A stretch of 64,000 bases of DNA from Halorubrum aethiopicum (lineage in GTDB: Archaea > Halobacteriota > Halobacteria > Halobacteriales > Haloferacaceae): positions 2,728,001 through 2,792,000 of the forward strand of contig NZ_LOAJ01000001.1 of the NCBI RefSeq assembly GCF_001542905.1, given 5' to 3'. How positions within the stretch are numbered: position 1 is the stretch's first letter; each line of letters opens with the position of its first letter. Position numbers and translations under genes: made by a program. The notes beneath the pieces are model-generated. The model had not been told where the DNA came from. It did no database searches and was given only the letters and a program-made list of their open reading frames with translations. Below are positions 1 to 64,000 of this stretch, piece by piece.

Positions 1-1352
1 CCCGCGGCGAGATATACGACGTGAACTCGACGACGATCGCGGCGGGGGTGACGGAGGCAGGCGGCGAGCCCGTCCTCTACCCCCACGCCGGCGACGACTA
101 CGCGGAGATGGAGCGGCTGCTCCGGGAGGCAGCCGACGAGTGCGACCTGGTGCTCTCGTCGGGGTCGACCTCCGCGAGCGCGGTCGACGTGATCTACCGC
201 GTGATCGAGGAGCGCGGCGACCTCCTCCTCCACGGCGTCGCCGTCAAGCCCGGCAAGCCGATGCTGATCGGGCGGCTCGACCGCGCCGACGGCGGCGAGT
301 CCGCCTACGTCGGGCTCCCCGGCTATCCCGTCTCGGCGCTGACGATCTTCCGGACGTTCGTCGCGCCGGCGGTCCGCGAGGCCGCCGGGCTCCCGGAGCC
401 GCGAACCGCGACCGTCGAGGGACGGATGGCCGTCCGCGAGCGCTACGCCGAGGGGCGGCTCCGGCTGATGCCGGTCGGCTTACTCGATCTGGGCGACGCC
501 GGCGCGGCCGACAGGAGGGTCGCGGACGAGGCGGCCGCGGACGGGCCGGCGGGGGACTCGACGGCCCCCATCGTCTACCCGGTCGACAAGGGCTCCGGCG
601 CGACGACGAGCCTCGTCGAGGCCGACGGCGTCGTCGCCGTCGACCCGGACACCGAGTATCTGGAAGCGGGCGAACCCGTCACGGTTCAACTGTTCTCGCC
701 GGACGTCCGCCCGCCGACCCTGCTCGGCGTCGGCGAGGACGATCCGGCGGTCAACCGACTGCTCGACCGGCTCGCGAACCCGCGGTACCTCCCGGTGGGC
801 TCCCGCGAGGGCTACCGGCGACTCCGCGACGGCGTCCCGGACGTCGCCGTCGTCGCCGGCCCGACCGACCGGGACGTCGACGACGTCGTCCTCGGCGGGT
901 GGGACCGCGAGTGGGGCCTCGTCGTGCCCGACGCGAACCCGGAGGGCGTCGAGGGGCTCGTGGACCTCGTCGACCGCGACCTCCGGTTCGTCAACCGGCC
1001 GACCGGCACGGGGCTCCGCCGGAGCCTCGACGACGCGCTGGCGGAGCTGGCCGACGAGCGCTCGGCCGCCAGGGCCGATCTGACCGAGCGGATCGACGGC
1101 TACGGGCTGACGCTCCGGGCGTTCGAGAGCCCGGTCCGGCGGGTGCTCGCGGGCGACGCCGACGTCGGCGTGGGACTCCGGGAGACCGCCGAGCGGCTGG
1201 GCTGTGCGTTCGTTCCGCTCGGCGACCAGCGGGTCGCCGTCCGCGCGGCGGCCGACCGCGTCGACCGCGAGTCTGTCGCGTCGCTCGCGGCGGAACTCGA
1301 CGGCGACGGGATCGATCGGCTGCTCGCGGGGCTCGCGGGCTACTCGGCCTGA
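1..1352 (+). CDS. moeA: Molybdopterin molybdotransferase MoeA, C-terminal part fused to a substrate-binding-like domain (5' truncated by window edge)
   Basis: The reading frame is open to the left edge, so the N-terminus lies outside the window; the codons before the GTG at 21 already read like MoeA (GEIYD-N). The visible part starts in the MoCF-binding domain, with the loop SSGSTSASAVD and the VKPGKPMLIG and GLPGYPVSA signatures of MoeA, then the MoeA C-terminal barrel. From about visible residue 230 a second domain resembles the periplasmic/LysR-type substrate-binding fold (PTLLGVGEDDPAVNRLL onward). MoeA inserts molybdate or tungstate into adenylylated molybdopterin. The MoeA-binding-domain fusion is a known archaeal and bacterial arrangement. 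The second domain may sense molybdate, which is inference. MoaB lies at 59-60 kb. Confidence 0.85.
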   Translation, partial: RGEIYDVNSTTIAAGVTEAGGEPVLYPHAGDDYAEMERLLREAADECDLVLSSGSTSASAVDVIYRVIEERGDLLLHGVAVKPGKPMLIGRLDRADGGESAYVGLPGYPVSALTIFRTFVAPAVREAAGLPEPRTATVEGRMAVRERYAEGRLRLMPVGLLDLGDAGAADRRVADEAAADGPAGDSTAPIVYPVDKGSGATTSLVEADGVVAVDPDTEYLEAGEPVTVQLFSPDVRPPTLLGVGEDDPAVNRLLDRLANPRYLPVGSREGYRRLRDGVPDVAVVAGPTDRDVDDVVLGGWDREWGLVVPDANPEGVEGLVDLVDRDLRFVNRPTGTGLRRSLDDALAELADERSAARADLTERIDGYGLTLRAFESPVRRVLAGDADVGVGLRETAERLGCAFVPLGDQRVAVRAAADRVDRESVASLAAELDGDGIDRLLAGLAGYSA

Positions 1353-1375
1353 CGGGACGGCGAAAGACTCCCGAC

Positions 1376-2131
1376 TCAGTCCCGAACGATCCGCTCCTCG
1401 CCGTCCTCGACGACGACGTCGAGGCCGTGCTCGTGGACGAACGCGGCGGTGTAGTCGGGGACGATCCGCTCGGCGGAGAAGCGCGCCCGCAGCAGCGGGA
1501 CCGTGTCGAGGAGGTCAGCGCGGGTCTCGAGGGATGGAAGCGACCCGACGAACTCCACGTCGAGCCCGGCGTCGCGTCCGCGGGCGGCGAGCGTCGGGAG
1601 CGTGGGGGCGTCGAACGCGCCCTCGAAGTCGATCGGCTCGGCGAAGCCGGCGTAGTACGCCCGGCCGCGGGTCGAGGGGCCGATCACGACCTCGTTCGTC
1701 CGGAGCTTCATCGCCGCGGAGTCGACGACCGTCCGCGAGAGCAGCGGCGCGGTCGGCGTCACGACCGCGACCGAATCGGCGTTCTCCTCGCGCAGCAGGT
1801 GCGTGACGGTGTTGCCGGCGCGCGCGCCGAACGACGAGCCGACCTGCCGCTCGAACCGGACGTCGCCGGTCCCGCCGAGCGTGTCGGCGACGATCGTGCG
1901 GAGCTCGGCCTCCGGCGGCGTGTCGGTCCGGTGCGGTTCGGGGATCGCTTCCTCGTCGGGGTAGTTGACGAGCAGGTCGCCGCCGGAGCGGTCGACGGCG
2001 AGCACGGCGTCCCGGAAGGCGGCCTCGTACAGATCTGCCGCCTCGGCGGTCGAGAGCGGGGTCGACTCCGCCAGCCCGGTCGCGACGAGCCCCTCGCGGG
2101 GCGGGTTCGCAAACACGACGACGACGGTCAT
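1376..2131 (-). CDS. DUF2064-like protein (nucleotide-sugar transferase fold)
   Basis: The 251-residue protein begins MTVVVVFANPPREGLVATGL. The start codon at 2129-2131 is chosen because upstream sequence in this frame reads as shadow of the Idi gene. The N-terminal beta-strand followed by a small-residue loop, the DLLVNYPDEE and AVVTPTAPLLSR segments and the length resemble the DUF2064/TIGR04282 group of predicted glycosyltransferase-A-fold enzymes. The DxD motif is not obvious, so activity is unproven. It is convergent with moeA (23-base gap) and lies 29 bases downstream of the idi stop on the same strand, so it may be co-transcribed with idi. Confidence 0.6.
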   Translation of the reverse strand: MTVVVVFANPPREGLVATGLAESTPLSTAEAADLYEAAFRDAVLAVDRSGGDLLVNYPDEEAIPEPHRTDTPPEAELRTIVADTLGGTGDVRFERQVGSSFGARAGNTVTHLLREENADSVAVVTPTAPLLSRTVVDSAAMKLRTNEVVIGPSTRGRAYYAGFAEPIDFEGAFDAPTLPTLAARGRDAGLDVEFVGSLPSLETRADLLDTVPLLRARFSAERIVPDYTAAFVHEHGLDVVVEDGEERIVRD

Positions 2132-2160
2132 ACCGGAGGGAGTCGCGGCTCCGCCTTCAA

Positions 2161-2757
2161 CTAAGCGAAGTCGCGCCGCATCGCGATCTCGAACCAGGGA
2201 CAGAGGCGGAGCTGGCGGTACAGCGCCGGGTTCTCGTGGAGGTGTTCGTAGTCGACCCACATCCGGCCGCCGATCTCCGCGGGGTCGGGGTCGAGGTCGG
2301 TGTCGGAGAGCGTGACCTTCAACACCGCACACACCTCCCACTCGACGCCCTCGTTGGGGTAGTAGCGCTTGTACTCGAAGCGGTCCGTGACCCGGAGGTC
2401 GTCGTACTGGTCGGGCGTAATTCCCAGCTCCTCCTCGAGTCTCGTCTCGGTGGCGTCCTCCTGGGACTGCCCCTCGACGGGGTGAGAGGCGACGGTTCCG
2501 TCCCAGTGGCCGTCCCACAGCCGCTTGGTCGGGGCGCGCTGCGCCAGCAGGATCCGGCCGTCGCCGTCGAAGACGAGGCAGGTGAACGCCCGGTGGCGGA
2601 TCCCGTCTCCGGTGTGGGCGTCGAGCCGGTTGACGGTGCCCTGCGGGGCGTCGTCGGGGTCGACGGCGACGACGTCCTGGGTGGCGTTCTCGTGGTCGAT
2701 GTCGGCGTCCGCGCCCCCGCCGGCGGGATCGGGGGCCTCGGCGTCCTCGGAACTCAT
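2161..2757 (-). CDS. idi: Isopentenyl-diphosphate delta-isomerase type I (NUDIX fold)
   Basis: This 198-residue protein has the NUDIX-type core of type I IPP isomerase, which interconverts IPP and DMAPP for archaeal lipid and carotenoid synthesis. Visible signatures are the CLVFDGDGRILLAQRA strand, KRLWDGHWDGT, a NUDIX-like EDATETRLEEELGI helix and NEGVEWEVC, which carries the expected metal and catalytic glutamates. The position of the E. coli catalytic cysteine (SVCGHP) reads VASHP here, with Ala90 in place of Cys. The N-terminal 45 residues are acidic and probably disordered. The start at 2757 is supported by a TATA-like box (CTTATTA, about 2782-2789), about 25-32 bases upstream. Confidence 0.85.
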   Translation of the reverse strand: MSSEDAEAPDPAGGGADADIDHENATQDVVAVDPDDAPQGTVNRLDAHTGDGIRHRAFTCLVFDGDGRILLAQRAPTKRLWDGHWDGTVASHPVEGQSQEDATETRLEEELGITPDQYDDLRVTDRFEYKRYYPNEGVEWEVCAVLKVTLSDTDLDPDPAEIGGRMWVDYEHLHENPALYRQLRLCPWFEIAMRRDFA

Positions 2758-2865
2758 ACCTCCCCGTCTCACACCGAGACTAATAAGGGTTCGATACGGC
2801 GCGAGGAGGTCGAAGCCGATCACGGTTCGACGCGCTTAAACGCGTGCCACGGCTACCTAACGGGG

Positions 2866-4296
2866 ATGAGTGACCCGGCGCTCGACGTTGTCGAGTTCGT
2901 TCTGACCACCCACTTCTACAGCGAGAACCGCGACCTCGACGAGAACGACCTCCCGCCCCGGTTCAGGCGGGTGTTCTGGTCGGCCGACGCCGCGGAGGAC
3001 GCTCCCGGCGGCGTCGAGCGCCCGTTGAAGGCGACCGACGCCAGCACCCGAACGGCGACCGGCGTCGAGCGGCCCTGGGACGCGGTCTCGGACCTCCTGT
3101 TCACCCAACACACCGAGTTCTCCGGCGAGATCACGCTCACCCAGCCCGAGATGGGACTGGAGTGGTACCGCGACCACGCCGACGCCGACCGGATCGCCTC
3201 GAACCCGACGCTCGTCGCGGCGCTCGAGGCCGCCGACGGCCTCGAGGCCCCCGTCTCCCGCGAGGAGGCGCGCGAGGACGTGCGGCCGATCCAGGCCGAC
3301 CGCGTCTGGATCGACGCGCTCCTCGAGGAGTACTTCGACGAGGACGAGGACGGCGAGATGCTCGACCTCGTCAACGTCCGCGCGCCCGAGGAGATCGAGA
3401 CCACGCTCGAAGACCTCGTGTTGACGGGCGATCAGGAGGAGGAGATCCAGAAGATCGTGAAGGCGATCGAACACCGGGAGTACCTCGCGAGCATCGGGCT
3501 CCGCGAGATCGGGAAGCTGCTGTTCGTCGGCCCGCCGGGCACCGGCAAGACCACCGTCTCGCGGGCGCTCGCCCACCAGCTCGGCATCCCGCTCGTCGAG
3601 GTGAAGATGTCGATGATCACGAGCCAGTACCTCGGCGAGACGGCGAAGAACGTCGAGAAGACCTTCGAGGTCGCAAAGCGGCTCTCGCCGTGCATCCTCT
3701 TCATCGACGAGTTCGACTCCGTCGCGAAGACGCGCCGGTCCGACGAACACGCCGCCCTGAAACGCGCCGTCAACACGCTGCTCAAGTCGATCGACGAGGT
3801 GTCGCTCGTCCGCGACGAGGTGCTCCTCATCGGCGCGACGAACCACCCCGACCAGCTCGACGCCGCTGCCTGGCGTCGGTTCGACGAGATCGTCAACTTC
3901 CCCAAGCCCGACCGCGACATGCGCGCGGACATCCTCCGGGTCGTCACCCGCGAGATGCAGATCGCCGACTTCGACCCCGCGGAGGTCGCCGACCGGACCA
4001 CCGGGCTCACGGGCTCGGACCTCCGGATGGTGCTTCGGGAGGCCGTGCTCGGCGCGCTGACGGAGGACCGCATGACCATCACCCAGGCCGACGTGATGGA
4101 GGCCGTCGCCGATTTCGAGGAGCGGGACAACCTCAAGAACATGGACATGATCGACGGCGAGGGCGCGGAGGTGCTCGGCCAGACGGACGACAGCGGGGCC
4201 GACCACGGCGGCGGTCACGACCACGGCGAGGGCGACGATCACGCCCACGATCACGGCGAGGAGAGCGACCACGCACACGGACATCCCCAGGACTAG
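2866..4296 (+). CDS. AAA ATPase with histidine-rich C-terminal tail
   Basis: The 476-residue protein has an N-terminal region of about 200 residues without recognised domains, then one AAA module. Walker A is [16 protein letters not shown] (about residue 220), Walker B is CILFIDEFDSV (about 275), and sensor 1 is LLIGATNHPDQLDAAAWRRF. The module resembles FtsH/proteasome-type AAA chaperones, but no protease domain or transmembrane segment is present. Residues from about 445 form a tail of nine His residues alternating with Asp, Glu, Gly and Ala, a likely metal-binding extension. A TATA-like CTTAAA at 2835-2840 lies about 26-31 bases before the start, so the transcript is probably leaderless. 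It is divergent from idi. The substrate is unknown. Confidence 0.85.
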   Translation: MSDPALDVVEFVLTTHFYSENRDLDENDLPPRFRRVFWSADAAEDAPGGVERPLKATDASTRTATGVERPWDAVSDLLFTQHTEFSGEITLTQPEMGLEWYRDHADADRIASNPTLVAALEAADGLEAPVSREEAREDVRPIQADRVWIDALLEEYFDEDEDGEMLDLVNVRAPEEIETTLEDLVLTGDQEEEIQKIVKAIEHREYLASIGLREIGKLLFVGPPGTGKTTVSRALAHQLGIPLVEVKMSMITSQYLGETAKNVEKTFEVAKRLSPCILFIDEFDSVAKTRRSDEHAALKRAVNTLLKSIDEVSLVRDEVLLIGATNHPDQLDAAAWRRFDEIVNFPKPDRDMRADILRVVTREMQIADFDPAEVADRTTGLTGSDLRMVLREAVLGALTEDRMTITQADVMEAVADFEERDNLKNMDMIDGEGAEVLGQTDDSGADHGGGHDHGEGDDHAHDHGEESDHAHGHPQD

Positions 4297-4312
4297 GCCG
4301 TCCCGTCCGGAA

Positions 4313-4906
4313 TTAGGCCGTCTCGTCCCGATCGAGGCGCACTCCAGCGACGGTGTAGCCGAAGCCGCGGTCGACGACCGCCGGGTCGAGTCCGACCGCC
4401 TCCATGTCGGTCGCGAGCGCGTCGGGCGTCGAGAACCGCGATCCCATGCCGATCGCGTGCTCGCCGGCGACGAGCAGCCGCCCGAGCGGGTGTGCGGGGT
4501 CGAACTCGCGAACGACGAGGACGCCGCCGGGCGCGAGGGCTCGCGCGACCTCCCGCAGGGCGGCCTGCCGGTCCGGCAGGTGGTGGAACGCGTCGACGAC
4601 CATGGCGGCGTCGACGCTTCCGTCCCGAAACGGGAGGCGACCCGCGTCGCCGGCGACCGCCGACAGCCCGCGGGCCTCGCGAGCGCGCCGGAGCATGCCG
4701 AGGGAGGCGTCGACGACCGTGACCTCGGGTCCCGTCAGCGCGGCCGCCGCGCGCCCGGAGCCGCCGCCGACGTCGAGCAGTCGGTCGATCGGTCGCTCCG
4801 CGCGGTCGAACCCCGCCGCGAGCGCCGCGCCGCTCGCGGGCGGCATGACGAGGTCGTACAGCGGCGCGATCCGGTCGAAGAAGCGAACGTCGCCGAGGCC
4901 GTACAT
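4313..4906 (-). CDS. Class I SAM-dependent methyltransferase (UbiE-like)
   Basis: The 197-residue protein has the class I methyltransferase order. Motif I is LLDVGGGSGRAA, the acidic strand is EVTVVDAS, and post-motifs are DAAMVVDAFHHLPD and GGVLVVREFDPAHPLGR. The opening MYGLGDVRFFDRIAPLYDLVMP resembles the UbiE/COQ5 menaquinone-ubiquinone methyltransferase family, so a quinone or small-molecule substrate is possible, but nothing fixes it. It is convergent with the AAA ATPase gene, with a 16-base gap. The start at 4906 gives the complete N-terminal helix typical of the family. Confidence 0.8.
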   Translation of the reverse strand: MYGLGDVRFFDRIAPLYDLVMPPASGAALAAGFDRAERPIDRLLDVGGGSGRAAAALTGPEVTVVDASLGMLRRAREARGLSAVAGDAGRLPFRDGSVDAAMVVDAFHHLPDRQAALREVARALAPGGVLVVREFDPAHPLGRLLVAGEHAIGMGSRFSTPDALATDMEAVGLDPAVVDRGFGYTVAGVRLDRDETA

Positions 4907-4988
4907 GGCGGCCCTGCGGCCGGCGCGGAGTTATAGGTCCGGATCATACGGCCGCCGGCGGCTCCCGGTCGTCGTCGCGGACGTTCCC

Positions 4989-5066
4989 GTTCGCGTCCCG
5001 CCGCGATCGCTCCCGTCCGTGTCCCGCCGCGATCGCCCCCGTCCGCGTCCCGCCGCGACCGCCCGG
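4989..5066. repeat. Tandem repeat, three 26-base units
   Basis: Three consecutive 26-base units occupy 4989-5014, 5015-5040 and 5041-5066, each built around GTCCCGCCGCGA and differing at a few positions. They lie between the divergent methyltransferase and acetyltransferase genes, just upstream of the latter's presumed promoter. Confidence 0.8.
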
Positions 5067-5099
5067 ACCGTTTACGTCTCTCCGCCCGTAGCGACGCCC

Positions 5100-5845
5100 A
5101 TGGCGTCGGATCGAATCGAGTTCACGGTCGCGGGCGCGCCGGGCGAGGGGGCGACCTGCCGGCTCGACTACCGGGCGTTCGCGTACGCCGGGAAGTTCGT
5201 CGTCGGCGACACGGGCAAGGCGCTCCTGCGGACCGTCGACGGCGCCGACGCGGTGCCCGAGTGGGAGCCCGCGGAGCCGCTCCCCGAGACCGTCGACCCG
5301 GACGCGTTCGAGACGGACGTGCTCGCGGCGGTCTCCTTCTCGCCGGACCGCACCGACCCCGCGTGCTGTCGGCTCCGCTACGTCACCGTCCACGCCGCGC
5401 GCCGCGGCGAGGGGCTCGGTCCCGACCTGGTCCGGCGGACCGTCTCGTGGCTCGCCGACGCGGGGTACGAGCGCGTCCGGATCGCCGTCAACAACCCGTT
5501 CGCCTACGAGGCGCTCTACAAGTGCGGGTTCGCCTACACCGGGCAGCAAACGGGACTCGCGGAACTGGAACTCGAGCGACCCGCCGACGCGCCCGCGCCG
5601 ACCCGCGACGACGCCGAGCGGTACCGCGCCGGGCTGGCCGTCTTCCGCGACCGCGAGGACGACCCCCGGAGGCGGTTCGCCGGTTCCTCGCGGATCGCCT
5701 CGGGGACGGGGGAGACGGCCCCGCCGACCCGCCTCATCCGCCGGACTCGCCCGATCCCGTCGACGCGTCCGACCCCGCAGATCCGTCCGATCCCGTCGAC
5801 GCGTCCGATCCCCGCAACACACTTACCGACGAGGACCCCTCCTAG
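5100..5845 (+). CDS. GNAT family N-acetyltransferase, apparent frameshift at 5663-5667
   Basis: From ATG 5100 the protein contains a GNAT core: CRLRYVTVHAARRGEGLGPDLVR with the acetyl-CoA loop RRGEGLG near residue 103, then YERVRIAVNNPFAYEALYKCGFAY. After codon 188 the frame becomes arginine-rich and runs without a stop to 6230, deep into the next gene. Adding one C to the run CCCCC at 5663-5667 instead gives DDPPEAVRRFLADRLGDGGDG and a normal acidic tail ending at TAG 5843-5845, six bases before the next ATG. The feature is therefore drawn as the repaired gene. The tail includes PVDASDP twice, from an exact 22-base direct repeat at 5751-5772 and 5787-5808. A missing base or a real mutation are both possible. 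The acetylated substrate is unknown. Confidence 0.7.
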
Positions 5846-5850
5846 CCCGT

Positions 5851-7275
5851 ATGTACGGCGTCGTCGGCGGCGGGCTCGCGGGACTCGCGGCGGCCGCCCG
5901 GCTCCGCGAGGCGGGCCGCCCGGTGCGGCTGTTCGAGGCGACGGACGCGGTCGGCGGGCGGGCGCGCGCGGTCGACACCGCCGGCGACCCGGTGGAGCGG
6001 TTCCCGCACTACCTCTCGCGCGGCGACGACGCCCTGGCGTCGCTCGCGGCCGATCACGGGCTCGACGGTCGGATCGCGTGGCGACGCGGCCGAACCGCCC
6101 GCTACCGCGACGGGGTCGTCCACCCGCTCGACGCCCCGTGGGAGCGGCTGGCGTATCCGGGAACCGGCCTCGTCGACGCGGCTCGAGCCGGGCGTCTCGT
6201 CCGCGCGGTTCGCCGCCTCGACGACGCTGACGAGGGCCACGACGACGCTGACGGGCACGATGCCGGAACCGACGCCGCCGCCGACCTCGACGCGGTGACC
6301 GTCGAGGCGTTCGTCACGGAGCGCGCGTCGCGGGCGACCTACGAGGGATACGTCGAGCCGGTCCTCCGCGCCGAGTTCGGTGACCGCGCCGACGGCGTCT
6401 CCGCGGCGTGGCTCGCGGAGTGGCTTCGCTCGCGGGAGGACCGCGACCGCCGCGGGGCCGCGGTCGGCTACCTCGACGGCTCGATGTCCCGTCTCGCGGA
6501 CGCGCTCGTCGAGGCGATCGGAGAGGAGGCGATCCGGACGAGGAGCCGCGTGGCCGACGTGAGTTCCCGCGTCGACCGCGACGGGGACGGCGACGGTGTC
6601 TCGGTGACGGTCGAGACATTCGAGACGCCCGAGACGCCCGACGATCGCCGGGTCGTCGACTGCGAGGGGGTCGTCGTCGCCGCCGGCCCGGCGACGCTTC
6701 GGAACGTGACGGGGGTCGACCCCGGCGTCGACGCCGTCCCCGGAACGTGCGCGCTCGTCGCGACGGACGAGCCGATCGTCGACGCGTGGCGGGTGACGGT
6801 CGAACCCGGGGAACTCTCGACGGGCGAGGACGCCCCGTTCGGGACGCTGTTCGCGCACACGAACCTGGTCCCGCCCGACCGGTACGGGGGCGATCACCTG
6901 ACGTATCTGGTCGGTCGCGGGGGATCGGTCGGCGACGTGGACGGCGCGGAGGACGGAAGCGAGGGGACGGTCCGAGATCGATGGCTGTCTGCGCTCGAGG
7001 ATCTGTTTCCGGCGTTCTCCCCGGAGGCGGTTCGGTCGTTCCGGATCGCACGCGATCCCGCCGCGACCGTCGCGGCGCGTCCCGGCGAGCGCGTCCCGAT
7101 CGACCTCGGCGAAGCGGGGCTTCCGGGCGTCGCGTACGCCGGGCCCGGAAGCCGGCTCGACCGGTTCGGAGGTTCGCCGGGGGCGCGGGTCGCCGCGGGG
7201 GTCGCGGCCGCGGAGGCGGTGGCGGACGCCGGGACGGGAGCGTTCGGAGAGGGATCCGGATTCGAGTGGGGGTGA
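5851..7275 (+). CDS. NAD(P)/FAD-dependent oxidoreductase, amine-oxidase / phytoene-desaturase-like
   Basis: The 474-residue protein opens with a Rossmann dinucleotide-binding motif (YGVVGGGLAGLAAAARL) and the following acidic strand FEATDAVGGRARA, as in the FAD-containing amine oxidase, phytoene desaturase and hydroxysqualene dehydroxylase superfamily. The C-terminal segment GLPGVAYAGPGSRLDRFGGSPGARVAAG is the usual second FAD contact, where substrate-bound members have a G-D-x-x-x-P/G-S motif. The middle contains an acidic low-complexity stretch (DDADEGHDDADGHDAGTDA). Its start follows the repaired end of the acetyltransferase by six bases, so the two are likely one operon. The substrate cannot be read from sequence. 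Confidence 0.8.
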   Translation: MYGVVGGGLAGLAAAARLREAGRPVRLFEATDAVGGRARAVDTAGDPVERFPHYLSRGDDALASLAADHGLDGRIAWRRGRTARYRDGVVHPLDAPWERLAYPGTGLVDAARAGRLVRAVRRLDDADEGHDDADGHDAGTDAAADLDAVTVEAFVTERASRATYEGYVEPVLRAEFGDRADGVSAAWLAEWLRSREDRDRRGAAVGYLDGSMSRLADALVEAIGEEAIRTRSRVADVSSRVDRDGDGDGVSVTVETFETPETPDDRRVVDCEGVVVAAGPATLRNVTGVDPGVDAVPGTCALVATDEPIVDAWRVTVEPGELSTGEDAPFGTLFAHTNLVPPDRYGGDHLTYLVGRGGSVGDVDGAEDGSEGTVRDRWLSALEDLFPAFSPEAVRSFRIARDPAATVAARPGERVPIDLGEAGLPGVAYAGPGSRLDRFGGSPGARVAAGVAAAEAVADAGTGAFGEGSGFEWG

Positions 7276-7299
7276 AGGCGGCGGAACCGTTTCCGCCCG

Positions 7300-7896
7300 T
7301 CAGGCGCTGGCCTCGTCCTCGTCGAGACCGGGCGCGGCGGCGGGATCGACCTCCTCGGGCTCCTCGGTGTCGCCGCCGACGACCGTCTCGCCGTCGTCGG
7401 TCTCCACGTAGACGTCGTCGGCGAACCCGGCGAGCGCGTTCTCGTACTCCGCCGTCTCGAGTCGCTCCAGGGTCTCGGGCGCGTCCGCGATCCCACCTAC
7501 CGGGCGGAACTCGCCGAGCGGGTCGTCGATCGTGATCCCGTGGTCCGAAAAGAACGACTCGTACCGCCGGTAGTGCTCCTCGAGCTCGTCGCCGGGGATC
7601 TCCATCATCTCCGTCCAGCCGTGGTTGAAGAAGTCGAAGTTGGCCTGGACGTGGGTGATCTCGCGGGCCTCGGCCTCCGGGAAGCCGGCCTCGAGGGCGG
7701 CGACGTACGCGTCCATCGTCGCGTCGAAGAAGTCGTCGAGGTGGCCTCTGCGCTCCTCTCGGCGCTCCTCGTCGGCCTTGTTGAGGAAGATGCTCGTGTG
7801 GAGGTCGACGAGCTTGTCGTTGGCGACGTCACCGACCACCGGGGTCGTAAGCGCCTTTTTCGCGGCCCAGTGGCGGATGTTCTGCCGGATCTTCAT
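7300..7896 (-). CDS. Conserved haloarchaeal protein, DUF6149-like
   Basis: The 198-residue acidic protein begins MKIRQNIRHWAAKKALTTPV and has a mainly helical core (FLNKADEERREERRGHLDDF, EMMEIPGDELEEHYRRYESF) and a disordered acidic C-terminus. It matches my recollection of the haloarchaeal family DUF6149, whose function is unknown. No catalytic motif is visible. An alternative start two codons upstream at 7902 (MRMKIRQ) cannot be excluded. The gene is convergent with the flavoprotein gene at 5851 and divergent from the one at 8069. Confidence 0.65.
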   Translation of the reverse strand: MKIRQNIRHWAAKKALTTPVVGDVANDKLVDLHTSIFLNKADEERREERRGHLDDFFDATMDAYVAALEAGFPEAEAREITHVQANFDFFNHGWTEMMEIPGDELEEHYRRYESFFSDHGITIDDPLGEFRPVGGIADAPETLERLETAEYENALAGFADDVYVETDDGETVVGGDTEEPEEVDPAAAPGLDEDEASA

Positions 7897-8068
7897 ACGC
7901 ATCGTTGGGCGGCGACGGCCTTGAATCTGTGGCGGCGACGGGGCGATCCGACGGTCGATCCGCCGGATCGGCCGGTCGGGAACGTCGAAGCGGCGGGGTA
8001 GCGAGAGACTATCACGGTTCTGAACGCGGATGACAATCCACATTAACCCCCAATCCGAAACGCCGCCC

Positions 8069-9307
8069 ATGAGCGATTCGTACGTGATCGTCGGGGACGG
8101 GATCGCGGGGGCCTCAGCCGCCGAGACCCTCCGCGAGGAAGCGCCTGACGCCGAGATCACGGTCATCACCGACGAGGGGGAGTCCCTCTACAACCGGATC
8201 CTGATAAAGGAGTTCGCGAAGGGGAAGCTCCCGGAAGCGCCCATCTCGATCCACGACGAGTCCTGGTACGACGACCACGACGTCGACCTCCGATTGAACA
8301 CGCTGGTCGTCGACGTCGACGTCGAGAACGACGCGATCCGGACCCACGAGGAAGAGACGATCGAGTACGACTCTCTGCTTCTGGCGATCGGCGGGACGCC
8401 CCAACAGCTCCCCGTCGAGAACGCCGACGCCGAGGGGATCCACCACTTCTGGACGTTCCAGGACGCCCGGAAGATCAAGGAGAGCGTTGAGGACGCCGAC
8501 CGCGGCGTCATCGTCGGCGCGGGGCTGCTCGGCATCGACTTCGCGGCGATCTGCGGCGAACAGGACGTGGAGGCGAAGTACCTGATGCGCGGCGACTCCT
8601 GGTGGCGCTACGCCCTCTCGAACGAGGGCGCGGAGATCATGCACGAGGCGATGCGCGAGCGCGGCGTCGAACCCGTCTTCGACTCCGGCGTGGACCGCTT
8701 CGAGGTCGACGACGACGGCCACGTGGAGGCGGCCGTCGACCCCAACGGCGAGCGGTACGAGTGCGACTTCGCGGGCGTGGCGATCGGGCTGGACTTCAAC
8801 ACGGAGATACTCGAGGACACACCGATCGAGACCGACGACGGGGTGATCGTCGACGAGTACATGCGGACGAACGTCGACAACGTGTTCGCCGCCGGCGACA
8901 TCACGGAGTTCCACGACACGGTCCTCGGCGAGCGCGCCCAGAACGGCGCGTGGGGATCGGCCAAAGAGCAGGGGACGATCGCCGCACACAACATGATCGA
9001 CCACGGCAGCGAACCCTTCGAGTGGGTCTCCTCGTACTCGATCACGCACTTCGATTTCCCCTTCCTCTCCTTCGGCCACCCGACGCTCGGCGACGACTCG
9101 GTGGAGGCCACCACCGCCGACGGCGAGTGGCGGCGCGTCGCGCTGAAGGACGGGCGGGTCGTCGGCGGCGTGCTCATCGGCGACCTCTCGCCGCAGTCGG
9201 CGTTCAAACAGCTGATGCGCGAGAAGCGCGACGTGAGCGGCCAGACGGAACTCCTCATGGAGCCCGGCTTCTCCGTCGACGACCTCGCCGCCTCGACCGA
9301 GCACTGA
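8069..9307 (+). CDS. FAD-dependent pyridine nucleotide-disulfide oxidoreductase family protein
   Basis: The 412-residue protein shows SYVIVGDGIAGASAAETL (FAD-binding GxGxxG/A), the EITVITDEGESLYNR strand, a second nucleotide-binding motif GVIVGAGLLGIDFAA (NAD(P)H) near residue 155 and the final FAD motif VDNVFAAGDITEF near 270. The N-domain LYNRILIKEFAKGK resembles the NirB/rubredoxin-NAD reductase subgroup. No redox-active CxxC motif is present, so it is not a disulfide reductase. The start MSDSYVIVG at 8069 is preferred over an in-frame ATG 13 codons upstream because the GxGxxG strand normally starts at once. Confidence 0.8.
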   Translation: MSDSYVIVGDGIAGASAAETLREEAPDAEITVITDEGESLYNRILIKEFAKGKLPEAPISIHDESWYDDHDVDLRLNTLVVDVDVENDAIRTHEEETIEYDSLLLAIGGTPQQLPVENADAEGIHHFWTFQDARKIKESVEDADRGVIVGAGLLGIDFAAICGEQDVEAKYLMRGDSWWRYALSNEGAEIMHEAMRERGVEPVFDSGVDRFEVDDDGHVEAAVDPNGERYECDFAGVAIGLDFNTEILEDTPIETDDGVIVDEYMRTNVDNVFAAGDITEFHDTVLGERAQNGAWGSAKEQGTIAAHNMIDHGSEPFEWVSSYSITHFDFPFLSFGHPTLGDDSVEATTADGEWRRVALKDGRVVGGVLIGDLSPQSAFKQLMREKRDVSGQTELLMEPGFSVDDLAASTEH

Positions 9308-9425
9308 CCGGCCGGTCGTCCCGACACCGACCCCCGATCCCGATCCCGTCTCCCCCGACGCCGCCTTCCTAGCGGTCCGGAGGAGCCAGTACCTTTTCAC
9401 GTCGCCCTCGCTTGACGGATCAGTA

Positions 9426-11633
9426 ATGTCACGCGACCCCGTCGACGAGCCGCCGAACCCCCCCGACGACGGGTTTCTCGCGTCGTTCGTGGAGGGCAGC
9501 GCGGATCCGGTGATCTCGCTCGACGCCGAGGGGACGGTCGTCTACGCGAACCCGGCGGTCGAATCGACGCTGGGGTACGCCCCGGAGGACCTCGTCGGTC
9601 GCCGGCTCTCGTCTCTGATCCCGGCGACGGTCGTCGAGAAGCGCGCGCGGTCCCTCCGTGCCCGTCTCGAACGTCCGGAACGGCTCGTCGGCCAGGGAGA
9701 CGTCACGGTCCCGCTCGCGGCCGCCGACGGCGACGAACACACCTTCTCGGTACGGTTTCACGACCACGAGAGCGGGGATCGGCGCGTCTACACCGGCAGC
9801 TTCCGGGAGCACAGCGAAGGTAGCGGGGGACGGGAGCTCCGGACGTTCCGGAACCTGGTCGAACAGGCGGGTCACGCGATCTACGTCACCGACACCGACG
9901 GAACGATCGAGTACGTCAACCCGGCGTTCACGGAACACACCGGCTACGACGCCGAGGAGGCGGTCGGGGAGACGCCGGCGATCCTCAACTCCGGGGAGAT
10001 GTCCGAGGACTACTTCGCGTCGCTGTGGGAGACGATCCGGGCGGGCGAGGTGTGGGAAGAGGAGATCGTCGACCGACGCAAGGACGGCGAGCCGTACCAC
10101 GCCCATCAGACCATCGCGCCGGTACTGGACGAGACGGGAGCCGTCTCGCGGTTCGTCGCCATCCAGACGGACGTCACGGAGCGGAAGGCGGCCGTCGGCA
10201 GACTGAAACAGTACCGGGACATCGTCGAGCGGCTCGACGAGCCGATCCTGTTACAGAACCGCGACGGCGAGTTCGAGCTGCTCAACGAGGCGGTAAGCGA
10301 GTTCGCGGGCGTGCCGCGCGCGGAGCTGTACGGAACCGACGAGTTCGCGTTCATGGACCCGGAGACGGCGGCGACGATCGACGAGCACCGGGAGGAGGTG
10401 CTCGAGACGGAGGAGCCCGCGGAGTACGAGGTCTCCCCCACGTTCGAGCCGAGCGGGCGCGAGGCGACCTTCAGCACGCGGCGGTACCCCTACTACGACG
10501 AGGACGGCGAGCTCGCGGGGACGTTCGCGATCTGTCGGGACGTGACGGAGATCAAGGCCCGCGAGCGGGAGTTGGAGCGGTTCGAGCACGCCATCGACGG
10601 CGCGACGGACCTGATCGCCGCCGTCGACCGGGAGGGACGGTTCCTGTTCGCCAACCGGCAGTACCGGACGTACCACGGCATCGACGAGGCGGACGTGAAC
10701 GGGCTCACGGTCGGCGACGTCGTCGACGACGAGCGGTACCCGGAGGTGAAACGCCACATCGACCGAGCGCTCCGGGGGGAGCCGGTCGAGTACCGGACGA
10801 CGCGGACCCACCCGGATCGGGGAACCCGCACGTTCGACGTGCGCTACTACCCGCTCGAGGCCACCGAGGAGGAGGGCGGGGTGGCCGGGGTCGTCGGCGT
10901 CCTCCGGGACGTGACCGACAGCGAGAACCGGGCGACGCAGCTGCGGGTCGTCGACCGGGTGCTCCAGCACAACCTCCGGAACGCCGTGACCGTGATCCGG
11001 GGACGGGCGGAACAGATCGTCGAGAGAGACGCGGGGAGGGCCGCAGACATCGACGGCGACGGCGACGACCTCGCCGAGGCCGCCTCCTACATCGTCTCGC
11101 GCGCGGACGAGCTCCTGACGACGAGCGAGAAGGCCCACCACATCACCGAGGTCTTGGGCGATCCGCCGAACACGGAGCCGGTCGACGTCGGCCGGACGGT
11201 CGACCGGATCGTCGCGGCGACCGCCGCGGAGTTCCCGGAGGCGGCGATCTCGGCGTCGACGCCGGCGACGGGCGAGGCGGTCGCGTCCGCGACGGAGTGG
11301 ATCGACCGGGCGATAGAGGAGCTGATCCACAACGCGGTCGTCCATCACGACCGCGACCGGCCGTCGGTCGAGGTCTCCGTGGAGACGTCGCCGGAGACGG
11401 TGACGATCTCGGTCGTCGACGACGGTCCCGGGTTGACCGGGATGAACCGCGACGTGTTGGAGACCGGGCGCGCGGTCGACGCCCTGTATCACGGCAGCGG
11501 ACTGGGGCTGTGGCTGGTGTACTGGGTGCTCCAGCAGTCCGGCGGCTCCGCGACGGTCGCGGACGCCGAGCCCCGCGGCACCGTCGTGACGGTCACGCTG
11601 CCGCGTCCCGCGGACCGCACGGCCGCCCCGTGA
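9426..11633 (+). CDS. Soluble sensor histidine kinase with four PAS domains
   Basis: The 735-residue protein has no transmembrane segment. Four PAS repeats occupy roughly residues 15-140, 140-265, 265-385 and 385-510; each opens with a helix such as FVEGSADPVISLDAEG or LVEQAGHAIYVTDTDG and several end with a PAC-type VTE or VTD segment. The dimerisation/phosphoacceptor region follows with H-box RVLQHNLRNAV near residue 517. The ATPase domain shows the N box EELIHNAVVHH, G1 DDGPGL and G2 GSGLGLWLV. It probably phosphorylates an unlinked response regulator in response to a cytoplasmic redox or small-molecule signal; the stimulus is not evident. No receiver domain or regulator gene is adjacent. 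Confidence 0.9.
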   Translation: MSRDPVDEPPNPPDDGFLASFVEGSADPVISLDAEGTVVYANPAVESTLGYAPEDLVGRRLSSLIPATVVEKRARSLRARLERPERLVGQGDVTVPLAAADGDEHTFSVRFHDHESGDRRVYTGSFREHSEGSGGRELRTFRNLVEQAGHAIYVTDTDGTIEYVNPAFTEHTGYDAEEAVGETPAILNSGEMSEDYFASLWETIRAGEVWEEEIVDRRKDGEPYHAHQTIAPVLDETGAVSRFVAIQTDVTERKAAVGRLKQYRDIVERLDEPILLQNRDGEFELLNEAVSEFAGVPRAELYGTDEFAFMDPETAATIDEHREEVLETEEPAEYEVSPTFEPSGREATFSTRRYPYYDEDGELAGTFAICRDVTEIKARERELERFEHAIDGATDLIAAVDREGRFLFANRQYRTYHGIDEADVNGLTVGDVVDDERYPEVKRHIDRALRGEPVEYRTTRTHPDRGTRTFDVRYYPLEATEEEGGVAGVVGVLRDVTDSENRATQLRVVDRVLQHNLRNAVTVIRGRAEQIVERDAGRAADIDGDGDDLAEAASYIVSRADELLTTSEKAHHITEVLGDPPNTEPVDVGRTVDRIVAATAAEFPEAAISASTPATGEAVASATEWIDRAIEELIHNAVVHHDRDRPSVEVSVETSPETVTISVVDDGPGLTGMNRDVLETGRAVDALYHGSGLGLWLVYWVLQQSGGSATVADAEPRGTVVTVTLPRPADRTAAP

Positions 11634-11684
11634 CCCGCCGATCGTGATCCCCGCGGGAGCCGCTCGAAAGAGTTAACAAATACC

Positions 11685-11701
11685 ATGTTAAATAATAACA
11701 T
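11685..11701. promoter_or_regulatory. AT-rich inverted repeat in front of the small gene at 11702
   Basis: ATGTTA and TAACAT form perfect six-base arms around AATAA in an otherwise GC-rich region. The repeat ends immediately at the ATG of the next gene, and a TATA-like GTTAACAAA lies about 25 bases upstream. The position suggests an operator covering the transcription start; this is inference. Confidence 0.4.
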
Positions 11702-11916
11702 ATGGCGCTTCGAGAGGAAGGACGACGGATGCGGCTGCGTCGCACCGGCCGATACCCCCCGACGCGCGGGTCCGTCACTACGACGAACTCGACGAGGCGA
11801 CGCAGACCGCCGTCGCCGAGCTGGCGGGTCGGCCGCGGACCGCCCCGGAGTCGGCGGACCTCGAGGACGGTGACGTGGTGAAGTTCACCGACTACTACCG
11901 GATCCGCGCCCGCTGA
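11702..11916 (+). CDS. Small haloarchaeal protein, DUF7979-like, apparent frameshift in the C run at 11755-11760
   Basis: ATG 11702 opens a frame (MALREEGRRMRLRRTGRYPP) that turns into arginine-rich nonsense and stops at 11879. Inserting one C in the CCCCCC run at 11755-11760 continues it as PPDARVRHYDELDEATQTAV through LAGRPRTAPESADLEDGDVV to KFTDYYRIRAR and TGA at 11914-11916. This is an acidic, typically haloarchaeal ending. The repaired protein would be about 71 residues. The VRHYDELDEATQTAV segment resembles the family I recall as DUF7979, of unknown function. The second half is in a frame with no ATG of its own, which supports a lost base rather than two genes. Confidence 0.55.
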
Positions 11917-12032
11917 CTCGGCGGTCGCCTCGCTGTCCTCCTCGTCGCCTCGCCGCCCGCCACCCGCCGCCCGCCGCCCGCGGTTCGCGTGAGAAGCGAA
12001 GTCGTTTTCGCCCGCGACGCGAAACGTCACGC

Positions 12033-12446
12033 ATGGACAGCGGCGGATCAAGCGACATGACGTTGGCGTTCGAACTGGAGGCGCTGAAGGCACTCGCCGA
12101 CCCGAACGCCGTGTTCAGCGGCGCTCGGCAGTGGACGGAGTACGTCGGGGTCGTAAGCGAGAAGCCCACGTACGTCGTCACGAACTTCACCCGGAAACAC
12201 CGCGTGCGCCAGGACTTCTTCTCCGGGCCGCGCGGCGTCGAGGAGAGCCTGGAGAACATCAAGAGCCAGTTCGATACCGACCGGCACGTCTTCGTCGGCG
12301 TCGACGACGAGGACGTCGCGGTCGCGGAGGCGACGGGCTGGGAGTTCCTCCACGTCGAGGACGCCGCGGAGGCCGCCGGATGGACCCTCGCGACGCCGGA
12401 GGAGGCCAAAGAGCCCGAGGAACCCTCCCGAGACGACTGGCCCTGA
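12033..12446 (+). CDS. Conserved haloarchaeal protein, DUF7124-like
   Basis: The 137-residue acidic protein reads MDSGGSSDMTLAFELEALKA, then PTYVVTNFTRKHRVRQDFFS and HVFVGVDDEDVAVAEATGWE, with a charged proline-rich C-terminus. It looks like a compact alpha/beta domain conserved in haloarchaea (I recall it as DUF7124), with no known function. ATG 12057 (MTLAFEL) is an alternative start, and may be the real one because the first eight residues are low in information. The gap before it (11917-12032) carries short CCGCCCG-type tandem units around 11950-11980 and no other gene. Confidence 0.65.
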   Translation: MDSGGSSDMTLAFELEALKALADPNAVFSGARQWTEYVGVVSEKPTYVVTNFTRKHRVRQDFFSGPRGVEESLENIKSQFDTDRHVFVGVDDEDVAVAEATGWEFLHVEDAAEAAGWTLATPEEAKEPEEPSRDDWP

Positions 12447-12540
12447 ATCGCTTTTCTCCGTCAGGAGGGCCAGTGCCGACCGCGACGGGCAGAGCATCGC
12501 GGAGGGCCTTTCACGCGTACGGAGGAGTCGCTCAATACAG

Positions 12541-12848
12541 GCGAAGGAGTGAGCGATCGCCCGAGCGGTGGCGCGCCGGTGAGTGGGTGCGACAGCACCC
12601 GCGAACCGCCCGCGAGGGACGCGGTGAGCACTCGGAGAGTGCGAACCGCGAGGCTGGGGAGGCGTGAGGTGCGGGGCTGTGCGGAGTGGGACTCAAAGGG
12701 GCAGTCGCGAGGGCGAAGCCCGGCGAAGCAAGCACTGGAAGGAGCGAGTGAAACGAGCGACTGAAGCGCACAGCGAGCCGCGCGAGCCCTCGCGACTGGG
12801 GCTTTGGAGACGTTCTCCGCACTCGAGTTCACCGCCCCAGCAACGATC
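12541..12848 (+). repeat. Structured dispersed repeat, long copy
   Basis: This 308-base non-coding element shares several blocks with the shorter minus-strand copy at 59899-60026: GGGGAGGCGTGAGGTGCGG, GGGACTCAAAGG, CTGGGGCTTTGGAGACG and CAACGATC. It contains hairpin 1 (12577-12608) and hairpin 2 (12621-12649), both of the form CGGT-GA-stem-loop-stem-GA-ACCG. A 13-base helix also pairs 12702-12714 with 12786-12798, again followed inward by opposed GA dinucleotides. The short copy lacks the two hairpins and the interior of the long helix. Reading frames across it on either strand are serine/arginine-rich and not acidic, so I do not call a gene. The remaining gaps (12447-12540 and 12849-13134) show nothing recognisable. 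Confidence 0.75.
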
Positions 12849-13134
12849 CCCTTCTACTCGTCCCAGTCTCCATCGAAACATCCGTATCACTGGCACGCGA
12901 GATAGCGCAGCCGTTTCGGAAGCGTCCGTGCCCGAGGGACTCTCGATCGGATCCGGTCGACGGAGCCTGGACGACGATTCAAACGGGATGACGCGTCAAC
13001 ACCCGACGTGACCTGAGAGCCGCCCCGCGGCGGTCGAGACGGGTGTGTGGCGACCCGCCACGGGATCGGAACCGCGCCGCCTGTTCGCCAACCGGTCCGT
13101 CACCGCGCCAGCGACGCGACCCTCGCCAGCGACG

Positions 13135-16100
13135 CTACTTCCCCCAGTTCTCGACGCGCTTCGGCCGGTCCGACACCGCCATCACGTCGAGGTCGTCGCC
13201 CGCGTGGTCGATCGCCTCGAGCGCCGCTCTCGCGCTCGCGTGCGTCGAGAAGTAGGTGATCTCCTCCTCGACAGCGACCTCGAGGAGGTCCCGCTGGCGC
13301 GAGACGATGAGGTCGATCTCGCCGCGACGCGCCGCCTCGATGAGGTCCGTCGCCGTCGACAGCTGGAAGTGCTCGGAGAAGCCGTCGACGAGGGCCTCTC
13401 CCTCCGTCGTGTCCGGGTCCGGGAACTCTTCCGCGGAGAGGTCGACGACGGCGGTGCCCGACTCGGGGATCGGCTTGCCGGTCGCGTCCTGCGCCTTGTC
13501 GTACGCCTTCCCGAACGAGCGAGCCGTGCCCATCACCTCGCCGGTCGACTTCATCTCGGGGCCGAGACGCGGGTCCGAGCCCGGCAGGCGGTCGAACGGC
13601 AGGACGACCTCCTTCACGCTCAGGTGTTCCGGGATCTGCTCGTCGACGTCGAGGTCGGCGAGGGTCACGTCGTCGGTCATCACCTTCGCCGCGAGCTTGG
13701 CGATCGGGACGCCGGTGGCCTTCGAGACGAACGGCACCGTCCGCGAGGAGCGGGGGTTCGCCTCGAGGACGTACACCTCGGCGTCCGATTCGGGATCGTG
13801 AACCCCCGTCACCGCGAGCTGGACGTTGAGCAGCCCGGCGGTGTCGAGCGCGCGGGCGATGTCCTCGGTCACCTCGCGGACCCGTTCGAGGGTGTCGTCC
13901 GCGAGCGAGCGCGGCGGGATCATACACGCGGAGTCGCCGGAGTGGACGCCGGCGCTCTCGACGTGCTCCATCACGCCGCCGATCAGCACGTCCTCGCCGT
14001 CCGCGACCGCGTCGACGTCGAGTTCCACCGCGTCCGCGAGGAACTGGTCGATCAGGATCGGCTTGTCCGGGCTGACGCGGACCGCCTCCTCGATGTACTC
14101 CTCCAGCTCCGCGTCGTCCTCCACGACCCGCATCGCGCGGCCGCCGAGCACGTAGGAGGGGCGCACCAACACCGGATAGCCGATCCGATGGGCGAGATCG
14201 AGCGCCTCCTCGCGGCTCGTCGCGGTGCCGCCGTCCGGCTGGGCGACGCCGATCTCGTCCATCAGGACGTTGAAGCGGTCGCGGTCCTCGGCCAGATCCA
14301 TCGCCTCGACGCTCGTGCCCAGGATCGAACAGTCGAGCCCGCGACGCTCGATCTCCGCTTTGAGGGGTTCGCCCACGTTGACGGAGGTCTGTCCCCCGAA
14401 CTGGACCATCACGCCGTCCGCGCCCGTGGTCTCGATCACGTCGGCGATCTCCTCCGCGGAGATGGGCTCGAAGAAGAGCCCGTCGGAGGTGTCGTAGTCC
14501 GTCGAGACCGTCTCCGGGTTGTTGTTGACGACGTGGGCGTCGATGCCCAGTTCGCGGAGCGCCCGGACCGCGTGGACCGCGCAGTAGTCGAACTCCACGC
14601 CCTGTCCGATCCGGATCGGGCCGCCGCCGACGACGACGACGCTCTCGACGTCGGGGTCGACGCGGACCTCGTTCGCAGCCCCGGCCGTGTCCGCTCCGGC
14701 GAGGAACTCCGGGAGCCGGGCGGAGTAGTAGTACGGCGTCGACGCCTCGAACTCGCCCGCGCAGGTGTCGACCTGCTTGAACGTGCGATCGGGGACCGTC
14801 GATTCGACGTCGCCGATCTCGGCCGCCGTCCCGCCGTCGCCCGCGACCGCGGCGATCTCGGCGTTCGTCCGGCCGGCCATCGCGGCCGCGGTGAAATCGC
14901 CCTCCGCGGCCGCCGCGGTCGCGTCGGCGACGTTCTCGAAGCGCTCGACGTACCAGCGGTGGATGTCGGTGAGTTCGACCACGTCGTCGACGCCGTAGCC
15001 GCGGTCGAAGGCCTCGAACATCGCGTACGGGCGGTCCGGGCTCGGCCGCTCGAGGTACTCCGTCTCCAGTTCCTCGTCGGAGACCTTCGCGAAGTCGACG
15101 GCGGGATCGTACTCCGAGGAGCGGAGCGCCTTCGTGAGGCTCTCCTCGAACGTCCGGCCGATCGACATCGCCTCGCCGGTCGACTTCATCGCCGTGCCGA
15201 GCTCGAAGTCGACGTCGTCGAACTTGTCGATGGGCCACCGCGGCACCTTCGTCACCACGTAGTCGATGGCGGGCTCGAAGGCGGCCGTCGTCTCGCCGGT
15301 GATCTCGTTGTCGATCTCGTGGAGCCGCTTGCCCAAGGCGACCTTCGCGGTGACGCGGGCGATCGGGTAGCCGGTCGCCTTCGAGGCCAGCGCGGAGGAG
15401 CGGGAGACGCGCGGGTTCACCTCGACGACGCGATATTCGCCGCCGGGCGTGCCGTCGTCGTGCCAGGCGAACTGGATGTTACAGCCGCCCTGGATGCCGA
15501 GATCCCGGATCACTTCGAGCGCCGCGTCGCGCATCTCCTGGTGGCCGTCGTCCGGGATGACCTGCGAGGGGGTGACGACCGTCGACTCGCCGGTGTGGAT
15601 TCCCATCGGGTCGATGTTCTCCATGTTACAGATGATGATACACGAGTCGTCCGCGTCGCGCATCACCTCGTACTCCAGCTCGACCCACCCGGAGATCGAT
15701 TCGGTGACCAGCACCTCGCTGTTCCGCGAGAGCCGGAGCCCCTTGCGGACGCGCTCGACGAGTTCGTCGAACTCGTCGACGACCCCGGAGCCGGAGCCGC
15801 CGAGGGTGTAAGTGGTCCGGGCGATGACGGGGAGGCCGCCCACCGCGTCGACGGCCTCCTCGACGCGGTCGACGAGGTCCGCCTCGGTCAGCGCGGCGAC
15901 CGACTCGCCCTCGTCGAGCGAGATGGTCGTCGACTTCGGGACGGGCTGGCCGAGGTCCTCCATCCGCCGGCGGAAGAGGTCGCGGTCCTCCGTCGCGTAG
16001 ATGGTGTCGAGCGGCGTCCCCATCACGTCGACGTCGTACTCCTCCAGGATGCCCTGTTCCGCGAGCTCGGCGGTGACGTTGAGGCCGGTCTGTCCGCCGA

Positions 16101-16359
16101 GGCCGGCGATGACGCCGTCGGGCTCCTCGATCCGGACGACCTCCGCGATCGCCTCGGGGGTGATGGGTTCGATGTACACCCGGTCGGCGGTCTCGGGATC
16201 GGTCATGATCGTCGCCGGGTTCGAGTTCACGAGGACGACTCGCGCCCCCTCCTCCTGGAGCGCGCGACACGCCTGCGCCCCGGAGTAGTCGAACTCCGCC
16301 GCCTGTCCGATCTGGATCGGTCCGCTACCGATGAGCAGTATGGTCCGGTCCTCGCTCAT
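13135..16359 (-). CDS. carB: Carbamoyl-phosphate synthase large subunit
   Basis: The 1074-residue protein is full length and has the duplicated CarB architecture. Two ATP-grasp halves begin at ILLIGSGPIQIGQAAEFDYS (residue 7) and VVVVGGGPIRIGQGVEFDYC (about residue 575). The paired NPRVSRSS and NPRSSRT motifs are present, and a C-terminal MGS-like allosteric domain ends the protein (DLIVSRQRDLLEVAVEEEIT onward). It makes carbamoyl phosphate from bicarbonate, ATP and glutamine-derived ammonia for pyrimidines and arginine. The small subunit carA is not in the window. A promoter directly upstream suggests its own leaderless transcript. Confidence 0.97.
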   Translation of the reverse strand: MSEDRTILLIGSGPIQIGQAAEFDYSGAQACRALQEEGARVVLVNSNPATIMTDPETADRVYIEPITPEAIAEVVRIEEPDGVIAGLGGQTGLNVTAELAEQGILEEYDVDVMGTPLDTIYATEDRDLFRRRMEDLGQPVPKSTTISLDEGESVAALTEADLVDRVEEAVDAVGGLPVIARTTYTLGGSGSGVVDEFDELVERVRKGLRLSRNSEVLVTESISGWVELEYEVMRDADDSCIIICNMENIDPMGIHTGESTVVTPSQVIPDDGHQEMRDAALEVIRDLGIQGGCNIQFAWHDDGTPGGEYRVVEVNPRVSRSSALASKATGYPIARVTAKVALGKRLHEIDNEITGETTAAFEPAIDYVVTKVPRWPIDKFDDVDFELGTAMKSTGEAMSIGRTFEESLTKALRSSEYDPAVDFAKVSDEELETEYLERPSPDRPYAMFEAFDRGYGVDDVVELTDIHRWYVERFENVADATAAAAEGDFTAAAMAGRTNAEIAAVAGDGGTAAEIGDVESTVPDRTFKQVDTCAGEFEASTPYYYSARLPEFLAGADTAGAANEVRVDPDVESVVVVGGGPIRIGQGVEFDYCAVHAVRALRELGIDAHVVNNNPETVSTDYDTSDGLFFEPISAEEIADVIETTGADGVMVQFGGQTSVNVGEPLKAEIERRGLDCSILGTSVEAMDLAEDRDRFNVLMDEIGVAQPDGGTATSREEALDLAHRIGYPVLVRPSYVLGGRAMRVVEDDAELEEYIEEAVRVSPDKPILIDQFLADAVELDVDAVADGEDVLIGGVMEHVESAGVHSGDSACMIPPRSLADDTLERVREVTEDIARALDTAGLLNVQLAVTGVHDPESDAEVYVLEANPRSSRTVPFVSKATGVPIAKLAAKVMTDDVTLADLDVDEQIPEHLSVKEVVLPFDRLPGSDPRLGPEMKSTGEVMGTARSFGKAYDKAQDATGKPIPESGTAVVDLSAEEFPDPDTTEGEALVDGFSEHFQLSTATDLIEAARRGEIDLIVSRQRDLLEVAVEEEITYFSTHASARAALEAIDHAGDDLDVMAVSDRPKRVENWGK

Positions 16360-16383
16360 TATCGCGACCGAGTACGCTCATCG

Positions 16384-16390
16384 TAATAAG
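16384..16390 (-). promoter_or_regulatory. TATA box of carB, with upstream inverted repeat at 16412-16428
   Basis: CTTATTA on the minus strand lies 25-31 bases before the carB ATG, the spacing expected for a leaderless haloarchaeal transcript. About 22 bases farther upstream, TCGCAG-GTGAT-CTGCGA is a perfect six-base inverted repeat that could bind a regulator. The rest of the 16430-16622 gap holds an imperfect direct repeat GTGTGGAGTCGTCCGG around 16562-16598 and no gene. Confidence 0.5.
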
Positions 16391-16622
16391 GCCGACGATA
16401 AAGTACGAATCTCGCAGGTGATCTGCGATTTTCGCAAGACACGCGTCCACATACTCCATGGTATCGTCTCGATCGGTGCCGGCGAGTCGATCGGGCGCGG
16501 ACGGGCCGTTTGACGAGTGAGCGACGGACACGCGGAACTCCCGTGGCCGCCGCTCCCGGTCGTGTGGAGTCGTCCGGAGTCGTGTGGAGTCGTCCGGGAT
16601 CGTCCGTGGGGCGAGCCGACCG

Positions 16623-16829
16623 CTACGTGTTCAGCTCGTAGCGGTACGGCTGCCCGGCTATCACGTCCACTTCGCCGCGTTTCGCCCACCGTCCCAACAC
16701 GGTCGCGACCCGATGCGGGCTGTCGATCCCCTCGGTCTCCTCCAAGAGCGCCAGGATCTCCCGCGCCGTCAACGGCTCCTCGGCGTCGGCGAGCACACCG
16801 CGGATCCGCTCGTACTCGTGGGTGTGCAT
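16623..16829 (-). CDS. Small winged-helix-like protein
   Basis: The 68-residue protein reads MHTHEYERIRGVLADAEEPL, then TAREILALLEETEGI, HRVATVLGRWAKRGEVDVI and a short end. The alternation of helix, helix-turn-helix (LTAREILALLEE ... PHRVATVLGRWAKRG) and a terminal beta hairpin (VDVIAGQPYRYEL) is that of a minimal winged-helix DNA-binding domain. A TATA-like CCTATACC lies at about 16853-16860, roughly 25-31 bases before the ATG, so a leaderless transcript is likely. It may be a small regulator; its targets are unknown. Confidence 0.7.
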   Translation of the reverse strand: MHTHEYERIRGVLADAEEPLTAREILALLEETEGIDSPHRVATVLGRWAKRGEVDVIAGQPYRYELNT

Positions 16830-16951
16830 GTGTCTTACGTACGGCCGCCGAGGGTATAGGTTTCAGTGAGACAGGAGTCGGACGCACGTCCGACACAGGG
16901 ACTCGCTACCGCGGAATCCGTTCGGTTCGCTGCCGCCGGCTCCGAGGCGGA

Positions 16952-17485
16952 TCAAGCGTACGGGTCCTCGGCTTCGAGGTCGCGTTCCGCGCGATACTGC
17001 TCGACGAACTCGCTCACGTCGAACTCCATCATCTCCCGCTCGAACTCCGAGAGGGCGTCGTCGTCCTCGGCGTGGCTCACGGCGTGTTCCATCAGCTCGA
17101 CGACGAGTTCGACGATCACCTCGTGGAGCCGACGGGAGTCGAAGTCCGACACCCACACCATCGCGTAGCCGACCTCGCCGTCGCCGCTGGCGTCGTGTGT
17201 GACGACCGACTCGGGGAACTCCTCCAGGACGACCCCGAGGAGGTGCGGCGTGTCGAACTCGGGCATCTCCTCGCTGGTCGTCTCTATCGCCTCCCGGAGG
17301 ACGTCGACGAGGAACTCGGGGAGGAAGCGCTCCGGCGGGTGGACGTCCATCACGACCGCGTGCGTCTCGCCGCAGGCGCACTCGAACTCCCGCATCCCGA
17401 GGTCCAACTCGCCGAGACCGACGGTCTCGCCACACGGGAGCTCGAGCGCGTGGTCGTCGTCGCCGGGAACGCGCGGCTGGGCCAT
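16952..17485 (-). CDS. Conserved haloarchaeal protein, DUF5815-like
   Basis: The 177-residue acidic protein has an N-terminal strand-rich part with a paired-cysteine segment (LPCGE ... FECACGETHAVVMDVHPPER), which may bind zinc, followed by helical stretches (FLPEFLVDVLREAIETTSEE, RRLHEVIVELVVELMEHAV). The C-terminus ends FVEQYRAERDLEAEDPYA. I recall the family as DUF5815, restricted to haloarchaea and uncharacterised. It lies downstream of Cdc48 on the same strand with an 80-base gap. Confidence 0.7.
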   Translation of the reverse strand: MAQPRVPGDDDHALELPCGETVGLGELDLGMREFECACGETHAVVMDVHPPERFLPEFLVDVLREAIETTSEEMPEFDTPHLLGVVLEEFPESVVTHDASGDGEVGYAMVWVSDFDSRRLHEVIVELVVELMEHAVSHAEDDDALSEFEREMMEFDVSEFVEQYRAERDLEAEDPYA

Positions 17486-17565
17486 GTCCCGTCTTGGCCG
17501 CTGCGGCGGTTAAAAGGCGCGGAAGCGGGACGGGCCGCGTTGACAGGGGAGGACGGCCGGGACCC

Positions 17566-19788
17566 CTACTGGAACCCGACGCGGCCGCCGGTGTCCCGGA
17601 GCGCGTCGCGGCCGCCGCCCTTGAACTCGCGTTCGACCTCCTCGTAGTAGGACATGATGTCCTCGGTGATCGTCGGCCGGACCGACTCCATCGCCCGACG
17701 GAAGTGTTTCATCTCCACCTCCTCCGCGTCGTCGTCGTCCCGAAGCGCCTCGATGGCGGCCTCGCGGGCGATCCCCTCGAGGTCGGAGCCGACGTAACCG
17801 TCGGTGATCTCCGCGACCTCCCGGAGGCTGACGTCGGGCGCGAGCGGGGTGTCGTCGGTGTGGATCTCGAGGATCCGCTCGCGACCCTCCTGGTCCGGCT
17901 GGCCGATCATCACGAGCCGGTCGAACCGGCCCGACCGGATCAGCGCGGGGTCGATCATGTCCGGGCGGTTGGTCGCGCCGATCACCATCACGTCGCCCAT
18001 CTCCTCCAACCCGTCGAGCTCCGTCAGCAGCTGGTTGACGACCCGCTCGGAGACGTTGTTGCCCATCTCCTGGCCACGGGAGGGCGCGAGGCTGTCGAGC
18101 TCGTCGAAGAAGATCACGGTCGGGCTCACCTGCCGGGCCTTCCGGAACGTCTGCCGGATCGCCTTCTCCGACTCGCCGACCCACTTCGAGAGCAGCTGCG
18201 GTCCGCGGACCGAGATGAAGTTCGCGTTCGTCTCGTTGGCGACCGCCTTCGCCATCAGCGTCTTGCCGGTCCCCGGCGGGCCGTACAACAGCACGCCCTT
18301 CGGGGCCTCCACGCCCATCCGCTCGAACTTCTCCGGAGTCGTGAGCGGCCACTCGACGGACTCTTGAACCTGCTGTTTCGCGTCGGTCAACCCGCCGACG
18401 TCCTCCCAAGAGACCTTCGGGAGCTCGACGAGCACCTCCCGCATCGCGGAGGGTTCGACCTCCGTGAGCGCGCCCGCGAAGTCGTCGCGTTTGACGATCA
18501 TCCGGTCGATGAGGCTCGGCGGGACCTCCTCCTCGTCGAGGTCGATCTCGGGGAGGTACCGCCGGAGCGCCTTCATCGCGGCCTCCTTGGTGAGGCTCTC
18601 GACGTCCGCGCCGACGAAGCCGTGGGTCTCGTCGGCGAGGTGGTCTAAGGAGACGTCGTCGGACAGCGGCATGCCGCGGGTGTGGATCTGGAGGATCTCC
18701 TTGCGGCCGACCTCGTCGGGGACGCCGATCTCGATCTCGCGGTCGAACCGGCCGGGGCGGCGGAGCGCCGGGTCGACGCTGTCGACGCGGTTGGTCGCGC
18801 CGATGACGACGACCTGCCCGCGGGTCTCGAGCCCGTCCATCATCGTCAACAGCTGGGCGACGACGCGGCGCTCGACCTCGCCCGTCACGTCCTCGCGTTT
18901 CGGCGCGATGGAGTCGAGCTCGTCGATGAAGACGATCGACGGCGACTCCTCCTTCGCGTCCTCGAAGATCTCGCGGAGCTGCTGTTCGGACTCGCCGTAG
19001 TACTTCGAGATGATCTCCGGGCCGGCGATCGAGAAGAACGAGGCGCTGGTCTCGTTGGCGACCGCCTTCGCGAGCAGGGTCTTCCCCGTGCCCGGCGGGC
19101 CGTGAAGGAGCACGCCCTGCGGGGGCTCGATCCCGAGCTTCGAGAAGATCTGCGGGTGTTTCATCGGGAGCTCGACCATCTCGCGGACGCGCTGGATCTC
19201 CGACTGGAGTCCGCCGATGTCCTCGTAGGTGATCCCGCTGCCGGTCTTCTCGAACCCGGAGATCGGCTCCTCGCGGAGTTCGACCTCGGTGTCCTCCGTG
19301 ATCAGACAGACGCCGTCGGGCTCCGTCTCGACCGCGATGAGCGGGATCGCCTGGCCCGGCGAGCGCATGAACGGGTGGTTCGTCGAGGACATCACGGGGA
19401 CGATGTCGCGCTCGACGACCGGGCGCTTGAGGATCTGCCGTTTCACCATGCCGGCGGCGTCCGAGCCGAACTGGACGGACGCCTCCTCGGGCGGGGCCAG
19501 AACGAGCTTGTCAGCCTTCTCCGCCTCGGCCTTCCGGATGGTGACGCGCTCGCCGATGCCCACGTCGGCGTTCTGGCGGGTGAACCCGTCGACGCGGACC
19601 GTGTCGGTGTTCCAGTCCTGCCGGTCGGCGCGCCACACCTTCGCGGCGGTCGTCTCCGCGCCCTCGATCTCGATGATGTCGCCGGGCGAGAGCTTGAGGT
19701 GGAGCAGGGTGTCGGGGTCGAGCCGCGCGATGCCGCGCCCCGAGTCGTTCGGGTACGCCTTCGCCACTTCGAGTTGGACTTCGTTCAT
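17566..19788 (-). CDS. cdc48: Cdc48/p97/VAT-type AAA ATPase
   Basis: The 740-residue protein has the standard VAT/Cdc48 order: an N-terminal double-psi beta-barrel and beta-clam substrate-binding region (about residues 1-185), then two AAA modules. D1 has Walker [14 protein letters not shown] and Walker [16 protein letters not shown]2 has Walker [14 protein letters not shown] and Walker [15 protein letters not shown]. Both carry the GRFDR arginine-finger region. It unfolds proteins for degradation, probably feeding the proteasome. The C-terminus ends GRVGFQ and lacks an obvious HbYX proteasome-docking tripeptide. A TATA-like GCTTATTCC sits about 40-48 bases upstream, implying a short leader. 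Haloarchaea usually carry several Cdc48 paralogues. Confidence 0.95.
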
Positions 19789-20017
19789 GGTTCCTCGCGG
19801 GGGATAGCCGTACCTGCACCCGGTTCGGGAATAAGCCTGTTGCTCCGAGGGGTCCCTCCCGTCGATCGGACGGTCCGTGGTCCGTCCGCGATGAGGTGTG
19901 CCATCTTATCGCATGGTATAGTCTCCGCGTTTAAAACCCCGTCGTCACCGTGCGTTTTCGCCGGGGAGCCGGGACACGTCGGTCGGCGAGGCGGCGTCCG
20001 CCGGCCGGGTCGATCGG

Positions 20018-22006
20018 TCAGTCCGCGACCGCGAAGACCCCGACGTCCTCGACGGTCAGTCCCTCGGCCGCCGCCCGCGACTCGCCGGAGACGAGGTCGG
20101 TCGCGTCGACGGTCTCGTCGACCCCGACCACGGCGGCCTCGGAGCCGAAGTTGAGCAGCACGACGTAGCTCGCCGCCTCGCTCTCGCGCGTGAAGGCCAC
20201 GACGTCGTCGGGGTCGGCCGTCCCCGCCGTCTCGTAGTCGACGCGGCCGAGGTCGCCGGCTGATCCGAGGACCGGATGCGCCTCGCGGAGCGCGAGCAGG
20301 TCGTCGTAGTGGTCGCGGATCTCCTCGCGGGCGTGGTCCCACGCGAGCGGGTCGCGGTTGCCGCGCTGGCCCAGCTCCTGGCCGCCGTAGAGCATCGGGA
20401 TCCCCGGGAGGGTGAACAGCGCGCCGGCGGCGGCCTTCGCGGCGTCGTCGCCGCACTCGACGAGGTACCGCGTCTCGTCGTGGTTCTCCAGATAGAGCAT
20501 GAACGCGGCGTGGTCCGGGAAGCCGGAGCGCGCCCGGCCCTCTATCGCGTCGAGGACCGAGTCGGCCGGCTCGTGGCCGCGCCCGACCTGCCGGAGGGTG
20601 AAGTACAGCGTGGTGTCGAAGTGGACGTCGAACATCCCCTCGTGGAAGTCGGCGATGTAGGGGATGGTCTCGTCGAGCAGCAGGAACTCCGAGTCCCGGG
20701 CTTTGAGCCGCTCCCTGAGTTCCTTCCAGAACGACTCGGGGACCGCCCACGCCATGTCACACCGGAAGCCGTCGGCGACCGCGGCCCACGTGTCGGCGGC
20801 GTCGAGGAGGTGCCGGCGGACCTCGAGGCTGGTGAAATCGAAGTTGGCGATGAGCTCCCAGTCGAAGTAGGTGCCCGGCTCGCCCGACTCCTGCCACTCG
20901 TAGCGGTCGCGGTACGGCGAGTCCGGGTTCCGGTAGGCGTCCTGGAACCACTCGTGGTCGCGCGCGGAGTGGTTCAACACGAGGTCGAAGAGCACCTTCA
21001 TCCCCCGGTCGTGGGCCGCGTCGACGAACGCCTCGTAGTCCTCGCGGTCGCCGAGGTCGTCGGCGATGGAGAAGAAGTCCGTGATGTTGTAGCCGTGGGG
21101 CGCGCCGTCGTGTTGGAGCACCGGCGTGAGCCACAGCGTGTCCACGCCGAGCTCCTCGAGGTAGTCGAGCCGCTTCTCGAGCGCCTCGAAGGTGGTCTCG
21201 GCCTCGTCGTCGTCGGCCGCGTAGCCGCGGACGTAGATCTCATAGAGCGTGGCGTCCGTCGCCCACGCCGGCGGGTCGTTGAGCCGAGTGACGCCGACGT
21301 CGTCGCCGTCGCCGAGCCGGTCGACGCTCACCGCGTCGGCGACGCTGTAGCTCGCGCCGACGGCGACGCCGTGGACGCGGACCCGCTCGTCGATCGCCAC
21401 GAGCGGGATCCGGAGCTCGCGCTCGCCGACGGTCACGTCGCCGCGGGTCACGCCGTCGCGGTCGTCGAGGAGGAACTCCACGCCGAGGTCGCTCGCGTCC
21501 CGCGACGAGTCCGGGTGCGGTGTCGGGGTCGCGCGGACGACCGCCTCCTCGCCCTCGATCTCGGCGTCGAGGCGCACCCGCGGTCTGCCGTCCTCGTGCT
21601 CCGGGGACTGCTCTCGCGCGCCCGAACCGGACCCGGAGACGAGACCGCTTTCGCCGCCGCTCCCGCGGGCGGATCCGCTCCGTCCGCCGTAGCCGCTCTC
21701 CCCGCTGTAGCCGCTCCGGCCGGCGATCCCGGCCCCGCCGGCTCCCTCGCCGGTGGGTCTGTGGTCGCTCGGGAAGGCCCGGACCGTCAGGTGATGGCGT
21801 TCCGCGGGCGTCTCCAGCGTGATCCGGTACCGGCCGGGCGTGTCCGGAACGAACTCCTCGACCGCCCCGTCGCCGACGGTCGCCTCGCTCGCGATCGGTG
21901 CCTCGGTGACCGTCCACCGGTAGGTGGCCTCGGGGTCGGGGTCGCGTGGCGCTAACTGTACCGCGTCGCCGACGGCGGCGAACTGCGGCGGGCCTGGGTG
22001 GTCCAT
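20018..22006 (-). CDS. malA: Alpha-amylase family glycosyl hydrolase (GH13) with N-terminal accessory domain
   Basis: The 662-residue protein starts MDHPGPPQFAAVGDAVQLAP at 22006; the longer open frame upstream reads as non-acidic nonsense. The first 85 residues look like a beta-sandwich accessory domain. It is linked by a Gly/Ser-rich stretch (about residues 95-140) to a second beta domain. The TIM barrel begins near ATLYEIYVRGYAADDDE. GH13 motifs are DLVLNHS (region I), GFRCDMAWA with the nucleophile Asp, LLLDET with the acid/base Glu, and ENHDETR (region IV). It hydrolyses alpha-1,4-glucans. No signal peptide is visible, so the enzyme is probably cytoplasmic and acts on maltodextrins. The malA symbol follows usage for haloarchaeal homologues. 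Confidence 0.88.
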   Translation of the reverse strand: MDHPGPPQFAAVGDAVQLAPRDPDPEATYRWTVTEAPIASEATVGDGAVEEFVPDTPGRYRITLETPAERHHLTVRAFPSDHRPTGEGAGGAGIAGRSGYSGESGYGGRSGSARGSGGESGLVSGSGSGAREQSPEHEDGRPRVRLDAEIEGEEAVVRATPTPHPDSSRDASDLGVEFLLDDRDGVTRGDVTVGERELRIPLVAIDERVRVHGVAVGASYSVADAVSVDRLGDGDDVGVTRLNDPPAWATDATLYEIYVRGYAADDDEAETTFEALEKRLDYLEELGVDTLWLTPVLQHDGAPHGYNITDFFSIADDLGDREDYEAFVDAAHDRGMKVLFDLVLNHSARDHEWFQDAYRNPDSPYRDRYEWQESGEPGTYFDWELIANFDFTSLEVRRHLLDAADTWAAVADGFRCDMAWAVPESFWKELRERLKARDSEFLLLDETIPYIADFHEGMFDVHFDTTLYFTLRQVGRGHEPADSVLDAIEGRARSGFPDHAAFMLYLENHDETRYLVECGDDAAKAAAGALFTLPGIPMLYGGQELGQRGNRDPLAWDHAREEIRDHYDDLLALREAHPVLGSAGDLGRVDYETAGTADPDDVVAFTRESEAASYVVLLNFGSEAAVVGVDETVDATDLVSGESRAAAEGLTVEDVGVFAVAD

Positions 22007-22313
22007 CGTTACTTCCCGACTCGGCCACTTCGGGCTTAGGTGTTCGGAAACCACAGCGATCGGACATACTGAACGTCCCTGACAGACGGACGCGGCCAGA
22101 GTGACCTCTCCCGGCGTGTCGTCGACGTTCCCTCGTCCCGGATCGTTCTCGGTATCTGATTGATATCCCGTGTAGTGGCCGCCGATCCCTCCCGAACCCC
22201 GAGTGAGCCCTCCCCCCGAGTCCGACCCGCGGTCGGGGAGACGTCGACCGGGCGCGCGGATCGGGGCGTCCGAGTGGGACGGCTCTTTATCCGTCGGCTG
22301 CGTGCGTGTTCGC
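22007..22313. other. Divergent promoter region between malA and larC
   Basis: No gene is supported here. Toward larC, CTTTAT at 22285-22290 is 24-29 bases before the ATG, a leaderless TATA box. Toward malA only a weak CCTAAGCC-type element near 22032-22040 is seen. The sequence between 22060 and 22270 contains frames in several registers but none acidic or with a plausible start. Confidence 0.5.
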
Positions 22314-23675
22314 ATGCGCACGCTCGCTTTCGACGGTCGGACCGGCGCGGCCGGCGACATGATCTGTGCCGCGCTGATCGCGGCCGGTGCCGACGCCGCG
22401 GTGCTCCGGCCGGTCGAGGAACGGCTCCCCGTCCGCTACGAGGTCGGCGAGACGACGAAAAACGGGATCCGGGCGACGACGGTCGACGTGCTCCTCGAGA
22501 ACGACGGCGGCGACGACGGCGACGGCGATCACTCTCACGGGCACGACCACGACCACTCACACTCTCACGACCACTCTCACGACCACGACCACGAGCACAC
22601 CCATGCCGAGGGGGCCGGCGTCCACCGGACCTATCCGGAGGTCGTCGAGGTCGTCGAGTCGATGGACCTCCCCGCGGCGGTCGAGGCGACCGCGCTCGAT
22701 GCCTTCGAACTGCTCGGCCGCGCCGAGGCGTCGACGCACGGAACCGACCTCGAGGAGACGGCCTTCCACGAGGTGGGCGCGGACGACGCCGTCGCCGACG
22801 TTGTCGGCGCGGCGCTGCTCCTCGACGACCTCGACGCCGACCGCGTGGTCACGACGCCCCTGGCGGCGGGCGGCGGCGAGGTCGAGATGGCGCACGGCGT
22901 TTACCCGGTCCCGGCCCCGGCGGTCGTCGAGATCGCCGAACGCGCCGGCCTCACGCTCGTCGGCGGCCCGGTCGACCGCGAGCTCCTGACGCCGACCGGA
23001 GCGGCGATCCTCGGGGCCGTCGCCGAGGGCGTCGACGCGCTGCCGGAGCTCCGCGTCGACGGCGCGGGGTACGGCGCGGGCGACGTGACCCTCGATCGCC
23101 ACCCGAACGTGCTCCGGGCGGTGGTCGGCGACGGCGGGGCAGAGACCGTCACGGCGGAGGCGCACGGGCACGGCACCGGATCCGGCGGGCTCGTCGGCGA
23201 CGACATCGCGGTTCTGGAGACCAACCTCGACGACGCCACGCCGGAGGTGCTCGGCGGCCTCCAGGAGTCGCTCTCGGCGGCCGGCGCTCGCGACGTGACG
23301 ATCCTGCCGACGACGATGAAGAAGTCGCGCCCGGGCCACCTCGTGAAAGCGATCTGTAAGCCGGCGGACGCGGCCGCGGTCGCGGAGCGGCTCGCCCGGG
23401 AGACCGGCACGCTGGGCGTGCGACAGGCGGGCGCGAGCCACCGCTGGATCGCCGAGCGCGCCTTCGAGACCGCGATCGTCTCGGTCGATGGGGTCGACCA
23501 CGAGGTGGCGGTGAAGGTGGCCTCGACCGCCGACGGCGACGTCTACGACGTGAGCGCCGAGTACGACGAGGCGGCCGCGGTCGCCGCCGAGACGGACCTC
23601 CCCGTCCGCGAGGTGCTCCGCCGCGCGGAGTCGCGCGTCCGCGGCGACCTCGCCGACGGCGACGCGGACGAGTGA
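22314..23675 (+). CDS. larC: Nickel-pincer cofactor biosynthesis protein LarC
   Basis: The 453-residue protein carries the LarC opening MRTLAFDGRTGAAGDMICAA and the core TAFHEVGADDAVADVVG, then ETNLDDATPEVLGGL and ILPTTMKKSRPGHLVKAICK. LarC inserts nickel into the dithiodicarboxylic-acid pincer precursor to give the cofactor of lactate racemase-type enzymes. Residues 72-97 contain thirteen His alternating with Asp or Ser, a His-rich loop that is typical of nickel-handling proteins and probably stores or delivers Ni(II). It is a single continuous frame, not split into larC1/larC2. larB and larE are not in the window; a LarA homologue is at 60121. Confidence 0.92.
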   Translation: MRTLAFDGRTGAAGDMICAALIAAGADAAVLRPVEERLPVRYEVGETTKNGIRATTVDVLLENDGGDDGDGDHSHGHDHDHSHSHDHSHDHDHEHTHAEGAGVHRTYPEVVEVVESMDLPAAVEATALDAFELLGRAEASTHGTDLEETAFHEVGADDAVADVVGAALLLDDLDADRVVTTPLAAGGGEVEMAHGVYPVPAPAVVEIAERAGLTLVGGPVDRELLTPTGAAILGAVAEGVDALPELRVDGAGYGAGDVTLDRHPNVLRAVVGDGGAETVTAEAHGHGTGSGGLVGDDIAVLETNLDDATPEVLGGLQESLSAAGARDVTILPTTMKKSRPGHLVKAICKPADAAAVAERLARETGTLGVRQAGASHRWIAERAFETAIVSVDGVDHEVAVKVASTADGDVYDVSAEYDEAAAVAAETDLPVREVLRRAESRVRGDLADGDADE

Positions 23676-23827
23676 GCCGGAGGGGTCGGCGGTGCGGACG
23701 GGTGAGCCCGCGGGGGGCTTCCGGATCCGCGAGTACGACCGGGTGACCGACGCGAGGACGCCGGAACCTCGACGGAAAGACGACAGGCCTATGACCGACG
23801 CCCGGCCACTCGGAGGTAAGTCACCCT

Positions 23828-25132
23828 ATGATCGAGCGTATTCACACGTCGGAGGTCGACCCGGAGGCGGACGAGGTCGCGATCGCGGGCCACGTCCACG
23901 AGATCCGGGACCTCGGCGGCCTGGTGTTCCTCATCGTGCGCGACCGCGAGGGACTCATCCAGGTCGTCTTCAAGGAGGAGCGGGAGCCGGAGCTGTTCGA
24001 GGCCGTCCAGGACGCGAACTCCGAGGACGTCGTCCGGGTCGTCGGCGAGCCGCTCGAGAGCGACCAGGCCCCCGGCGGGGTCGAACTCGCGCCGACGGCC
24101 TACGAGGTGCTCGACGAGGCGGACTCGCCGCTTCCCCTCGAGATCTCGAAGGACGTCGACGTCGACCTCTCGACCCGGCTCGACAACCGGGCGCTCGACC
24201 TCCGGAAGCCCGAGACGCTCGCGGTGTTCTCGCTGCGCTCGAAGCTGATGACCGCGATGGAGGAGTGGTTCGACGAGGAGGGGTTCGTCGACATCAAGAC
24301 CCCCCTGATCTCGAAGGGCGGCGCGGAGGGCGGCGCGGAGCTGTTCCCGATCCTCTACTACGACCGCGACGCGTTCCTCTCGCAGAGCCCGCAGCTGTAC
24401 AAGCAGATCCTGATGGCCGCCGGCTACGAGGCGGTCTACGAGACCGGCACCGCGTTCCGCGCGGAGGACTTCGCGACCTCCCGACACGTCTCCGAGATCG
24501 CGATGTTCGACGTCGAACTGGCGTACATCGAGGACCACAACGACGTTATGGACGTTCAAGAGGAGTCGCTCCGGCACGCGATCCGGGCGGTCGCCGAGAA
24601 CGCGGAGCGCGAACTCGACCTCCTCGACGTGGACCTGACGGTCCCGGAAGACGACTTCCCGCGGATCACCTTCGAGGAGGCGCTCGACCTCCTCGAGACG
24701 GAGTTCGGCCACTTCCCGGACGATCCGACCGACCTCGACACGAAGGGCGAGAAGCTCCTCGGCGAACACTTCGCGGAGCAGGGACATCCCGCCTTCTTCG
24801 TCGTCGGCTACCCCGACGAGAAGTTCTACTACATGCAGGACGTTGAGGGCGACGAGATCGCCTCCCGGAAGTTCGACCTCATCTACGAGGGCCAGGAGCT
24901 CTCCTCGGGCGGCCAGCGCGAACACGACGTGGAACGCATGGTCGAAGTGATGGAGGAGGAGGGCGTCGAGCAGGCGAACTTCGAGTTCTACATCGAGGCG
25001 CTGAGCTTCGGGACGCCCCCGCACGGCGGGTACGGGCTCGGGATCGACCGGCTCGTCCAGCAGGTCGCCGGTCTCGACAACATCAAGGAGGCGATCATGT
25101 TCCCGCGCGACCCGAACCGGCTGGAGCCGTAA
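23828..25132 (+). CDS. aspS: Aspartyl-tRNA synthetase, archaeal type
   Basis: The 434-residue protein has an N-terminal OB-fold anticodon-binding domain ([21 protein letters not shown]) and a class II catalytic core. Motif 2 is [18 protein letters not shown] and motif 3 is [16 protein letters not shown]. The length of about 430 residues is that of the archaeal/eukaryotic form, lacking the bacterial insertion. In haloarchaea this enzyme may be discriminating or may also charge tRNA-Asn; the sequence alone does not settle which. It stands alone in transcription and is convergent with the P-loop gene, with a 14-base gap. Confidence 0.95.
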
Positions 25133-25146
25133 ACGCCGGAACCCGT

Positions 25147-26109
25147 CTATCCCTCTCTTTCGGTCGCTGCCGCCCCGAGGAGCTCCTCGTACGCCGGCTC
25201 GTATCGGTCCGCGACGATCTCGGGATCGCCGCGTTCCTCGCCGGACAACGCAGGCAGCCGAGTCGTCGCGAGCGGCTCGATCATCTCAGTCACCGTTCCC
25301 GTGTGCTCCTCGAGGCTGCCCTCCCGCGGGCTCCCGGAGGCGACCTCTCGGGCCTTGCGGTACCGGTCGGCGGCGTAGATCCGCGCCCTGCCGGGTTCGA
25401 CGACGGCGACCGCGTCGTACTCGACCGACAGCGGCGCGGCGACGTCCCCGTAGGACTCCACCACGACCGGGACGGTCGCGTCCTCGACGCGATCCGCGAG
25501 CGTCTCGAACGCGGGGAGATACGCCTCGGCGGTCACCGCGTCGAGGGCGTCCACGTCGTCGACGCGGACCGCGTCGGCGATCGGGAGCCGGTCCCGGAGC
25601 CGGTCCGGGATCAGCCCCGCGTCCGCGGCCGCGCCGTTGAGCACGAACCGCGAGCCGCCCCCGTCGGCTGCGGGGGCCGTGACACGGTCACAGAGGAAGG
25701 TTCGGTCCGACTCCCCCAACATTCCGGTCCCCTCGGGCGTCGGGAGCCACAGGCGGTGGAGCGGGTTGATCGACTCCGGCGTGACCGCGCCGCGGGCGGC
25801 CGAGTCGTCGCTGCTGGCCGCGTTGCCGTCGGTGTCGCCGGAAGACGCGCCCAGCGGGCGCGTGCTCGCGGCCGCGAGCTTTCGCGCGTCCTTCCCGTAC
25901 AGTCGCCCGGATCCGGCGGCGATCCGGACGTCGTCGTGGTCGAACCAGTAGTCGTTGCCGGCGCGGGGTTTCACGCCGACCGCGTCGCCGGCCCGCCGAG
26001 CGAGCGTCGCGATCAGCCCCGTCGAGAACGTGGTCTTCCCGGCGTCGACGCGTGCGCCGCCGGCGACGAGCAGCGTCGGCGGCTCTCCGCCGCGTGCGTT
26101 CGCGGTCAC
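25147..26109 (-). CDS. P-loop ATPase/GTPase-like protein, function unknown
   Basis: The 320-residue protein begins, from a GTG, with a P-loop in TLLVAGGARVDAGKTTFSTG (Walker A GGARVDAGKTT). The following segment VKPRAGNDYWFDHDDVRIAA may bind a partner, and VPVVVESYGDVAAPLSVEYD is Walker-B-like. The overall look recalls the SIMIBI class (MobB, CobB, dethiobiotin synthetase). The GTG overlaps the TGA of the upstream gene by GTGA, so the two are translationally coupled. A low-complexity Ser/Asp/Ala stretch near residue 90-105 is probably a disordered loop. No specific pathway can be named. Confidence 0.7.
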   Translation of the reverse strand: MTANARGGEPPTLLVAGGARVDAGKTTFSTGLIATLARRAGDAVGVKPRAGNDYWFDHDDVRIAAGSGRLYGKDARKLAAASTRPLGASSGDTDGNAASSDDSAARGAVTPESINPLHRLWLPTPEGTGMLGESDRTFLCDRVTAPAADGGGSRFVLNGAAADAGLIPDRLRDRLPIADAVRVDDVDALDAVTAEAYLPAFETLADRVEDATVPVVVESYGDVAAPLSVEYDAVAVVEPGRARIYAADRYRKAREVASGSPREGSLEEHTGTVTEMIEPLATTRLPALSGEERGDPEIVADRYEPAYEELLGAAATEREG

Positions 26110-26432
26110 GATTCGTCGGCGGCCGCGTCGGCCTCGGCGGCGGCCTCTCCGTCATCCTCGCCGGCGTCCTCGGCGAGCCCGTAGTAGCCGGGACTGTCGT
26201 CGGTCGGCGGCTCGGCGACGACCATGTCGCCGGCGTGGACCATCACCCACGGGATCGCCCAGTCGATCAGCACGGCCTCGGTGTCGGCGTCGATCTCGGC
26301 GTCGGGCTCGAGCCCCTGAAGCAGCCGCCCGATCTCCGGGATCGTGTACAGCAGGTCCGGCTCGAACAGCTCGGCCGGCTCGTAGAAGTCACACGGGAAC
26401 GTCTCCTCGAAGGCGGCTTTCGGTCTCGGCAT
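26106..26432 (-). CDS. Conserved haloarchaeal protein, DUF5827-like
   Basis: The 108-residue protein begins MPRPKAAFEETFPCDFYEPA, with a central LLYTIPEIGRLLQGLEPDAE helix and IDWAIPWVMVHAGDMVVAEP, then an acidic Ala/Glu/Asp tail. It corresponds to a haloarchaeal family I recall as DUF5827, of unknown function. It is translationally coupled to the downstream P-loop protein (GTGA overlap), so the two products probably act together. Confidence 0.72.
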   Translation of the reverse strand: MPRPKAAFEETFPCDFYEPAELFEPDLLYTIPEIGRLLQGLEPDAEIDADTEAVLIDWAIPWVMVHAGDMVVAEPPTDDSPGYYGLAEDAGEDDGEAAAEADAAADES

Positions 26433-26577
26433 GTCCGCCGGCTACGCGTGCGGGTCCGTAAACGCTGGCGATGTGCGACCTGCTCGACGAGATCGGGGCG
26501 GACGGCCGTCGCTGGCGACCGTGGCGGCTCGAAAAAACGTCGGGGTTCGACGCGCGGATCTCGCGCGGGCTGACCGG

Positions 26578-27177
26578 TTACTCGAACAGCTCGACGGCCT
26601 GTTCGTAGCGGGCGGCCGGCTCCTCCCAGTCGACGACCTCGAAGAAGTTGTCGACGAACTCGCCGCGGGCCGGGCCGTAGTCGTGGTAGTAGGAGTGTTC
26701 CCAGACGTCGAGCGCGAGGATCGGGTGACCGCCCCAGATCGCGCCCTGGTCGTGTTTGTCGACCACGACGTTGCGGAGTTGGTTCGAGAACGTGTCGTAG
26801 ACTAACAGCGCCCAGCCGCCCGCTGCGGAGGCCGCGGCCTCGAACTCGCCCTTCCAGGCCTCGTAGGAGCCGAAGTCCTGTTCAATGCGGTCGGCGAGCG
26901 CCCCGGTGGGCTCGTCGCCGCCCTCCGGCGACATGTTCTGCCAGAACAGGTCGTGGAGGATGTGCCCCGAGGAGTTGTGGGTCACGTTGCGGATCGCGCC
27001 GCCCGACGAGGAGAAGTCGCCCTCCTCGCGGTTGGCCTCGAGCGTCTCCTCGGCCGAGTTCCAGCCGTTTACGTACCCCTGGTGGTGGGTGTCGTGGTGC
27101 CATTCGAGCACCTGCTCGGAGATGTGCGGTTCCAGCGCGTCGTACTCGTACGGAAGCGGATCGAGTTCGTAGCTCAT
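26578..27177 (-). CDS. sod: Superoxide dismutase, Mn/Fe type
   Basis: The 199-residue protein starts MSYELDPLPYEYDALEPHIS and has all four metal ligands in their usual contexts: the first His in the LEWHHDTHHQGYVNGWN helix, His in SGHILHDLFWQNM, and Asp and His in LALDVWEHSYYHDYG. It converts superoxide to hydrogen peroxide and oxygen in the cytoplasm. The start at 27177 is preferred over an in-frame ATG 22 codons upstream, which would lie across a likely promoter and operator. Haloarchaeal enzymes of this type use manganese. Confidence 0.96.
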   Translation of the reverse strand: MSYELDPLPYEYDALEPHISEQVLEWHHDTHHQGYVNGWNSAEETLEANREEGDFSSSGGAIRNVTHNSSGHILHDLFWQNMSPEGGDEPTGALADRIEQDFGSYEAWKGEFEAAASAAGGWALLVYDTFSNQLRNVVVDKHDQGAIWGGHPILALDVWEHSYYHDYGPARGEFVDNFFEVVDWEEPAARYEQAVELFE

Positions 27178-27187
27178 GCTTGTATCA

Positions 27188-27208
27188 CCTGTCTCCAACA
27201 TGGACAGG
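27188..27208. promoter_or_regulatory. Inverted repeat overlapping the sod transcription start
   Basis: CCTGTC and GACAGG are perfect six-base arms separated by nine bases. On the minus strand a TATA-like CTTTAACA (27214-27221) lies 37-44 bases before the sod ATG, so transcription should start near 27188. The inverted repeat covers that point and is well placed for a repressor, for instance a metal-dependent one. Confidence 0.45.
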
Positions 27209-27360
27209 AAACCTGTTAAAGATAATGCGGCACCTGATACCACACGTCACCGGACGCGAGTGTTACCGGACATCGACGAACGAGAGCGCTGCGCTCGCGG
27301 TTCAGGCCGAAAGGGAGGATCCCGCGGACGACCGCGGATCGACCAGTCCACCCGATGAAT

Positions 27361-27378
27361 GTAACTACTATCAGTTAC
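27361..27378. promoter_or_regulatory. Inverted repeat in the sod-tRNA gap
   Basis: GTAACT-ACTATC-AGTTAC is a perfect 6+6+6 inverted repeat in a locally AT-richer patch. No start codon of a plausible gene lies nearby on either strand, so its role is unclear. The rest of the 27209-27424 gap holds nothing recognisable. Confidence 0.3.
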
Positions 27379-27424
27379 CTTCATTTTCGGAAACGACAGA
27401 CAGCAAGACCCCGCCGCACTCGGA

Positions 27425-27508
27425 CGGTGGGACTGGGATTCGAACCCAGGAAGCCGTGAGGCTACCGGTTTTCAAGACCGGCGCAATGGGCCACTCTGCC
27501 ATCCCACC
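27425..27508 (-). tRNA. tRNA-Ser (anticodon TGA)
   Basis: The minus strand folds into a class II tRNA. The acceptor stem pairs GGTGGGA with TCCCACC, with discriminator G. The anticodon stem is CCGGT/ACCGG around loop CTTGAAA (anticodon TGA), followed by a long variable arm (AGCCTCACGGCTT region). The T stem is CTGGG/CCCAG around TTCGAAT. It reads UCA and related serine codons. CCA is not encoded and no intron is visible. Confidence 0.95.
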
Positions 27509-27572
27509 CCGATTTCACGTGTCGTGACCCCCCGACTAAGGGGTGTCGGTGTCGGGCGGTTCCGCCGACCGG

Positions 27573-28031
27573 TCACCGGAAGAGCCGGAACGACCCCTGT
27601 CCGACGACGACCTCCGAGGAGCCGTTCTCGGTCGTGCTCGTCACCGACATCTCGCTGACGCCGATGGAGCCGCCGGAGCGAACGACCGTCGCCTCCGCCT
27701 CGAGGTCGCCGTTCGCGGGCCGGAGGTAGTTCGTGTTGAGGTTCACTGTCGCCACGTCGCCCGAGAGCGGGTCCTCGAAGGCGGTCCGCTGGGCGAGCCC
27801 GCCCGCCGTGTCGATGAGCGTCGCCGCGACGCCGCCGTGGATCGTCCGGCCGTCCGCGTTCGTCAGCTTCCGGTCGAACGGGATCGACAGCACCATCCGC
27901 CCGCGCTCGACCACGTCGACCGACGTGTTGAGCCACGAGAGGTAGCCGTGCTCCTCCTCGATCCGGCGTTCGATGAGCGACACCGCCTCCGCGGGAAGCG
28001 GATCCATCTCCGAGACCTCTCCCTCGTCCAT
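27573..28031 (-). CDS. PaaI-type hotdog-fold thioesterase
   Basis: The 152-residue protein has the PaaI/4HBT hotdog core. GRTIHGGVAATLIDTAGGLA is the central helix motif with the usual HGG and an Asp positioned for catalysis. Strands ATVNLNTNYLRPA and LEAEATVVRSGGSIGVSEMS follow. Such enzymes hydrolyse acyl- or aryl-CoA esters. The substrate is unknown and no CoA pathway genes adjoin. The 28032-28257 gap upstream contains no supportable gene. Confidence 0.85.
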   Translation of the reverse strand: MDEGEVSEMDPLPAEAVSLIERRIEEEHGYLSWLNTSVDVVERGRMVLSIPFDRKLTNADGRTIHGGVAATLIDTAGGLAQRTAFEDPLSGDVATVNLNTNYLRPANGDLEAEATVVRSGGSIGVSEMSVTSTTENGSSEVVVGQGSFRLFR

Positions 28032-28257
28032 ACCCCGGGATCGCCGCCGACCCGTTTGTATCCAGGGGATCCGCCCGAGCGACCCGGCGGTTCATACCCG
28101 ATCCCGCGGCAGACCCTCCGTGAGTTGACGAACCGCCCGCGGCGGCCGAGGCGGGAGCCCGGCGCACCGCCGCGGAGCACGACCGCGAGCGCCGGCTGTT
28201 CGCCCGATGATCTCCTCGCGAGTGGACGCTCCACCTCGTCGGCCGACGGTCGAGGGC

Positions 28258-29151
28258 TCACCCGACGCCGAGCCGGATCGGGTCGTCGCTCGGCACGACG
28301 TCGACGGAGACGCGGTCGCCGACCGCGAACTCGTGGTCCGGACAGACCACCTTCGCGCCGTAGTCGCGGTCGCGGGCCGCGAACAGCGACAGCCCGGTGA
28401 CGCGGTCCCCGTTCGCGGTCACGTCGATCGGGTTCCACTCGATCCCGCGGTCGCCGGCAACTCCGACCCGCGTTCCCCACAGCGAGACGGCCCGGCCGGC
28501 GTCGACGGCGGCGAACGCGCCGCCGCCCGCGTAGTGGGCCAGCCCGCCGTCCAGCGGAACGCCGCCGTCGCTCGCGATCGCCGCGAACCGCTCGCCCGGG
28601 TCGGGGTGCGTCGGCGCGTCCAGAACGACGTGACTCGGCCCGCGAGCGACGACGGTTCCGGTACCGTTCCAGGAAACGGCCGCGACGCTCGCGTCCACGT
28701 CGACCGGGAGCGACCCGCTCGCGCGACGCGCGTCCGTCCCCGGCGTGCGGAACCCGAGATGAACGTGGTCGTCGACCCACCGGCCGAAGAAGCCGGAGCG
28801 CGTCATCGGTCCGAGGGAGTCGCCGACCTCCACCCGATCGCCCGGCTCCACGCTCGGGGCCACGTGAAGGACGCGCGCGACAGTGCCCGGTTCCGTTCCG
28901 GTCCGCCGACACCACTCCTCGCCGAGTTCGACGACGATCAGGTGGTCCTCCGAGGCGGCGTACGATCGGTCCGGACAGCCGACGGTGTGCGTCTCCCGGA
29001 CGACGCCGGAGACGGGCGAGACGCCGTCCCCGCCGGACGGATAGAGGTCGATCGCGCGCGCCGCGTCGTGTGCGGGATACGGGGAGTTGAACCGCGAGAA
29101 TCGACGGTATCGAGAGAGGATTTCGGCCGGGATCCGAACCGTCGCGGTCAC
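28258..29151 (-). CDS. M23/LytM-like domain protein coupled to a sensor kinase
   Basis: The 297-residue protein starts at GTG 29151, which overlaps the stop of the upstream kinase as GTGA. It resembles the M23 (LytM) fold: YPAHDAARAIDLYP is in the place of the first zinc motif, HLIVVELGEEW and VEPGDRVEVGDSLG form the barrel turn, and DDHVHLGFR takes the place of HxHxE/F. The first zinc motif is altered and there is no signal peptide, so catalysis on a cell wall (absent in haloarchaea) is unlikely. A structural or regulatory role beside the kinase is inferred. The C-terminal half is a second beta-rich region with no family I recognise. Confidence 0.65.
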   Translation of the reverse strand: MTATVRIPAEILSRYRRFSRFNSPYPAHDAARAIDLYPSGGDGVSPVSGVVRETHTVGCPDRSYAASEDHLIVVELGEEWCRRTGTEPGTVARVLHVAPSVEPGDRVEVGDSLGPMTRSGFFGRWVDDHVHLGFRTPGTDARRASGSLPVDVDASVAAVSWNGTGTVVARGPSHVVLDAPTHPDPGERFAAIASDGGVPLDGGLAHYAGGGAFAAVDAGRAVSLWGTRVGVAGDRGIEWNPIDVTANGDRVTGLSLFAARDRDYGAKVVCPDHEFAVGDRVSVDVVPSDDPIRLGVG

Positions 29152-30827
29152 TCGGAGACGACCTCGATCCCGGATATCTCGAAGCACGCGCCGGCGGCCG
29201 CCTCGTCGACGACCCGGACGGACCAGCCGTGTGCGTCGGCGATGTCGCCGACGATCGCGAGCCCGAGGCCCGTGCCGTCGGCGAGCGAGACCCCTCGCTC
29301 GAAGACGCGGTCCCGTTCCTCCGGCGGGATCCCCGGCCCGTCGTCGGCGATCCGGAGGGCGACGCCGTCGTCGGTCCGTTCCGTCCGAACGCGAACGGTC
29401 ACGTTCTCGCCGGCGTGCTCCACGGCGTTGCGGAACAGGTTGCCGACGAGCTGTCGGAGCCGGTCGCCGTCGGCTCTCACCGTCTCGTCCGCGCCCTCGA
29501 CCACCAGGGTCGCCGACCCGGTCTCGAGGCGCGACCAGACGGTACGGACCGCCGCCTCGATCGAGACCGGCTCGACGGCGTCGACCGCCTTCCCCGCGGT
29601 CGCGAGCGAGAGGAGCCCCTCGATCAGGTCGTCCATCCGTTCGTGGGCGTCCGCGGCCCGCTCCAACGCGTCGTCACGGTCGCCGTCGGCGTGTCTCGCC
29701 AGCTCGACGGCCGCGCTCGCGGCGGCCAGGGGGTTCCGGAGGTCGTGGCTGACGACGCCCGCGAAGTCCTCCAGGCGCTCGTTCTGTCGCTCGAGCTGCC
29801 TCTCTCGGCGCTCGAGCGCCGACTGTCGGCGCTCCCGCGCGGTCACGTCCCGGAGGAGGAAGACGTGGCCGCGGTCCGTCCCCCGAGGGTCGGTGATCGG
29901 GTCCTCCTGGATGTCGAACTGGCGACCGTCGATGGTGATCGGGTGTTCGTCGCCCGACTCCAGACCGGGAAACGCCGTCGACAGCGACTCACCGACCGCG
30001 TCGTCGGGGAGGATCCGCTCCGCGGCGGGGTTGAGATCGCGGATCCGCCCGTCGGAGCCGGCCACGATCACGGGGTCCTGCATGACCTCGACCGCCGTGT
30101 CCCGCGCGACGACCGCGGCGTCGAGGGTGCCGAGCCAGAACACCACGCCGTACAGGAACACCCCGTGGACGACGAACGCCGCCGGGGTCCAGTCGACCGT
30201 CGGGTAGCTCCCGAAGTCGACGACGGTCGCGACCCCGGCGAGAAGCGGGAACAACGTTCCGAGGAGGGCGACGAACGTCTGGAGCCGGTAGCGGTTCCCG
30301 GTTCGACGGTAGAGGTCGACGATCACGAGGATCCCCGCGACGTACAGTCCGTACGCGTACAGGAGGAAGGCGATCCCCGCCGGGCCGAGCCCGGTCTCCA
30401 CGAGCGTGAACGGTCCCTCGACCACCGGCTCGAAGGCGCGTCGCGCCAGCCCGTGCGTCCCGCTCGACCACGCCAGGAGGACCCAGAGGAACGACGGCGT
30501 CGAGAGCGCGACGAGCCGTCGCTCCGTCCGCCACTCGTCGCGGCCGGCGTACGCGAACGCGAACGCGACCCAGAGGACGGGCATCGCGGCGAGGAACGGC
30601 GTCGCGGCTTGGAGCGCTCCGATCATCACCAGAGGGTTCGGGCTCGCGATCCTGACGGCGTACAGGACCGCGACGACGCCGGCACACCCCAGGTAGAGCG
30701 AGACCTCGAGTCCCCCCGCCTCCTCGCGCTCCGTCCACGCGACGCGACCGAGCAGGATCCCGACGGCTCCGGCGAGCAGACAGGCGAGGAGGTACGCCTG
30801 GACCGGCAGCGCGGACGGGTCGCTCAT
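29148..30827 (-). CDS. Membrane sensor histidine kinase with N-terminal 7TM region and PAS domain
   Basis: The 559-residue protein begins MSDPSALPVQAYLLACLLAG. It carries about seven transmembrane helices in residues 8-235, matching the histidine-kinase 7TM sensory region. One PAS domain follows (VMQDPVIVAGSDGRIRDLNPA), then a coiled region, H box FAGVVSHDLRNPLAAA, N box QLVGNLFRNAVEHA, G1 ADDGPGIP and G2 GTGLGLAIV. It should sense a membrane or extracellular cue and phosphorylate an unlinked regulator. It is translationally coupled to the M23-like gene downstream, which suggests a joint task. Confidence 0.9.
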   Translation of the reverse strand: MSDPSALPVQAYLLACLLAGAVGILLGRVAWTEREEAGGLEVSLYLGCAGVVAVLYAVRIASPNPLVMIGALQAATPFLAAMPVLWVAFAFAYAGRDEWRTERRLVALSTPSFLWVLLAWSSGTHGLARRAFEPVVEGPFTLVETGLGPAGIAFLLYAYGLYVAGILVIVDLYRRTGNRYRLQTFVALLGTLFPLLAGVATVVDFGSYPTVDWTPAAFVVHGVFLYGVVFWLGTLDAAVVARDTAVEVMQDPVIVAGSDGRIRDLNPAAERILPDDAVGESLSTAFPGLESGDEHPITIDGRQFDIQEDPITDPRGTDRGHVFLLRDVTARERRQSALERRERQLERQNERLEDFAGVVSHDLRNPLAAASAAVELARHADGDRDDALERAADAHERMDDLIEGLLSLATAGKAVDAVEPVSIEAAVRTVWSRLETGSATLVVEGADETVRADGDRLRQLVGNLFRNAVEHAGENVTVRVRTERTDDGVALRIADDGPGIPPEERDRVFERGVSLADGTGLGLAIVGDIADAHGWSVRVVDEAAAGACFEISGIEVVSE

Positions 30828-30931
30828 CGATACCGGAACGAACCGCAGGACCGGCAAAACCTTTGCGCCATTCCCCGCAGCGACCGTCTCCGGACGCAAG
30901 GGGTTTGACCGCTCGCCCCCTCGCGGGAGCC

Positions 30932-31684
30932 ATGCGGGTGCTTCGCGGACGGGGGAGGACCGTCCGGGCCGACCGCGAGCACACGGCTCGACTCCTCGCG
31001 GACGCGGCCGACGGCCGTCCCGGCGTGCGTGTCTGGACGCCTCCCAGGCAGGTCGCGTTCGGTCGGCGCGACGCGCGGGAGTCGGGATACGACCGGGCTC
31101 GCCGGGCCGCCGAAGCGGCCGGGTTCACCCCGTACGAGCGCGACGTAGGGGGGCGGGCGGCAGCGTACACGGGAGGGACCCTCGCGTTCGCGTTCTCGGT
31201 CGCGCTCGACGGGGACCGCGGGCGCATCGACGAGCGGTACGCGACGGTCGCCCGCGCGGTGCGATCGGCGCTCGAGGGCGTCGGGGCGGCCGTCTCGACG
31301 GGCGAGCCGCACCGGTCGTTCTGCCCGGGCGACCACTCCCTGCGCGTCGGCGACGGCGGGAGGTCGGAGGGTGGAAAGTCGGAAGGCGGAAAGTCGGAGG
31401 GCGGGAAGCTGGCGGGGATCGCCCAGCGGGTCCGCACCGACGCGGCGCTCGTCGCGGGCTGTCTCGTGGTCTCGCGAGCCGACGCGACCGCGCTGGCGAC
31501 CGTCCTCGAACCGGTGTACGACGCCCTCGGCGTTCCGTTCGACCCGGAGTCGGTCGGCAGCGTCGCGGAGGCCGGAGGGCCGAGCGACGCCGAACGAGTC
31601 GCGCGGGCCGTCGAGGGGGCGCTGATCGACCGAACGGACGCCGGTCTTCCGCAGGTCGATCGGGTCGGCCCGGAGCCCTGGTGA
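30932..31684 (+). CDS. Lipoate-protein ligase family protein
   Basis: The 250-residue protein belongs to the LplA/BPL fold. VRVWTPPRQVAFGRRDARES is the start of the ligand pocket, FTPYERDVGGRAAAYTGGTL follows, and KLAGIAQRVR supplies the lysine that contacts the acyl adenylate. It is predicted to attach or transfer lipoate or octanoate. Between the GDHSLRVG strand and that lysine the protein carries three tandem S/R-E-G-G-K-type units encoded by 15-base repeats. It is divergent from the sensor kinase gene. The start at 30932 (MRVLRGRG) is favoured because the upstream extension is non-acidic. Confidence 0.75.
   Translation: MRVLRGRGRTVRADREHTARLLADAADGRPGVRVWTPPRQVAFGRRDARESGYDRARRAAEAAGFTPYERDVGGRAAAYTGGTLAFAFSVALDGDRGRIDERYATVARAVRSALEGVGAAVSTGEPHRSFCPGDHSLRVGDGGRSEGGKSEGGKSEGGKLAGIAQRVRTDAALVAGCLVVSRADATALATVLEPVYDALGVPFDPESVGSVAEAGGPSDAERVARAVEGALIDRTDAGLPQVDRVGPEPW
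31361..31405 (+). repeat. Three 15-base tandem repeats inside the lipoate-ligase gene
   Basis: Units at 31361-31375, 31376-31390 and 31391-31405 share the pattern ARGTCGGAGGGNGGA and encode SEGGK-like pentapeptides. They expand the loop just before the catalytic lysine region and stay in frame. Confidence 0.85.
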
Positions 31685-31784
31685 GCCGAAACGGCCCGCG
31701 ACCGCGGCGAGACGACGGTTCCCCGTGCTCCGGGCGTGTCGGGCTTTCGACGTGCTTTTTATTCGCGGGCGTCTCGGTCCGCGC

Positions 31785-32171
31785 ATGGCCGAATTCAAAG
31801 TCGTCGTCGCCGACCCCGAGACCGGCGAGACGTTCCAGCGAGAGGTCGACGGACAGGACGCGAACCGATTCCTCGGTCGAGACGTGGGCGACGAGATCGG
31901 CGGCGACGCCGTCGGACTCCCGGACCACACCGTCGAGATCACCGGCGGCTCGGACGAGACGGGCCGGCCGATGCGCGAGGACGTCTCCGGAACCCGCCTG
32001 AAGGAACTGCTGTTGGAGGGCGGCGTCGGGTTCAAGCCGTCCCGCGAGGGCGAGCGCAAGCGGATCACCGTCCGCGGTCGCGAGATCGCCGACGACGTGG
32101 CCCAGATCAACGTCTCCGTCGTCGACGGCGAGGGCGACGTCGCCGCCGCGTTCGAGGACGACGACGAGTAA
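31785..32171 (+). CDS. rps6e: Ribosomal protein S6e
   Basis: The 128-residue protein begins MAEFKVVVADPETGETFQRE and shows the eS6 signatures NRFLGRDVGDEIGGDAVGLP and SGTRLKELLLEGGVGFKPSR, then GERKRITVRGREIADDVAQI. It is a small-subunit ribosomal protein. A TATA box TTTTTATT at 31755-31762 lies 23-30 bases upstream, so the transcript is probably leaderless. The neighbouring gene at 32181 follows after nine bases and is likely co-transcribed. Confidence 0.95.
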   Translation: MAEFKVVVADPETGETFQREVDGQDANRFLGRDVGDEIGGDAVGLPDHTVEITGGSDETGRPMREDVSGTRLKELLLEGGVGFKPSREGERKRITVRGREIADDVAQINVSVVDGEGDVAAAFEDDDE

Positions 32172-32180
32172 TCCCCCTTC

Positions 32181-32648
32181 ATGCCCCGCGTTCCCTCCGA
32201 CGACGGGAGCGTCGCGTCCGTCCGCGTGACGCTCGCCCGCAGCGGCGGCACCCGGCGTCCCTGCGTCCGGATCCCCGACGACGCCGACCTGTCAGGTCGC
32301 GTCGAGTCCGGCTCCTGTACGTCGCTCGGGCTCGCTGACGGGGACCTAGTCCGGGTCGTCATCGACCGCGAGGAGTACCACGCGCGGGTCCTCGCGGACG
32401 CGACGGGACGACTGATCCGCGGCGCGTACGACAACCGCCGCCTCGCGCGCGATCCCGGCGCGGGCGAGAACCGGCTCTCCGCGTGGCTCGACGCCAACGA
32501 CCGCGAACCGGGCGAGAGCGTCGTCCTCGACGTCGTGGTTCCCGGCGAGCTGTACGGGCTTCGGATCCCCGGCGAGCGCGCGGTGTACGACGCGAACCGC
32601 GGTCCCCGCTCCTCGCTTTCGGACATCGCGCGCGATCTGGACGGCTGA
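32181..32648 (+). CDS. Conserved haloarchaeal protein, DUF7112-like
   Basis: The 155-residue protein reads MPRVPSDDGSVASVRVTLAR, has a single cysteine pair (PCVRIPDD ... SGSCTSLGL) and beta-strand segments such as GDLVRVVIDREEYHARVLAD and SVVLDVVVPGELYGLRIPGE. It resembles a haloarchaeal family of unknown function that I recall as DUF7112. It follows rps6e at nine bases and is probably in the same operon, which hints at a translation-related or simply housekeeping role. Confidence in the family name is low. Confidence 0.6.
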   Translation: MPRVPSDDGSVASVRVTLARSGGTRRPCVRIPDDADLSGRVESGSCTSLGLADGDLVRVVIDREEYHARVLADATGRLIRGAYDNRRLARDPGAGENRLSAWLDANDREPGESVVLDVVVPGELYGLRIPGERAVYDANRGPRSSLSDIARDLDG

Positions 32649-32759
32649 GACGCGATCGCCGGGGACGCGACCGGTCGTGCGACGACCGACACGCGACCTC
32701 GCGGTCCCGACCGGCGACGGGCCGGATCCCTTATTCTCTCGCGCCCCCGATCCCCGCGC

Positions 32760-33845
32760 ATGAAGGAGGTCGACGCGGATCTGACGGCGCTCGACCGGGC
32801 GATCATCAACGCGTTTCAGGGGGGATTCCCCGTGACCGCGCGCCCGTTCGAGCCCGCCGCGGCCGCGCTTCGCGACCACGGACTGGCGGTCACCGGCCCC
32901 GAGCTCTGCGAGCGCGTCCGGGAGCTCGACGAGTCGGGCGTGCTCTCGCGGTTCGGCGCGCTCGTCAACGCCGAGGAGATCGGCGGCGCGGCCTCGCTCG
33001 TCGCGATGCACGCGCCCGAGGACCGGTACGAGGAGGTCGCGGAGACGGTCAACGACTTCACCGCGGTCGCGCACAACTACGAGCGGGAGCACCCCCACCT
33101 CAACATGTGGTTCGTCGTGAGCGTCGCCGACCATCCCGACCCCGACAAGGACGGGAGCGACCGGGTCGAGGAGGTGCTCGCGGAGATCGAGGCGGCCACC
33201 GGCCAGGAGACGTACAACCTCCCCAAGCTGCGGGAGTTCCACGTCGGCGCGAAGTTCCTCGTCGACGGGCCGGTCGCCGACGGCGACGTGGACCTCTCGG
33301 GGCTGGCCCCCGACGTCGAGCCGTCCGGTCGCTCGACGCTCTCGCCCGACGAGCGGGACCTCGTCGTCGAGATCCAGGGCGGGCTGCCGGTGACGGAGAC
33401 GCCGTACGCGGACGTGGCGGCCGCGCTCAACGCCGACGTCGACTGGGTGGTGGAGACGATAGAGCGGTTCCGGCTCGAGGGGAAGGTGCGGCGGGTCGGC
33501 GTCATCCCCAACCACTACGCGCTCGGGTACACGGAGAACGGGATGACCGTCTGGGACGTGCCCGAGGAGGTCTTAGCGGAGGTCGGCCCCGCGGTCGCGG
33601 AGCTGGACTTCGTCACCCACTGCTACCAGCGTCCCCGGCACGCGGGCGTCTGGGAGTACAACTTCTTCGCGATGACGCACGGCCGGACGGAGGCCGAGAG
33701 CGAACGCCGCGTGGCGGAGGTAAAGGAGACGATGGCCGACTACTGGGACGTCGGCCCCGACGACTGGGACACGCTGTTCTCGACCCGGATCTTGAAGAAG
33801 ACCGGGATCCGGATCGAGGAGCGCGCCGACAGCAACACGGCCTGA
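32760..33845 (+). CDS. ahbAB: Siroheme decarboxylase, fused AhbA-AhbB (Lrp/AsnC fold)
   Basis: The 361-residue protein contains two Lrp/AsnC-like halves. The first begins LTALDRAIINAFQGGFPVTA and the second LSPDERDLVVEIQGGLPVTE (about residue 195), each with a helix-turn-helix-like segment followed by a ferredoxin-like sensor domain. This is the architecture of AhbA and AhbB, which together decarboxylate siroheme to didecarboxysiroheme in the archaeal/sulfate-reducer haem pathway; they are usually separate subunits. HCYQRP and HNYEREHPHLNMW are the conserved substrate-pocket segments. A TATA-like CCTTATTC about 24-31 bases upstream suggests a leaderless operon start, with the Met8-like gene and hemA following. 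Confidence 0.88.
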   Translation: MKEVDADLTALDRAIINAFQGGFPVTARPFEPAAAALRDHGLAVTGPELCERVRELDESGVLSRFGALVNAEEIGGAASLVAMHAPEDRYEEVAETVNDFTAVAHNYEREHPHLNMWFVVSVADHPDPDKDGSDRVEEVLAEIEAATGQETYNLPKLREFHVGAKFLVDGPVADGDVDLSGLAPDVEPSGRSTLSPDERDLVVEIQGGLPVTETPYADVAAALNADVDWVVETIERFRLEGKVRRVGVIPNHYALGYTENGMTVWDVPEEVLAEVGPAVAELDFVTHCYQRPRHAGVWEYNFFAMTHGRTEAESERRVAEVKETMADYWDVGPDDWDTLFSTRILKKTGIRIEERADSNTA

Positions 33846-33871
33846 TACGCCGTGGCGACGACTCTCACACC

Positions 33872-34534
33872 ATGATACCGCTGTACCACGACCTCTCCGG
33901 GGAGACGGTCCTCGTCGTCGGCGGCGGCGCGGTCGGCCGGCGGAAGGCCCTGAACTTCGCCGGGGAGGGGCGCGTCGTCGTCGTCAGTCCGGCGTTCGAC
34001 GACCGGCTGGTCGAGGCGGCTACCGAGGGCGACTCCCCGATCGACCTGGTCCGGGCGGCCCCCGACGCCGACTCGGTGCCGGAGTGGATCGACCGCGTCG
34101 CCCCCGCGCTCGTGGTCGCCGCGACCGACGACCGGGCGGTGAACGCGGCGGCGGAGGCGGCGGCGCTCGACGCGGGTCGCCTCGTCAACCGCACGGACGT
34201 CTCCGGCGGTCGCGATCCGGGGAGCGTCGTCGTCCCGGCGACCGTCGCGGACGGGCCGGTCCGGGTGGCGGTCTCCACGGGCGGGCGAAGCCCCGCGCTC
34301 TCGAAGGCGCTCCGCGAGCGGATCGGCTCGGAGATCGAGGGGGCGGGCGCGATGGCCGAACTCTCCGGAGAGCTACGCGAGGAGCTCTCGGCGGCGGGCG
34401 TCGACCCCGAAACGCGCCGGGAGGCGATCCGTCGCGTCGTGCGATCCGAGGGGGTTTGGAAGGGTTTACAAAAGGGGAGATCCAAGGCTCGGACCGAGGC
34501 AGACAACGTGATCGAGGAGGTCGTCGACCGATGA
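33872..34534 (+). CDS. Precorrin-2 dehydrogenase / siroheme synthase N-domain (Met8-like)
   Basis: The 220-residue protein has the Met8/CysG N-domain: NAD-binding ETVLVVGGGAVGRRKALNFA, then ALVVAATDDRAVNAAAE and LVNRTDVSGGRDPGSVVVPA. The C-terminal region follows from VAVSTGGRSPALSKALRERI. It oxidises precorrin-2 to sirohydrochlorin and may insert iron. Its stop overlaps the hemA start (ATGA), so the two are translationally coupled, and ahbAB lies just upstream. This places the gene in siroheme-dependent haem synthesis. Confidence 0.9.
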   Translation: MIPLYHDLSGETVLVVGGGAVGRRKALNFAGEGRVVVVSPAFDDRLVEAATEGDSPIDLVRAAPDADSVPEWIDRVAPALVVAATDDRAVNAAAEAAALDAGRLVNRTDVSGGRDPGSVVVPATVADGPVRVAVSTGGRSPALSKALRERIGSEIEGAGAMAELSGELREELSAAGVDPETRREAIRRVVRSEGVWKGLQKGRSKARTEADNVIEEVVDR

Positions 34535-35880
34535 GGGAGCCGGGTGCCATCACGGGCGTGAGCGTCGCCCACGGCGATGCGACGATAGACGAGATCGACG
34601 CCGCCGGCGGCGAGAGCGTCCGGGCGACCGTCTCGGACCTCCTCGCGCGCGACGGGGTCGAGGAGGCGTTCGCGATCCGGACGTGTAACCGCTCGGAGGC
34701 GTACGTCGTCACCGACCGGACGGTCGAGGGTCGGGAGGCGCTCGAGTCGTTCGCGCCGTCGGTCCGCGGCGCGGCGGTCCGCCGGCTCGACCACGAGGGG
34801 AGTCTGGAACACCTGATGCGCGTCGCCGCCGGGCTCGAGTCGCTCGTGCTCGGCGAGGACCAGATCATCGGCCAGATGCGGGAGGCCTACGAGGAGTCGC
34901 GCTCGGCCGGCGGGATCGGCCCGGTCCTCGAGGACGCCGTCACCAAGGCGCTCCACGTCGGCGAGCGCGCCCGCACGGAGACGTCGATAAACGAGGGGGT
35001 CGTCTCGCTCGGCTCCGCGGCGGTCAGGCTCGCGGCCGGCGAGATCGACCTGACCGACGGCACCGCGGTCGTCGTCGGCGCGGGAGAGATGGGCACGCTC
35101 GCGGCCCGCACGCTCGACGCCACGACGGTCTCGGAGATCGTCGTCGCGAACCGGACGGTGCCGAACGCGCGGTACGTCGCCGAGGAGGTCGACACCGACT
35201 CGTCGGTCGTCCACCTGAGCGACCTCCCCGCCGTGGTCCCCGACGCGGATCTCGTGATCACGGCGACCGGGAGCCCGGATCCCGTGCTCGACGCGACGGC
35301 CTTCGCGGGCGCGGACCGGGTCGTCTGTATCGACATCGCGCAGCCGCGCGACGTCGACTCCGAGGCCGGCGACGTCGCGGGCGTCTCGGTGTACGACATC
35401 GACGACCTGGAGGACGTCACCCGCGAGACCCGCGAGCGGCGGGAGACGGAGGCCCGCGAGGTGGAGTCGATCATCGACGAGGAGCTCGACCGGATCCTCC
35501 GGTCGTACAAGCGGAAGCGCGCCGACGACGCCATCTCAGCGATGTACGCCGGCGCGGACCGGGTCAAGGCCCGCGAGCTCGACCGCGCGCTCACGAAGCT
35601 CGAGGCGCAGGGCGGGCTGACCGACGACCAGCGCGAGACGGTCGAGGCGATGGCGGACGCGCTGGTCGGCCAGCTGCTCGCGGCCCCGACGCGGTCGCTC
35701 CGGGACGCCGCCGGCGAGGACGACTGGGAGACGATCCGGACGGCGCTGGAGCTGTTCGACCCCGAGTTCGACGCCCCGCCGGAGACGCCGGGCGGCGGGT
35801 CGGGAGAGGACATCGAAGCCCCCGCCGGCGCGCCGTTCGACACGATCCCCGACTCCGCGACCGAGGAGCTCGACGACTGA
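34531..35880 (+). CDS. hemA: Glutamyl-tRNA reductase
   Basis: The 449-residue protein begins MREPGAITGVSVAHGDATID. It has the catalytic-Cys segment AFAIRTCNRSEAYVVT, the conserved EDQIIGQMREAYEES motif and the NADPH-binding GTAVVVGAGEMGTLAARTLD, with a C-terminal dimerisation helix region and a disordered acidic tail. It reduces glutamyl-tRNA(Glu) to glutamate-1-semialdehyde, the first step of tetrapyrrole synthesis. It is coupled by ATGA overlap to the Met8-like gene. A tRNA-Glu gene, the supplier of its substrate, occurs at 44163. Confidence 0.96.
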   Translation: MREPGAITGVSVAHGDATIDEIDAAGGESVRATVSDLLARDGVEEAFAIRTCNRSEAYVVTDRTVEGREALESFAPSVRGAAVRRLDHEGSLEHLMRVAAGLESLVLGEDQIIGQMREAYEESRSAGGIGPVLEDAVTKALHVGERARTETSINEGVVSLGSAAVRLAAGEIDLTDGTAVVVGAGEMGTLAARTLDATTVSEIVVANRTVPNARYVAEEVDTDSSVVHLSDLPAVVPDADLVITATGSPDPVLDATAFAGADRVVCIDIAQPRDVDSEAGDVAGVSVYDIDDLEDVTRETRERRETEAREVESIIDEELDRILRSYKRKRADDAISAMYAGADRVKARELDRALTKLEAQGGLTDDQRETVEAMADALVGQLLAAPTRSLRDAAGEDDWETIRTALELFDPEFDAPPETPGGGSGEDIEAPAGAPFDTIPDSATEELDD

Positions 35881-35917
35881 CGGGAACGCTTTTCTCCCGG
35901 AGTCCGTACGGACGCGC

Positions 35918-36682
35918 ATGGAGCTTCAGAGCTTCGTCGACCGGCTGGACGACCGGCTCGACACCGACGCGTACGCCGACATCGACGCCAGCGCGAACGG
36001 CCTCCAGGTCGGCCCGGAGACGGGGTCGGTCGAGCGCGTCGCGTTCGCGGTCGACGCCGCGACGGCGACGATCGAGGCGGCGGCCGACGCCGGGTCCGAC
36101 GTCCTCGTCACCCACCACGGGGTCTCCTGGGGCGGGATCGACCACGTGACGGGGCGGACGTACGACCGGATCGCCGCGCTCGCGGAGAACGACCTCGCGT
36201 TGTACGTCTCACACCTCCCGCTCGACGGGCACCAAGAGCTAGGGAACGCCGCCGGCGTCGCCGACGCGATCGGGCTCTCGGAACGGGAGCCGTTCGGGAC
36301 GCTCGGCCCGGTCACGATCGGAACGATCGGCGGAACGGGCGAGCCGCTCCCGCCCGAGACGATCCGCGACCGCCTCGACGGGTTCGAGGGGGCCACGAAC
36401 GGGACCCGCGTCCTCGAGTTCGGCCCGGACCGGATCGAGCGGGTCGCGGTCGTCACCGGCTCCGGGGCCGACTGGCTCGACGAGGCGGCCGCGGCGGGCG
36501 CGGACGCGCTCGTCACCGGCGAGGGGAAACAGCAGGTGTACCACGACGCGCGGGAAGCGGGGGTCACGGTCTTTCTCGCCGGACACTACGCGACGGAGAC
36601 GTTCGGCGTTCGCTCGCTCCAGTCGCTCGCCGAGGAGTGGGGCCTGGAGACGACGTACGTGAGCCACCCGACGGGCCTCTGA
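35918..36682 (+). CDS. Nif3-like dinuclear metal centre hexameric protein
   Basis: The 254-residue protein matches the Nif3/YbgI family. SANGLQVGPETGSVERVAFA is the characteristic start and DVLVTHHGVSWGG carries the paired His metal ligands. VSHLPLDGH follows, and GADALVTGEGKQQVYHDARE with VFLAGHYATETFGV supplies the remaining ligands. Members form toroid hexamers with two metals per subunit; the substrate is unsettled, with GTP cyclohydrolase I type 2-like and radical-SAM-related roles proposed. It follows hemA by 37 bases, possibly as part of the haem transcript. Confidence 0.9.
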   Translation: MELQSFVDRLDDRLDTDAYADIDASANGLQVGPETGSVERVAFAVDAATATIEAAADAGSDVLVTHHGVSWGGIDHVTGRTYDRIAALAENDLALYVSHLPLDGHQELGNAAGVADAIGLSEREPFGTLGPVTIGTIGGTGEPLPPETIRDRLDGFEGATNGTRVLEFGPDRIERVAVVTGSGADWLDEAAAAGADALVTGEGKQQVYHDAREAGVTVFLAGHYATETFGVRSLQSLAEEWGLETTYVSHPTGL

Positions 36683-36805
36683 GGAGACGCTCGAAGCGAG
36701 ACGCCGGGAGGGTCGACGGCCGACCACCGGGTGGCCGATCGGATCGGACAAACGGTTCTTTGTGTATTCGCTACGTTATAGCCCGCTCCCGCCGTCCTGG
36801 GCGGT

Positions 36806-37573
36806 ATGGCACGACAGAGACGACTCGTCGCCGGGATCGGGGTAGCGCTCCTCGTCCTCCTGGCCGGCTGTGCGGGCGTATCGGGTACCCTGGCCGACGA
36901 CACGAGATCGCCGGAGACGACGGAGACGAACGACCTCGAGCGGTCCATCGAGGTGGCCGCACAGGGCGAGGCGTCCGCGGAGCCCGACCGCGCGACCGTG
37001 CTGCTCGCGGTCGAGTCGACCGCGGACGACGCGGGAACCGTTCGCACCGACCTCGCCGAGAGCGACGACGCGCTCCGGAGCGCGCTCTACGACTGGGGAC
37101 TGAGCGAGGACGACGTCCGCACGGAGCACTACGACATCCATCAGACGCGTGACACTCGTCCGGACGCGGACCGCAGCGAGTACGTCGGCGTCCACGTCTA
37201 CGCCGTGACCGTCGACGACGTGGACGCGGTGGGCGAGGTCATCGACGTCGCGGTCGACGCCGGCGCGGACGGGGTCCAGCAGGTCCGGTTCGGGCTCTCG
37301 GACGAGCGCGCCGACGAGCTCCGCGAGGAGGCACTCGGCGACGCGATGGACAACGCCCACGCCGAGGCCGACACCCTCGCCGCCAACGCCGACCTCGAGG
37401 TGACCGGCGTCTACACCGTCTCGACGACGAACGTCCGGACCAGCCCGTACGCGACCGCGGCCTTCGCCGCCGAGACGGGCGACGCCGGCGGCGCGCCCCG
37501 AACCGGGATCGAGGTCGGCGACGTCGACGTGACCGTCTCGGTCCGGGTCGTGTTCGGCGCACAGCAGGCGTAG
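36806..37573 (+). CDS. SIMPL-domain lipoprotein
   Basis: The 255-residue protein has a bacterial-type lipobox LLVLLAGC near residue 23 after a hydrophobic signal, so it is probably anchored to the outer face of the membrane. The SIMPL (YggE/BP26) domain runs from IEVAAQGEASAEPDRATVLL through GVQQVRFGLSDERADELREE to VDVTVSVRVVFGAQQA. The family is linked to periplasmic stress resistance but its biochemistry is unknown. A TATA box GTTATAG at 36775-36781 is 25-31 bases upstream, implying a leaderless transcript. Confidence 0.85.
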   Translation: MARQRRLVAGIGVALLVLLAGCAGVSGTLADDTRSPETTETNDLERSIEVAAQGEASAEPDRATVLLAVESTADDAGTVRTDLAESDDALRSALYDWGLSEDDVRTEHYDIHQTRDTRPDADRSEYVGVHVYAVTVDDVDAVGEVIDVAVDAGADGVQQVRFGLSDERADELREEALGDAMDNAHAEADTLAANADLEVTGVYTVSTTNVRTSPYATAAFAAETGDAGGAPRTGIEVGDVDVTVSVRVVFGAQQA

Positions 37574-37629
37574 GGAAGGCCGACCGACGTTTCTTTTCGC
37601 GGGCGATCCCGAATCGGATCGGCGTGAGG

Positions 37630-37703
37630 CGATGCGGCGAGACGACGTGGCGAGACGATACAGTGAGACGACGTGGCGAGACGATGCGGCGAGCCGAGTA
37701 GCG
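37630..37703. repeat. Tandem repeat, 26-base units, nearly three copies
   Basis: Units at 37630-37655 and 37656-37681 share GAGACGACGTGGCGAGACGAT, and a third partial unit reaches about 37703. The array lies between the SIMPL gene and the NhaC promoter. Its period equals that of the unrelated array at 4989. Confidence 0.75.
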
Positions 37704-37762
37704 GAGGCGTTCGCTGACGTGTCTCTCGGTACCGCGGTACATACCTACTGGACATAATTCAT

Positions 37763-37791
37763 CGAGTATTTATGCTCCAAAAGCATACTCG
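37763..37791. promoter_or_regulatory. NhaC promoter: TATA box embedded in a hairpin/inverted repeat
   Basis: CGAGT...ATGCT-CCAAA-AGCAT-ACTCG forms an inverted repeat with a four-base bulge on the left arm. The TATA-like TATTTATG (37767-37774) lies inside it, 24-31 bases before the ATG at 37798. A protein binding this repeat would block TBP, so repression at the TATA box is a reasonable guess. Confidence 0.5.
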
Positions 37792-37797
37792 GCGTCG

Positions 37798-39231
37798 ATG
37801 ACACGATCGTTCACGCCCACGACGATCGAGGACCTCGATCCGGAGCGGCGTCCGTCGTTCGCGGCGGCGCTGGTCCCGGTCCTCGCGGTCGTGGCGTTTC
37901 TCGGTATCGGGTCGGCGGTGCTCGGGTTGGATCCGCACCCGCCGCTTCTGTGGGGTATCGTCTTCGTCGGCGCGTTCGGTCTGTGGCTCGGGTACGACTG
38001 GGACGAGCTGTTCGAGGGGGTCGCGAACGGCCTCCTGATGGGGCTCCAGGCGCTTCTCATCATCTTCACCATCTACGGGCTGATCGCGACGTGGGTGAGC
38101 GCCGGCACGATCCCCGGGCTGATGTACTACGGGCTCGGGACGCTCACGCCGACGACGTTCCTCCCGGCGGCGGCCGTCCTCGCCGGCGTCGTCGCGTTCG
38201 CCATCGGCTCGTCGTGGACCACCGTCGGGACCCTCGGCGTCGCGTTCGTCGGGATCGGCGCGGGTCTCGGCGTCCCCGCACCGATGACCGTGGGCGCGGT
38301 CCTCTCGGGGGCGTACGCCGGCGACAAGCAGTCGCCGCTGTCGGACACGACGAACCTCGCGGCGGGCGTCACCAACACCGATCTCTACGCGCACATCCGG
38401 CGGATGCGCGACGGCACGGTCGCCGCCTTCGGCCTCGCCGTCCTCGGGTTCGTCGCGCTCGGCCTCCGGACCGAGGGCGCGATCCCCGCGGGACGCATCG
38501 CGGAGATCCAGGGGGCGCTCGGCGAGACGTACGCCATCTCCGTGCTCGCGTTCCTCCCGCTCGTCGTCACGTTCGGACTGGCGCTCCGCGGGTATCCCGC
38601 GCTCCCGACGCTCGTCGCCGGCGTCTTCGCCGGCGCGGCGACGACGGTCCTCGTCCAAGGGGCCGGCTTCGTCGCCGCCTGGGAGGTGTTCATGTACGGC
38701 ACCGCGCCGGAGTCCGGCTCCGACCTGGTAAACGAACTGCTCGCGACCGGCGGCCTCACCGGCTCCGCCTGGACGATCACGGTCGTGGTCGCGGCGCTGT
38801 CGCTCGGCGGGATCCTGGAGCGCACCGGCGTGCTGGCGGTCATCGCCCACGAGTTCACGACCGCGGTGCGGAGCCCCGGAGCGCTGGTCGCCGGGACGGG
38901 GGTCGGGGCGATCCTGATCAACGCGCTCACCGCCCAGCAGTACATGAGCATCGTCCTCCCGGGCGTGACCCTCCGGAACACCTACGAGGAGTTCGGGCTC
39001 GACAGCGACCAGCTCTCGCGGGCGGTCGAGGCCGCGGGGACGCCGACCGGCGCGCTGTTCCCGTGGCACGCCGGGGCCGTCTTCATGACGAGCGTGACCG
39101 GCGTTCCGACGCTGGAGTACGCCCCCTACTACCTCTTCGCGTTCCTCTCGCCGCTCGCGCTGTTCGCCGTCGCCGTGACCGGGCGCTCGCTCGACGTCGC
39201 CGAGCGACCGACGCCGGCGGCCGCCGACTGA
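37798..39231 (+). CDS. Na+/H+ antiporter, NhaC family
   Basis: The 477-residue protein has about eleven hydrophobic segments and the NhaC signatures [57 protein letters not shown] and [18 protein letters not shown]. Members exchange cytoplasmic Na+ for external H+ or carry related exchange reactions such as malate-2H+/Na+-lactate. No accessory gene is adjacent. The upstream palindrome overlapping the TATA box suggests repression. Confidence 0.92.
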
Positions 39232-39314
39232 ACCGGTTTCGAACCGGAAACGGGACGCGTTCGCCGCTCCCGGCCGAACGCAACCCTTACCGCCCGGCTG
39301 CCCGCACTCGGGGT

Positions 39315-40796
39315 ATGCGCGACCACTTCGAGATCCGGGACCACGACGCCGCCGGGCGGATCGGTCGGCTCGAGGTCCCCCGCGCCGGCGTGACCGTCGA
39401 GACGCCGGCGCTCCTGCCCGTCGTCAACCCCAACGTGCTCACGGTCGAGCCCGAGCGGCTCCGGAGCGAGTTCGGCGCGGAGATGCTGATCACGAACTCC
39501 TACATCATCCGGAGCACCGACCGGATCAGGGATCAGGTGCTCGAGGCGGGGCTCCACGACTTTTTGGGGTTCGACGGCGCGATCATGACCGACTCCGGCT
39601 CCTTTCAGCTCGCCGAGTACGGCGACATCGACGTCACGACCGCGGAGATCCTCGAGTTCCAGCGCCGGATCGGCAGCGACGTGGCGACGCCCGTCGACGT
39701 GCCCACGCCGCCGGACGTCGACCGCGACCGCGCCGAGCGCGAACTCGGGACGACCCGGCAGGCCCTCGCTGACGCCGAGGCGGCCGACACGGGCGAGATG
39801 CTCGTCAACGCGCCCGTCCAGGGGTCGACGTACCCGGACCTCCGGGAGGCGGCCGGCCGGCACGCGGCGGGGACCGACCTCGACGTGTTCCCGGTGGGCG
39901 CGATGGTCCCGCTGATGAACGCCTATCGCTACGCCGACGTCGTCGAGGCGGTGACGGCCGCGAAACGCGGGCTCGACCCGGACTGTCCGGTCCACCTCTT
40001 CGGCGCGGGTCACCCGATGATGCTCGCGCTCGCGGTCGCCATGGGCTGTGATCTGTTCGACTCCGCCGCCTACGCGCTGATGGCGCGCGACGGCCGCTAC
40101 CTCACGGTGTCGGGGACCGAACACCTCGAGGAGATGACGTACTTCCCGTGTTCGTGTCCCGTCTGTGCCGAGCACGCGCCCGCGGATCTCCGCGAGGGCG
40201 ACGACGACCGAGCGGAACGGCTGCTCGCCGAACACAACCTCCACGTCACCTTCGAGGAGATCCGCCGGATCAAGGCCGCGGTCCGCGAGGGGAGCCTCAT
40301 GGAACTCGTCGACCGACGCGCCCGCGGGCACCCGGCGATGCTCGACGGCTACCGCGCCCTCCTCGATCACGCGGCGCAGCTCGAGGCGACCGATCCCGCC
40401 TCGAAGGATACGTTCTTCTACACCTCCCACGAGGCCGCGCGCCGCCCGGAGGTCGGCCGCCACCACGACCGGCTGGCGCGCCTCGAGACGCCCGCCGACC
40501 TGCTTCTGACGGAGTCAAAACCCCCCTCGAACCACGACCACGACGCGGTCTGGCGGGTGAAACCGCCGTTCGGTCCCTTCCCGCGGGCGCTCTCGGAGAC
40601 GTACCCGCTCACGGCCGAGATCCCCGAGCGCGTCGACACCGCGGCCCAGACGGCCGCCGCCGAGGGCGTCCGCCGGCTCGCCGAGGCCAACCCGGAGACC
40701 GCGATCACGCTCGGCCACGACGGGTGGGCGGAGACGGTCCTCGAGCGGGTTCCCGACCGCGTCGCCGTCGACGACCTCCGGGACCTCGGCCGGTAG
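39315..40796 (+). CDS. tgtA: tRNA-guanine(15) transglycosylase (archaeosine pathway)
   Basis: The 493-residue protein swaps guanine-15 of tRNA for preQ0. [10 protein letters not shown] supplies the substrate-binding Asp. [15 protein letters not shown] and [16 protein letters not shown] follow, and CSCPVCAEH begins the zinc-binding site. The catalytic core is followed by the archaeal C1/C2 region, ending near VDDLRDLGR; no PUA domain is present, consistent with haloarchaea that encode the PUA part separately. The start at 39315 is preceded by a weak TATA-like CCCTTACC about 25-32 bases upstream. Confidence 0.95.
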
Positions 40797-40802
40797 GCGT
40801 CC

Positions 40803-41333
40803 TCATTCGGCCGGGTTCGAGTCGTTGGGTCCCGAGTCGTTGGGTTCCGAGCCGTGGGAGGCCGAATCGTTGGGGTCCGAGTCGTTCGGCCCCGTTCGAG
40901 CCGGCATCCGGTCCGTGAAGTCCCACGAGTGGAGCCGCTCCGGCTCGATCCGGACGTGGACCTCCTCGCGCTCCGGTCGCAGGAGCCGCTCCGCGAGGTC
41001 GTTGTCGGTCCCGCCGAGGTATCGCTCGAGAAGGGCCCGGAGGAGCCGCTTCTCGTCGTCGTCGGTCACCGTCGCCCGCCCCCGACCGCGGACGCCCCTG
41101 TAGGGCGGGTCGTTCGTCGATATTTCGAAGGAGACGCGGTCGTCGGCCTCGAGGAAGCCCACCACGTCGGCGTCCGCGCCGGTCGCACAGTGGACCGCCC
41201 CGTCCCACCGAAACCACAGCGACACCATCCAGGGATCGCCCGCGGGCGTCCGACAGCCGACGCGGACCGGGATCCGCGCGTCCGCGAGGAACTCGTCGAC
41301 GCGCGCCCGGTCCCACGGGCCGGTGAGGTTCAT
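40803..41333 (-). CDS. Pyridoxamine 5'-phosphate oxidase family protein with PNDS-repeat tail
   Basis: The 176-residue protein has the split-barrel flavin-reductase-like fold of the PNPOx family. IPVRVGCRTPAGDPWMVSLW is the first sheet, AVHCATGADADVVGFLEADD the second, and VSFEISTNDPPYRGVRGRGRA the third. The C-terminal 35 residues are PNDS repeats (GPNDSDPNDSASHGSEPNDS and more) encoded by short direct DNA repeats. The cofactor (FMN, F420 or haem) is not clear from sequence. It is convergent with tgtA, with six bases between stops. Confidence 0.8.
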   Translation of the reverse strand: MNLTGPWDRARVDEFLADARIPVRVGCRTPAGDPWMVSLWFRWDGAVHCATGADADVVGFLEADDRVSFEISTNDPPYRGVRGRGRATVTDDDEKRLLRALLERYLGGTDNDLAERLLRPEREEVHVRIEPERLHSWDFTDRMPARTGPNDSDPNDSASHGSEPNDSGPNDSNPAE

Positions 41334-41413
41334 GCGAACGGTTCGGGCGGAACCGGCCTAAAACCACCGTCCGTATCGCGGGTTCGGGACGGGAGGGAGC
41401 GGAACTCGGGGAC

Positions 41414-42373
41414 TCACGGGTCGACCCGCGCCAGCCACGCCACCGGATCGTCGAGTTCACCGTTCGTCGGGAGGTGCTCCGGGCGCTCCCACACCGCGCT
41501 CGCGGCGGACGGTCCGCGTTCGTCCGCGACCCGCTCGAAGAAGGCGGCCCCGCGCTCGTACTGCCGACGCTTGAGCCCGAGTCCGAGGAGGCGGCGCGCG
41601 AGCCGCGTCATCGGCCCGCCGCCGCCCCGCCGGGCGTCGATCTTCCGGCGGAGGTCGGCGTACTCGTCGTCGAACGCGCGGTCCATCAACAGCTCCGCGT
41701 ACCCCTCGACCGCGGTCATGGCGGTCTGGAGCTCCGCGAACGCGTCGGGGTCGAGCCCGCTCGCGCTCAGCCCGTCGATCCCGCGCTCGACGCGCGACTC
41801 CAGGTATCCCGACAGCCACGGGGCCGCGCCGAACTCCGCCGCGTGGGTCACCTCGTGGAAGGCGATCCACCGGCGGAACCGCGGGTACGCCACGTCGAGA
41901 TCGGCGGCGACCGCGACGACGTTCGGGTGGACGAAGTAGAGGCCGTGGTCGGCGTCGGGCTCGTCGGCGAGCAACAGCGGGTCGTACTGGCCGAGCACGT
42001 TCCGCGCGAGGAAGCCGAGCGCGAACGCCATGGAGCCGGTGTTGACGACCCGCGAGAGCCCGGGCATCGCCGGGGTCGCCGCCGCCTCGATCGGCTCCAT
42101 CACGTTCCGGAACGTCTCGAGGTTCGCGTCGATCCAGTGGTGGCGGTTCTGGACCTCGACCGCGTCCGGGACGGCGAAGTCGACGCCGGCGACCTCCCGG
42201 AGGCGGTCGCGCGCGTCCCGCACGTCCGTCGCGTAGCCCCGTCGGTCGTCGGGGGTCAACTCGAGCGCCCCCGGCTCCGTGCTCGCCTTCGCGGCCTCCC
42301 CGGCTTTCGCCCAGTCGACGACGCCGGACCCGGACGCCTCGGAGACCGCCCGGAGGCTTCGGAGGATGTTCAT
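41414..42373 (-). CDS. Zinc-dependent metalloprotease, DUF2342 / coenzyme F420-related type
   Basis: The 319-residue protein carries the gluzincin-like motif FHEVTHAAEF near residue 170 (HExxH plus a following Glu region EGYAELLMDRAF). VNTGSMAFALGFLARNVLGQ and PNVVAVAADLDVAYPRFRRW resemble the DUF2342 zinc metalloprotease/F420-biosynthesis-associated family found in actinobacteria and haloarchaea. Substrate and pathway are uncertain. It lies 80 bases upstream of the PNPOx-like gene on the same strand. Confidence 0.8.
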   Translation of the reverse strand: MNILRSLRAVSEASGSGVVDWAKAGEAAKASTEPGALELTPDDRRGYATDVRDARDRLREVAGVDFAVPDAVEVQNRHHWIDANLETFRNVMEPIEAAATPAMPGLSRVVNTGSMAFALGFLARNVLGQYDPLLLADEPDADHGLYFVHPNVVAVAADLDVAYPRFRRWIAFHEVTHAAEFGAAPWLSGYLESRVERGIDGLSASGLDPDAFAELQTAMTAVEGYAELLMDRAFDDEYADLRRKIDARRGGGGPMTRLARRLLGLGLKRRQYERGAAFFERVADERGPSAASAVWERPEHLPTNGELDDPVAWLARVDP

Positions 42374-42472
42374 ACGATCGGGAGGCGTGCCGGCCTCAAG
42401 TCCCTTGTGTCGGTGCGGAGGGTGACGTGAACGGGGAAGTGACGGAGACGGGGCGTGACGGAGACGGAACCG

Positions 42473-42781
42473 TTACGCGCCGAGGTCGTCGATGTCCGCC
42501 GCGTCCTCGAGGTCCGCGTCGCCGAGCACGCGCGCGGCGGCGACCCCCAGAGCCGCCAGAAGCGCGACGACCGCCATCCCACCCAGGATCGACGTCGACG
42601 AGAGTCCGCACCCGAGGATCCCGCCGCCGGCGTCGGCCGCGTCGGCGGATCCCGCGTCGTCCGCCTCCTCCTCGTCGGCGTTCCCGTCCGGCTTTCCGCC
42701 CCCGAGGAGCCCGTACTCCCCGATGCGGACCGCCCCTTCCTCCAGGTGGATCTCGAGCAGCGTGAACGACGTGTCGCTCAT
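42473..42781 (-). CDS. Small single-pass membrane protein, unknown
   Basis: The 102-residue protein begins MSDTSFTLLEIHLEEGAVRI, has a disordered acidic stretch (KPDGNADEEEADDAGSADAA) and one predicted transmembrane helix (STSILGGMAVVALLAALGVA), then an acidic end. It looks like a haloarchaeal membrane-anchored protein. No function can be assigned. It is divergent from the M42 peptidase gene. Confidence 0.65.
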   Translation of the reverse strand: MSDTSFTLLEIHLEEGAVRIGEYGLLGGGKPDGNADEEEADDAGSADAADAGGGILGCGLSSTSILGGMAVVALLAALGVAAARVLGDADLEDAADIDDLGA

Positions 42782-42913
42782 GCTCGGCCGTTCTCGCGCC
42801 GAGCGCTTAATCGTGGCGTCGATCCGCACGGGGAACGCTCGGCCGCTGTCGCCGCGGGTGCCGATCCGCGGCGGGACCGCGAGGTTCTTTTTCTCCGACA
42901 CGAACGGGGACGC

Positions 42914-43978
42914 ATGGACGAGTCCCGCCGCGCGTTCCTCGACGACCTGCTCGCGACGCCGAGCCCCTCCGGGTTCGAGACGGCGGCCCAGCGCGTCTGG
43001 GTCGAGTACGTCTCGGCGTTCGCCGACGACGTCACCACGGACGCGTACGGCAACGCCGTCGCCGTCCACGAGGGCGACCCGGACGCGCCGACGGTCGCCG
43101 TGGCGGGTCACGCCGACGAGATCGGGTTCATCGTCCGCGACGTGCTGGAGGAGGGCTTCCTCCGGATCGCCCCGGTCGGCGGTTCCGACCGTACCGTCTC
43201 CAAGGGCCAGCACGTGACGGTCCACGCCGACGAGCCCGTCCGGGGCGTCGTCGGACAGACCGCGATCCACCTCCGCGACCGCGACGCCGACGAGTACGAG
43301 GCGATCGAGGGGCAGTTCGTCGACGTGGGGGCGGCCGACGCCGAGGAGGCCCGCGAGCACGTCTCCGTGGGCGACCCGGTCACGTTCTCGAGCGGAACCG
43401 CGGAGCTCGTCGGCTCCCGGATCGCCGCGCGCGGAGTCGACAACCGGGCCGGGATCTGGGTCGCCGCGGAGGCGCTGCGCCGCGCCGCCGCGGCCGACGT
43501 CGACGCCACCGTCTACGCCGTCTCGACCGTTCAAGAGGAGGTGGGACTCCAAGGGGCGCGAATGGTCGGTCACGACCTCGAGGCGGTCGACGCGTTCGTC
43601 GCCGTCGACGTCACCCACGCCACCGACAACCCCGACGTCGACGCCGAGCGCCGCGGCCCCGTCGAACTCGGCGACGGGCCGGTGATCGGCCGCGGCAGCG
43701 CGAACCACCCGGTCCTCGTCGACCTCGCGCGCGACGCCGCGGCCGACGCCGGGATCGACGTCCAGCTCCAGGCGGCGGGGACGCGGACCGGCACGGACGC
43801 CGACGCGTTCTACACCGCCCGCGGCGGGGTCCCGTCGCTCACCGTCTCGATCCCGAACCGATACATGCACACGCCCGTCGAGGTCGTCGACCTCGAGGAC
43901 CTGGATCGCGTCGCGGACTTACTTTCGAGGGTCGCCGACGGGGCCGCCGGCGTCGACTCGTTCGCGGTCGATCTCTGA
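42914..43978 (+). CDS. M42 family aminopeptidase (glutamyl aminopeptidase / endoglucanase type)
   Basis: The 354-residue protein begins MDESRRAFLDDLLATPSPSG and carries the M42 metal motifs: AGHADEIGF (first His and Asp), GVDNRAGIW (bridging Asp), STVQEEVGLQGA (general base and ligand Glu), VDVTHATD (Asp) and NRYMHTPVEVV (His). Members form dodecameric shells and degrade short peptides released by the proteasome. Its place as a lone gene is usual. Repeats at 44036-44081 lie just downstream. Confidence 0.9.
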   Translation: MDESRRAFLDDLLATPSPSGFETAAQRVWVEYVSAFADDVTTDAYGNAVAVHEGDPDAPTVAVAGHADEIGFIVRDVLEEGFLRIAPVGGSDRTVSKGQHVTVHADEPVRGVVGQTAIHLRDRDADEYEAIEGQFVDVGAADAEEAREHVSVGDPVTFSSGTAELVGSRIAARGVDNRAGIWVAAEALRRAAAADVDATVYAVSTVQEEVGLQGARMVGHDLEAVDAFVAVDVTHATDNPDVDAERRGPVELGDGPVIGRGSANHPVLVDLARDAAADAGIDVQLQAAGTRTGTDADAFYTARGGVPSLTVSIPNRYMHTPVEVVDLEDLDRVADLLSRVADGAAGVDSFAVDL

Positions 43979-44035
43979 CGCGGCCGCGGTCGATCGCCGC
44001 GATCAGGGTCGATCGTCGCGGGCGAGAGCGACCGC

Positions 44036-44081
44036 GAACGGCCGACCCGACCGCGACAGAACGGCCGACCCGACCGCGACA
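44036..44081. repeat. Two identical 23-base tandem units
   Basis: GAACGGCCGACCCGACCGCG plus ACA occurs at 44036-44058 and again, identical, at 44059-44081. It lies between the M42 gene and tRNA-Glu, in a region without a gene. Confidence 0.85.
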
Positions 44082-44162
44082 AACCGAGACACGGCGCGGT
44101 CGAAACGGAACCGTTTTAGTGTGGAACGCCCTACCCGGAAACGCGACGGAACGCGGACGCAC

Positions 44163-44237
44163 GCTCTGGTGGTGTAGTCCGGCCAATCATCTTGCCCTCT
44201 CACGGCAAGGACCAGGGTTCAAATCCCTGCCGGAGCA
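44163..44237 (+). tRNA. tRNA-Glu (anticodon CTC)
   Basis: The 75-base gene folds with acceptor GCTCTGG/CCGGAGC (one G-U pair), discriminator A, anticodon stem TTGCC/GGCAA around loop CTCTCAC (anticodon CTC) and T stem CAGGG/CCCTG around TTCAAAT. It reads GAG. CCA is not encoded and no intron is visible. Besides translation, it is a possible substrate donor for HemA. Confidence 0.95.
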
Positions 44238-44337
44238 TCCAACCCCGTCGCATTCCTCCGACGCTCTCACCAACCAGCCGCCGGCCCGGCATCACGCGCA
44301 CCGCACCGTTTTCACGGGTGGCTTCGAAGGGAGCGAC

Positions 44338-44838
44338 GTGAACCGAGTCCGCATCGACGACGTGGAGAACGACGTACAGCCCGCCGCGGTGATGCGGAAG
44401 CTCACCGAGCCGCTCGGGCTCACCGACGTCGCGATCAACTACTACGAGCTCGAACCGGGCGACAGCTTCGCGTTCGCGTACCACAGCCACGAGGTACAGG
44501 AGGAGGTCTTCTGTGTCCTCTCGGGCACGGCGACCTTCGAGACCGAGGACGGCCCGGTCGAGGTCGGTCCGAACGAGATCGTCCGCTTCGGCCGCGAGGA
44601 GTTCCAGCGCGGCTGGAACCACGGGAACGAACGGGTTCGAGCCCTCGCGATCGGCGCGCCGCTGGAGTACGGGTTCCAGCCGAAACTCCGGTACTGCGAG
44701 GAGTGCGACGCCGAGACCGACACGGACCTGAACCGGATCGACGACGACGGGAAGGAGGTCGTCGTCGCCCGGTGCGTCGAGTGCGGGTTCGAGACCGGCC
44801 GCTGGTATCGCGGGTCGATGGACGGGACGGTTCCCTGA
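44338..44838 (+). CDS. Cupin-domain protein with C-terminal zinc ribbon
   Basis: The 166-residue protein starts at GTG 44338. It has a cupin barrel: YELEPGDSFAFAYHSHEVQE is motif 1 with the usual His and Glu ligands, then EVFCVLSGTATFETEDGPVE and NEIVRFGREEFQRGWNHGN. A separate C-terminal zinc ribbon follows (YCEECDAE ... RCVECGFETGRW, two CxxC pairs). The fusion suggests a cupin enzyme or sensor that also binds another protein, RNA or zinc. The frame opens upstream within tRNA-Glu but those codons are not protein-like. Confidence 0.8.
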   Translation: MNRVRIDDVENDVQPAAVMRKLTEPLGLTDVAINYYELEPGDSFAFAYHSHEVQEEVFCVLSGTATFETEDGPVEVGPNEIVRFGREEFQRGWNHGNERVRALAIGAPLEYGFQPKLRYCEECDAETDTDLNRIDDDGKEVVVARCVECGFETGRWYRGSMDGTVP

Positions 44839-44879
44839 GCCGGAACGTCAGTCCGACGGGAACCGCATCCGTCCCGACC

Positions 44880-45356
44880 TCAGCCGGTCTCGACCGCCTC
44901 CTCGAGCACCGTCTCGTCGCCGTGTCGGACCTCGACCCGGTCGGGGACCGGAGCCTCCCTGAACGCGACCGCGACCTCGTAGGGGTGCGCTTGCGCGACG
45001 TCCGGGCACGCGTCGCCCTCCCAGTCGGGGTCGTCCTCCGTCGCCAGCCGGATCAGGAGACGGGAGCGGGTCAGATCCGCCTCGACGAGGTCGATCCGGT
45101 AGCACTCGCGCGCGCCGTCGAGCAGCTGTCCCCTGACGGTGAGACGCGGCGGGTCGGCGTCGAGCGCGCGGAGCAGGACGGCTGCGTCCCGGTGGGCGGG
45201 TTCGCCCGGGTCGAACGCGCCCGTGTGCTCGTGGCGGACCGTCACCTCGGCCCCGTCGACGGTCTCGGGGACCTCACCCCACGGGGGCGTCGGACAGCCG
45301 GCGAGCGGCACGGTCGTACTCGCTGCCGCGACCGCGAGGAGGGCTCTGCGTCGCAT
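44880..45356 (-). CDS. Lipoprotein, unknown
   Basis: The 158-residue protein begins MRRRALLAVAAASTTVPLAG with lipobox PLAGC at residue 20, so it is probably a membrane-anchored lipoprotein. The mature part is small and beta-rich (AEVTVRHEHTGAFDPG, RLTVRGQLLDGARECYRIDL) with two cysteines that could form a disulfide. No family is recognised. It lies 47 bases downstream of the chemotaxis transducer on the same strand and could share its transcript. Confidence 0.65.
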   Translation of the reverse strand: MRRRALLAVAAASTTVPLAGCPTPPWGEVPETVDGAEVTVRHEHTGAFDPGEPAHRDAAVLLRALDADPPRLTVRGQLLDGARECYRIDLVEADLTRSRLLIRLATEDDPDWEGDACPDVAQAHPYEVAVAFREAPVPDRVEVRHGDETVLEEAVETG

Positions 45357-45403
45357 GCGCGGAAGGTGGACGGGACCCGAGAAGTGTCTTGTGCGGCGTC
45401 GGG

Positions 45404-47845
<2,442 letters not shown>

Positions 47846-48022
47846 TGTACCGCGGTTCTCACAGGGGGATATAAACGCACGCGGTTGGTTATCAGAACTA
47901 ATATTCGGAGTGTTCGATCCCGCCCGCGTCGGTCTCCTCGCCACCGAGCGAGCGTCCGGGTCGGAACGACGGGGTCCCGCCGGCTCCGTAACCACTATCC
48001 GCACCCCCGGCGAACCGAAGGT

Positions 48023-48340
48023 ATGGACTGGCCACACGACCCCGACGGCGAGGAGGGGAGCGAGGGCATGCGGCAGTACGGCCACGCGGTGCTCGCGAAG
48101 AAGGTCGACGAGGAGGAGGACTTCCCGCTCTCGGCGGCCGACTACGTCGAGGCGTACGGCGACCACCCGATCCGGATCGACTACGAGACGGTCGTCTCCG
48201 TCGAGGAGATCTTCGAGGGCGTCGAGAAGGAGGAGTTCGCGGACTTCGTCGAGTTCCACCAGGAGCTCGGCCGGGCGATGCGCGAGAACGGCTACTGGTT
48301 CTACGAGGGCGCGGATCAGTTCGTCGGCGGCTCGGCATAA
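48023..48340 (+). CDS. Conserved haloarchaeal protein, DUF5785-like
   Basis: The 105-residue acidic protein reads [20 protein letters not shown], then [20 protein letters not shown] and [20 protein letters not shown]. It matches the small haloarchaeal family I recall as DUF5785, without known function. It is single-copy looking, compact and mainly helical. The start is the first ATG that gives acidic coding sequence; upstream codons in the frame read as promoter DNA. Confidence 0.7.
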
Positions 48341-48470
48341 CGTCGGCAGCTCATCGAACGTCGGCGACTCGGCGTCCCGGCGACTCGTCGATTCGACGGC
48401 GGCTTCACTCGGGTCGGCGCTCGCGATCCGGCTCCGTCCCATTTAAGCCACCCCGCGGTGACCGACGGGT

Positions 48471-49526
48471 ATGAGCAGCGAACGGATAGTCGTTCTCGCC
48501 CACGAGAAGTTCCCGGACGAAGCGAAGACCGCCCTCGGCGTGATGCGCTACGGCGACCAGGCGATCGAGGCTGTCCTCGACCGCGACCGCGCCGGCGACC
48601 GCGTCGCCGACCACGACCCCACGCTGCCCGACGCGCCGATCGTCGACTCCTTCGAGGAGGCGCTCGCCGCGGCCGAAGGTGGGATAGACGCGCTCTACAT
48701 CGGAATCGCGCCGATCGGAGGCGGGTTCGACGACTCCTGGCGCGACGACGTGCGCGCCGCGATCGCGGCGGGCTGTGACGTCGTGAGCGGGCTCCACTAC
48801 TTCCTCAACGAGGACGAGGAGTTCGCGGAGCTGGCGGCCGAACACGGCGTCGAACTGCGGGACGTGCGCGAGCCGCCGGCGGACCTCGGCGTCGCGACCG
48901 GCCGCTCCGCCGACGTCGACGCCGACGTGGTGCTCACGGTCGGGACGGACTGCTCGGTCGGAAAGATGACCGCCTCCCTGGAGATCGTCGAGGCCGCCCG
49001 CGAGCGCGGGATCGACGCCGCGTTCGTCCCCACCGGCCAGACCGGGATCATGATCGCGGGCTGGGGGAACCCCATCGACCGCGTGATCTCCGATTTCACC
49101 GCCGGCGCGGTCGAGGAGATGCTCCTCGAGATCGGCGACGACCACGACCTGCTCGTCGTCGAGGGCCAGGGGACCATCGTCCACCCGGCCTACTCCGCGG
49201 TCACCTGCGGGATCCTCCACGGGTCGATGGCCGACGGGCTCGTGCTCTGTCACGCCGCCGGCCGCGAGGCGATCCACGGCTACGAGTCCTTCGAGCTCCC
49301 GCCGTTCGCCGACTACGTCGACCTCTACGAGGACCTCGCGGAGCCGGTCCACGAGACCGAGGTCGTCGCCGGCGCGGTCAACACGAAGGACGTGGCCGAC
49401 GACGACGAGGCCGGCGCGGTCGTCGACGCGTTCGGCGAGGAGGTGGGCGTTCCCGCGGCCGACCCCGTCCGACACGGGGCCGACCGGATCGTCGACGGGA
49501 TCGTCGACGAGGTGCTCGAGGGATGA
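48471..49526 (+). CDS. dgcN: DUF1611 protein, probable D-glutamate N-acetyltransferase DgcN
   Basis: The 351-residue protein begins MSSERIVVLAHEKFPDEAKT. A Rossmann-like N-domain is followed by a P-loop in VLTVGTDCSVGKMTASLEIV (about residue 160), then FVPTGQTGIMIAGWGNPID and LVVEGQGTIVHPAYSAVTCG. These are DUF1611 hallmarks; DgcN of this family N-acetylates D-glutamate in the D-glutamate utilisation route. Its TGA overlaps the ATG of the enolase-superfamily gene, as in known dgcN-dgcA pairs. A TATA-like ATTTAAGCC (about 48441-48449) is 22-30 bases upstream, so the operon transcript is probably leaderless. A role on another amino acid or dipeptide is possible. Confidence 0.78.
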   Translation: MSSERIVVLAHEKFPDEAKTALGVMRYGDQAIEAVLDRDRAGDRVADHDPTLPDAPIVDSFEEALAAAEGGIDALYIGIAPIGGGFDDSWRDDVRAAIAAGCDVVSGLHYFLNEDEEFAELAAEHGVELRDVREPPADLGVATGRSADVDADVVLTVGTDCSVGKMTASLEIVEAARERGIDAAFVPTGQTGIMIAGWGNPIDRVISDFTAGAVEEMLLEIGDDHDLLVVEGQGTIVHPAYSAVTCGILHGSMADGLVLCHAAGREAIHGYESFELPPFADYVDLYEDLAEPVHETEVVAGAVNTKDVADDDEAGAVVDAFGEEVGVPAADPVRHGADRIVDGIVDEVLEG

Positions 49527-50563
49527 GCCTCGAGGCCGCCTTCGAGCGGGTGTCGATGGAGCTCGACGAGCCGTTCACGATCTCGCGGGGCACCCAGACC
49601 GAGGCCGAGAACCTGATCGTCCGCGTGACCGACGACGCGGGGGCGACGGGCGTCGGCGGCGCGGCCCCCGCGCGACACTACGGCGAGACCGCGGACACGG
49701 TCGAGGCGGTGTTGCCCGGCCTCCTCTCGGTCGTCGAGGAGGTCGGGGACCCCCACGCGCTGACGACGATCGAGTCGCGGATGCGGGAGGTCGTTCAGGA
49801 CAACCCGGCCGCCCGCTGTGCGGTCTCGATCGCGCTCCACGACCTGGCCGCGAAGCGGCTCGGCGTCCCCCTCTACCGGCTGTGGGGCCTCGACGCGACG
49901 GCGACGCCGGACACCTCCTTCACCGTCGGGATCGACACCACGGAGCGGATCCGCGAGAAGGCCGCGGACGCCGCCGACGCCGGCTACCCGATCCTGAAGG
50001 TGAAACTCGGCGGCGACCGCGACCGCGAGATCGTCGAGACGGTCCGGGAGGCCGCGCCCAACGCGACGATCCGCGTCGACGCCAACGAGGCGTGGACGCC
50101 CCGCGAGACGGTCGAGAAGAGCGAGTGGCTCGCGGAGCTGGGCGTGGAGTTCATCGAGCAGCCCGTGCCCGCCGAGGACCCGGAGGGCCTGAAGTTCGCC
50201 TACGAGCGCTCGGCGCTGCCGATCGCCGCCGACGAGTCCTGCGTCACCGCCGCCGACATCCCGCGGATCGCCGACCGGTGTGACATCGCGAACCTGAAGC
50301 TGATGAAGACGGGCGGACTCCTGGAGGCGCGGCGGGCGATCGCGACCGCGCGCTCGCACGGCCTCGAGGTGATGCTCGGCTGTATGGTCGAGTCCAACGC
50401 CTCCATCGCGGCCGCGACCCACCTCGCGCCGCTTCTGGATTACGCCGACCTCGACGGCTCGCTTCTGCTCGCCGAGGACCCCTTCGACGGGCCGGACCTC
50501 ACGGGCGGCGCGATCCCGCTCGACGGCGTCGACCGCGCCGGGACCGGCGCAATCGAGCGCTGA
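49523..50563 (+). CDS. dgcA: Enolase-superfamily racemase/epimerase, probable N-acetyl-D-glutamate racemase DgcA
   Basis: The 346-residue protein is a muconate-lactonizing-type enolase-superfamily enzyme. The KxK base is in ILKVKLGGDRDREI (about residue 160). Metal ligands are in RVDANEAW, EFIEQPV and IAADESC, and the opposite-face lysine is in ANLKLMKTGG. The sequence resembles L-Ala-D/L-Glu epimerases, and the neighbour DgcN points to DgcA, which converts N-acetyl-D-glutamate to the L form. The ATGA overlap with dgcN means coupled translation. The true substrate could still be a dipeptide. Confidence 0.82.
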   Translation: MSLEAAFERVSMELDEPFTISRGTQTEAENLIVRVTDDAGATGVGGAAPARHYGETADTVEAVLPGLLSVVEEVGDPHALTTIESRMREVVQDNPAARCAVSIALHDLAAKRLGVPLYRLWGLDATATPDTSFTVGIDTTERIREKAADAADAGYPILKVKLGGDRDREIVETVREAAPNATIRVDANEAWTPRETVEKSEWLAELGVEFIEQPVPAEDPEGLKFAYERSALPIAADESCVTAADIPRIADRCDIANLKLMKTGGLLEARRAIATARSHGLEVMLGCMVESNASIAAATHLAPLLDYADLDGSLLLAEDPFDGPDLTGGAIPLDGVDRAGTGAIER

Positions 50564-50587
50564 GCGGTACGGAGGCGGTGCGGCGAG

Positions 50588-51775
50588 CTAACGCAGGAAC
50601 TCGATCGCGGCCCCCTGGCCGAACCCGACACACAGCGTCGCGAGGCCGCGCTCCGCGTCGCGCTTCGCCATCTCGTGGAGCAGAGTGACGGGAAGGCGCG
50701 CGCCGGAGGCCCCGAGCGGGTGACCGATCGCGATCGCGCCGCCGTTGACGTTGTAGATCTCCTCGTCGATCCCGAGCTCCCGGCGGGCGTACTCACACTG
50801 GGAGGCGAACGCCTCGTTGAGCTCGACGAGGTCGTAGTCGTCGACCGTCGTCCCCGCCCGCTCGAGCAGGTTCCGGGTCGCGGGGATCGGGCCGATCCCC
50901 ATCACCGTGGGGTCGACGCCGGCGACCGCGTTCGTCCCCACCTCCGCGAGCACGTCCAGCCCGTGGTCCTCGGCGAACGCGCGACTCGTCACGAGCGTCA
51001 GCGCCGCCCCGTCGGAGATCTGCGAGGCGTTCCCGGCGGTGACGGTCCCGTCGCCCGTGAACGCCGGCGGCAGCTCCGCGAGCTTCTCGGGGGTCGTGTC
51101 CGGGCGGATCCCCTCGTCCTCCTCGATCAGTCCCTCGTCGTCGACGGCTTCGCCGTCTGCTCGTTGCGTCTCCGACGCAACGCCGGTCTCGACGGGAACG
51201 ATCTCGTCGTCGAAGCGGCTCGACTCCGTCGCCTCGGCGGCGCGCCGGTGGCTCCGGGCGGCGTACTCGTCCTGCGCCTCGCGGCTCACGCCGTACTTCT
51301 CGGCGACCTTCTCCGCGGTCATCCCCATCTGGAGCTGGAAGACGTTGTACCGCTCCGACAGCTCCGGGTGGAGGTGCTGGTAGGAGTCGCCGTCCATCGG
51401 GACGCGGCTCATGTTCTCGACGCCGCCGGCGACGACACAGTCGCGGTTGCCCGCGGCGACCGCGTCGGCCGCGGAGATGATAGCCTGCATCGAGGAGGCG
51501 CACCACCGGTTGATCGAGGTCGCGGGCACCGACTCGCCGAGTTCGGAGAGGAGCGCGATGACGCGCGCGACGTTGTTGTCCTGTTCGGTCCGCTGCTGGG
51601 CGACCCCCCACATCAGGTCGTCGACGTGGTCGCTCGAGAGCCCCGTCTCCGCGAGGAGGTGGTCGACGAGCCGGACCGAGAGGTCCTCGCTGCGGACGTC
51701 CGCGAAGACCCCCCCGTCTCTCCCCTGTGGCGTTCGGTACGCGGCCGCGATCACCGGCGTCGTGGCGTCGGTCAT
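50588..51775 (-). CDS. Thiolase family acetyl-CoA C-acyltransferase
   Basis: The 395-residue protein has the three thiolase catalytic regions: the nucleophile Cys in INRWCASSMQAI (about residue 91), His in GGAIAIGHPLGASGAR, and the second Cys in LATLCVGFGQGAAI. It condenses two acetyl-CoA or cleaves 3-ketoacyl-CoA. No mevalonate or fatty-acid genes adjoin. Residues 205-215 are an acidic, low-complexity insertion typical of haloarchaea. It is convergent with dgcA at its 3' end (24-base gap). Confidence 0.93.
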   Translation of the reverse strand: MTDATTPVIAAAYRTPQGRDGGVFADVRSEDLSVRLVDHLLAETGLSSDHVDDLMWGVAQQRTEQDNNVARVIALLSELGESVPATSINRWCASSMQAIISAADAVAAGNRDCVVAGGVENMSRVPMDGDSYQHLHPELSERYNVFQLQMGMTAEKVAEKYGVSREAQDEYAARSHRRAAEATESSRFDDEIVPVETGVASETQRADGEAVDDEGLIEEDEGIRPDTTPEKLAELPPAFTGDGTVTAGNASQISDGAALTLVTSRAFAEDHGLDVLAEVGTNAVAGVDPTVMGIGPIPATRNLLERAGTTVDDYDLVELNEAFASQCEYARRELGIDEEIYNVNGGAIAIGHPLGASGARLPVTLLHEMAKRDAERGLATLCVGFGQGAAIEFLR

Positions 51776-51845
51776 ACCGGCACCGAGGCCCGTGACCGGC
51801 TTAAATTGGCGTGGAACCCGAAGGAATCGTTCTAGAGTTTACCGT

Positions 51846-53423
<1,578 letters not shown>

Positions 53424-53559
53424 ACCTCTCCCTCCCCGCCGCGAGGTAATTACCCTTCGCTCCGGAGCGTCCGGAGTCGGCGACCCTACGGCGACCCCGC
53501 AACGACCGCTCGATCGCGGGAAGCCAACCTTTTATCCGTCCGACGCTAACCACACGTTA

Positions 53560-54219
53560 ATGGACTCCGCGGTACTGCTCGATCTCCTCGGAAACGAGAA
53601 CCGGCGACGCATCCTCCGGCTGCTCGCCGAGAAACCCTGTTACGTCACGGAGATCTCGGAGTACCTCGGCGTGAGCCCGAAGGCCGTCATCGACCACCTC
53701 CGCAAGCTCGAGGAGGCCGGGCTGATCGAGTCGACGACGGACGACCAGCGGCGGAAGTACTTCCGGATCACCCGGAGCCTGCGGCTCGAGGTGAGCGTCT
53801 CCCCGTACGGGTTCGGCGCGAAGAGCGCGTATCCCGCCAGCAACAGCCTCGACATGTCCGGACGCTGTCCGCACCTCTCGATCGAGGCCCCCGACGGGGA
53901 CGAGCTCGGCGACGAGATCGCGGACCTCGCCGCCGAGTACGGGCGGCTCCGCGAACTCGATCGGGAGCTGTCGGTGGCCAAGCGGTGGGTCCACGGCCGG
54001 GTCGAGGACGCGCTCGCGGAGATCGACGAGCGGCTCGGCACCGAGGCGGACAGCCGGTTCTACGCCGCGGTGCTCGCCGCGCTGGCCGAGACCGACGGCT
54101 CCGTCGAGGCGGTCGTCGACGAGGTCGGCGCGCCCGAGGACGCCGTCGTCGACGCCCTCTGGCGGCTCGCCGACGTCGGCGTCGTCACCCGCGACGGCGA
54201 GCGGTTCCGGATCCGGTGA
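53560..54219 (+). CDS. ArsR-type winged-helix transcription regulator
   Basis: The 219-residue protein begins MDSAVLLDLLGNENRRRILR with an ArsR/HTH_20-type winged helix (LAEKPCYVTEISEYLGVSPK, AVIDHLRKLEEAGLIES). A beta-rich middle follows, and the C-terminal helical domain ends in another HTH-like turn (AVVDALWRLADVGVVTRDGE). The TATA box CTTTTATCC (53529-53537) is 23-31 bases upstream; the transcript is leaderless. It is divergent from gpmI, and the permease gene follows after 55 bases; either could be its target. Confidence 0.85.
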   Translation: MDSAVLLDLLGNENRRRILRLLAEKPCYVTEISEYLGVSPKAVIDHLRKLEEAGLIESTTDDQRRKYFRITRSLRLEVSVSPYGFGAKSAYPASNSLDMSGRCPHLSIEAPDGDELGDEIADLAAEYGRLRELDRELSVAKRWVHGRVEDALAEIDERLGTEADSRFYAAVLAALAETDGSVEAVVDEVGAPEDAVVDALWRLADVGVVTRDGERFRIR

Positions 54220-54274
54220 CGGCCGCGGCGGCCGCTTTCGGAAGCTTTTGACCGGCGGCCGGCGCAGTACCGAC

Positions 54275-55195
54275 GTGAGCCGTTACCGAAACCTCTCGTT
54301 GTTCCTGCTCCTCGCCGCGGTGTGGGGTTCGGCGTTCATGGCGATCAACGCCGGGTTGGCGTACTTCCCGCCGGTGCTCTTCGCCGCCCTCCGGTACGAC
54401 CTCGCGGGCGTCGTCATGCTCGCGTACGCGGCCTACGTCGTCGACGACCCGGTTCCGCGCGGCCGCGGCGAGTGGAAGCTCGTGGCCGTCGGCTCGGTGC
54501 TCCTCATCGCCGCCTACCACGCCTTCCTGTTCGTCGGCCAGACCGACCCCGAGGTGACGAGCGCGGTCGCGTCGGTCACCGTCGGCCTCTCCCCGGTGTT
54601 GACGACGGTGTTCGCGCGGGCGTTCCTCCCCTCCGAGCGCCTGACGCTCCTCGGCGTCGTCGGCCTGCTCGTCGGGCTCGCCGGCGCGGGCGTGCTGGCC
54701 GCTCCCGATCCCTCGAACCTCGCGGCGGGCGGCACCGTCGCGAAGTTCCTCGTGTTCCTCGCGGCCGCGTCGTTCGCGCTCGGCTCCGTGCTCACGCGCG
54801 CGCTCGACGTGGGCATGGAGATCGAGACCATGGAGGCGTGGTCGATGCTGTTCGGCGCGGCGATCATGCACGTCGTCGCGGTCGGGCTCGGCGAGTCGAT
54901 GGCGGCGGTCGTCTGGACGACCGACGCGCTCCTCTCGCTCGGCTACCTCGCGGTGTTCGCGAGCGGGCTCGGCTACCTCATCTACTTCCGACTGCTCGAC
55001 CGGCTCGGACCGATCGAGATCAACCTCGTCTCCTACGTCGCACCCGTCTTCGCGGCGCTCTCCGGCTGGATCGTGTTGGACGAGGGGCTCACCCCGAACA
55101 CGGTCGCCGGGTTCCTGCTCATCTGTTGCGGCTTCCTGCTCGTCAAGCGGGCGGCGATCCGCGACGAGCTCCGTCGACGGGGCGTGGTGGCGTAG
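54275..55195 (+). CDS. DMT superfamily (EamA) permease
   Basis: The 306-residue protein has two EamA repeats with about ten transmembrane helices: LFLLLAAVWGSAFMAINAGL at the start of the first and FLAAASFALGSVLTRALDVG of the second, ending FLLICCGFLLVKRAAIRDEL. It is a drug/metabolite transporter of unknown substrate. GTG 54275 is chosen because an AAGCTTTTGA-type box lies about 27-34 bases upstream. It follows the ArsR gene on the same strand and may be its regulated partner. Confidence 0.88.
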   Translation: MSRYRNLSLFLLLAAVWGSAFMAINAGLAYFPPVLFAALRYDLAGVVMLAYAAYVVDDPVPRGRGEWKLVAVGSVLLIAAYHAFLFVGQTDPEVTSAVASVTVGLSPVLTTVFARAFLPSERLTLLGVVGLLVGLAGAGVLAAPDPSNLAAGGTVAKFLVFLAAASFALGSVLTRALDVGMEIETMEAWSMLFGAAIMHVVAVGLGESMAAVVWTTDALLSLGYLAVFASGLGYLIYFRLLDRLGPIEINLVSYVAPVFAALSGWIVLDEGLTPNTVAGFLLICCGFLLVKRAAIRDELRRRGVVA

Positions 55196-55281
55196 GCGGA
55201 GCGAGCGGGCGGGTGGGACCTGCCGCGACGTTCCCCGAACCGACCCGGCAGGCCTTTGTCGCGTCCGCGTGAGTCGGGGGT

Positions 55282-55920
55282 ATGAACCGCACGGAGCTCG
55301 CCGCCCGGATCGACCACACCGTGCTCGGCCCGACGACGACGCCCGCGGACGTCGAGACGGTCCTCGAGGAGGCCACGGAGTACGGCATGAACGTCTGTAT
55401 CCCGCCGTGTTACCTCGCCGAGGCGGCCGACCACGACGCGGAGCCCAACGCGATCGCGACCGTCGTCGGGTTCCCGCACGGACAGTCGTCGATGGAGACC
55501 AAACGCGACGAGGCGGTGAACGCCTGGAACGACGGGGCCGACGAGATCGACCTCGTGATCAACGTCGGCCGGCTGAAGGCCGGCGAGGACGACGCGGTCG
55601 CGGCCGAACTCGCCGAGGTCGTCGCGGCCGTTCCGGTACCCGTGAAGGTGATCATCGAGACCGCGCTCCTGACCGACGCGGAGAAGCGCCGGGCCTGCGA
55701 GGCCGCCGTCGACGCCGACGCCGACATGGTGAAGACCTCGACCGGGTTCGCGGACGGCGGCGCGACGGTCCCCGACGTGGAGCTGATGAGCGAGTACCTC
55801 CCGGTGAAGGCCTCCGGCGGCGTCGGATCCTACGAGGAGGCGATGGCGATGGTCGAGGCCGGCGCGGAGCGGATCGGTGCCTCCTCGGGGGTCGCGATCC
55901 TCGAGGGCGCGCCGGAGTGA
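55282..55920 (+). CDS. deoC: Deoxyribose-phosphate aldolase
   Basis: The 212-residue class I aldolase begins [20 protein letters not shown], with conserved [24 protein letters not shown] and the Schiff-base lysine region [13 protein letters not shown], then [15 protein letters not shown] and [14 protein letters not shown]. It splits 2-deoxyribose-5-phosphate into glyceraldehyde-3-phosphate and acetaldehyde in nucleoside catabolism. It stands alone here and is convergent with the permease at 55933. Confidence 0.95.
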
Positions 55921-55932
55921 GCGACGCGGCGG

Positions 55933-58284
55933 TCAGCGGTCGCCGTCCCCGTCAGCTTCCTCGATCGAGGGCGTCGCCGGCTCGGTCTCGACGCCGACCT
56001 CCGCGTACGAGTCGTCCCGTTCCCGCGCTCCGGACCCGAACAGCCGGCCGAGGAGGCCGCGGTCGTGGCGTTTCTCGGCGATGAGGACCGAACACTCGAC
56101 GTCGTAGAGCACGTCGAGCACGAGCGAGCCGCGGACCAGCCGCGAGAGCAGCCCCTTCTCGGTCGCGCCGATAACGAGCAGCGTCGCGTCGCGGGCCGCC
56201 TCCGCGATCCGCTCTTGAACGTCGCCCGACTCGACGCGGAGCTCCGCGTCCTCGAGGCCGTTGTCCGCCGCCCACGACGTGAGGAACGCCTCGCCGGCCG
56301 CCCGGTCGTCGGCGACGTGGAGCAGCGTGACCTCGGAGTCGAACTCGATCTGGAGGGTCCGGGCGACCGCGGCCGACAGCTCCGAGTCGGGGCCGCCGGC
56401 GGTCGGGATCAGGATCCGGGAGGCGTCGAGCCCGCGGTCGCGGAACACGAGGAAGTCGCACGGCAGCGAGTGGGCGAGCTCGTCGATCGCCGATTCGGCC
56501 CGGCCGGGCGCGCCGTGGGAGTCCTCGCCCCAGCCCATCACGGTGAGGTCTGCGCCGTAGGTCCGGGCGGCGTCGAACACCTCCTCGAACACGCGGTGTG
56601 AGAGGACGACGTGGGTCTCCACGTCGACGCCGAACGTCTCCGCGTCCTCTTTGGCCTGGTCGAGCAGGTCGTGGGCCGCGTCGTGTGCGCCCCGGTCGCG
56701 GGCCGCCTCCAGCGAGGTCTGGTCGGGCACGTTCGCGATGTTGACGGCGACGACGGTGCCGTCGTGTCGCTTGGCGATCGCCGACGCGAGCGTGATCAGG
56801 TGCTCCTCCGTGCGCGGGTTCGCGATCGGCACCATCACCCGGTAGTTGCCGCCGCTGGGTTGGAGCGAGGTGGCCGCCGACACCGCCGGCTTCGGCAGTT
56901 CCTCCGAGCGGTCGAGCACCCACGACCCGAGCACGCCCCGCGACTCCACCCGACCGCGGGCGTACGCCAGGTACCAGAGCACGGCGAAGGCGACGAGGCC
57001 GAACGAGATCAGGATGATCGTCGGATCGATGTAGACGATCAGCGCGAACGAGGAGACCGCGCCGACGAGCGGGACGATCGGGTAGAGAGGAACCTCGAAG
57101 TCCGGGTCGTACCCCTCGACGCCGGACTCGCGCATCACGATGAGCGCGAGGTTGAGCAGGCCGTAGACGACGAGGTGGAGAACCGATCCCATCGTCGACA
57201 GCGACTCGACGCCGCCGGCGACGAGGAACACGAGGATGAGCCCGCCGGTGAGCGCGATCGACTTGTACGGCGTGCCGAATCGGCCGTGGATCTCGTTGAG
57301 CGTCGGCGTGACGATCTTCTCTCTACCCATCGCGAAGTTGATCCGCGACGACGAGAGGATCGACGCGTTCGCCGACGAGGCGGTCGCGAGCAGGCCGCCG
57401 ATCAGGAGCATGCCGGCACCGACCGCGCCGAGCGAGTAGCCGAACACCTCGTAGTTGCCGAACAGGAGCCTCGCGGCGTCGACGACCGCGGTCTCGTTGT
57501 TCGCGACGAGCTCGTTCGGCACCGCCGCGAGCAACACGACGAGGAACAGCGCGTAGACGACGGTGACGGTGACGACCGACCCGAGCACCGCGAGCGGGAG
57601 GTTCCGGCCGGGGTTCTTGATCTCCTCGGCGACGGAGGTGATCTGAACGAACCCCAGATACGAGACGAAGATGATCCCGGTGACGGGAAGCACCTCACCC
57701 GGCGTGCCCGGCGGCGCGATCGGCCGCAGCGACTCCATCTCGGCGTTCAACAGACCGACGACGGTGAAGACGGCGAGGATACCCAGAAGCGACATGACGA
57801 TGACGATCTGGAGGCCGCCGGTCTCCTTCGCGCCGAAGTAGTTGACGGCGATGAAAAGCAGCGCGCCGGCGAGCCCGATCACCTGTGCGGCCTCCAGCGT
57901 GAGCGGCCCGACGCCCACCGGCCCGAGGCCGACGAGCGCGTTGACGTACTCGCCGAAGCCGTACATGTAGAACGCCGAGGCGAACGCGAGCCCGAGCCAG
58001 TTCGCCCAGCCGGCGACCGAGCCGAACAGCGGCCCGAGCGCCCGGTTGACGTAGAAGTACGCGCCGCCGGACTTGGGCATCGCCGTGCCGAGTTCGGAGG
58101 CCGAAAGCGCGGTGAATAAGGCTATCACGCCGCCGAGGACGAACGTCGCCGCCGCGAGCGGCCCGGCCCGTGCGACCGCGGTTCCGGGCAGCACGAAGAT
58201 GCCGGCACCGATCATGGTGCCGATCCCGATCGTGAGCGCCGCGAGTGGGCCGAGGTCCTTCGCGAGCTCCTCGTCGCCGCTCAC
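55933..58284 (-). CDS. APC-family amino acid permease with two C-terminal universal-stress domains
   Basis: The 783-residue protein starts at GTG 58284 ([20 protein letters not shown]). The first 445 residues are a twelve-helix APC transporter ([16 protein letters not shown] is the TM1 signature). Two UspA-like domains follow, about 480-620 ([20 protein letters not shown]) and 625-755 ([20 protein letters not shown]), the second ending [20 protein letters not shown]. The Usp pair probably binds ATP or another nucleotide and regulates transport; the substrate is unknown. The GTG overlaps the TGA of a 23-codon leader frame (GTGA), suggesting coupled translation. Confidence 0.9.
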
Positions 58285-58352
58285 GAGCGCCCCTCCGTCG
58301 TGACGTCGTCGTCGACGATCGACACGACTCGCTTCGAACTACGCGGGGTCAT
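58281..58352 (-). CDS. Candidate leader peptide upstream of the APC permease
   Basis: A 23-codon frame, [20 protein letters not shown] plus GRS, starts at the first ATG downstream of a TATA-like CCTAAATCC (58374-58382), which is 22-30 bases away. It ends in GTGA overlap with the permease start. It therefore looks like the first reading frame of a leaderless mRNA whose translation would carry ribosomes to the permease. No homologue is recognised. A chance frame is possible. Confidence 0.4.
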
Positions 58353-58445
58353 GGGGCATACTCTCTCGGCTAGGGATTTAGGCGGTTCGTTCGTCCTCGG
58401 GACGCTCCCGGTCCGTTTTTGCCCGTCCGCGTCGGAACACGAGCC

Positions 58446-58763
58446 ATGACCATCGACACGGCACGGGTCGAGGAGCTGATCGAGTCGGGGATCCCGGAGT
58501 CGGTCGCGCGGGTCACGACCCCGCGGATCCACGACGACGAGGACGAGGACGCCCACTTCGCGGCGGTCGTCGTCTCGCCCGCCTTCGAGGGCGAGTCGCT
58601 CGTCGACCAGCACCAGCGCGTGTACGACGCCGTCGGCGATCACATGACTCGCTCGGTCCACGCGCTGGAGATCAAGACGTACACGCCCGAGGCGTACGCC
58701 GAACACGGCGACGGAGGCCTCGAGGACGACCTCCGGTCGGCCGGGCTGCTTCCGGTGGAGTAG
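58446..58763 (+). CDS. BolA family protein
   Basis: The 105-residue protein has the BolA fold: MTIDTARVEELIESGIPESV, HFAAVVVSPAFEGESLVDQH and RVYDAVGDHMTRSVHALEIK with the conserved HALEIKTYTPEAY ending. BolA proteins pair with monothiol glutaredoxins in iron-sulfur cluster handling. No glutaredoxin is adjacent. Confidence 0.85.
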   Translation: MTIDTARVEELIESGIPESVARVTTPRIHDDEDEDAHFAAVVVSPAFEGESLVDQHQRVYDAVGDHMTRSVHALEIKTYTPEAYAEHGDGGLEDDLRSAGLLPVE

Positions 58764-58839
58764 GGTCGAGTAGGGTCGATCGAGCAGATCGAGCAGATCG
58801 GCCGAGGGGTTTTCGGCCCCCGCGGTCGTCGTCACGGTC

Positions 58840-59046
58840 ATGTCGCCGTCGCCCTCCGCGCTCGACCGGCTCGCCGACGCCTCCTGGCCGGTCGTGACGC
58901 TCTTCGTCCTGCTGTTTCTCGGCGGGGTGTACCTCCGCGCGAGCCGGATCGATCCCGAATTCGGGGTCATCGTCGTCGCCTTTCTCGTGATGAACGGCGG
59001 GCTGATCGCGCTCGGTGGGTGGGCCGCGGGCCGGAAGGAGGACTGA
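58840..59046 (+). CDS. Small two-helix membrane protein
   Basis: The 68-residue protein has two hydrophobic helices, WPVVTLFVLLFLGGVYLRA and FGVIVVAFLVMNGGLIALGG, with short acidic or basic ends. It follows BolA by 76 bases on the same strand; the spacer contains short repeats of GTCGAGTAGG and AGCAGATCG types. No family is recognised; it is probably a membrane-accessory protein. Confidence 0.6.
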   Translation: MSPSPSALDRLADASWPVVTLFVLLFLGGVYLRASRIDPEFGVIVVAFLVMNGGLIALGGWAAGRKED

Positions 59047-59072
59047 CCCGCGGATCGGGGTCGACGGGCGGC

Positions 59073-59750
59073 TCACTCCTCGTCGTCGTCAACGTCGTCG
59101 CCGTCCGGCGCCTCCGCGTCGCCGTCGCCGTCCGATGGTTCCGCACCCCGGTCGGCCAGTCCCGCGAGATGGCCGATCTCGGGGAGGATGATCTCCTCGA
59201 CGCCGAGCCGGACCGCGTTCTCCGAGCCGGGGAGACAACAGACGACGGTTCCGTCGACGATCCCGCCCGTGGCGCGCGAGCCGACCGTCCGCGTGCCGAC
59301 CTCCTCGGTCGAGAGCTGCCGGAACAGCTCGCCGAAGCCGGGGAGGTCCTTCTCGAAGAGCGGGTCGACCGCCTCGGGCGTGACGTCGTCGGGGGTCACG
59401 CCCGTCCCGCCGGTCGTCACGATGGCGTCCGTGTCATCGCGCCGCGCGAGGCGGTCGACCGTGCCCTGAACGCCGTCGAAGTCGTCGTCGACGAGTTCGC
59501 GAACGGCGATCTCGTGGCCCGCGTCCTCGAACGCCTCGACGATCAGGTCGCCGGAGGCGTCCTCGGAAAGCGACCGGGAGGAGGAGACCGTGACGACCGC
59601 GACGGCGACCGACTCCGCGTCGTGGGCGTGGTGGTCGTGGTCGTGTCCGCCGTGGTCCGCATCGTGATCGGGATGGTCCGCGTCGTGATCGTGATGGTGG
59701 TCGTGGCCGCCGTGGTCCGCGTCGTCGTGATGATCGGCACCCTCGGTCAT
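59073..59750 (-). CDS. moaB: Molybdenum cofactor biosynthesis protein MoaB with His-rich N-terminus
   Basis: The 225-residue protein has a MoaB/Mog core with [20 protein letters not shown] (substrate-binding loop) and [20 protein letters not shown]. It should adenylylate molybdopterin before metal insertion by MoeA. The first 45 residues are His/Asp/Gly-rich (about twenty His), absent from typical MoaB, and probably bind a metal. The C-terminal 30 residues are acidic. The start at 59750 includes this extension because the frame is acidic throughout and no closer ATG begins the core. Confidence 0.87.
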
Positions 59751-59898
59751 GGTCGCCCGTTCGTCCGGGTGCGTGAAAACACCACTCGTCGCCGGCGGGA
59801 GGAGTCAGAGAGTTCCCATCACGAATGGGATTGTACGAACCCGCGGGCGAACCAGTCATCAAAATCGGCCTGTTGGTAGCGTGGATAGGATGATCAAC

Positions 59899-60026
59899 GA
59901 TCGTTGCCGGCGCGGAGACCGTCTCCAAAGCCCCAGCCTTTGAGTCCCGCCCCACACAGCACCGCTCCGCACCTCACGCCTCCCCGGCCTCGTCGCCACC
60001 GGAGGGGAGATCGGTCGCTGCTTCGC
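59899..60026 (-). repeat. Structured dispersed repeat, short copy
   Basis: Read on the minus strand, this 128-base copy matches the ends and the central blocks of the element at 12541-12848, in the same order. It lacks the two GA-hairpins and the interior long-range helix. One end lies about 95 bases upstream of the larA start. A CTCCCC/GGGGAG helix within it could form. At its far end CAACGATCGTTG (59895-59906) is a perfect 12-base palindrome. The remainder of the 59751-60120 gap contains no supportable gene; the larA promoter is at 60090. Confidence 0.75.
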
Positions 60027-60089
60027 CCGTTCCGAGATCGACGTGTGAACGAGCGGCACCCTGGGCGAATTTCGAGAGGTCCTCGATCA

Positions 60090-60096
60090 GTATATG
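60090..60096 (+). promoter_or_regulatory. TATA box of the larA-like gene
   Basis: GTATATG is 25-31 bases before the ATG at 60121, which fits leaderless transcription and supports that start over the in-frame ATG at 60094. Confidence 0.55.
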
Positions 60097-60120
60097 ACCC
60101 TCCGTCACGACCCCCCACGC

Positions 60121-61422
60121 ATGGAGTTTCCCGACCGCAGCGACGTCGACCATCTCATCGACGCACAGCCGCTCCCGACGTTCGCGCGGATCCGGTACGA
60201 GCCGCCGAGCGAGACGCTCGCGGATCCGGTCGGCACGGCCAGATCGGAGCTCGACCGGCTCGACGACGCCGACTTGGAGCCGGGCGACACCGTCGCGATC
60301 GGCGTCGGCAGCCGGGGGATAGACCGGATCGACGAGGTCGCCGCCGCGGCCGTCGACTGGGCGGAGGCGAAGGGGTACGATCCCGTCGTCGTGCCCGCGA
60401 TGGGGAGCCACGGCGGGGCGACCCCGGAGGGCCAACGGGAGGTGCTCGGAGCGCTCGGGATGGACGAGGAGGGCGTCGGTGCCCCCATCGACGCCCGGAT
60501 GGACGCGGAGGCGCTGGAGACCGTGACCGTCGGCGACACGGACGCGCCGGTGTACTTCTCGACGGCGGCGCTCTCGGCCGACGCGGTCGTCGTGGTGAAC
60601 CGCGTGAAGGCACACACCAACTTCAGCGGGCCGATAGAGAGCGGGCTTGCGAAGATGACCGTCGTCGGCCTCGGCAAACAGCGCGGCGCGAAGTCGTTCC
60701 ACTCGACGGCCATCGCGGAGGGGTACGTCGAGACGCTGACGGCCGCGCTCGACGTCATCGAGGAGGCGGTGCCGCTGCTCGGGGGGATCGCCCTCGTCGA
60801 GAACTTCGAGGAGGAGCTCTCCCACGTCAAGGCCGTCCCGGCGGGGTCGTTCCTCGACCGGGAGCCGGAGCTCCTGGAACGCGCCTACGAGGAGATGGCG
60901 ACGCTGCCCGTCGAGGAGATCGACCTGCTCGTCGTCGACGAGATCGGAAAGGAGATCTCGGGGGCGGGGATGGACACGAACGTGATCGGGCGCTACCGGG
61001 TCCTCAACGCGCCCGACCCGGAGACGCCCGACATCGACCTCATCTACGTGCGCGGGCTCACCGAGGCGACGAAGGGGAACGGCAACGGGATCGGCCTCGC
61101 GGACCTCACCCGGCGGGCGGCGATCGACCAGCTGGACGTGAAGAAGACGTACGCCAACGCGCTCACGAGCGGGTCGCTCGCGAAGTCGAAGCTCCCGGTG
61201 GTCGCGCCCGACGACGAGTTCGCGCTGCGGACCGCGCTGGCCGCGCTCGGCGGGTACGATCCCGAGACGGTGCGGATCGTCTGGATCCGGAACACCGAGG
61301 ACCTCGGCGAGCTCCACGTCTCCGAGGCGGTCGTCGACGACCTCCCCGAGGCGGCGACGGTGCGGGAACGCGACGTCGAGGTCGGATTCGAGGACGGGAC
61401 GGCGCAGCTCCCGGGGTCCTGA
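60121..61422 (+). CDS. LarA-like nickel-pincer-dependent racemase/epimerase (DUF2088 family)
   Basis: The 433-residue protein matches the lactate racemase family. His97 in PAMGSHGGATPEGQ, His165 in NRVKAHTNFSGP, Lys178 in SGLAKMTVVG and His194 in AKSFHST lie at spacings like His108, His174, Lys184 and His200 of characterised LarA, where Lys anchors the pincer cofactor and His200 binds nickel. The substrate may be a hydroxy acid other than lactate. The cupin and FAH-family genes follow; LarC is at 22 kb. The start at 60121 fits a TATA box about 28 bases upstream; ATG 60094 would not leave a leader. Confidence 0.8.
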   Translation: MEFPDRSDVDHLIDAQPLPTFARIRYEPPSETLADPVGTARSELDRLDDADLEPGDTVAIGVGSRGIDRIDEVAAAAVDWAEAKGYDPVVVPAMGSHGGATPEGQREVLGALGMDEEGVGAPIDARMDAEALETVTVGDTDAPVYFSTAALSADAVVVVNRVKAHTNFSGPIESGLAKMTVVGLGKQRGAKSFHSTAIAEGYVETLTAALDVIEEAVPLLGGIALVENFEEELSHVKAVPAGSFLDREPELLERAYEEMATLPVEEIDLLVVDEIGKEISGAGMDTNVIGRYRVLNAPDPETPDIDLIYVRGLTEATKGNGNGIGLADLTRRAAIDQLDVKKTYANALTSGSLAKSKLPVVAPDDEFALRTALAALGGYDPETVRIVWIRNTEDLGELHVSEAVVDDLPEAATVRERDVEVGFEDGTAQLPGS

Positions 61423-61489
61423 GCCCGCCGAGCGCGGCCAGTCCGCCGGGACGGTAAACGTTATGGCTCACGTCGTGTTCGGGCCTAGC

Positions 61490-61543
61490 ATGGTTCGAAA
61501 GCCGCGTGATACCGCGGATGTACCGACGGGGGAGTCGCGATGA
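61490..61543 (+). CDS. Candidate leader peptide upstream of the cupin gene
   Basis: A 17-codon frame, MVRKPRDTADVPTGESR, begins at ATG 61490. A TATA-like ACGTTATG (61458-61465) lies 25-32 bases upstream. Its TGA overlaps the cupin ATG (ATGA). The arrangement is the same as at 58281. A CCGCG...CGCGG hairpin within it (about 61503-61518) could slow ribosomes. It could be chance, as homologues are not known to me. Confidence 0.4.
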   Translation: MVRKPRDTADVPTGESR

Positions 61544-61893
61544 AACCGGTCGCCTTCGACGAGGCCGAGACGTACGAGCCGGACGAGGGCTGGCGTCGCG
61601 TCGCGATGGCGGGAAGCGAGCAGTTCTCCTTCGAGTGGTTCGAGAAGCCGCCGGGACACAGCTCGCCGATGCACGACCACGAGAACGAGCAGGTGTGTCT
61701 CTGCCTCGAGGGCGAGCTCACCGTGGCGACGGAGGACGACTCGGTCACCCTCCGGAAGAACGACTCGGTGTTGCTCGAGTCGAACGAGGCGCACCGGGTC
61801 GAGAACACGGGCGACGAGCGCGCGGTCGGTCTCGACGTGTTCGCGCCGGGTCGGTCCTTCGACTTCTGGACGGACCGGGAGGAGGGAGAATGA
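61540..61893 (+). CDS. Cupin-domain protein
   Basis: The 117-residue protein is a single cupin barrel: PPGHSSPMHDHENEQVCLCL is motif 1 with the metal-binding HxH and Glu, and SNEAHRVENTGDERAVGLDV is motif 2 with its His. It may act on or sense a carboxylic acid, in keeping with the LarA-like gene upstream. Its stop overlaps the FAH-family ATG by ATGA; the two are translationally coupled. Confidence 0.87.
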   Translation: MKPVAFDEAETYEPDEGWRRVAMAGSEQFSFEWFEKPPGHSSPMHDHENEQVCLCLEGELTVATEDDSVTLRKNDSVLLESNEAHRVENTGDERAVGLDVFAPGRSFDFWTDREEGE

Positions 61894-62711
61894 AGTACCT
61901 CGCACGCACGTCGACGGGGGAGGCGCTGCTCGGCGACGACGAGGGGTTCGTCCCGCTCGCGTCGGTCGAGCCCGACCTCGGGAGCGTCCGCGAGGCGCTG
62001 CCGCGGGCGGCCGACGGGACGCTCGGCGACGTCGACGACGCGACCGCCGACCGGGTCCCGGCGGCGGACCTGACGTTCGCCGCGCCCCTGGAGCGGTTCG
62101 GCAAGCTCTGGGGGATCGGGCTGAACTACGAGGAGCACGCGGGCGACCTCGACGAGGACCGGCCGGAGGAGCCGGCGAGCTTCATGAAGCCCTCGACGGT
62201 CCTCACCGGGCCCGGCGGCCCGATCCGGCTGCCGCCGACCGACCGGAGCGACCGGGTGACGGCGGAGGCGGAACTCGGCGTCGTGATGGGTCGGACGTGC
62301 CGGAACGTCGCGGAGGCCGACGTCGACGACGTCGTCGCCGGCTACCTGCCGGTGATCGACATGACCGCCGAGGACGTGCTCCAGCGGAACCCGCGGTTCC
62401 TCACGCGTGCGAAGAGCTTCGACACGTTCCTCGTTCCCGGCCCGGCCATCGTCGTGCCCGAGGAGCCGCTCGAGCTGTCGTCGCTGTCCGTGCGGACCGA
62501 GGTGAACGGCGAAGTCGAGTCCGAAAACGAGATCCGGAACATGCTGTTTCCCCCCGCCGAGATCGTCTCGTTCCACTCGGGCGTGATGACGCTCGAGCCA
62601 GGCGACCTCTTCAGCACCGGAACGCCCGGAGCCGCGCCCATCGAACCCGGCGACGACGTGCGCGCGGTCGTGGAGTCCATCGGATCGGTCGACGCGCCGG
62701 TGACGCGGTAG
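61890..62711 (+). CDS. Fumarylacetoacetate hydrolase family protein
   Basis: The 273-residue protein has the FAH core: WGIGLNYEEHAGD, FMKPSTVLTGPGGPIRLPPT, metal-binding VTAEAELGVVMGRTC, DMTAEDVLQRNPRFLTRAKS and FLVPGPAIVVP. The N-terminal 60 residues form the usual beta domain. Members hydrolyse or isomerise acylpyruvates and related 2-oxo acids, or dehydrate sugar acids. Together with the LarA-like and cupin genes it points to degradation of an organic acid. The next gene, a Usp protein, has its own promoter. Confidence 0.9.
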   Translation: MKYLARTSTGEALLGDDEGFVPLASVEPDLGSVREALPRAADGTLGDVDDATADRVPAADLTFAAPLERFGKLWGIGLNYEEHAGDLDEDRPEEPASFMKPSTVLTGPGGPIRLPPTDRSDRVTAEAELGVVMGRTCRNVAEADVDDVVAGYLPVIDMTAEDVLQRNPRFLTRAKSFDTFLVPGPAIVVPEEPLELSSLSVRTEVNGEVESENEIRNMLFPPAEIVSFHSGVMTLEPGDLFSTGTPGAAPIEPGDDVRAVVESIGSVDAPVTR

Positions 62712-62774
62712 CGCCGCGGACGGCCGACCCGGCGTCGCAGAACCTTTATACGGAAACCCTCGCGATGTAGCGGT

Positions 62775-63203
62775 ATGTACCGAGTGCTGATTCCCGTCGG
62801 CGACGACACCGACCGAGCGATGGCCGCCGCGGAGGCCGTGAGCGCGCTTCCGAGCGCCGCCGAGGAGGTGGAGGCGATCGTCGTGAACGTCTTCGAGGAG
62901 TTCGACGTCACGGGAGAGGGCGGACAGGTGAAATCCGAGGACGTCTGGGACGAGACGAACTTCCCCGAGAGCGTGGACGCGGTCGTCGACCACCTCGAGT
63001 CGGCCGGGGTGACGGTCTCGAAGCGCCGCGAGCACGGCGACGTGACGAAGCGCATCCTCGCCGTGGCCGACGAGATCGACGCCGACGGGATCGTGATGGG
63101 CGGCCGAAGGCGGAGCCCGACCGGAAAGGTCCTGTTCGGGAGCACCACCCAGTCGGTGATGCTGTCGGCCGACTGCCCCGTGACCGTCTCGCTCACCGAA
63201 TAG
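62775..63203 (+). CDS. Universal stress protein (UspA family)
   Basis: The 142-residue protein begins MYRVLIPVGDDTDRAMAAAE and ends with the nucleotide-binding GGRRRSPTGKVLFGSTTQSV and DCPVTVSLTE, the complete UspA fold with the GxxG(9)G(S/T) loop. It should bind ATP. The TATA box CTTTATAC (62744-62751) is 24-31 bases upstream; the mRNA is leaderless. Usp genes often sit beside TRAP or other transporters, as here. Confidence 0.92.
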   Translation: MYRVLIPVGDDTDRAMAAAEAVSALPSAAEEVEAIVVNVFEEFDVTGEGGQVKSEDVWDETNFPESVDAVVDHLESAGVTVSKRREHGDVTKRILAVADEIDADGIVMGGRRRSPTGKVLFGSTTQSVMLSADCPVTVSLTE

Positions 63204-63386
63204 CGTTTCTACCCTGACACGAACGGTCCGGCCCCTCGACACGTTCCGCACGATCGGTGTGTTCCCTCCCCTTCCACGCCGACGATCCCCCACTTCCGGA
63301 CCGGAACGCTGATCGATCGGATCACGCGATCGCGTGAGCCGGGACCCGACCGCCGGGGGAGTGGCGACTTGATTACAGGTACATGT

Positions 63387-63402
63387 TATTGATTAATCAA
63401 TA
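63387..63402. promoter_or_regulatory. Perfect 16-base palindrome upstream of the TAXI gene
   Basis: TATTGATTAATCAATA is its own reverse complement, in an AT-rich patch of a GC-rich chromosome. It sits about 20 bases upstream of the TATA box, a typical position for an activator site. Confidence 0.6.
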
Positions 63403-63422
63403 GTTTTTGGAACAAACAGATA

Positions 63423-63432
63423 CCTTATTATG
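63423..63432 (+). promoter_or_regulatory. TATA box of the TAXI gene
   Basis: CCTTATTATG lies 27-36 bases before the ATG at 63459, implying a leaderless or nearly leaderless transcript. The rest of the 63204-63386 gap contains no gene. Confidence 0.55.
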
Positions 63433-63437
63433 TATCG

Positions 63438-63452
63438 ATGTGATCATCACAT
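63438..63452. promoter_or_regulatory. Inverted repeat between TATA box and TAXI start
   Basis: ATGTGAT-C-ATCACAT has perfect seven-base arms around one base. Lying between the TATA box and the start codon, it is placed where a repressor would block initiation. Confidence 0.5.
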
Positions 63453-63458
63453 TCGAAC

Positions 63459-64000
63459 ATGGCTGACAAAGACGTTAACCGACGAAAGTTCCTGTACGGT
63501 ACGGCTGCGGCGGGTGTAACCGGGCTCGCCGGCTGTAGCGGTGGCGGCGGCGGTGGCGGCGACGGATCGAGCGGCGACGGCTCCGGCGACGGATCGAGCG
63601 GCGACGGCTCCGGCGACGGGTCCAGCGGGGACGACGGCTCCGGCGACGGATCGAGCGAGACGAGCCTGGAACTCCGCGTCGGGACGTCCGCCGGCGGGAC
63701 TCAGGACGTCGGACTGGCGGTCGAGCGGGCCGTCAGCCAGGAGAGCGACACCCTGGAGTACTCGACGATCGAGAGCCCCGGATACATCGGGACCATCTAT
63801 CGGATGGCCCAAGAGCAGTTCAACGCCGGCATCACCGACAACAACTCGCTCAACAAGGCGCTCGACGAGACGGGCCAGTTCGGCGAGCAGCCGGTGTCGC
63901 GGATCCCCCAGTACGGCTTCTCGGCGTTCCCGTACAGCATCTACATCGTCGCCCGCGCCGACACGGACATCGAGACGTTCGACGACCTCGCGGGCGCGAA
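63459..64000 (+). CDS. TAXI-family TRAP transporter substrate-binding lipoprotein (3' truncated by window edge)
   Basis: The frame continues past the right edge; 180 complete codons are visible. The protein begins MADKDVNRRKFLYGTAAAGV with a Tat twin-arginine signal (RRKFLYG) and lipobox LAGC at residue 26. A Gly/Asp/Ser linker of about 40 residues follows, then the TAXI-type binding domain (ELRVGTSAGGTQDVGLAVER, TIYRMAQEQFNAGITDNNSL, PQYGFSAFPYSIYIVARADT). It should bind a carboxylate-type solute outside the cell for a DctM-like permease expected downstream. The palindromes upstream suggest substrate-dependent control. Confidence 0.9.
   Translation, partial: MADKDVNRRKFLYGTAAAGVTGLAGCSGGGGGGGDGSSGDGSGDGSSGDGSGDGSSGDDGSGDGSSETSLELRVGTSAGGTQDVGLAVERAVSQESDTLEYSTIESPGYIGTIYRMAQEQFNAGITDNNSLNKALDETGQFGEQPVSRIPQYGFSAFPYSIYIVARADTDIETFDDLAGA

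What the first reader, a model, noticed from the sequence alone, without database searches (positions are those of the whole stretch)
12541..12848. Modular structured repeat with two identically built GA-hairpins
Seen directly: the long copy contains two hairpins of the form CGGT-GA-stem-loop-stem-GA-ACCG (12577-12608 and 12621-12649). The inner stems differ in sequence (GTGGGTGC/GCACCCGC and GCACTC/GAGTGC) but pair perfectly. A third 13-base helix (12702-12714 with 12786-12798) also has opposed GA steps on its inner side. Tandem G-A pairs are a standard RNA internal-loop motif, so conservation of architecture with different stem sequence points to RNA-level selection. The short copy at 59899 lacks exactly these modules. 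Either the element gains and loses RNA modules, or the short copy is a deletion derivative.
Basis: partly seen in the sequence, partly recalled or inferred. Interest (0 to 1): 0.72.

Follow-up and report, generated by a model that had tools for sequence, protein, structure and literature searches.

The report
High-copy mobile structured-RNA element of Halorubrum
The stretch is one of about 130 scattered copies, in this salt-loving archaeon's genome, of a small jumping element whose core keeps the same folded-hairpin shape while the letters in its stems keep changing; it looks like an undescribed, widespread family of mobile structured-RNA elements.

Summary
The stretch is one copy of a repeat with 127 covariance-model matches in this genome (all listed ones on the main chromosome), at least 150 in two other Halorubrum genomes, and copies in 51 of 52 Halorubrum genomes. 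Related forms occur in other haloarchaeal genera. Rfam has no match. Across 116 copies, 18 of 19 stem pairs change on both sides (486 such cells against 140 shuffled, 0/500). The GA/GA step of hairpin 1 is kept in 94 of 94 distinct sequences although its stem triplets are swapped. G-T outnumbers A-C in the stems of the + strand, which favours folding of that single strand, as RNA or ssDNA. Transcription was not testable. Four sites occupied here are empty in relatives. Best-preserved copies elsewhere are nested: a 430-550 bp inner unit (inverted repeats CGGGAGTGRGTRT, TATA boxes near both core ends, structured core) sits in either orientation inside a MITE frame with ends GGCTCTGTTGAAATCC. Those ends also flank an IS5-family transposase gene and give 8-bp target duplications. 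The window copy is an old copy with decayed ends; the copy at 59899 is a deletion derivative. What the fold does is inferred.

The parts
12490..12955 (+). approximate full extent of this copy; outer ends too decayed for an exact boundary or target duplication
   Evidence: alignment of 30 copies of the same genome; outer ends compared with intact elements
12530..12557 (+). 5' frame block TCAATACAGGCGAAGGAGTGAGCGATCG (consensus GGTCAGTACAGRCGAAGSAACGAGCGATCG)
   Evidence: conserved in own copies and flanking inner units in other species
12566..12830 (+). structured core (about 265 nt)
   Evidence: nhmmer match 12566-12847; folding z = -5.2
12573..12610 (+). hairpin 1: invariant GCGCC, proximal stem, GA/GA step, variable distal stem
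12620..12650 (+). hairpin 2: stem, GA/GA step, distal stem, GGA loop
12648..12701 (+). nearly invariant G-rich linker GAGGCTGGGGAGGCGTGAGGTGCGGGG...GGGACTCAAAGGGG
   Evidence: invariant columns of the 61-sequence alignment
12694..12806 (+). third stem-loop: CAAAG/CTTTG with opposed GGG, 13-bp helix, then short stems separated by GA/GA steps
12874..12919 (+). 3' frame block CGAAACATCC...GCAGCCGTTTCGG (reverse complement of consensus TGAAACGGCCG...GGGTGTTTCG)
12940..12955 (-). decayed outer inverted repeat, cf. GGCTCTGTTGAAATCC (weak)
   Evidence: reading
59899..60005 (-). short copy: lacks the third stem-loop and hairpin 1, hairpin 2 truncated

Best explanation
This is an old copy of a non-autonomous mobile element carrying a structured, probably transcribed, RNA-like core. 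Shown: the core exists in about 130 dispersed copies here and many in relatives; its hairpins covary strongly; four occupied sites are empty in relatives; the best-preserved copies elsewhere are nested, with a 430-550 bp inner unit (own inverted repeats CGGGAGTGRGTRT, TATA boxes near both core ends) in either orientation inside a MITE frame with ends GGCTCTGTTGAAATCC and 8-bp target duplications; the same ends flank an IS5-family transposase gene. Inferred: the frame is moved in trans by IS5-family transposase; the + strand is transcribed from about the first base of the core in TATA-bearing copies; the folded strand, with its GA/GA steps and G-rich linker, is bound by a host or element protein, and that binding keeps the fold selected and helps the inner unit persist, spread or be exchanged between frames. 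How the inner unit itself moves is unknown.
For: Copies and range. Covariation. Wobble asymmetry: HP1 distal stems 13 G-T to 1 A-C, third stem 14:4, 116-copy alignment 37:19, p = 0.022. TATA box at -26 to -21 from the core in about half of 68 copies of other species. Empty sites. Inner inverted repeats, 9 pairs in one genome with control counts 0-1; both orientations in the frame. Outer repeats with transposase: NF033579 E 5e-64, DDE_Tnp_1 4e-18. 8-bp duplications in coreless elements AAGACGAC and GGGGATCT and in core-bearing ones, 7 of 16 rows matching 6/8 or more, against about 1% in swapped controls. An IS5-family element with ends TGCTYTGTTGAATCC and perfect 8-bp duplications is in this genome in two identical copies.
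Against: No transcript data. Own-type copies have a TATA box in only 1 of 29, and TATA boxes lie at both ends, so direction is not settled. The window copy's own outer repeats and target duplication are not recognisable. The outer repeats of the IS5 element in this genome differ from the frame consensus, so the match is approximate. Copies at similar places in different species are no more alike than random pairs, so hairpins may be exchanged as blocks, which would exaggerate compensatory change. No protein gene recurs beside copies.
Confidence: 0.6

Rival explanations
1. The selected structure is single-stranded DNA, not RNA: hairpins of the + strand are recognised during transposition or replication, as in IS200/IS605-type or PATE elements.
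For: The wobble asymmetry fits ssDNA as well as RNA; many apical loops are C(GNA)G triloops, which from general knowledge are very stable in DNA; transcription is unproven.
Against: IS605-type elements and PATEs have no terminal inverted repeats and no target duplication (PMC3119063), whereas frames here have both. Strand along the chromosome looks mixed in the list (by eye). No TnpA/TnpB gene recurs nearby.
Confidence: 0.2
2. The hairpins persist through a mutational process (template switching within palindromes, or gene conversion that swaps whole hairpins) with little selection on structure.
For: Identical hairpin-2 modules recur with different hairpin-1 modules in different species; two copies share an identical 502-bp inner stretch in diverged frames.
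Against: GA/GA is never lost or flipped to TC/TC in 94 of 94 hairpins; G-T exceeds A-C, which strand-symmetric processes do not predict; single-stranded linkers are nearly invariant.
Confidence: 0.1
3. The copies have been taken over by the host for a chromosomal task (organisation, segregation, transcription boundary) and are no longer chiefly mobile.
For: Present in nearly every Halorubrum genome; in this genome no listed copy lies on the two smaller replicons; few plasmid matches.
Against: Sites differ between species; no consistent orientation to genes; identical young inner units exist.
Confidence: 0.1

Closest known systems
MITEs of IS5-family (ISH1-like) insertion sequences
   Same: terminal inverted repeats shared with a transposase-bearing element, 8-bp target duplication, too short to code
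   Different: carries a strongly covarying structured core inside a second, inner inverted-repeat unit
PATEs and small mobile repeats (SMR) of Haloquadratum walsbyi (PMC3119063)
   Same: numerous transposase-free haloarchaeal elements with palindromes; one mobile element nested in another at a preferred place
   Different: PATEs lack inverted repeats and duplications; SMR-A are about 110 bp; neither is described there as a covarying fold
HEARO / OMEGA RNAs (IscB, TnpB) and haloarchaeal sotRNAs (RF02656, RF02657)
   Same: structured RNA in dispersed mobile elements, many copies without a protein gene (HEARO from memory)
   Different: no Rfam match to any of these families and no associated nuclease gene
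Bacterial ERIC/BOX/REP-type intergenic repeats
   Same: short intergenic repeats with palindromes and many copies (from general knowledge)
   Different: longer, multi-hairpin architecture with a conserved GA/GA motif and TATA boxes; no sequence relation tested

Membership tests
MITE of an IS5-family element | terminal inverted repeats like those of a transposase-bearing element | tested here: met
   met for 16 of 272 core-bearing hits with both ends recognisable and shared with the 1314-bp transposase-bearing element L280; NOT recognisable in the window copy itself
MITE of an IS5-family element | target-site duplication of the parent's length (8 bp) | tested here: met
   7 of 16 rows match at 6/8 or better, against about 1% in swapped controls; not in the window copy
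MITE of an IS5-family element | no transposase gene of its own | tested here: met
   inner and outer repeat pairs 430-660 bp apart; no recurrent ORF
PATE (palindrome-associated transposable element) | no terminal inverted repeats and no target duplication | tested here: not met
   both present in intact copies
Structured non-coding RNA family | covariation supporting the fold | tested here: met
   18 of 19 pairs change on both sides, 0/500 shuffles reach the score; also in other genera
Structured non-coding RNA family | transcribed | not testable with these tools
   only TATA boxes at a fixed distance in part of the copies
OMEGA RNA / HEARO / sotRNA | match to the Rfam models | tested here: not met
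   no match at gathering score in the window or in 13 loci; only chance-level hits to other families at relaxed threshold
OMEGA RNA / HEARO / sotRNA | linked tnpB or iscB in at least some copies | tested here: inconclusive
   no recurrent neighbour cluster among 747 ORFs near sampled copies; not every copy examined

The most novel reading that the evidence does not exclude
A previously undescribed class of archaeal mobile RNA elements: a self-contained, TATA-flanked structured-RNA unit with its own inverted repeats that spreads by inserting, in either orientation, into a preferred site of another (IS5-type) mobile frame, with the folded strand itself needed for spread.
Probability: 0.3. Interest if true: 0.88.

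Novelty: new variant of a known kind. Interest (0 to 1): 0.72.

Why it matters
If the core is transcribed, Halorubrum cells make the same fold from over a hundred loci, with an unusually clear covariation record for a mobile element. That makes testable what a structured RNA does for a transposase-free element, and gives haloarchaeal genome annotation a family that Rfam lacks.

Tried and rejected
Rfam at gathering and relaxed thresholds: no family. Viral contigs, 22-mer: none; phage records: none; plasmids: only Halobaculum halophilum and Haloarcula rara. A cis-regulatory role tied to gene orientation: no strong bias (+- 30, -- 26, -+ 25, ++ 20). An autonomous version with an ORF between core halves: none seen. 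A first search for outer inverted repeats by simple matching failed in own copies. First covariance model R1 had a poor structure because of misaligned stems and was replaced by R2. The HP2 regex was faulty and is not used. Copies at apparently shared sites were tested for descent and are no more alike than random pairs. Several literature searches found no description; this covers open-licence papers only.

Full report
Observation. Both GA-hairpins and the 13-bp helix are present at the stated positions. The inner stem of hairpin 1 contains one T-G pair, so 'perfect' is slightly too strong. The 265-nt core folds far better than dinucleotide shuffles (z = -5.2 on the + strand, -4.3 on the - strand), and each hairpin does so alone.

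It is a family. A search of the same genome gave 40 scored places, and further queries added more. All own-genome matches that were listed lie on contig 1; none on the two smaller contigs. At about 0.46 kb each this would be roughly 2% of the chromosome (inference). 51 of 52 genus genomes have it. An exact 22-mer hits more than 118 places in named genomes, almost all Halorubrum, plus Halobellus captivus and a few MAGs. In a sample of 145 genomes of the class, 38 match, and other genera hold up to 52 copies in which the linker CGGCTGGGGAGGCGTGTGG...GGGTGGGACTGAAAGGGGC and the closing GGGGCTTTC are kept while stems differ. Rfam has nothing.

The structure is selected. In 94 of 94 parsed distinct hairpin-1 sequences a GA lies on both sides of the distal stem, while the three pairs outside it are TCC/GGA, GGT/ACC, TGC/GCA, GAC/GTC or CGG/CCG in most. 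The 3' complement of the 5' triplet directly follows the second GA in 74 of 95, against 23 when triplets are shuffled among copies (maximum 38 in 2000); within this one genome it is 26 of 28 against 9.7. On the 116-copy alignment 94% of cells pair, 18 of 19 pairs change on both sides, 486 cells change on both sides against 139.5 shuffled, and slid controls pair only 28-45%. This alignment was fitted to the structure and leans towards it; the hairpin-1 swap test does not depend on it. Copies from other genera covary too. On the + strand G-T exceeds A-C in hairpin-1 distal stems (13:1), in the third stem (14:4) and in the alignment (37:19, p = 0.022). A double-stranded constraint would give equal numbers, so the + strand is probably what folds. 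RNA and ssDNA are not separated by this. Caution: hairpins seem to be exchanged as blocks between copies, because identical hairpin-2 modules accompany different hairpin-1 modules and copies at similar sites are no more alike (74%) than random pairs (76%).

It is mobile. Joined flanks of five own copies were searched in 18 relatives; for four of them relatives have the same neighbouring genes with no insert. The relatives are too diverged to show a target duplication. No gene-orientation preference appeared, and neighbouring ORFs show no recurrent transposase.

How it is built. In one Halorubrum genome two copies share an inner stretch of 502 bp that is 100% identical while both outer flanks are diverged. 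The inner unit is bounded by CGGGAGTGRGTRT in opposite orientation. In that genome nine such pairs lie 431-548 bp apart, with control counts of 0-1. Outside it lie conserved frame blocks (GGTCAGTACAGRCGAAGSAACGAGCGAT on one side, CTGAAACGGCCG...TGCTTCTTGATCG on the other), and the inner unit is found in both orientations relative to them. A frame without inner unit exists (L295). The frame ends in GGCTCTGTTGAAATCC. These ends also bound elements without any core, two of which have exact 8-bp duplications (AAGACGAC, GGGGATCT), and one 1314-bp element with a 273-aa IS5-family transposase. Of 16 core-bearing rows with both ends recognisable, 7 show 8-bp flanks matching in at least 6 positions, against about 1% in swapped controls; one element is counted twice. 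L257 is an intact example: GAGTTTTT, 643-bp element, GAGCTTTT. This genome itself carries two identical 935-bp IS5-family elements with ends TGCTYTGTTGAATCC and perfect 8-bp duplications, one on the chromosome and one on contig 2, so a possible transposase source is at hand.

Transcription. In other species 35 of 68 copies have a TATA-like box 15 to 60 bases upstream, concentrated at -26 to -21 from the core, the usual spacing for a start near the first base of the core. A similar box lies 28-32 bases beyond the other end, so transcription of either strand is possible. Own-type copies have it in 1 of 29. No expression data were available.

Verdict. Shown: a very numerous mobile element with a covarying structured core, nested in an IS5-type frame. 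Inferred: that the fold acts as RNA, that it binds a protein, and that this helps the unit persist or spread. The window copy is an old copy with decayed outer ends, and the short copy at 59899 is a deletion derivative.

Noticed in passing
L085, L111, L103, L125, L178 (3' side of the core): tandem partial repeats of about 50-70 bp made of the core's last bases (CAAAGCCCCAGYCGCTCGG...), in some loci with a TATA box, next to full copies
   Followed up: no
L265 1501-2773, L277 1501-2040, L284 1501-2153: elements with the same outer inverted repeats but other cargo, e.g. a 238-aa membrane-like protein, without transposase or core
   Followed up: partly
G000 contig 1 at 1585924-1586733 and contig 2 at 82797-83606 (L298, L299): two identical 935-bp IS5-family elements with 8-bp duplications GACGAGCG and TCTCGATC, apparently recent
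   Followed up: yes
L086, L036, L039, L049 (third stem-loop): extra perfect hairpins inserted into the third stem-loop, like expansion segments
   Followed up: no
G177 contig 2 at 54489-54937; G076 contig 1 at 924784-925039: pairs of core copies in inverted orientation a few hundred bases or less apart
   Followed up: no
third stem-loop, consensus: two-base-pair steps alternating with GA/GA steps and a GAA loop (GG GA GC GA GC GAA GC GA GC GA CC), an unusual periodic helix
   Followed up: partly
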